Below the pieces are notes generated by a model. That model was not told the origin of the DNA and searched no databases. It was given only the letters and a program-made list of their open reading frames with translations. A program made the translations under genes and the position numbers. Positions 1-64,000 of a DNA stretch of 64,000 nucleotides are shown in pieces; position 1 is the first letter of the stretch, and each line of letters opens with the position of its first letter. This DNA comes from Siphonodentalium dalli (lineage: Eukaryota > Mollusca > Scaphopoda > Gadilida > Siphonodentaliidae), in NCBI GenBank assembly GCA_032622095.1, contig CP136064.1, forward strand, positions 247,723,827-247,787,826. The letters are read 5' to 3'.

Positions 1-311
1 TTGCGACGATGGTTCACAGAACGCTGCTAGTGTAAAAGGGTCGTTTGAATATGGGAGTACAGAGGAATATACTGCTTGGTGACTGAGTTGGCGACAACTT
101 TTGAAATTCCTGCTATCATAACTGAGTTCGTCGTATGACATCGAGAACACAGGAGATGATGAGGTGAAGGCTGGAAGGATTCGGCTGTCCCAGGTCGGTA
201 TCGGCGAATCCAGAATCGGAGTGGGTGTGTAGCTCTGTGGAGAATAGTCTTGGTGTTGAGTTTGTGTGTGACTAGGATTAACTTGCCTTCTTTTGTTTTC
301 TGGTTGAATAT
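1..311 (-). CDS. T-box copy A exon 7 (C-terminal region, partial)
   Basis: Acceptor gttttgcag at 312-319 on this strand. Joined in phase it stays open for 103 codons to the window edge (PENKRRQVNPSHTQT ... PILDSPIPTWDSRILPAF ... SMSYDELSYDS). The related region of copy B at 15198-15502 confirms the frame but has TGA where this copy has the W codon. No stop is seen, so more C-terminus lies to the left. Confidence 0.8.
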
Positions 312-3300
312 CTGCAAAACAAATAAAACATACGAATTAACAATTGAATTGTTCTGGAAATATTATCCAATGTAAATGATTACGAGAGCCTGTCGAGACG
401 GCAGTTGCAGCCAATAATTTCTTGAAGTGCATTTGGATAGATTCCAGGTGTTGTCATCTTGTATTTTACACACGTATTAGTCAGGAAATACAACCGACGA
501 TTCGCTTGTGTGTTAAGTGGATTCCAGGATTAATCTTTTTCAAATTCGTGAACAAATATTTGAATTTTCGTCTCAAAGTCGTTCTTCGTAAAAGAGGCTG
601 TGTTGCTTTCTCAGATTTGGAGTAAATTATAAAGAGAATATAAAATTAATTACTTTAACCTCATATGTGTATGAATACTTACCACTCGTATCTTCATACT
701 CTGATCTCAGTCGCTTCTTTGTCATTGTTCTGGTACTGGAAAGGAGAGGATACACAAGTCTGATTTCAATGAAAATAGTGATGGTCTAAAGTTCTTATCT
801 AAATATCTTATTATCTCCTTGTTTTATTTTGGCGACGGTTGAATTTCTCTACAATAACCGTGGAAGAAAATGTTAGGCGCCATAGTCCGAACTGAATCCA
901 AGTATCGGCTAATGGAACTGATGGGAGAAAACGCGAGATTTGAAAAAAACAAGAAGTAAACAATTACTTTATATCAACATTAAAGGCCGTGATGATATAT
1001 GGGTTCAATGATATAGATACTTGACCCGGAGGCAAATGGTTATAGTGGCTGTGGGGTGGACACAACCCTAATCCGTGTGTGCATATTTGTTATGTCATGC
1101 CGCCGAAAAATACCATAACTGACTGCATAACACTCACCTCTCATCTTTATTCTCTCTGAAGCCTTTTGCGAATGGATTGTTGTCGATCTTGAGCTTCGTG
1201 ATCTGAAAGAAGAAATTCCAATTGTGTCATAACGAATGTATGTTACGAGCCGAAGAGATACAAAGTGAAGTGTAAGGTTGACAGTTGAATAGAAAATTCG
1301 ATAAAAAGAGGATATAGTGTTGACCAATGGCTGAATGAGGCCTGAATAAATCACGAAGACTCCGCCCTAATGATTCTTAGCAACTATTCCAGAATAAAAA
1401 GTGGGGTGCTACCACGATCTCATTTGACTGATTACGAAGTACACTGATGTTTGGAATTCCATATAATACATCAAATCGAATTTATGAATACCCTTTTCAG
1501 TGTTATAATTATGTGCGCAGTTCATTGAATTTCCCTGACGTAGAGCTGAAATATGATGTTTTCCTTCTTCACTATTCAAGCTGTTACACTTGTTGAACCA
1601 GTGTCATGTGTTATTGGAAGGCTTGATATTTGTAATACTAGATACGTACCTCTTCGCTCTGGTATGCGGTGACGGGAATGAAAGTTGTCTCAGCAAAGGT
1701 GAAAGTGTTTGTTAGCGCTTGTCCGGGACGTTCGTCTGCCATGGCTATATGAAGACGAGGCTTGTATTTCTGCATCGTGTTCACTATGACCTGCAAACAG
1801 AAGTTAGGTTAAACCTTCGTTCACTGAATGGACTCTCACTTTCAGTTATAGCAGAATACAACGGAATGGTCTAATCATAATTAATTGTGTAATTTACCTT
1901 CGGGTCATATGAGCGAACGACAGACATAGAACCCCATTCAGATTTTGCCCCTAGGCCCTTAAGCTATATTGTTAACATATCTCTCAAATACTGCATGTAT
2001 TTACAGTTTAATGAGAATAAACATATTGAAAATTTAAATAAATTCTTCTGTAGGGATACACAGCTTTACGTTTTAACAGACATCCCTTGAAACGAATCAG
2101 TGAGAATAAAATAACTAGACATGGGCGAGTATATTCTACTTGACCAAACAATGTGACGCTTGTATAGTTTGAACTTGATTTAAACGACCACTATTTTGTT
2201 TCCATTCCATGACACAAATAAATATATAGATAACACCGGCATGATGTGTAGTGTGAGGCAATACAAAGTGAATGATTTTATATTATGTCCATACAATTCC
2301 AAATACCATGTTGATATTGTTGAGAATTGAGTTAAAGTTCAATGAAGTTAGTTCTTCTAAAACAAAAACCATCATACTTACATTCCCTTGCTGTGATTTC
2401 CTGTTATTTGTCAGTTTGAGTTTGTGGAACATGACAGACTTACGCATCCAGAATGATCCGGGTGCCGGGGAATCGGGATGTACATAGGTTGTCATGGGAA
2501 CCAGACTATCGGCGTTACCGGAAGCTAACCATTCAGAGTCGTAGAACTTGTACCGACAGTCGTCCACGGAAACCACGTCGATGGAGAGGGTGTACTGCTT
2601 CGTGGGGTGTAGTCCCTCAATGTAGTACGACAGTGATGGGAACATCCGTCTGCAAAGAGAAATCGTCATATAAAAATTTGTTGAATGTGCATAAGACAAA
2701 GATTTAGAGAACTGCGCGATTTGAGCTACTTGCGATCACCCTGTTTGTCAATATTTTATTTGTGTTCTTCCGCAAAATGCTGGCGGATGCAGTATGAACA
2801 TATTGTTCGGTCATTATTATAATGTACATTTATGTGATACAGTAAATACGCAAGAAAACGCTTTATTTATGTGCCTGAAACTTAGGAAAATTCAAGAAAT
2901 TATATGGCAATCACGTTACATTGTTCCCTGGCCCGATTTTCGGTAATAAAGGGACAGTTTTTAACATACTGAATAAAACGAATCAGGTGAATTGAATCCA
3001 ACTTGCTTCGCAATGTTCCAGACTTACCTTCCAACTTTGGTGACTATCATTTCCGTCCCAATCTTATCAAACCTCCTCCACATTCCAGCATTATGTATAG
3101 AGACGTTTACTTCCCTCTGGTGGCTATGGGTTGCACTAACATCAACGGGTCGTGTATGTTGGCATTCTGAAATAAGCAAAACAAGCATGAATGATGTGAA
3201 AATCAACTGGGTAAATAATAAGTACAAAACCGCATGCTCCATTTTATCATTCGCTAAGCATGAATTAGAAAGGTACCCGATTAAGCGTCGACCAAAAAAC

Positions 3301-3670
3301 AGCTCAGTTATGTGGGATTTGAAAATTTAGCACACATTATTTCAGTATTTTATGAAGAAATCAAAATGACGAAGTCTGAATTAATATAATAAACTAGAAC
3401 AATAATCCAGCGCCACTTTATGTTTTATATATGTTAATTCGGATAGAAGAGACTGGGTAAAACTTTCGGATTTAATATTAGCAGACAATGAATGTAAACT
3501 AATGGTACAACATACACAACGAAGGTGGAAATCTTACCTATTCCTGCAGCTGGATCCTGAGGTAGAATCTCTTGTTTCTTGTACCGACAACCTTGCGGCT
3601 GGTATGTCTGTGGAGGTAAGATCGACGGGATGACGGAGTCCCAGGTAGCGTAGACACTGTCAGAGAACAT
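1..3670 (-). CDS. T-box transcription factor gene, copy A (intact, 3' partial at window edge)
   Basis: T-box proteins bind DNA in the nucleus and control cell fate. Seven exons (3538-3670, 3028-3166, 2382-2649, 1650-1790, 1138-1202, 683-735, 1-311) join in frame to 370 codons; each intron has a GT donor and an AG acceptor. The start ATG at 3670 is preceded two codons earlier by an in-frame TGA. The T-box spans about residues 64-250. Landmarks are GTEMIVTK (81-88), GRRMFP (90-95), HPDSP (148-152), KLKLTNN (167-173), PVTAYQ (219-224) and NPFAKGFR (236-243). A basic run TKKRLR (254-259) could be a nuclear signal. The C-terminal part is rich in S, T, P and Q and stays open to the edge. The subfamily is unclear: DDCRYKF resembles Tbx2/3, while other positions (A to P in PVTAYQ, GNAD for GKAD) are divergent. 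It may be a lineage-specific T-box member. A mirrored, broken copy starts at 6491. Confidence 0.88.
683..735 (-). CDS. T-box copy A exon 6 (post-T-box basic segment)
   Basis: Acceptor tttccag, donor gtaagt; 53 nt. Encodes about 18 residues including TMTKKRLRSEYEDTS. A six-base-downstream acceptor (taccag) would also keep the frame, so two residues may be optional. The related copy B exon is at 14770-14809. Confidence 0.75.
1138..1202 (-). CDS. T-box copy A exon 5 (C-terminal helix of T-box)
   Basis: Acceptor tctttcag, donor gtgagt; 65 nt. Encodes ITKLKIDNNPFAKGFREN followed by KDE, the most conserved end of the T-box, which inserts into the DNA minor groove in family structures. The joined reading frame is kept with exons 4 and 6. 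Confidence 0.9.
1650..1790 (-). CDS. T-box copy A exon 4
   Basis: Acceptor gtttgcag, donor gtacgt; 141 nt, phase 0 at both ends. Encodes 47 residues: VIVNTMQKYKPRLHI, then ETTFIPVTAYQSEE. This matches the family block (I)LNSMHKYQPRxHI ... FPETxFIAVTAYQN. The usual A before VTAYQ is P here. The ORF is short, so a long-ORF search misses it. Confidence 0.9.
2382..2649 (-). CDS. T-box copy A exon 3 (core DNA-binding region)
   Basis: Acceptor tctttgcag, donor gtaagt; 268 nt ending in phase 0. Encodes residues 91-180: RRMFPSLSYYIEGLHP, then VDDCRYKFYDSEW, then YVHPDSPAPG, FWMRKSVMF and KLKLTNN. These are diagnostic T-box blocks in the right order and spacing. Confidence 0.92.
3028..3166 (-). CDS. 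T-box copy A exon 2 (start of T-box domain)
   Basis: Acceptor cttatttcag, donor gtaagt. Encodes residues 45-90 plus two bases of R91. The first part contains THSHQREVNV, the ancestral form of the copy B minisatellite unit. The second part, from NAGMWRRFDKIGTEM to TKVG, is the canonical start of a T-box (W..F...GTEMI.TK.G). Confidence 0.88.
3538..3670 (-). CDS. T-box copy A exon 1 (start codon, N-terminal 44 residues)
   Basis: The exon begins MFSDSVYATWDSVIP and ends with one extra base before the donor gtaaga (phase 1). An in-frame TGA lies two codons upstream of the ATG. An AG (in ttcattacag) about 12 bases before the ATG could be the acceptor of a 5' UTR intron. The homologous copy B exon at 6491-6623 has the same length and clear residue similarity, which supports this as real coding sequence. 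Confidence 0.82.
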
Positions 3671-4889
3671 GGTTCAATTCCTGTAATGAAAACGAAGGAA
3701 CTTAAAGTCAAAGCAGAATAAATAACCACGATTATATAAATCATGATTCAGTGATAAAAACAAAGTTACATGTACGTTCGAAAACGCGTCACATGGTGCA
3801 AAATACCTAGCCGCCATATCAATGGGATGCTAGTTGTAGAATCTTAAAATAAACTCAATTCAACAAGAGCGATTGATGCTAAACTAACATGAACCGCCAT
3901 TCAGTCTGACATTTAGTGGTACCTCAGAAAATTATGGTCCTCGCTGGCACATACATCGCCCCTTGAACTTAAGAGTATATCGGGACGTTTTAGACTTCGA
4001 TTGCAGAGAATCGTGTTTCTTATCTTAAAACATGAATAATTCTCATACATGTTGAAACCCTAAGATTACAATAATATATTGACCTTAACACAAACCACTA
4101 CAATAACAGCTGCATGGGAATCAAGAATCCAGTGTGATACGAATCATGACAATTTATTCTCCAAGTCGCGCAGTACGCAGTTGATTTAAAGAGCGTTTTA
4201 ATTGTTTACATTGTTCTCACACTTCTCTTGGCAGATAGTGCATTGCATAAGTGCAAAGTCGTAATAGTAAAATACTAATACAAGAATGGAGTGCTATATG
4301 CTAAAGTTGGTGCAAACTAAGAACAACATGTCGCGGGACTGTCCCAATGGGACTACTAGTAAGTCACTATATTAATATATTTGTATGTCGATAAAACTAA
4401 AAACGACCAGGAATAAAAGCACGGACAAAGTTGTGGATGTTGCGAACAATTTCTATGTCGAAAAAGGGGGATAACTCCACTACAGTCCGATCAAGCAGAT
4501 TCACATGGTACTAAATATCCGTGCCAAAAAATTACTGAAAATGTAGAAACACAACTCGACAAAATTGCGCCCACTGATGGACGGACAGACGGAGGTATAA
4601 TAATATGGCCATCGCTGACACACATATTATAAGGAACTGACCGCAGTTCCCTGAATTTAAAGTAAATTGGAATGTTTTAGAAAATTGGAAGTTTTAGACT
4701 AGGTTTGCATAGAATCTTGTTTTTGTTGAAACATGAAGAACTCTCGTTCATATAGAAACAATACGTTTTTAGTTATATGGACTGAACACTACACTGACAA
4801 GCTGAAAATAAAGTATTAAAATAGTAACACAAAGTAATATATGCTACTCACAATTTAACTGTAGCTGAGTCGTTGTGTTATAAAGTGAT

Positions 4890-5325
4890 GAAGTGGTTAT
4901 GATGCGTTATATTTGGATTATGCTTTATTCTGATGATAAGTTTCAGTATATATACAGATACAGGGATACTCATTGTCACATCTCACTTCCTCTGGTATTA
5001 ATTTTATAGATGCTCGACTAGTTTTCGGAGTTGTTTTCATAACGATACTAGTGTGATTAGTTATCAAGACAGCAATCAACAGTTGGGATTCTTATACAAA
5101 CAACTACTCATCGCGATCGTGTTTTTACAGTGCACACACCCTAAGATTATCAGTTTTCATAAGAATCAACCGTTGATTGCTGTTTTCATAACCTATCACA
5201 CCAGCATCGTAAAACAAATACCACGGAATTGAGAGCTGACAATGAGTATTCCTATAAGAGTATAAAAATACTGAAACCTATCACATAAAACTTCATACCA
5301 AAAATCCACATCATAACCATACATG
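4890..5325. repeat. Imperfect inverted repeat at the axis of the T-box inverted duplication
   Basis: gataagtttcagtata (4935-4950) is mirrored by atactgaaacctatc (5268-5282). gtgtgattagttatcaaga (5051) is mirrored by tttcataacctatcacac (5185). gcaatcaacagttgggattc (5072) is mirrored by gaatcaaccgttgattgc (5164-5181). The centre falls at about 5108-5127, against a midpoint of 5080 for the two start codons. I read it as the innermost part of the inverted duplication, which would make it the shared promoter-proximal sequence. Confidence 0.65.
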
Positions 5326-5908
5326 TATCAGCAAGTTACAAGAAAGACAGGTTCACAGAAATTCACGTCCAACCATGTTTAAAGATACGGGCGATGTTGG
5401 CTGTGGGTATACTTCTGTAACACGAGCAGGCTCTTGTTTACGTACACCATCGTACGTCTTGACTACAATATACTATTTACGCGTTGATTAAGTTTGGCAT
5501 ATGAACAAAACTATATATTTTTTAATATTCCTTCTGTTGATGGCGATTTGAACAAATATGATTATTTCTGCAACGAACGCCGCCCGTACCTTTAACTGTA
5601 AATTGTGTGGACTTTGAATCTCTTTTACTTTTGTGCTCTATATTTCACATCGCAAATAATTGTTTGGAGAATAAAAATAAATCATTTCGACAATATAAGG
5701 CTATTAACACCAAATTGTCCTTTATCTTTAGCACGGACGGATCCAGACTTCTCCTTTTCAAAAGATAAAACTGATTCATACCAATTCTCAAAACTTCCAT
5801 GTGCTCTCAGTTAATTCACCCCAAATGATATATGTATTTAATGCTATGTCAACTTTGTTTGATAATTTTATTTCAATAACCAATTACATGACACTACCGA
5901 ACCTGAAT

Positions 5909-5955
5909 CAATAACGAGAGAGAGAGTGAGAGAGAGAGAGATATATATATATATT
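5909..5955. repeat. (GA)n(TA)n microsatellite
   Basis: A run of GA dinucleotides passes directly into TA dinucleotides. Confidence 0.9.
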
Positions 5956-6490
5956 CTTCATAACTCCATATCACGGAGATTACATATAATACAAATATAT
6001 ACAACAAAATTATCTTACATATGATATAGTGAACAGTGCTCAACACAGACGCATTTGCTTATTCAACGCCAACATACAAAACGGCTAGGATATGTTTAAC
6101 CACAATAAAACTTGTGTAAACGAGTGTGCACAAGCTGTGAATAGAAAAAGTCAATGTCACTCTCCGAGTTTATTTTAACAATGAGATTTGAAATATACCC
6201 TTTAACTCTGTTCTAGCAGCATGGGCTACACAAGTTTACTTACATTGTTTTATCGATTCAATATATTCTATTTGATTACAGTTGGTATCAACTGCCTGTT
6301 GGGACACTAATGCTTTTTTGAGACCCGAGTATCAAATTAATACTTTGGTTAAAACTCATGTCATTTGGAGCGCCTCTATATGCGGAGGTTCGTGTAGTAT
6401 CACGACTGCTCAATTGAGATGTGTTTTTTGTGATAATTTGATCATGTTAATTTTATTCGTACCGTATCACTATACTGTAGCTATACAGTC

Positions 6491-6889
6491 ATGTTCTCTG
6501 GCAGTAGGTACGCTACCTGGGACTCCGCCATTCCGTCGATCGTACCTCCGCATACACATCAGTCACAAGGATGTCCATCCAAGAAACAAGACAGTCTACA
6601 TCAAGATTATGCTGCGGAAATAGATAAGATTTCAAAATACCAATATAACGTTGGCTCTCTTGAACCATTAGTTTTAAAACAATTCAGATTAAAATTTAAT
6701 GACAGTGTTCAAAGAATCTCGCGCAGTTGTCTGAGAGTATATCTTGTAATTCGGCCCAATATTTTTAAATCTCGTTTATCTCATGTGTGTTGTCGATTTG
6801 AGGATTACGTTTCATTCGATGGCAAGCCATATCGCGGCTCATTCAGCGTTACATTGGAGGTGGAGGAAAACGTGCCAGATACACTATGA
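6491..6889 (+). pseudogene. Copy B exon 1 with lost donor and 88-codon read-through
   Basis: Residues 1-44 (MFSGSRYATWDSAIPSI ... QDYAAEI) match copy A exon 1 at the same length. Copy A has G|gtaaga at the exon end; this copy has g|ataaga, so the donor is gone. The frame then runs on for 88 codons through former intron to TGA at 6887-6889. I recognise no domain in the read-through part (it includes RVYLVIRPNIFKSR and EDYVSFDGKPYRG). A 132-residue product is possible but unsupported. Confidence 0.6.
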
Positions 6890-7185
6890 ATGTGACTTTA
6901 TCACGAAGCCGTGCCCATCTGGATAAGAGCTCTATGTCACACTTTATTGTCGAACAACTTATGACGACTAGAGCCGAGATCCGTGATGTACCCAACCTAC
7001 TGAACTGACGATTCCCCCTCCCCATATAAATAACCCTTTTTCAGATGAATCTACGCCATCATGGTGTCAGAACCCAGTCATATTCTGATGGGACATAAAA
7101 TAAACTCGGAAGTTAGAATATTTATTTGCAAAGGTTTTATGTTTTCTTAATGTTCAGACCGTCGAACAACACATCGGCGAGTGGC

Positions 7186-8210
7186 CAATGTTGCTATAGG
7201 CCGCAGCCATCAGAGGGAAGTAACTCTGCAACAACAACGATCCGTCAATGTTACTGCCGACCACAGGCATCAGAGGGAAGTAACTCTGCCGCAACAACGA
7301 TCCGGCCATGTTATTGCCGACCACAAGTCGCCATGAGTCATGAGAGGGAAGTAACTCTATCACAACAACGATCCATCAATGTTATTGCCGACCACAGCCA
7401 TCAGAGGGAAGTTACTGTGCCGCAACAACGATCCGGTCATGTTACTGCCGACCGCAGCCATCAGAGGGAAGTAACCCTATCACAACAACGACAAGAACAC
7501 CATAATCAGAAACTCTATCACAACAACGATCCATCAATGTTATTGCCGACCACAGCCATCAGAGGGAAGTAACTCTGCCGCAACAACGATCCGGCCATGT
7601 TACTGCCGACCACAGCCATCAGAGGGAAGTAACTCTGCCGCAACAACGATCCGGTCATGTTACTGCCGACCACAGCCATCAGAGGGAAGTAACTCTGCCG
7701 CAACAATGATCCGGCCATGTTACTGTCGACCACTAGTCGCCATGAGTCATGAGAGGGGAGTAACCATATCACAGCAACGATCGGTTAATGTTACTGCCGA
7801 CCACAGCCATCAGAGGGAAGTAACTCGGTCACAACAACGATCCGTCAATGTTATTGCCGACCACAGCCATCAGAGGGAAGTAACTCTGCCGCAACAACGA
7901 TCCGGCCATGTTACTGCCTACCACATCCATCAGAGGGGAGTAACTCTGCCGCAACAATGATCCGGCCATGTTACTGTCGACCACTAGTCGCCATGAGTCA
8001 TGAGAGGGGAGTAACCATATCACAGCAACGATCGGTTAATGTTAATGCCGACCACAGCCATCAGAGGGAAGTAACTCTGTCACAACAACGATCCGTCAAT
8101 GTTAATGCCGACCACACCCATCAGAGGGAAGTAACTCTGCCACAACAACGATCCGTCAATGTTAATGCCGACCACTGCCATCAGAGAGAAGTAACTCTAC
8201 CACAACAACG
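7186..8210 (+). repeat. 60-bp minisatellite derived from T-box exon 2
   Basis: About 17 units of 60 bp. Each unit, read in the exon 2 frame, gives roughly QQRSVNVTADHSHQREVTLP and aligns along its full length with the 5' part of copy A exon 2 (TRPVDVSATHSHQREVNV). The array begins just inside the exon 2 acceptor (AG at 7156-7157). Some units carry a roughly 10-bp insertion (gtcgccatgag, at 7328, 7737 and 7988) that breaks the frame, and others have CGA to TGA. A larger repeat of 251 bp is visible: 7706-7798 recurs at 7957-8049. Confidence 0.9.
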
Positions 8211-9109
8211 ACAAGAAAACCATAATCAGAAATGGTAACGCCCTCAAGATCATATTATTAGCCATAAATATAAATTATAATATAAAATATATTGGTTACA
8301 TGAATGCACCGCCTCAGAATTCCGTTAAAACAACTAATCCTTCAAATTATTACAAAAAACTACGGCTTATTACTGCAGGTTTATCATTCACCACACCAGA
8401 AAGCTTCTAAATGAGGATCAAAAATCGAAGGTATTGTGTTCCCGCCAAGAGTGCATGGCCCAGCCATTGTTCATACCTAAACATCGAAAGCAATTAACGC
8501 GGTCATAATGGTTACATACTGCAACTATAAGACATCCAGCAGATACACACCCCACGAAAACCCGAATTGTGTTGTCCTGCGAGAAATCACATCGCTATAG
8601 CTCAATTTGACACGGCCAGATTAGCCTTCCTACAATATCCACAAACAAGATCATATATTATATACCCATGATTGTAATTATAGAATATAAAATATATTGG
8701 TTTCGCGAATGACCAACTCGGAATTACGTTAAAATAACAATAACAACCAGCACCTAATTAACGACCGGCGGTCGACTCGGCCGTCTCCGACCACAACCAT
8801 CAGTGGGCTGCAGAACGAAACATATCTATAAAAGTTGAAATATAAGACTTACAAATTATCTTTTAAATTTCTTTTATTGGTAATTGACATAGCTTGTCCC
8901 AAACCAAAAATCAACATTATTAACATAATAATGTAAAGGACAATAAACGAAATTGAAATTCCCAACTACACCTTTTACCGGACTCGGCCTCTTGGTCGCG
9001 CAGTTCGACTTTTAAATAAACCGGAAAAACCAATTTTCTATTTATAAAACCCCATCGGATCACATCTTTCTAATATTTGCCGAACGACATACACGCGGGC
9101 GTGCTAATT
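8211..9109 (+). mobile_element. Unclassified dispersed repeat R, copy 1, inside copy B exon 2
   Basis: Starts at gaaaaccataatcagaaatg and ends near acacgcgggcgtgctaat, after which exon 2 resumes at 9110. Much of it recurs in inverse orientation at 12185-13020 and directly at 19311-19798. It contains two versions of its own left end (8211-8330 and 8635-8750). No transposase frame is seen. The superfamily is unknown. Confidence 0.7.
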
Positions 9110-9229
9110 AGTCAATGTTACTGCCGACCACAGCCACCGAATGGAAGTAACTATGTCTCTACATAATGCTGGACTGTGGAGACAGTTTAATCAGATTGGG
9201 ACGGAACTGTTAGTCACCAAAGTTGGGAG
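9110..9229 (+). pseudogene. Copy B exon 2, 3' part (start of T-box)
   Basis: Reads NVTADHSHRMEVTMSLHNAG, then LWRQFNQIGTELLVTKVG, and ends at donor gtaagt with the same phase as copy A. This is the canonical first block of a T-box, changed at several positions (R to Q, M to L). It is cut off from its own acceptor by the minisatellite and by repeat R. Confidence 0.85.
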
Positions 9230-11179
9230 GTAAGTAGTCACACTTACAAAAATTTCAGATTCAATTCGCCGGTTAAAACTGTGTATTCATCAAAACAAAC
9301 CCTGACGAGATGGCATGGCCACGTAGTTTGTCATACAGTTTATTTTATTCGTCACAGATGAATCAGATCAAATGCCGAAATAACGTGTATCTCCTCAGGG
9401 ACGTGGCTAGAGCACAGAAGTTGGAATCACTGACTTTTATGCCATTTTTTTTAGATTTTTTTGGAGTTATAGGCATTAGGTTTCAGAAGAACGGAAAGTA
9501 ACATTTTCGAGGTACCTCCACAACCATTCACTTCGACCCGTGAATTTTAACAACAAAAGCATAAATCTCAGGGTTTTCGGCATATTTAGTTAGAAAAATC
9601 ATTGATCTACAATCTTACCGCGAGCATAGCATCTATTCGTTGATTTATTCCAGGTTTTATCGCACGTTAACAAAAAAAATTCACCTGTTAACTCGGTGGT
9701 ACCGCCGAAGTTTGCCGGACCTCCTCGTGTGTCTTCGACAAATCGGGTAGTAGGAAAACTGGTATTCGGAGCCGGAACATTGTTATCGGTCAAAACAATC
9801 AGCCCACGGCAAAGGTCTATTAAAAGTATCAGGTTCTGCCTTCCCAGCTGGTCCATTAAGCGTTGTTTCATTGTGTAATATGGTCATTTGAGTGTTAAAC
9901 AGAATAAAATGTCAAGAAAGGGATTTTGGTGTTTTAGACGCAGAATAACACATCCAAACTATCCAGAAATTCAAGTTGGCGTTCAACATATCCACCGAAA
10001 CTAATAAATAGCTAGGGCAAATTACTCACAAAGTCAAATTGACCAAACACGAATACAGTCTCGATATGGACATCTGATTGTAAACAATATGCTTTGGGTG
10101 TGCATGGCTGAGAATGTGTCGACATTTCAAGATGGCTACCAAAATGGTCGTCGAAAATTGTCAAAATTTGAGTGATATCAAAATCATTACGATTAAATAA
10201 TTAGCCAGTACAATTTTCCAACGTATTGATTCCCATTTATCGGGACAACAATTTTTCAAACAAAGCAGTATCTTCGTTAGATTCAAACCTGATAGTCACA
10301 CACTAAGAGGGCATTTTGCAATTATGGCGAGCGATGAGCTTAATTGTTTTCAAATATGTACGAAAAAACAGATGTCAATAGCTACGTGCAGACATGATTA
10401 TCGATGAACGATTGCCAGTAAACATATGGTCCCGGTTGTTCATTCAGCAAATTGTGTAGCGCAAAAAATGCGTGATATGACATACCAGCTGGCATGATGC
10501 TACGCTGAAACCAGGTAACATATTCTGATATATAATCACGCATAAGAGCGAATATTTCCCATTACAATTCACACAAGAGTCACACAACACCCACGTGCGC
10601 TTATATACTTTGAATTCTAGCTGATTTATTTTCACCATACGCGGCACTTCACCCATAAGTGTATTGTAAACGTAGCTGTGGATATAAAATCGATCTGACT
10701 ATATACCTATCGTGTTCCCGGCCATTCAAGTGTACCCTCACAACAAGAGAACACTGTTTATTCGAGCGGGGATTATGTCCGTCTTTCCTGACGATGTATG
10801 ATAATTACAACTCACATGGTCACAATGAGGGAGTATTCACTCTTATTTGATGATTGATCTATATAAATCGCCTATAAATACGAATAGTACCCTCCGCTCA
10901 CCGCAACTTATAACCTGGGTAACTTTATAACAATTTCAGGAACCTGGGTAACTTTGTCACATTGGCTTAACAATATTTACGTTGACCTTGTAAGCCAGTG
11001 TATTCTCTTTTATATGCGAGGATCCCAATGGTAGATTCTGATATATAATGAACTGGCACATGATCTGTAAGTCTGCACCAGCACAGCTCCCACAATGAAA
11101 GGGTTTAATCGTCTAGTTGGCACCGATGACTCGCTCCCAATTCGCAATTAATATTTTAATGTGATTATTTCTTTTTCAG
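9230..11179 (+). other. Intron 2 of T-box copy B
   Basis: 1950 bp against 378 bp in copy A. It contains a fragment of the gggacgtggctaga repeat family at about 9399-9425 and a partial hairpin-module fragment at about 10985-11045 (attctcttttatatgcgagg). The rest shows no clear feature. Short ORFs here (for example 9599-9871 minus) have no recognisable domain. Confidence 0.5.
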
Positions 11180-11283
11180 GCGGATGTTCCCTTCACTGGC
11201 GTATACACTCGATTGAATGCTTCCACACCACGACGCAATACACCCTCTCCATCAACGTGGTGTCCGTGGATGACTGTCGGTAC
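11180..11283 (+). pseudogene. Copy B exon 3, truncated
   Basis: Acceptor ctttttcag, then RRMFPSL in the correct phase, followed by TGA at 11214. A net 4-nt gain relative to copy A shifts the frame, after which the block equivalent to LSIDVVSVDDCRY is still readable. Homology stops at 11283, exactly where repeat R begins. The last 56 codons of the exon (through KLKLTNN) are missing. Confidence 0.85.
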
Positions 11284-13020
11284 TAGAAAACCATAGTCAG
11301 AAATGGTAACGCGCTCAAGATCATATATTATATACCCATGATTGTAATTATAGAATTTTTATCATTTCTGTTATTTGTAATTGGCATAGCTTATCACAAA
11401 CCAAAAATCAACATTATTGACATAATGTAAACGCCAATAAACGAAATTGAAATTCTCAACTAGACCTTTCACCGGGCTCGGCCTCGGGGTCGCACTACAG
11501 CTCGGGTCGGGGTCGCACTACAACTTTTAATGTGTCCCAATAATTAACATTCTATAAATAAAACCCCCATGCGCTATGGCAGCGCCCAGGAGAAACTACG
11601 AAGTTAACACTATAGGAACCAGGAAGCTAAATGTGTTCCAGAGTCGAGGAGCGTGTGCTAAAGGTGACGGTTACTGAAGAATGACCTTCACCTGATACAT
11701 GTGACACGTTATTAAAGGATGAAATCGTGTTTATTTGATTTGTACATATCTAAATAATTTAAACTGGTGAATTAATGGGGGATGAATTTTTGTGAGTGGG
11801 AAATTTATTTAACTGGCTGCTATAGTTTTGGGGTTTTTTTTCCAGATCAAATTTGGCTGTGGGATAGCCCTGTCGTACACTTGGGGATTTATTTTAAAAA
11901 GTAAACACATGACCTATTATTTTTCTTGCATTTTCGTGATCAACTGGTGTCAATCTAGCTGGGTAAACATCACTGGAGTGGCCTGTAGGCTTCAAGTCAG
12001 TGAATTTGGCCGAAACGTTAACAGTGTCGCCTGTGGGAAACCATTCCTGTACACATTATCTTTTCAGTATATAGAGTTACTTCTCTTTCATCAGATACAG
12101 ATATTTCATTGTTTGGTCATTCACGCCCATCTGGTGTATACTGGTGGCCGAATATTATAAACATGTGGGCCGATGGGACTTTTATAAATAGAATATTTTT
12201 TTTCCGGTTTATTTATTTAAAAGTCGAACTGCGCGATCAGGAGGCCAGTCACCGGTAAAAGGTGTAGTGGGAATTTCAATTTCGTTTATTGTCCTTTACA
12301 TTATTATGTCAATAATGTTGATTTTTGGTTTGTGACAAGCTATGTCAATTACCAATAAAAGAAATTAAAAAGATAATTTGTAAGTCTTATATTTCAACTT
12401 TTATAGATATTTTTCGTTCTGCAGCCCACTGATGGTTGTGGTCGGAGACGGCCGAGTCGGCCGCCGGTTCGTTAATTATGTGCTGGTTGTTATTGTTATT
12501 TTAACGGAATTCTGAGTTGGTCATTCGCGAAACCAATATATGTTATATTCTATAAAGCATGGGTATATAATATATGATCTTGTTTATGGATATTGTAGGA
12601 AGTCTAATCTGACCGTGTCAAATTGAGCTATAGCGATGGGATTTATCGCAGGACAACACATTTCGGGTTTTCGTGGGGTGTGTATCCGCTGGATGTCTTA
12701 TAGTTGCAGTATGTAACAAATATGACCGCGTTAATTGCTTTCGATGTTTAGGTATGAACAATGGCAGGACCATGCACTCTTGACGGGAACACAATACCTC
12801 CGATTTTTTTATCCGCATTTAGAAACTTTCTGGTGTGGTGAATGAGAAACCTGCAGTAATAAGCCGTAGTTGTTTGTAATAATTCGAAGGATTAGTTGTT
12901 TTAACGGAATTCTGAGGTGGTGAATTCATGTAACCAATATATTTTATATTATAATTTATATTTATGGCTAATAATATGATCTTGAGGGCGTTACCATTTC
13001 TGATTATGGTTTTCTTGTGT
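11284..13020. mobile_element. Composite of repeat R with inverted ends, truncating exon 3
   Basis: Left end gaaaaccatagtcagaaatg (11285) and right end catttctgattatggttttc (about 12999-13018) are inverted copies of each other. The right part (12185-13020) is the reverse complement of most of 8211-9080. The middle, 11590-12184, is not seen elsewhere in the window; it contains an open frame at 11828-12160 with no recognised domain. It could be an element with long inverted ends or two copies in opposite orientation. Confidence 0.6.
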
Positions 13021-13347
13021 ATATATGGGCTTCAATAATAATCTTGATCACTGAGTCGCTACCAAATTGGATCCACCAGCACAGTTCCGCGCATTCAGTG
13101 CTACAGGTCAATGGCTGGAGTAGCATCCAATATATGTAACTTTTGAATATTCATGAATGTTCAAAACTCCATATATGGAATGTATTTTTTTTTCTCAAGA
13201 ACTTTGACCTGCAGCACTTAAGGGCTGGATGGATCCATCCAGATGGATCCATCCAGACTGAGGGCTGGATGGATCCAATATGGTAGCGACTTAGTGATCA
13301 GGCTTATGCTACTAATAATTTTACCAAACAAATTATTGGGAATAAGA
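13021..13347. other. Repeat-rich gap between copy B exons 3 and 4
   Basis: No gene. A local inverted repeat pairs gatcactgagtcgctaccaa (about 13045) with taccattggatcc-like sequence near 13275-13300 (tatggtagcgacttagtgatc). A short palindrome of repeated ggatggatccatccag lies at 13226-13260. The pairing suggests a foldback element of about 255 bp (13046-13301). Confidence 0.5.
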
Positions 13348-13543
13348 TTAACCCTTTCCATACTAAATATTCATTGACGAGTAGTTATCCCTTGGGAAAT
13401 GTTCAGGTAATAGGTCGTTTGTTGATTTGTTTTATCTGTCGTCTGCTTATATTTCCCAACAACACATCGAGATTAATAATAGAACATTCCAAAGTATACT
13501 TTTATAACTGGTAGGAGAATCCATTTAGTATAGAAAGAGTTAA
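13348..13543. mobile_element. TTAA-flanked MITE (family M), copy 1
   Basis: TTAACCCTTTCC at the left and GAAAGAGTTAA at the right, with inverted ends containing atactaaat / atttagtat. A TTAA target duplication and CCC/GGG ends fit the piggyBac superfamily. Related copies: 25418-25656, 44995-45275, 48653-48910. Confidence 0.65.
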
Positions 13544-13689
13544 TTAGAAGTGGTGTCACAACCTGTCATCTGCTTGCCAGTGTATGATCTGAATATACAT
13601 ACAGGCGAAGAAATTCATTCCATTGTATAACTGCATGGATCAAAGAATGCATTCACTTAATAAAGGGTTTAATATGTTTGTCTTTACAA

Positions 13690-13830
13690 GTTATAGTGAA
13701 CACGATGCAGAAATGCAATTCCGGTCCTCACATCTTCATGGCAGACGACCGTTTCGGAAATACACCAGCCAAGACCTTCACCTTTGATGAAACAACTTTC
13801 ATTCCTGTCACCGCATACCAGAGAGAAGAG
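13690..13830 (+). pseudogene. Copy B exon 4
   Basis: 47 codons, the same length as copy A exon 4: VIVNTMQKCNSGPHIFMADD ... ETTFIPVTAYQREE. The frame is open, but the acceptor is CAA in place of CAG and the donor is GC in place of GT. A GC donor can work; the lost acceptor is the more serious lesion. The core KYKPRLHI has become KCNSGPHI. Confidence 0.85.
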
Positions 13831-14154
13831 GCACGTAAATGAATATTTCTCACAAGTTTCATAATATTCAATGCATTGCTCTAGATTTTCGAAACAAATC
13901 TTACTAAAATAATGAAGAATAAAGACATCACATTTGAGTTCTACTTTAGAGAAATAAAACAAACTGCATTAATAATGTAATTACTAGAAAGAGCAAACAA
14001 ATTTGACTTGGAGCGTGACATAAAATATCTAACCAGCGAATGGTTTGTGTGCGTCTCGAGTACACCTATCAGTTATCTTATGTAAACACTTATCATTTCA
14101 TCGCATTTTGCTCGTAATACACATTCGTCATGACGCAATTCTAATTTCTTTCAG

Positions 14155-14219
14155 ATCACCAAGCTGAAGATTGCCAATAACCCATTTGCAAAATGTTTTA
14201 GAGGGTATAATGACGAGAT
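14155..14219 (+). pseudogene. Copy B exon 5
   Basis: 65 nt, the same as copy A, with good acceptor (tttcag) and donor (gtgagt). Reads ITKLKIANNPFAKCFRGYND. The G of NPFAKGF is C here, a change at a nearly invariant position. Confidence 0.85.
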
Positions 14220-14394
14220 GTGAGTGTTTGCATCACGATATGTGTGTCTAGTCCATAACTACTTTAATGGTTTGTATTCTGACTGAAGTTTAAATTAAAC
14301 CCCTTTATCGATGGCACGAAGATCAAGTTGGTATCGGGTCATCGGTTTTTATACAAATCGTTTGGATTCACCCACTTGTTACATTGGTTCGATA

Positions 14395-14612
14395 ACATCG
14401 ATTATGATGATGGTGACGACGAAGACGACACCGATTATTTGATGATGGTGGTGGCGATGATTGCGATGAGGACAATGCTGCTGATGACGATGTTGTTGAT
14501 GACGACGGATGATGGTGGTGGTGGTGATGGCGACGACGACAAATACGACGACAATGTGTAACCGACGACGACGACGACACTGGGGATCCTATACGACGAC
14601 GATGATGATGAT
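14395..14612. repeat. GAT/GAC trinucleotide repeat
   Basis: Imperfect (GAT/GAC/GGT)n run inside intron 5 of copy B. Open frames on both strands here are products of the repeat. Confidence 0.9.
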
Positions 14613-14769
14613 GATTTATCCTAAGCTGCTGTATAATTTTCTTCTATAAATACACTCATCAAATCTTACCTTCTATTGTATATTGGTTAAACATAGTATA
14701 ATAATAAGAAGAGTGCAAATTTTCTTTTGGTCAAAATATGACGATCATTTCCTTTTTTTCTCGTTCCAG

Positions 14770-14809
14770 AACAATAACAAAGAAAGATCTGAGTCTGAAG
14801 ACATGACTG
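14770..14809 (+). pseudogene. Copy B exon 6, frameshifted
   Basis: Acceptor gttccag, donor gtaaga. 40 nt against 53 (or 47 with the downstream acceptor) in copy A. The 7-nt loss puts TGA at 14804 in the joined frame. Confidence 0.75.
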
Positions 14810-15197
14810 GTAAGATTACTATAGATGTATATGCGATGTCAAAATCATTATTTATATATTATGAGTCTTCTTTTTACTTTAAAAGCTGAAGGTGATACAG
14901 CCTCTTCTACAAGGCAATTACTCAAATAATTCGACACGATAATTGAAATTTATAAATTTATTCATGAATTCACTTCAACACAATATATAATGTACAAACC
15001 ACATCGCGGATGGTTTGTATCTTACATGTGCAGAAGTTACAGCATTGGTATTTAAACTTAAGTTTATTTTGTAAAAACAAATGGATTGGGGCACACGTTT
15101 TTGCAACATATGGAGCCCACGTGGCACGGGAGCATATATCAAATTAAATAATGAAGAATAATTCCAATTTTAATTAATTTGTTTTAATTGTTTGCAG

Positions 15198-15502
15198 GCT
15201 TGCGGCGTTGCAACAAGAGTGCAAAAGAAGGCTAGTCGAACATAAACAAGCACAAGATCTTCACAATGAAAATGGTCAACATAGTTACCCACCCATTCCT
15301 ATTCTGGATTCCCCGATACCGACCTGAGATCGCCGCATCCTCCCAGCCTTCATCTCATCAAGATCGTACGACGATTCATATGATGACGTCAGAAGTTTCA
15401 CCAGTTGTCAATAGATCAGTCACCAGTCACTGAGTTCCTCTGCGCTCTCATACCCCAGAGACTTCCACTTTCTTGCACTAACATCTTTGTGTATACCAAC
15501 TT
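15198..15502 (+). pseudogene. Copy B exon 7 (C-terminal region)
   Basis: Acceptor tttgcag. In the frame homologous to copy A it reads QECKRRLVEHKQAQDLHN ... PILDSPIPT and then TGA (15325), where copy A has TGG. DNA similarity to copy A continues through about 15502. Confidence 0.75.
15298..15383 (+). repeat. 86-bp perfect direct repeat, first copy
   Basis: Identical to 16101-16186. This copy sits in the ancestral place, since its flanks on both sides align with copy A exon 7. Perfect identity inside a decayed pseudogene points to a recent duplication or conversion. Confidence 0.9.
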
Positions 15503-15529
15503 CCCGATCAAGTCTGAGTTTTTTTGTCA

Positions 15530-15960
15530 TTTGCAGAATGAGGTCCCCAGAGGGTGAATTTAGTGACTCAATAGCATAGCGGGCTAACATCACTAAATTC
15601 ACCATGGGGACATCATTCTGCTTATGCCTCATCTAGCTTCTCTGGAAAGTTTCTTTATTATCAAATTTCTATAGAAACTATAGATTCTATTCCTTTTCTA
15701 GTTTATAGGTTTTATTTCTTGTCTAGTTTAGTTGCTCTACATGTATATCCCCAAATTGCCAGACGACACATTGCATAATCGAGGTTCCCAATGGGTGTAC
15801 ATCACAATATTCACCATTTTTGGGAACTTCAATCTGAGTCTATGTCTCCCATAGCAGATGAGGCCATGCAGAATGAGGTTCCCATAAGGTGAATTTATTT
15901 ATGCTAGCTCGCTATGTTGGCTAGCGTCACTAAATTCATCCTCTAGGAACCTTATTCTGT
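15530..15960. mobile_element. Hairpin repeat family G, two copies (15534-15628, 15868-15960)
   Basis: Each is a short foldback: cagaatgaggt(t)ccc followed by gtgaatttagtga, pairing with tcactaaattcacc and gggacatcattctg. Related hairpins lie at about 18055, 26965-27040 and 51405-51605. The stretch between the two copies has no other feature. Confidence 0.65.
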
Positions 15961-15999
15961 AAATGACAGACAGAATAATCTTCTTCCAGATCTACATCA

Positions 16000-16295
16000 G
16001 ACTTTGAACAGCTGAAATCAGACACGTTCGACATCTACAGGAATAAGGATGACATAAGCCTACTAACCAATTATGACGATTCAGACAGCTCACGTGACAA
16101 CCTATTCTGGATTCCCCGATACCGACCTGAGATCGCCGCATCCTCCCAGCCTTCATCTCATCAAGATCGTACGACGATTCATATGACCCCGGCGTCTGCG
16201 AATCCTCACCAGAACGCGATGTTCTCATGGATTCTTTGAAAGACATCACGGAAAACGACGGTTATTGTGACGTCACAGAGAAGACGGTCAACTAA
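16000..16295 (+). pseudogene. Probable last coding part of copy B, with TAA stop
   Basis: A possible acceptor (ttcttccag) near 15988 is followed by SDFEQLKSDTFDIYRNKDD and ISLLTNYDDSDSSRDN, then the second 86-bp repeat, then DPGVCESSPERDVLMDSLKD ... EKTVN and TAA at 16293-16295. The composition looks coding, but the matching part of copy A lies outside the window, so this is inferred. Confidence 0.5.
16101..16186 (+). repeat. 86-bp perfect direct repeat, second copy
   Basis: Same sequence as 15298-15383, here joined to different flanks, 803 bp downstream. Confidence 0.9.
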
Positions 16296-16868
16296 TTTGT
16301 GTCTGATGATCTGTGACGTCGGAGAACTGTGGCCAAGATATATTGAGAAAAGCCAAGTCTATGTCTTTCATTTCTGCTGACTTGTTCTACTGAAGTTAGT
16401 TTTAAAGTTTTAAATATCATCACATTTGCTGAATGGTATTTATAAGAACGCAAACTACTATATTCATCATATTTCAAACAAATACCCCATGTATATTTTG
16501 TTAATGATTTATTGTTTATGTATTTATCAAATTATCGGTGTTTGTGCTATTGGAACTGAGTTTTTCGTCCTAATACCTCATTTCTATTTCCAAATTTATT
16601 ACTGAGTGTTAAACGGGCGATTTGGTAAGTTAACATTTTATGATTACGACTATAGGTCCCTTTGGAAATGAAATGTTTAACGGCCTTGTTTGTAGAACTT
16701 ATTTTCTGAACATTTCATAGGAAAGAATGAATAGGAATTCTATCCATTCTGCACTTGTATTATCAGAATATCACCGCATACGAATAACATACCAGTCCAA
16801 TGTATACCTGTATAACTGAATGGGGGAATCCAGTTGGTAATGAAAGGATAAATGGAACGCAGGTTAAA
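16296..16868. other. 3' flank of T-box copy B
   Basis: AT-rich; no gene seen. A family M-like fragment (gaacatttcatagg...gaatccagtt) is present near 16690-16830 without clear ends. Confidence 0.5.
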
Positions 16869-17353
16869 TTCTACACAATATGTTTTTAATTTGATCTTAA
16901 ACAAAATTGTGTATAAATGACACATGACATATGTGTTGGTGGAATTTTCTCAACATTGAATATGAGTGAATATGTGAGTATATTACAGTTAGTAGATGAG
17001 ATATGTTATATTTGAGACATAAACCTCGTAAACGCTACCATATTAAAAATCTGGCGGCAGCTTTAAAACTGTGTGCTACACAATTATGTGCTGTTCAGTT
17101 TTGACACAGTGTATAACACTGTTTTAAAACTGCTGCCAATGTTTGTTCTGTGGTACCCTTTGCGAGTTTTGTGTCTCCAATAGAACACATCTCATCTAAT
17201 AACTATGATACACCCATATATTCACTGATATTCAATGTTGAGGAAATTACACAGACACATACGTCATGTGTCATTTTACACACTTTTGTTTAAGATCAAA
17301 TTTAAAACATATTGTGTAGAAGTTATATACATTTGTTCTAAGAGTGTGGTATA
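16869..17353. mobile_element. Foldback element F, copy 1
   Basis: Long imperfect palindrome of about 453 bp: ttctacacaatatg (16869) mirrors catattgtgtagaa (ending 17321), and the arms stay complementary almost to the centre near 17095. Similarity to copy 2 (54943-55412) extends a little past the right arm (ttgttctaagagtg). No coding capacity. Confidence 0.8.
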
Positions 17354-18411
17354 CCGATATGGCATCTGGCTTTGATGTATGGCCGAGTTTTCACCAAACA
17401 TTAACTTGATGCTTGCTTCACAATGAACACCAAAGTACCCCCCCCCCCCCCGCCCCAGAAACTCATAATCTGTGACAAGTACCACATTGTTGGTTGAATA
17501 CAAGAATACAATGTACTTGTGGATAGTGAACATCACTGGAGACCTTTGGCATAATGCATTATTACTGATAAGAATTAAGAATAGGATACTACGTCACTAG
17601 AATTTGTGTTCTTTCTAACAGTTGTCGTTTTGCCATATCCGTAGTTAAGATTACAGTTTCGAGAAGCCAATCAAGGACACGGCAGCTTTGTGCGCAATCA
17701 CCGAGCATACAACTGACTGTATGACATGATAAGTACAGAATAATCACGACAAATAGAAACATATCAAACTACTGCGAGTGGCAAGACATTTGCACGAACG
17801 ACACTATTTTCTCATAAACTGACTCGTAGTCAATTCTGTGAAAAGGCTTTGGACAGTCCAAAAAGTTAAGACTACTAAACGCTATTCGTAATTGTTACCA
17901 GTAGCAGTTCATTAGGCAAAAGGTGTCCATTGTAAAAACACGTATGTATGTTGTTAAACGGATAACGACTTGTGGGTCGCGTTAACCTCCTATGCATACG
18001 TTATGCCGATCTACATGTGTGCCTGGCCTGAGCAAATGGTGCCGGACATTTGGGCTCATATCACTAAATTCACCCTCTGGGGACCCCTTTCTACTTATGG
18101 CTCATATTCTCTAGAAAGTATCTTTATTATCAAATTAACAAGTTTTTTTTAGTTTCTATTCATAAAGATTCATTTTCGTTTTAGTTTATTTTCTCTACAT
18201 CCCCAAATTGGCAGACGACACATTGCATAATCGAGGTGCACATCACAATATTCACCATCTGGGAACTTAAATCTGAGTCTAGGTCTCACAAAACTTTTAT
18301 TTTAATATTAACTTTCTTCCAGTATATAATGAGCGTTCAATATCGTATATTTCAAAAAATATTTAATTCTATGGGAATATGAACATCTAATTGCGTGTCA
18401 TGTTTTACTTG
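17354..18411. other. Gene-free stretch with poly-C tract and a hairpin family G fragment
   Basis: Poly-C run at 17439-17450. A partial family G arm (tcactaaattcaccctctgg) lies at about 18061-18080. Nothing else recognised. Confidence 0.5.
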
Positions 18412-18583
18412 ATATATATAAGGATTAACTGTCATGTGGACTGTTTTTATGGAGATGTAACGGTGAGGTAAGTGGACATAACTTGTGTAAAACCCGAAGG
18501 GTTTTACATACAAGTTATGACCACTTATACCTCACCGTTACATCTCCATAAAAATAGTCCACATGACAGTTAATCCTTATATT
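18412..18583. repeat. Long near-perfect hairpin, 172 bp
   Basis: Arms of about 80 bp: ataaggattaactgtcatgt at the left mirrors acatgacagttaatccttat at the right, with the centre at gtaaaacccgaagggttttac (18487-18507). Only a few mismatches are seen. Confidence 0.85.
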
Positions 18584-19203
18584 TATATACATTTAGCGAA
18601 AAAGCCACTTTTGTAAATTTATTTAAATCGAAAAGTGTATCGTGACAAGATCAGCCCAAAATACCCAATAGCACCCTTGGCAAAAGTTAATAGGAACAAT
18701 TTCTCTTCATATTGAAACCCGATGATGTATTAAGTCAGTCCTGCGCGAGTCCAAATGCGCCCAAAACATTACGCGTTCGTCTTTCCAAACCTAATGACGT
18801 ATCGATGGTGTTATTAGCTTGGTGTCATGAGGCGTTGCGCATTCACCGAGAAATAACTGCAACTAGCCACGTGGGCGCCGACCAATCAGAATGCTGGATT
18901 CAGTGATGACAACACTTAGTGTGTAAATATAAACCAATGGGAAAGCAGTTACGACGACTTTATATTCCAGCTTCAGTGCGCTCTCCGGCTACATATAATT
19001 ATTCTCTAATGTGAGCAGTAACCTTCAGCAGTCACGATTCAGTTTGTGGTATTGTCTCGTGATGGTTCTCGTCATAAAATGGCAGACTAAAACTTTTTTT
19101 TTTATACCGGAACTGCACAAGAGCTTCGTGCACGTGCACCATAATATTTATCGGACGCGAACAATTTCTCACTTCGCAGTTCTCACCCAGTGCTATTATA
19201 CTC

Positions 19204-19945
19204 AACAGAATATATATGCAACAAATGAATGACTTTGAGCCAGAGATGAGTGCAAAATACACTCATGCGCTCTATATGAACATTGTAAACAACATAGTAT
19301 ATACAAGAAACCCATAGTCAGAAATGGTAACGCGCTCAAGATCATATATTATATACCCATGATTGTAATTATAGAATATAAAATATATTGGTTTCGCGAA
19401 TGACCAACTCAGAATTCCGTTAAAATAACAATAACAACCAGCACATAATTAACGAACCTGTGGCCGACTCGGCCGTTTCCGACCACAACCCTCAGTGGGC
19501 TGCAGAACGAGAAATGTCTATAAAAGTTGAAATATAAGACTTACAAATTATCTTTTAAAATTTCTTTTAATGCTAATTGACATAGCTTGTCACAAACCAA
19601 AAATCAACATTATTGGCATAATAATGTAAAGGACAATACACAAAATTGAAATTCCAAACTACACCTTTTACCGGACTCGGCCTCCTGGCAGTTCGACTTT
19701 TAAACCGGAAAAAACAATTATCTATAAATAAAATGCCCATGGGACCACGGCTATCAAGAAATTTCCGAACAGTATACACGCGGTGCGCGCGCTAATAATG
19801 AAAATTAGTTTGTGGCTCGAGCCATAAACTCATTTTCATTACAATTACCATGATGTTTACATTGTTCACAGACCACATGAATGTATTTTTGCACTCATCC
19901 CTGGCTCAAAGTCATTCATTTGTTGCATATATTCTGTCGTGTATA
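19204..19945. mobile_element. Inverted-repeat element enclosing repeat R copy 3
   Basis: caacaaatgaatgactttga (about 19218) is mirrored by tcaaagtcattcatttgttg (about 19905-19924). The arms are about 90-100 bp. Repeat R copy 3 (19311-19798) and a 42-bp palindrome centred on ggctcgagcc (19799-19840) fill the middle. Confidence 0.7.
19311..19798 (+). mobile_element. Repeat R, copy 3
   Basis: Begins acccatagtcagaaatgg and follows 8635-9100 closely (caagatcatatattatatac, gcagaacga, cggactcggcctc). It is shorter than copy 1, lacking the first internal block. Confidence 0.75.
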
Positions 19946-20094
19946 TAGGAGATGGTCCCATAAATGGCTGTATTTAGTGTACAATCCTCCTTTAATGTCA
20001 CATTCCGCATGGATACACGCAGGATTATTATTTATTGCAATATGCATCAACGGGCAGTTGCACAATGATAAAGATGAATAAATAAATTAAATTA

Positions 20095-20120
20095 CATGCA
20101 TATGCATATGCATATGCAAT
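20095..20120. repeat. (GCATAT)n microsatellite
   Basis: Short tandem gcatat run. Confidence 0.85.
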
Positions 20121-20279
20121 ACATTAATATATAATTATGTATATATGTATTAAACTCACGGTACAATTATGTGCAGTATTGTCGCATTTAAAGTCCCACT
20201 TAATCTTTGTGTCCCCTATTATTTCTATACAGAGTCAGCTTTATTGTTGGCATGAAATAAAACCCAAAAAATATATATT

Positions 20280-20530
20280 CACCCAGGATACAGAAGGAGT
20301 ATCCCAAGTGATAGAGATTCTCAGGTTCAGCACAAGACTCCCCCTATATTTGCCCAGAATGTATCAAAATTAAAAACTAAGTGATAGAGTTATTCCACTT
20401 CCATTGAGAATAATAGACTAGCAGTACAGTCCAGTTAAAAATTAAGCACAAAATACACGTATCGGTACCTCGATAAAACAATATGTTCACAGTTTATTAC
20501 ACCGGATAAGTTGACAATAATACAATGTTT
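20280..20530 (+). repeat. Dispersed repeat P, copy 1
   Basis: aagtgatagagattctcag, gagttattcc, caatatgttcacagtttatt and aatacaatgttttggagc recur in order at 62350-62585. Unclassified; no coding capacity seen. Confidence 0.75.
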
Positions 20531-20900
20531 TGGAGCCATCATGACTGTTTTCAAAAGAGGGACCAATGAGGTTACTTACATTTACTGTTCTAGAGTTATC
20601 CTTCTTTGTTTATTGAAACTTTGGGTTCCGTCCTGCCCAAGGTCTTTTTGTCTTTCCGTCCGCACAGATATTTCAGCCATTGGTCATCTGATCTGAATGA
20701 AATTGGTATGGACGTTCGCCATCATGACTGTTGAAAAGAGAAGCAAAGGACATTTTCCATTCTCTAGTTATTCTTTGTTATATATCTGAAAATATTGTTG
20801 GAGGCATCAACGCTTATATCTCAGCTATGGATTAGCGGATCTGCATAAAATTTCCCAATCATGCTGTTTTCAAAAGGGTGCCAAAATTACGTAGTTTGAA
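20531..20900 (+). repeat. Degraded units of the 58740-59760 repeat family
   Basis: Units contain atcatgactgttttcaaaag, gttatcc..ctttgttt and atatctcagc...atctgaatgaaattggtatgg, matching the longer tandem family near 59 kb in order and spacing. Confidence 0.5.
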
Positions 20901-20959
20901 TTCTCCGCTCTATAGTTATCCTCCTTTGTTTCAATTTGGCACCATGTGGTATTCCAGCA

Positions 20960-21500
20960 GCCGAGGTGCAATCAATCATTTTTCGACTAATTCTGATACA
21001 AGGATCGCGATAAAATGAAGAGCACTGAGACATGCTGACAGGCAACAATGACGCGGCTGGAGGGTTACGGGTGGGGGTGATCTCAAATGCCCAACTGCAC
21101 CCGCCCCCTTGAACCAGACAAAACTTCACGTTCGCATATTTCCATTTGCATCCCCTCCCCTGGGTTGGAAACTATCCATTGGTATCACAAGCCAAATGTT
21201 GGAAATTTCAGCCATTTCAGATAAAACAAAATTGAACAAAAGTAGCATATCTACTTTTGGTCAAACTCCCACTAGTTACTGCTTTGAGAATCCAACAATG
21301 ATAACATATTTAACATATGTGTGGTGTAAAACTAATTGTGTGCCAACCATGAAATTTCAACTGTTGAAAAATTGACCAAAGTTGGGGGGTAGCCTCCCAC
21401 TCCACCCACCCGCACCACGTCGCGTCACTAACAGGGGGTGGTGTGTCGCCTCCCAACTTTAGTAAAACAGTTGGGGGTGTGGTGCCTGAGTATATAAAAT
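20960..21500. repeat. Dispersed repeat T (GC-rich strips, ccaactgttg words), copy 1
   Basis: Contains cttgaaccagaca, ggttggaaactatcc, ttggtcaaactcc and accaaagttggggggt. Related blocks: 26440-26960, 41040-41520, 44128-44420, 47330-47660. A weak family with no clear ends. Confidence 0.5.
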
Positions 21501-24080
21501 GTTCAGTTTGTCTATCATATGTTAGATCAATATTAGAATACTTTCCTACTTCCAGCCAAAATTACTAAGTGAAATGGCCATCAGTCGGAAAAGTTCCAAC
21601 CATATAGTCACGTGAGAGGGTGCAACTTATTAACAAGTTTGAAAGTTTTAGATCATTTGGAAAATTTCTACTCAAGTGTGGGTCCATTTTGAAAATTTAA
21701 GTTGGACGCCCGTTGAACAACAAAAAAATCCAGCCACTTATCTGCATGACTTAGTTCAATATAATACTTGATGCTAACGATCAGTTTAAGGCACCATATC
21801 ACAACAGAAAGATATAACTGGGCTTATTTTGAGGCTTGAAAATAATGGGTCACTAATATTCGTCTGTAATAGATAAAGAAATCATAATAAACGTTGTTCT
21901 TCATTTGCGATCTCTTGAATTATTGGATCACTTTTGAAAGTCGATATCTCGCCATCAAATTCGCCGGTGGATGAGCTCACAGGTTCAATCTAACCATATT
22001 CCGGTATATTGATCGTACATGCAAAATATTATTGCAAATAGCAGTTTTGTGGTTTCATATCGGAAATGGCATTTGCAACAGATATTACGTCCCCAGCGTC
22101 CCACAAATAATTGGCATCCTCTGTGACACTGCTTGGGGCGAGATGTGGTTCTTTATCCCGAAGATTCTTTATTTTGAATGTTATTTATTCCACTATAGTG
22201 ACAGGTATACACATAACAAGGCGGCCACAACTGGAGTGCCAATAGGGAACATTTCCATCTTGTACGGATCCAAAGGGGATACAGGAGGTGAATGTTGCTG
22301 GGTTGCTCTATAGAATGGCAAGACACTGTTATTAGTATTGTTACAGGAACAGCATATATTCATTCTTATATGAGTTTGGAACTTAGTTTTCTCAACGTTA
22401 TCGCTGCATTTCTTCACAAAGTTACAAACATGCCCTTGTAGTTTTTGCCCCTCATTTGCCATCGATTGCTTCCAGCGCCACTGCCACTAAGAATATACTG
22501 GATATTTCTAAAACTAAAAACATTCACCAAATAACCACAGAGGTATAATTGACTATGTGTATATATTAAACTATATGTGACCCGGTAGCTCTCACCTAAC
22601 ATTCCCAGCACAATGCAGACAGATGAGCTGCCATTTTCCCCCACAATGCAGCCCCAAGTGCCCCTGTTCAGCGAAGAAATCCATAATGCTGATTATATAT
22701 AATTTGGAACTTGTCTAAATTGACTTCCGTGTGTGGTGTCGTCTGTTAAAATATTGGAAGTGCATTCCGTAACAATCCGCCCAGTAAGGGTTAATCGATG
22801 TCGACCTATCATCCATAATGTCATTGTACAAGTAATCTCTCTTTAATAATTAACTCAAAACATCTGGGTAATTAAAACAACCCACCTTCTCAATATTCCC
22901 CTCTTATTGTTAGAGCGATCATATGGTCGACACGCTGTATACCTCTATCGAATAAGTCGAGAGATAATAGTCTGACAAGAGTGCGAACGAGGGAATTCCG
23001 TGTCCCTCCCTGCGCACAAATCACGCCCCGGAGTACATGCGCCCCTTCTGGCATATGTCCCTGAGCCATGTCCGCTGAATACGCCGAACATATACTCTAT
23101 ACTCAACGAACCTTGACTCGAACCCACGCCGCGCTGACCGAATGACGCATAATTTCGCTTCAGCCAAGAATGTCGACATTGTTTACGAGGGAGTGAATGC
23201 GAACAGCCATATTATACCCAGGCTGCACGTTTCGTACAAGAGTAACTAAGTTAATTTCTAAGCGTGATTTCTCACAACAAACCACTTTCACGGATATTCT
23301 TCTTCGGTTTATGGTAAGAACTTGTATATATCTATACTTCACTGAAATATGGCTTCATCAAATCGCCGTTTAGACGAGATATCTTCAATCGTATTGAGAA
23401 TCTCTTTGTTGAAATGGCATTTTATCATTACGCTGTCCTCTCACGGGTGTCACGATCGAGAAATTGATTGAGAACACAATGATAACTGTATATGAACTAC
23501 CGATTCGAGTAACTCCTCTATGTTATTCTTCAACTTTCTTAGGATTGTCGTAATAACCTTTATGCCATGGACGTTATATAATAATACTTAATATATTGGT
23601 CAGATAAAAACCGGATACTGATTGGCATGCGTGAATTCTCGGCGTGTTACGCTAACGGGATTGAACTGTCATTAAGCCGGAAAAGCTTTGATTGTTATTA
23701 TGCTTTTCAGCATTAACGCCGCTGATAACTTCAACTAAAAATGTAATAATCGTGCATGAGGGTAACAGCTGATCATAATAAGATGATAATCACGAGTGTT
23801 TATCGCTTCAAAAATCTGACTCCGCGTCCGTCATTATAGATTTTATGCGATCTTTATACCGTTAATTACTCATGCTGTCACTCTTCACATCGGTTGTGGT
23901 GCGTACGGGTACAGTTGTGGTGTTTGTTACATGTACATGTAGGATAGCTATGAGGAGTTGGTGGTTCTGACATAACCAGGGGATAACAGGGATAGTGTGA
24001 TGTCACCCCTTTTGTGTTGTAATGTTCTTTCAGTAATCGTGAGTGATTCCAAATCGATTTAATTTCGACTCGGATATATA
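21501..24080. other. Gene-free stretch
   Basis: Only short open frames without recognisable domains. No strong repeat structure noticed beyond scattered AT-rich runs. Confidence 0.45.
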
Positions 24081-24539
24081 TGACCCGCCATATCAAATCC
24101 AGTCGGAAGTCGGGATTTTTTTTACCCTGTGCCAATGCATTCTCTTATATATGCGAGTCGACCATAGGTCGCCTCGCTTATATAAGAGAATGCATTGGCC
24201 TAACAATTTTTTACAATTTTAATAATTTGTTCTTGTATTCTTTAACAATTTTATAATTTCACCCATACAGAGCCCCATGCAAACATGAGCAGACGACACT
24301 CTTCTATATGCTTCTATATATGTGTGGGGCTCCCTGCAGGGTAATGGATGTTTTTTTTATTTTATGTCCTAAAAATTGTTACGAACATTTATTTAAAAAA
24401 CATGATAAAAAATTGTTAGGCCAATGTATTCTCTTATATATGCGAGGCGACCTATGGTCGACTCGCATATATAAGAGAATGCATTGACACAGGGTAAACA
24501 AAATCCCGACTTACGACTGGATTTGATATGGCGGGTCAC
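24080..24539. mobile_element. MITE family H1, copy 1
   Basis: Inverted ends tgacccgccatatcaaatcc / ggatttgatatggcgggtca. Just inside each end is a near-palindromic hairpin module (ccaatgcattctcttatata ... tatataagagaatgcattgg). The core carries cagagcccca / tggggctc pairing. No coding capacity. Other copies: 37275-37731, 39096-39545, 62971-63429. Confidence 0.85.
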
Positions 24540-25417
24540 ATATATGTATTTGAATGGGTGGATGTACATTTTACATGTACATGTACTGCCTTAGTATGAG
24601 TCCATTGCTTTATATGTGGGTGAACTTATTATCATTTATTATCGAATGGCCACGTTATAATCGGAATGGTACAATGATATGTAAACATGTATCGAATCTA
24701 TCGATGGCATACGTGCACTCGGGTGGTAAGGATGGGGGGGGGTGCTGACCAAAAATAAATGCATGGCTTGGAGTGCCTGTCGTTGGAATTAGCTGAATTT
24801 GAACTCGATGTTGTGTTGCTGCACTACCTTGGTGTGTGAAGGTGAAGGATACAACCTTTTGAAATATTTGTCAGTAAATGGCAGTGAAATGTTTAAATGA
24901 GAAGAAATAGAGGAAACGAGAGAAATATACATGTATCAATAGCAGCCAATCACATTTGTACTCGCTCCACATGTAGTCAATAACAGGATCAATGTTTCGT
25001 CAGATATTGATTATTTTCTCAGTTTTCCCCGACCACAGCACCCAACATCTGTAGAGAAGAGAGGTCAGCTCTGTCCAATGTGTCCAACTCATAATATGAG
25101 TCATAATTTCCAGAAGCATCTGACCAAAACAAGATCAGACCAACTACGTGAGAATTCATGTGCACACCACCCTTTCACTAATATCGTAAAGAAAGGGTTA
25201 GATATTTTTCCATTTCCCCTGAACGATTATTCTGTACCTTTACTGATAAGATTGGGGACTCAGATGTAGCACTCCACGTCAACACCACGTGCATGGCTAC
25301 CGAAAGACATCTGAACGGATCGATACCGGTACATGTGCTTTATTTTAGAACGTTTATATAAATGGGCACCCTGCCAAAGTTCAATTGAAGACAATTCTAC
25401 AATCAGGATACCTTAAT
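24540..25417. other. Gene-free stretch
   Basis: No feature beyond a G run at 24735-24744. Confidence 0.45.
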
Positions 25418-25656
25418 TTAACCCTGTCTTTACTAGATGGATTCGTCCACACAATTATAAATATATGCATGGGAATGGTCTATTATTAATTGGAGGACTG
25501 TTCAGAAAACATATGCTGACGACAGAAACACAAAATGATAATACAAGTGCATAAGTAAAGCTACAGGTGTTCTGACAATATATATATGGTCGTTTGTTGA
25601 ACTTATTATCTGAACAGTTTCTATGGGAAATGAGTATTTAGTATAGAACGGGTTAA
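25418..25656. mobile_element. TTAA-flanked MITE (family M), copy 2
   Basis: TTAACCCTG at the left and CGGGTTAA at the right, with a shared internal block cgtttgttgaacttattatc and a right end gtatttagtatagaa as in the other copies. Confidence 0.65.
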
Positions 25657-28084
25657 AACCATTTGACGGGCTGCCATTCAAAATCCACCAAATAATATTC
25701 GCTTTTGAATTGTTCTCGATATTGAAATAGGTCGATAAGTACTTATACCTTTCTATGAGCATTATATGATCCAGAAGACGCACTGGAACCTTAAAGATTA
25801 CAACTTTGAACAATATGGTTGAGTCCCAAACAAAAAACAGCACTTCGCAGGACACAGCACAGAAAAGATCGTTTCATGTTGGTCTATTCCTGATATGGTA
25901 GAAATAAAGAGCGTTTGTTTCACTTCTGTGTGTGGAGGAGGGTCGTCCTTTCACTCCTCTGTACTTCAGACACATACTTCCTCATATTTCCAGCCCTGAA
26001 TATGGACGCGAAACGTATCAACGAAAGACTAGTGGTGAAGAGCGAGCGCTTAAAATATGTTCCATCCGATTTTATGCTGAATTTTATTCACTTGTCAATT
26101 CTCCGCTCACTGGGCGATTAAGACAATACACATATTTGCACACATATTTGCAATAATCGTTAATCGTAAACCACAGTGAAGACTACAGACTAACACACAC
26201 ACGCATAATGCGATGTTAATAGACTTAAAAACAAAGTTTATGAACGCTCTTTAATATCCGCGTTTATTTGAATGGGCAAGGAAACCATAAACACTCTTTA
26301 TCATAGATAGTTTGAATTACAGCAAACTGTTTTTGTTTTCTGCTTATATATGTGTCGTTGGTTTGAGTGAAGTCGCATTGACAAGGGGTCATGTGAGTTA
26401 AGATATATGGTCTAGTAATACATGTATGTTAGTTTTGGAATTATTAACCGATTTTGCGATATTTGGAAAGTTCCCAACTTAAATGGTCGGATGCAAATGA
26501 TAATTCCACGTCAGAGACTTGGCTATAGAGAGTGTACGCTTTTGGAATTACCAACTACACCCCCCCCCCCCCCCGCCTTGAACAAAACAAGACCGATTTT
26601 TTTGGCAAATCCCACCCTCCTCAGGTTTAAACTTTCTTACTGGTGGTGTAACATTTCCATTGAAGAGAATTTTTTCAAATTGTGGCTATTTTAGTCCAAA
26701 AGTAGATAAATACGCGACATTTTATCTAAAAGCAACATATTAATTCACACACGGTATACTGGTTTGAAAATCAAACTATCAGTACCACATCAAGTTATAT
26801 TTGGTCTGAAATTACTAACTAATGTGGTGCCACGTATAACATATTAGCCAAAATTTGAGGTACGTCCGCCCCGCCCCAGTTACCACTTCCCTACCCAGAG
26901 TTGGTCATTTTGGTCTCTACGATGCGGGTGGGTACCAAGCCTACAAATAGTGCGTCTATCATTTGTGGAACGAGCTTCTCAGAGGGTGAATTTAGTGACG
27001 CTATCCCCCTGGGAACATTCTGTTTGGCCTCAACTTGCATGGGTGACCTATAGGATCAGATTGAAGTTTCCCAGTTGATGTTGGTGATATACATATATCT
27101 TTATTTTCTATTTTATTAGGGGATATAGAAACTTCCCAGAAGGTAAAAAGTAACTAAAAACAATGTTAATTTGAGACAATATATAATTCCCAGGCGATGG
27201 GGCCTAAGCAGACACACTATTTGCAGCATTGAAGGGTACATGAGTGCAGTACAAGATACAGAAAACAACCCTATATATACGTAACTACGTTGAGAAAACC
27301 TCTCACACACAAAGTGATCAATGTTTACATTGAACAATAATTTGATGGGACATACTCTGTTGAAGCGTAAATTACATTATACATAGATGACTCGTGAGTA
27401 CACACCATTTGAAGTAGGTACCCCCAAAATGCGTGCGCAGGCATGCATAAGTTTTCGCAATCAATGATGTCACCATTAGAGAAAAGTTCTTGTGTCAATG
27501 TTTCGCGGATAAAAATACAAAATATTAGTTCTCATGAACTTCATTCACAGTACATGTGCAATTTCGAAGACCACATACTCATAGCATAATGACATCGAAA
27601 GTGGACGTTGAGAACATTATGAAACCTAATTTTAACGCTCAAAGATTCATTGGACGCTAATCCTTCTTAGTACTATAGCTCCCTTCAAAATGTTCAGACC
27701 AACGACCATATATACATGTGGGTCGTATTATCTTAACATTTCCCACCAATTAATAGGACTACTCCTGCACTTGTATTATCTTTTCGTCTGTTTGACTAAT
27801 TGGAGGTTTTTCGTTAATTCCATTGTAACAGTAGAGTTTACATGACAATGGTTGTGACATGCTAAATCTCATTATAGGAGATTTATTAATAATGAAAAAT
27901 TTAATATAAGAACAAAGTCTATTTATTTGTACCAAGTCTATTTATTTGTATGTTGATGATAGTTGTTTTACAGACTTTTTATGTTAAATCAATGTCCACT
28001 TCAAAGGCATTGAGTCCCTTTAAATTAACCTGGAATATAAATGCAGGCCCATTACAAGTATAATGTCCATATAGTGATTCACCC
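25657..28084. other. Gene-free stretch with repeat fragments
   Basis: Holds a repeat T block (26440-26960, with a poly-C run at 26559-26573) and a family G fragment (about 26965-27040). Nothing else recognised. Confidence 0.45.
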
Positions 28085-28088
28085 ACAC

Positions 28089-28124
<36 letters not shown>

Positions 28125-28126
28125 GA
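28085..28126. repeat. (AATC)n microsatellite
   Basis: Nine or ten perfect tetranucleotide units. Confidence 0.95.
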
Positions 28127-28495
28127 AATACTCCGCAGAGAGTCAAGTATATGAAAGACTAACACACTAATAGCCTGAATTGATCAGTTCACCCATTGAT
28201 TCTACAAGGCTCTTTGACATGCATGGGAAGCCGAACAGGAAAACGTCAGCCATCAATCCATAAATAGGTATAATGTGATGTGACCACACATACTCTATTA
28301 CCGGTTATATATTGAATGATGGCCGATGTCACAGTATAAACAACTAAAGACTGTGCGAATCAGCGGTGTCGAGCAGACGGGAAAATAAGATATTCCCTAT
28401 TCTGAGAACTTCTTCGCTTAGAAAATTCTCTAGTTTATTATGTACAGCTGGATTTGATCGATAATTTCCTACTCTCCCGACCACGTCATTTCTCG

Positions 28496-28544
28496 ATGGC
28501 GGATAGTGAGACCCAAGTGCCCACGAAAAAGGGCAGCACCCAAA
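28496..28544 (+). CDS. Candidate first coding exon, unknown gene (weak)
   Basis: An ATG (tctcgATGG) opens MADSETQVPTKKGSTQ and is followed at once by gtaaga, a good donor. The composition (D, E, K, S, T) looks like a protein N-terminus rather than intergenic translation. The one-base phase does not fit the UBE2E exon 2 acceptor, so it is not an alternative start for that gene. No downstream partner exon was found. It may be chance. Confidence 0.2.
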
Positions 28545-31136
28545 GTAAGAAAATCGATAGTGCTTGATTTTACTGTTGCATTATACACGCACCACTGAGC
28601 AGGTAACGCTATATACAGATGGTATCATTGATTATGTAATCTATGGAATATAAAACCACTGCCCTTTGTGCCATGTGTCATGTTAACAAATTTGCGGTCT
28701 GTTTGTGGATATATTAAACCAATTAACCATTGAACTATGAGGCGTTATAATATTTATTATATAGATCACTGTATAGATGATCGTTTATGGTGATATAAAA
28801 TAATGAGGCCAAAACAAAAAACTTCTCTGTTTCCGATAGCATTGGGAAAATTTTCCAATATACAGAAATGGAAATTATACCCTAAGCAGGGATTATTTTG
28901 TTTGCAATTTTTAAAAAAACATTTCAGCCGTAAGCGCTATAATAGTGTAGTCACAGTCCCATGGAATATGGTAGATCCATATGTTTTGAAAATGAGCCAA
29001 TCATTGATAAAAACATGTTGTCCCTTGAATTCATTCACTCTGCGGTATAAGATCTCTACCAACGTGAGCTAAATATCCAACTGATATTTTATTTTGGGAT
29101 TGGAAAAACGATAAATATTCACATTGTCACTCTAACAGGTAACTATAGACTAGCCTTCTGAAGAAAATTGAAAAAAAATTGAGGCAGGCAAGAAAATCTC
29201 AGCCAGGCAGAGTATCGGAAACAAAAAGGTTTTATTGACCCCGAGTGTAATTTTTTTCACAACTTTTATCATGATGGACGAGGAATACTCATACCACGTG
29301 AACAATGATATTTATGACGACAGAGTAATCAACCGTTTTACTATTCTGTATTACTTAGTTAACTTGATGATAGCAAAAAGTTCGACTATCGGTTGCCAGT
29401 CGCCTCTTCATGTTGGTCTTTACCTGCCAGTCCGGTAGCCGGTGTGGCGTCTTTGCGTCATGTTTTAAGTTATTAGATAAGACATCCACTTTGCCATAAT
29501 TAGCATAAAACATAAAACAAAAAAATAACGAGTGATCCAGGTTCCAAATCAAAAGTTTTGTACTAAAGTGATTATTTCTTACTCGCTTGATATATAATAT
29601 ATATATGTATTATACTGCGTATGTTAGAAAATATTGCAATGAGTTTCCAGCAAAGTTGAGCGAACCAGTCTTATAATATTCGCTCCTGTATATAACCGAT
29701 ATATAATTACCCAGCCAGTGGAGCACTAGTTAATAATTAAGAGGAAGTTCAGCGCTAGGGAAATACCCACTGTTTCAGTCTATTTATTAAATAATTTGAC
29801 TATGACCGGTATGACCTATAATCGGATACGTACAACATCTAAACACACTTACGCGATATATATATCATACGTGAAAGAGTTGCGAACATGCACTTTTATG
29901 CGGTGTAGATTGATTCTCTTAAATTCGCACTATATAACAATTCGAAAGCTGAACACCCTGTCATGTTCGTGAAAACTCACTGACCAAAAAAGGAAGTGAA
30001 TATATTATATACTATATATACATGTATATATAGATCCGTGAAGTCACGGTGTTTCCGATCTGCTCGTGGTCTTTTTCGGTGTTCTAACCGGGTGTTGCTG
30101 TAATTGTTGGTGAGTCACTGTTAGAAAAAGCGAATTGAACATCTCATCTTAATTCTATAATTACTCACCACGCCGCCCAGCGAGACACAGCGTTATTCAG
30201 TTGTCACTGTCTCTATATGTGTAATGTTCTCAACATAAATTGTGATTAAATTTGTGAATTCATATGAACATTGAACAGACGTTGATAGGGTATAATTTCC
30301 ATTTCTGTATATTGGGGATTTACACAGTTGATCGTCTGCCATCGCGGGATTGTTCTAGTTTTGCGAGCATCGGCTTTGTTATCGAGAATATTAATAATAA
30401 TCGATGCATTTATATAGTAAATTAGTTTCAATGCGCTTTGTGTGATTATTACCCCCGCCATATGGCATTGCTTTACTCAACCTCGATTATATAGAAGGAA
30501 GCAATCTGGGCTGAGCAGTGAACGCTTCAAGATTAGAATACTTACAATATATATCCACTCCGGACCGGGTACTCGGTTTACGTGTATATGTAAATGTTAT
30601 AGTATTGAGCCCGAGTGGCTGCACATGCCAGGCTGAATGCCTTCAAGCAGTTAGATGGACGACTCTGTTTATACATGCAAGAACTCTTCGTTTGTCCCAT
30701 TTTACGCCACCTCTTACGCTTGACAACCAAGAGCTACACAGCATTCACGCAATGGCCCGGGGTTGAATATACAACTGTAGGATGCGATTGCTTTCCAAAG
30801 GCAACGAACATATTGTTTGGAGTTCAATGTGACAGAGAGCGGACTTCGAATTCACTATAATATTTCGCACAATGACGTTATGAGTCGAGCATGCACATTA
30901 ACAACTGGACCCCCGCGTCACTACAACAAGGATATAACTATACTAAATTATGCCTTTATTCCAAAATGATGCGTACTTTTCACGCCAGTATATGGCAGTG
31001 TGACTCCTTTGGAAATTAGCATTGGATATACTGGTTAATAAACTCCTTAATTGTCAACATCATCCAATGGTAAAGCTAATGGTACCTATATATAGCTGGC
31101 ACAGTCTCGGCAGCTCGGCCATTTTCACTTTCGCCT
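28545..31136. other. Gene-free stretch
   Basis: Only short frames. An open frame at 28803-29072 shows no domain. TA-rich runs occur at 29590-29610 and 29998-30035. The segment 30575-30780 is duplicated at 32865-33510 (see below). Confidence 0.45.
30575..30780 (+). repeat. Segment duplicated at 32865-32935 and 33380-33510
   Basis: gagtggctgcacatgccagg, gatggacgactctgtttata, catgcaagaactcttcgttt and caagagctacacagcattc all recur in the same order downstream. Function unknown. No frame is conserved through both copies as far as I can see. Confidence 0.85.
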
Positions 31137-31529
31137 GGAAATAACCTCTCCCATAAATAGAGACCATATTCGCCCATGTCTACAATACACGGCCTTGGTA
31201 ATAAGGCGACGACCTTGACTCGTTATATCGTGAAATATCGGAAAACGCAGAGGTTTACAACAGATAAATAATAAATGGTCCAATAAATAGTGACAAATAG
31301 CAATAACTAGTTCAAATTAAACATGCGAGTTTCCCTGTTAACAGACGAGTTTCCCTGTTAACAGACGAATTACCTGTTAACACACGAGTTTCGTTGTTAA
31401 CATGCGAGTTTCCCTGTTAACATACGAGTTTCCCTATTAACATAATTTCGAGGCAGTATGCACATGCTCAATCCCGTGAGTGAAATAGTCCGGCAGATAT
31501 GATGTACATTTATGGGAGAGGTTATTTCC
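31137..31529. mobile_element. MITE-like element with 22-bp inverted ends and internal 21-bp tandem repeat
   Basis: ggaaataacctctcccataa mirrors ttatgggagaggttatttcc. Inside, 31323-31445 has six units of about 21 bp (cgagtttccctgttaacaga, with variants). Confidence 0.75.
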
Positions 31530-31627
31530 ATGCCAAACCGTTGGGATTGGTTGCGTTCTTGTCGGGACAGGTTCAGTTTTGTTAAATTAGATTATCTCTT
31601 CATATAGCAATTTTGAAATTGTTTCGT

Positions 31628-32087
31628 GGATATAAAATAATAGATATGAATTTACGACCCCTGTCCGGAAACGCTTCTATCTATTAATATTGATTTTATT
31701 TCGAATATTTTATTAATGAGATTATTAGATGGAACACTTTATTGTTCTATTTTTAGAACAGACTATTCATGCGATACCATATAGCGATAGAGATATTTGA
31801 TTCTTTAGGGTGTTCCCATAGCTGCGCTCCGAACGTCAAATGTCCCAGATGGATTGTTTGTATTGTTTTATTCCATAGTTATAACTTATAAGCGATAATG
31901 AGTCTAATTAACGTTTATGTGTGAAAAACATACGCAATAACATTTCTGGTCTCTGTCTTTGAACTGTTGTACGTTAGCTTAACAACCACACGTTTTAGAC
32001 CAGAAAATATTCGAAATATAATCAATATTAATCGATAGAAGCATTTCCGGACAGGTGTCTTCGATTCATATCTAATATTTTATACCC
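31628..32087. mobile_element. MITE-like element with about 70-bp inverted ends
   Basis: ggatataaaataatagatat and tgtccggaaacgcttctatc at the left mirror gatagaagcatttccggaca and atctaatattttatacc at the right. No coding capacity is seen in the 460 bp. Confidence 0.7.
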
Positions 32088-32864
32088 CGGTAACTATATA
32101 ATACATGTTTACAAAGAGATAGACAATCTTTAAAAGTTAGAAATAATAATGATGATGTCCTATCACGCATAACTCATTGAAGTGTCGTGTTCTCCAAAAC
32201 CAACACAGCTATTGAACTTTGACAAGGAAGTGTCTATAAATACAACGTTGTAATAGGCTGCTGTAAAACCAACACACATAATCTTGTATCTTTTCTCCTG
32301 GAGCCGCGAACGCCAGTTGGAGTTTGCTCAATCTCTACGTAACGCTGGTTTAGCTTGGCTAACACCGAAGCTTTTGATGCAGAATTGAATAAGAGCGACC
32401 GAACCACAGGACTATAGTGGAAACATACCACATTTACCAACCAAAGGACAATGTTCAAAATCAATGACGGTTCGTGGCAAAAATCATGATACCAACTGCC
32501 AAACTGGCAAAATGGTACAATCTTGTTGGCAATAGAATTCCCTCCAGTTTGACATGTCTGGCCTGAAGGAATCGGTCGAAGTAAACTCACGGCAACTGCT
32601 GGAAACGAACAGTTGCTATGACTGTCCTTCAGATCAACATCTTGAATTATGTTGTATCAAATTGAAAGGACCTGTTTTTTCTTAAACCACAATGTCATGC
32701 ACACAAAAAGCTTTACGATTATTTGGTCACTGATAGCCGGAGATCAAATAAAAGGATTGTCTGATATGACGGTTGGTCTATTCTATAGAAGTCAATATTG
32801 GAACTTTTCCTCTTCTCAAATACTTTAGGTATATTTACTGTATTGTAACAAGGAGGCTGTGCGT
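32088..32864. other. Gene-free stretch with one 118-codon minus-strand open frame
   Basis: The frame at 32234-32590 (minus) has no recognised domain and no clear splice partners; I do not call it a gene. Confidence 0.4.
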
Positions 32865-33510
32865 GTATATGCAAATGTTATAGTATTGAGCCTGAGTGGC
32901 TGCACATGCCAGGCTGAATGACTCCCAGCTCCTGAATTAAATAAAGTTTGCAAATGTCCAGTTTCCACCAAATATATAGAATACCATTATAGTATACTAT
33001 AAAGGCCAAATTCTCTACTATACCAATTCAGATCAACCGTACAGTTAAATATTTGATATTCATACATAGCCTTGAAATCTATATTGCACATCTTCCTTAA
33101 ATATCACAATAGATACAGATATGCATAGATCTACGCTCATCCTAATTGGTAATCCATAGACACATACGCTGAAAGATGTTATACGACATACATTATAATG
33201 CAAACTCAAATCGTTTTCTCACCATATACAAACGTTTCTGTTAACGCCTTCTTGTCATCTTATAACAATGTATTGACAATTTTGTACGGGAGAGGGGCTA
33301 TATACCTAAGTTGAAATAACTTGTTCCCCGATCCCTTTTGTATATTTATATACGAATGATATATGTTTAAAGTAAGTTCGATGGACGACTCTGTTTATAC
33401 ATGCAAGAACTCTTCGTTTGTCCCATTTTACGCCACCCCTTCTACGCTTGACACCCAAGAGCTACATAGCATTCATGCGCAATGGCCCCAGGGTTGAATA
33501 TATTCATTGG
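32865..33510 (+). repeat. Second copy of the 30575-30780 segment, interrupted
   Basis: Similarity runs 32865-32935, breaks for about 445 bp (32936-33379), then resumes 33380-33510. The break is most simply an insertion, but I could not identify its ends. Confidence 0.75.
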
Positions 33511-33789
33511 ATGCGCCGAGTCTAATCGACTCTATTATGTGAAATTGCTATTAATGTTTCCAGCGGGGCAATCAATTATTTGTCGGCCAATCACTATAAC
33601 AAACTCTGGATATATCGTGAGAATTTTTGAAGTTTTGTTGTCGTTCAATAAAAAAACGGAATCTCAAGTGATGCTTGTCTGCCTCCTATAATTTCCAACC
33701 GAGTTTTTTACAACCTGATGTTAAATAATGCTATAATTTTTCGAGTCAATACCTGCTAACAAATCAAAACGAACATGTGTTAAAAACCT

Positions 33790-34685
33790 GCATAATTATA
33801 CTAAACACCTCAAAATAAGAAGGTCCCCATGACATATTACACTGTATATCAAGAATCATGAGGCCGCCTCACTAAATACATAAAAATAAGTAAGTCCCCT
33901 TGTCATACTTGCACGCTACCTCAAGAATCTTAGACCACCTTACTAAACACCTAAATATAAGTTAAATCCCCTGATATATCACACTGTATCTCAAGAAGTA
34001 TCACACTGTATCTCAAGAATTATGAGGCCCCCTCACTAGATACATCAAAATAAGTAAGTTCCCTTGTCAAATTGCACTCTACCTCAAGAATCCTGAGACC
34101 GCCTTACTAAACAGTAAACACCCCAAAATAAGTAAGTCCCCCTGATATATCACACTGTATCTCAAGAAATGTGAGCCCCCCCCCCCCCCAACTAGATAAA
34201 TCAAAATAAGTAAGTTCCCTTGTCAAATTGCACTCTACCTCAAGAATCATGAGACCGCCTTAGTAAATACATCAAAATAAGTAAGTCCCCCTGACATATC
34301 ACACTGTACCTCAAGAACCATGAGGCCCCCTCACTAAATACATCAAAATAAGTAAGTCCCCCTGACATATCACACTGTACCTCAAGAACCATGAGGGCCC
34401 CTCACTAAATACATCAAAATAAGTAAGTCCCCCTGACATATCACACTGTACTTCAAGAACAATGAGGCCCCCTCACTAGATACATCAAAATAAGTAAGTC
34501 CCCCTGACATATCACACTGTACTTCAAGAACCATGAGGCCCCCTCACTAAATACATCAAAATAAGTAAGTCCCCCTGACTTATCACATTGTACTTCAAGA
34601 ACCACGAGGCCCCCTCACTAAATACATCAAAATAAGTAAGTCCCCCTGACATATCACACTGTATCTTAATAATCCTGAGGCTGAT
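33790..34685 (+). repeat. 71-bp minisatellite
   Basis: About 12 units with the shared words tcactaaatacatcaaaata, agtaagtccccctgac and tatcacactgta. Spacing between equal words is 71 bp in the most regular part (34331, 34402, 34473). Units on the left are more diverged and of variable length. Includes a poly-C run at 34177-34189. Confidence 0.95.
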
Positions 34686-35430
34686 TGTCATGAAATTGTG
34701 CATGAAAGATCAGTATCGAATGATTTGAGATAATATTGACTCCCTGATAACTTGCATATTGAGTGCGGAACATTTGTATGAGGGTAGTGCTAAGTTCAAA
34801 TGTCACGAAACCGTTACGAGGGTGCACAACTCATTTAAAGATGCGTGTGAATAACAACTTAGTGTTGCATGTAACCCCATGCCGCACCGAGTTACCTCCG
34901 AGTCAGGGTTGGCCGATTAAAATCAACATTTTTGAAATGATGATAAAAAGTCAAGAACTGCAATAAATCACAAGATTTTGTAAACTATAACGTGGGTATG
35001 ATTAAACAATACACACAATTAGATAATAGATATTAAATTGCACAGTAATTTTCAACACTATATAGAAACTACAGAGTCTAGACGTACTGCGTGGTACCGT
35101 ATTTACTGCACCATGCATGCAGCTACGGTCTGTTCCGCTCAGCATTGTTAGTAAACACACTCAGATTCAGCACTCCCCACAACCGGCACAACGCTGTTTA
35201 ATTTTCTTTCCTTTTCTGATTACCATACATGTAAATATTAACTAAGTAACGCTATACTCTGCCAACTAAATTACTCTAGGTGTCTATACTCGGTATATGG
35301 TGTGATTGTGATCTGATGTCACAGAAGAGCAAACGTGATTGATAATATATTCAGTTTTCACCTCAAATTGACTAAATTTAGTAGTACGGGTTTAAGCACA
35401 AGTCTACCTATCCATGGAACCCACATGGAC
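34686..35430. other. Gene-free stretch
   Basis: No feature recognised. Confidence 0.4.
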
Positions 35431-35895
35431 CTATAGGTTACACTGGTGTAAATGTTTCCCATAGGCATCAGTGCTAACGTTTTAGCGTATACTGTTGGCA
35501 ATATAAACTTTGGGTCCAAAATTTTCTTTAAATCTGAAAAATTGACATTTGGGGAAACTTTTTGCGCAAAAAAAATCATGTCTGTCTAGCAGGGAATTCG
35601 CCTTTAAATCTTGTGTTTTCGTAACTAGTGTCAGAACCGCATAACAAATTACTGTCATATTTTAGACCACACCAAAAAATTCAAACTTCACTACAGAGGG
35701 TTAATTCCTGTGCCAATGGCTATTTTACCTATGGGAAATCATCGGGAATCGGAAGAGGTGTGATTATTTTGTTATGCAAAAAGCACACAAGGCTATTGAC
35801 CAATCAAGGCCCATGCAGTGTCTATTTTATTCTCTCCTATATATTCCTCCCGCTAGATGTCACTCAGAACCTTATTTACACCAGTGTAACCTATA
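35431..35895. mobile_element. MITE-like element with inverted ends
   Basis: ctataggttacactggtgta at the left mirrors tacaccagtgtaacctata at the right; 465 bp in all. Coding capacity not seen. Confidence 0.6.
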
Positions 35896-36125
35896 AGTGT
35901 ATACATAAAGTGCATGACTACACTGTCGCTTGATATGTGTGTGCTTGGTTGGTATATAATACTACTTGGTCCATCAGATAAATAAATACAAATACTTTTA
36001 TTTCTCATCATCATTATATAATGGTATTTCAAGACAAATACAACACTGGCTGCCCTTCTCAATAATAACACAACATATTATCACGAAATGGCAACAATAT
36101 GAGTACGATGTAAAAAGAGCGAATG

Positions 36126-36247
36126 TATAGTCCATGCCACCTGCCAGAAGTATGATTAATTTAGGCTTGGATATAATAAGCAACAGTATAGTCCATGCCA
36201 CCTGCCAGAAGTATGATTAATTTAGGCTTGGATATAATAAGCAACAT
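36126..36247. repeat. 61-bp tandem duplication
   Basis: Two identical units beginning tatagtccatgccacctgcc. Confidence 0.95.
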
Positions 36248-37274
36248 GTACACCTTTTATAACCCACATTTATCAGAAAATTTGCGCGATTACTTATTTT
36301 CATAACGGTTAGAAAAAGATAGCGATTTAAATAAAAAAATCTTATTTAAATTAAGTAAATAAAAACAATTTTAAATAAATAAAAAAACATTTTAACAAAA
36401 TTAAAAATATCACTGATCCTGCTATGAATATAACCGCATTTCATAGCAATGTTTTAGGCGAGACTTGGAGGGACCGTACCAACATTGCAATATATGAACA
36501 CTGGACATGGTTGGCAATTCCCCTTGCAGTGGCTGGGCATACCACGTTTAGTGTTACGAACTTAGTATCCACTTTTGCGTAGACTGCTCATTTGACCGAA
36601 AATATCAGGGGATGGCTTACCTTTTTTAGGCATTCATGTCTGGCGGTACATCTCGAATCTAACGGAACGCGCTATGTATGTTTCCACACATATGCATTAG
36701 TGGGAGGAGCTTACTGGTACAAGGAGACGAGGCTTCTGCATATATATTGTAATGTATTTTACAGTGCCTGTTGTATGCTATATAATACACCTCATAACAC
36801 ACATTCTCTTTATCTTTATTATTGAAAGTTATGACGGGTGTCACACAAAATGAAATAAAGTGTAATATTCATTGATAATTTTTTGACAACAAAAATATTG
36901 TTTGAAGATGGGCAATTTAACACTGAATGTATGCTGGCATATCAAAATTAGGTCGAACAGAGAAACCCAATGCAGTAAGCGACCGGCTCAGTCGCTGATT
37001 GGTAGAAAATATTTGCTAATTATTTGGTTGAACTGAGGAGCCCAAATGTGAACTAGGTCATGTTTAGTTCCCAGTTTATTTAACATTGGTGTCATCCCAT
37101 AATACTTGAATGTACATGGCATCACCATGAACAGTACGCGGTCACGCGATGATATTCAATGGTCCTCGAAACGCTTTGGAGCTAAATATACAGCTTACAG
37201 AAGAACACTCTTCCCAACTCGCACATATAACTGTAGTGCACTGACCGATGATTCGAGTCTCTCCTATAACATAC
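36248..37274. other. Gene-free stretch
   Basis: AT-rich at 36300-36410; nothing recognised. Confidence 0.4.
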
Positions 37275-37731
37275 GTGACCCGCCATATCAAATTCAGTCG
37301 GAAGTCGGGATTTTTTTTACCCTGTGCCAATGCATTCTCTTATATATGCGAGTCGACCATAGGTCGCCTCGCATATATAAGAGAATGCATTCGCCTAACA
37401 ATTTTTGACAATTTTAATAATTTGTTCTTGTATTCTTTAACAATTTTATAATTTCACCCATACAGAGCCCCAGACAAACATGAGCAGACGACACTCTTCT
37501 ATGTGCTTCTATATATGTGTGGGGCTCCCTGCCGGGTAATGGGTGTTTTTTTATTTTATGTCCTAAAAATTGTAAGAAACATTTATTTAAAAAACATGAT
37601 AAAAAATTGTTAAGCCAATATTCTCTTATATATGCGAGGCGACCTATGGTCGACTCATATATATAAGAGAATGCATTGGCACAGGGTAAAACAAATCCCG
37701 ACTTCCGACTGGATTTGATATGGCGGGTCAC
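37275..37731. mobile_element. MITE family H1, copy 2
   Basis: Same ends, paired hairpin modules and core as copy 1, in the same orientation. Lies about 300 bp upstream of UBE2E exon 1. Confidence 0.85.
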
Positions 37732-38038
37732 ATATGTACTCGTACCCACACCGATTTCTTGCACGTGCAAACATTCATTTTTAAACCATTTATCCCCGTT
37801 CCTCAACAAGCATCGCCTCGCTATTTCGTTGGGCCTATTCAATATCCTTCCAATGTGAGAGGTTACGAACCACGTGCGAGCCTAATTGATTCCGCCTTTG
37901 CTTCAGTTCTGTTACGCATACAAATAAAATGGTGTTGGGATATGATAGGCCTTCGCCATCACCGCAGATAATTCTTCAAAGCGTTATCCTGATTTAATTT
38001 CCAGAGTGGCTTGAAATAGCTACATTGGCATTGAAGAA

Positions 38039-64000
<25,962 letters not shown>

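What the first reader, a model, noticed from the sequence alone, without database searches (positions are those of the whole stretch)
7186..8210. Minisatellite grown from a protein-coding exon segment
The 60-bp unit aligns from end to end with the 5' part of T-box exon 2 (residues about 45-64 of copy A) and keeps a 20-codon period. The array starts just after the old acceptor, and the first two units stay in frame. Tandem growth inside a conserved regulator's exon, next to the T-box, is unusual and could have been the first lesion of copy B or a late by-product.
Basis: seen in the sequence. Interest (0 to 1): 0.75.

Follow-up and report, generated by a model that had tools for sequence, protein, structure and literature searches.

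The report
Exon-born repeat in a dead gene
A 60-letter piece of one exon of a broken copy of a developmental-regulator (T-box) gene has been copied in tandem to 17 units, and sister genes nearby still show the one-unit and two-unit stages; it is a clear example of a known kind of event rather than a new system.

Summary
A 60-bp (20-codon) array fills the start of exon 2 of the plus-strand T-box copy B: 16 units at 7172-8202 and a 17th cut in two by an 896-bp transposon at 8212-9107. The unit aligns end to end with copy A's 20 codons (42 of 60 bases; best of 2000 shuffles 32). Neighbours preserve the steps: 13 of 13 A-type exons compared hold one unit, 7 of 7 other B-type copies that keep exon 2 hold two. 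Unit 1 resembles doublet unit 1; internal units are mostly B2-like in the 5' half and B1-like in the 3' half, as unequal exchange in a doublet would give; the last unit is mixed. The array is not coding now: stop at 7334, even variation over codon positions, exon 1 donor lost, exon 3 truncated. A 21-bp transposon tip inside the array points to rearrangement at or after transposon arrival. Which lesion came first is unsettled. The surrounding T-box expansion is the more striking feature.

The parts
3099..3158 (-). Single 60-bp unit in copy A exon 2 (HTRPVDVSATHSHQREVNVS), the one-unit state
6491..6623 (+). Copy B exon 1, open from ATG; donor position reads AT (ATAG|ATAAG) where 15 of 15 compared A-type exons read GT
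7156..7157 (+). Acceptor AG of copy B exon 2, conserved in B-type paralogues
7172..8202 (+). Array of 16 units of 60 bp (units 3, 9, 13 are 71 bp with the same 11-bp insertion; unit 5 is followed by a partial unit with the transposon tip)
7492..7512 (+). 21 bp matching the transposon tip at 20 of 21 bases, after the same 9 bp (CAACAACGA) that precede the transposon at 8212
7334..7336 (+). First in-frame stop (TGA), after the 11-bp insertion in unit 3
8203..8211 (+). First 9 bp of unit 17, left of the transposon
8212..9107 (+). 896-bp high-copy non-autonomous transposon, inserted A^T without target-site duplication, splitting unit 17
9108..9229 (+). Rest of unit 17 (to 9158) and T-box-proximal body of exon 2, intact donor GTAAGT from 9230
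11153..11282 (+). Truncated copy B exon 3; a related transposon piece follows at 11283, at the same point as in other B-type copies

Best explanation
This is a minisatellite born from the exon itself. In the B-type lineage of a local T-box gene cluster, 20 codons at the start of exon 2 were duplicated in frame to a doublet (shown by seven paralogues). In the window copy only, that doublet grew to 17 units by repeated unequal exchange or replication slippage across the unit1|unit2 junction (inferred from the hybrid make-up of the internal units), including a 251-bp four-unit block that was itself duplicated. A high-copy transposon inserted in the last unit (shown by a clean 60-bp empty site), and the junction was then probably copied into the array (inferred from the 21-bp tip at 7492). 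The array lies in a non-functional copy and evolves without coding constraint.
For: One unit in 13 of 13 A-type exons compared, two in 7 of 7 other B-type copies that retain exon 2, 17 in the window. Over 15 sites that differ between the doublet units, unit 1 is B1-like at 14 of 15; internal units 2-16 read B2 at 85, B1 at 40 and neither at 10 of 135 cells in the 5' half, and B1 at 62, B2 at 17 and neither at 11 of 90 cells in the 3' half. Genome search with the array: 11 matches, all within the cluster on contig C4; protein search: all 41 matches with E below 1e-4 lie at C4:247.17-247.73 Mb. Units 9 and 13 are identical over 71 bp. Variants among units 2-16 fall 9, 9 and 10 on codon positions 1, 2, 3; 9 of 28 synonymous against 0.24-0.29 expected without selection. 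Exon 1 donor lost, stop at 7334, exon 3 truncated.
Against: Unit 17 is mixed (5' half 4 B1, 3 B2, 2 neither; 3' half 1 B1, 3 B2, 2 neither), not cleanly B2-like. Some B2-like states are also the A-type state, so part of the 5' signal is shared ancestry. The 60-site unit tree nests the B2 units among the internal units and leaves units 10 and 14 at the base; I printed no support values. dN/dS of copy B against A-type exons is below 1 (exon 1 0.27-0.45, exon 2 0.44-0.67), so part of the history was under constraint, though the A branch contributes. Unit 5, next to the transposon tip, is not especially close to unit 16 (9 of 60 differences), so the tip may be a second insertion later deleted rather than a copied junction. 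One assembly only; no reads or individuals.
Confidence: 0.88

Rival explanations
1. An existing satellite or a transposon-borne repeat invaded the exon.
For: A high-copy transposon directly abuts the array and its tip is found inside the array; transposons can carry or spread tandem repeats (listing only: PMC3389668, PMC6947457).
Against: The unit is homologous in frame to the exon of 13 one-unit paralogues; B-type copies with two units have no transposon beside them at that site; the array query matched only this cluster; the next-best protein match outside, C5:35663198 (E 0.001), is an unrelated short repeat.
Confidence: 0.03
2. The long array is ancestral and the paralogues lost units by contraction.
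For: Tandem arrays can contract; no outgroup species is available here.
Against: All 13 A-type exons have one unit and 7 B-type copies have two with one shared junction; 19 further single-unit-type and 7 doublet-type matches appear in the genome-wide protein list, sets that overlap those above. Many parallel contractions to the same registers would be needed.
Confidence: 0.04
3. The repeat is or was a functional coding minisatellite: a variable N-terminal extension before the T-box.
For: Period of exactly 20 codons, in-frame doublet, units 1-2 still open, unit 17 and exon 2 body open with an intact donor.
Against: Stop at 7334, 11-bp insertions in three units, no codon-position bias, donor of exon 1 lost, exon 3 truncated; the seven doublet copies share a TAG in unit 2. 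At most the doublet stage could have been coding.
Confidence: 0.04

Closest known systems
PRDM9 zinc-finger coding minisatellite (PMC3890296; abstract and outline seen)
   Same: Tandem units of a fixed number of codons inside one exon of a gene for a DNA-binding protein; turnover by minisatellite-type mechanisms.
   Different: PRDM9's array encodes the DNA-binding fingers and is functional and polymorphic; this one lies before the T-box, has lost its frame, sits in a pseudogene, and its polymorphism is unknown.
MUC2 and other exonic minisatellites (PMC2065792; search listing only)
   Same: Minisatellite within an exon.
   Different: Mucin repeats are coding and selected; here there is no sign of coding constraint.
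Canonical (Helitron1) rolling-circle transposons, for the element at 8212-9107 (PMC5148889; passages seen)
   Same: A^T insertion without target-site duplication, CTAA 3' end.
   Different: No TC at the 5' end and no hairpin stronger than shuffles; kept as 'Helitron-like' only.

Membership tests
Exonic minisatellite (tandem repeat of 10-100 bp units inside an exon) | Head-to-tail units of one length in one block | tested here: met
Exonic minisatellite (tandem repeat of 10-100 bp units inside an exon) | Lies between acceptor and donor of a homologous exon | tested here: met
   acceptor 7156-7157 and donor 9230 conserved with paralogues; the transposon now lies inside too
Exonic minisatellite (tandem repeat of 10-100 bp units inside an exon) | Copy number varies between individuals (VNTR) | not testable with these tools
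   one assembly held
Functional coding repeat (PRDM9-like) | Open frame through the array and codon-level constraint | tested here: not met
   stop at 7334; variants 9, 9, 10 over codon positions
T-box gene (copy B as a working member) | Complete T-box exons with functional splice sites | tested here: not met
   exon 1 donor AT; exon 3 matches only residues 11-34 of the 90-residue copy A query
Canonical Helitron (element 8212-9107) | A^T insertion, no target-site duplication | tested here: met
   10 genome copies examined of the 40 listed: base before the start is A in 9 of 10, base after the end is T in 10 of 10; window empty site is exactly 60 bp
Canonical Helitron (element 8212-9107) | 5' TC | tested here: not met
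   starts CAAG
Canonical Helitron (element 8212-9107) | 3' CTRR with hairpin 10-12 nt upstream | tested here: inconclusive
   CTAA in 8 of 10 copies; folding of the window end is no better than shuffles (149 of 200 fold at least as well) and the palindrome touches CTAA

The most novel reading that the evidence does not exclude
The B-type T-box lineage passed through a stage in which a doubled 20-residue segment before the T-box was translated, and the same doublet then became the seed of a minisatellite once the copy died: a locus where the whole path from single exon segment, to in-frame protein repeat, to free-running non-coding minisatellite can be read from living paralogues, with a transposon as a time mark.
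Probability: 0.3. Interest if true: 0.5.

Novelty: new member of a known kind. Interest (0 to 1): 0.35.

Why it matters
The starting steps of minisatellite birth are rarely visible because the one-unit and two-unit stages are usually lost. Here a tandem gene cluster keeps them side by side (1, 2 and 17 units), so the junction that was copied, the register, and the relaxation of coding constraint can be read directly. It matters as a worked example, not as a new mechanism.

Tried and rejected
Invading satellite: rejected; the C5:35663198 match (E 0.001) was fetched and is an unrelated short repeat. Frame-keeping selection in the array: not found. A conserved exon 4 in B-type copies (98-99% identical at 13650-13970 against lower values either side) looked like constraint, but variable columns per 50 bp are low and even over most of 13401-14250, so the contrast is not specific to the exon. 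The tip of the transposon as proof that the array grew after insertion: kept as likely only, since a second insertion with deletion would look alike. Unit tree: run but 60 sites with mosaic units resolve little. Papers on T-box expansions of this kind: searches gave none that I could tie to this genome (listings and abstract openings only); T-box gene with minisatellite and exon: no paper; Helitron with minisatellite, CTRR, hairpin, bivalve, at least four of five: none. The species was not identified.

Rows dropped before counts: one A-type exon 2 (held region, offset 32012) whose match began only at residue 22, and one A-type exon 2 cut by the edge of L029, are not among the 13; one B-type copy (held region about 134000-141500) has 3' exons but no exon 2 match and is not among the 7. 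Insertions (11 bp in units 3, 9, 13; the tip and partial unit after unit 5) were left out of the 60-column unit alignment.

Full report
Place. The window is G000:C4:247723827-247787826 of a 2.23-Gb genome held in nine contigs. Copy A (minus strand, exons from 3671 down) and copy B (plus strand, exons from 6490 up) stand head to head. A T-box family search gave 154 exon-level matches at E <= 0.001, a lower bound because 150 of 279 candidates were scored and the list was cut; by my count 62 of the listed ones are strong N-terminal-half exons (E <= 4e-24): 28 at C4:191.56-192.01 Mb, 22 at C4:247.17-247.73 Mb, 12 elsewhere.

Anatomy of the array. Exon 2 of copy B starts after AG 7156-7157. In codon register, unit 1 is 7172-7231 and unit 16 is 8143-8202; unit 17 is cut by an 896-bp element at 8212-9107 and is exactly 60 bp without it. 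Units 3, 9 and 13 carry the same 11-bp insertion; units 9 and 13 are identical over 71 bp; TRF sees a 251-bp period with 93% matches. The exon frame is open through units 1-2 and stops at 7334.

Homology to the exon. The consensus of units 2-16 (QQRSVNVTADHSHQREVTLP) matches the corresponding 20 codons of copy A at 42 of 60 bases, and 40-44 over 13 A-type copies; shuffles reached 32 at best in 2000.

The staircase. In the held 200 kb, the window and two small loci, 13 of 13 A-type exons compared have one unit and 7 of 7 B-type exon 2s other than the window's have two; one A-type and one edge-cut A-type exon were dropped and one B-type copy has no exon 2 match. The seven doublets share a TAG in unit 2; the window's unit 17 does not have it, so the stop probably arose after the lineages parted (inference). 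A genome-wide protein search lists 41 matches with E below 1e-4, all at C4:247.17-247.73 Mb: 9 in the array, 1 in the copy B exon body, 7 of doublet extent, 19 of single-unit extent and 5 shorter (extents read from query coverage, 150 of 1744 candidates scored). The DNA search gave 11 matches, all in the cluster; that tool skips very common words, so rarity is supported, not proven.

How it grew. At 15 sites that differ between the common doublet units, unit 1 is B1-like at 14. Units 2-16 together read 85 B2, 40 B1, 10 neither in the 5' half (9 sites) and 62 B1, 17 B2, 11 neither in the 3' half (6 sites). Internal units are thus hybrids across the B1|B2 junction, as expected if a doublet grew by unequal exchange or slippage. 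Against a clean picture: unit 17 is mixed, and at several 5' sites the B2-like letter is also the A-type letter. The HKY+G tree of all units puts unit 1 with the B1 units and the B2 units among the internal ones, with units 10 and 14 at the base; support was not printed.

Constraint. Variants among units 2-16 fall 9, 9, 10 on the three codon positions; 9 of 28 are synonymous, 0.32 against 0.24-0.29 expected at random. Copy B's exon 1 and exon 2 body against A-type copies give dN/dS 0.27-0.45 (8 comparisons) and 0.44-0.67 (7 comparisons), while A against A gives 0.18-0.57 (4) and 0.19-0.30 (3); exons are short and these are rough.

State of copy B. The exon 1 donor reads AT where 15 of 15 compared A-type exons read GT. 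Exon 3 ends at the same base in the window and in both B-type copies compared, and a related transposon piece follows there in the window and in three held copies found with at most two substitutions. So copy B does not encode a complete T-box.

Order of events. The window copy's stretch before exon 2 (6886-7187) is 75-76% identical to six B-type copies, whereas one of those is 94-98% identical to the others; downstream of 10959 the window is mostly 92-98% identical to them (99% at best; one segment of one copy falls to 90%). This contrast suggests exchange of the 3' half, so the shared exon-3 truncation may have reached the window copy late. The expansion was seen only in the window copy, but whether it preceded the loss of function is not settled.

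The transposon. Its query gave 5003 candidates of which 40 were scored, 92-96% identical apart from itself, on contigs C1-C9. In 10 copies examined, the base before is A in 9 and the base after is T in 10; CTAA ends 8 of 10. TC at the 5' end is absent and the end hairpin folds no better than shuffles, so it is called Helitron-like only, by comparison with the features given in PMC5148889 (passages). Its first 21 bp recur at 7492-7512 with one mismatch and the same 9-bp left flank: either the junction was copied into the array after insertion, or a second insertion at the same site was mostly deleted.

Known kinds. Coding minisatellites such as the PRDM9 array are established (PMC3890296, abstract and outline; further listings). 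No paper holding 'T-box gene', 'minisatellite' and 'exon' together was found in the library. I file this as a new member of a known kind.

Noticed in passing
C4:191.56-192.01 Mb and C4:247.17-247.73 Mb (window holds the right end of the second): Very large T-box expansion: 62 strong N-terminal-half T-box exon matches listed, 28 and 22 of them in these two clusters; a lower bound.
   Followed up: partly
window 157-15508 and held region C4:247440001-247640000: An A-type gene and a degenerate B-type partner stand head to head, and this pair is repeated several times along the cluster.
   Followed up: partly
window 6886-9412 versus 10959-15600: Copy B looks mosaic: about 75% identical to paralogues before exon 2 but mostly 92-98% downstream, suggesting exchange between copies.
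   Followed up: partly
window 12151-13017, 11283 onward, 19303-19796: Further copies or pieces of the same high-copy element family, one inserted in copy B exon 3.
   Followed up: partly
window 33799-34681, 52862-53608, 58788-59461: Other tandem arrays (71-bp, TCA-rich with 172-bp period, 174-bp) reported by TRF.
   Followed up: no
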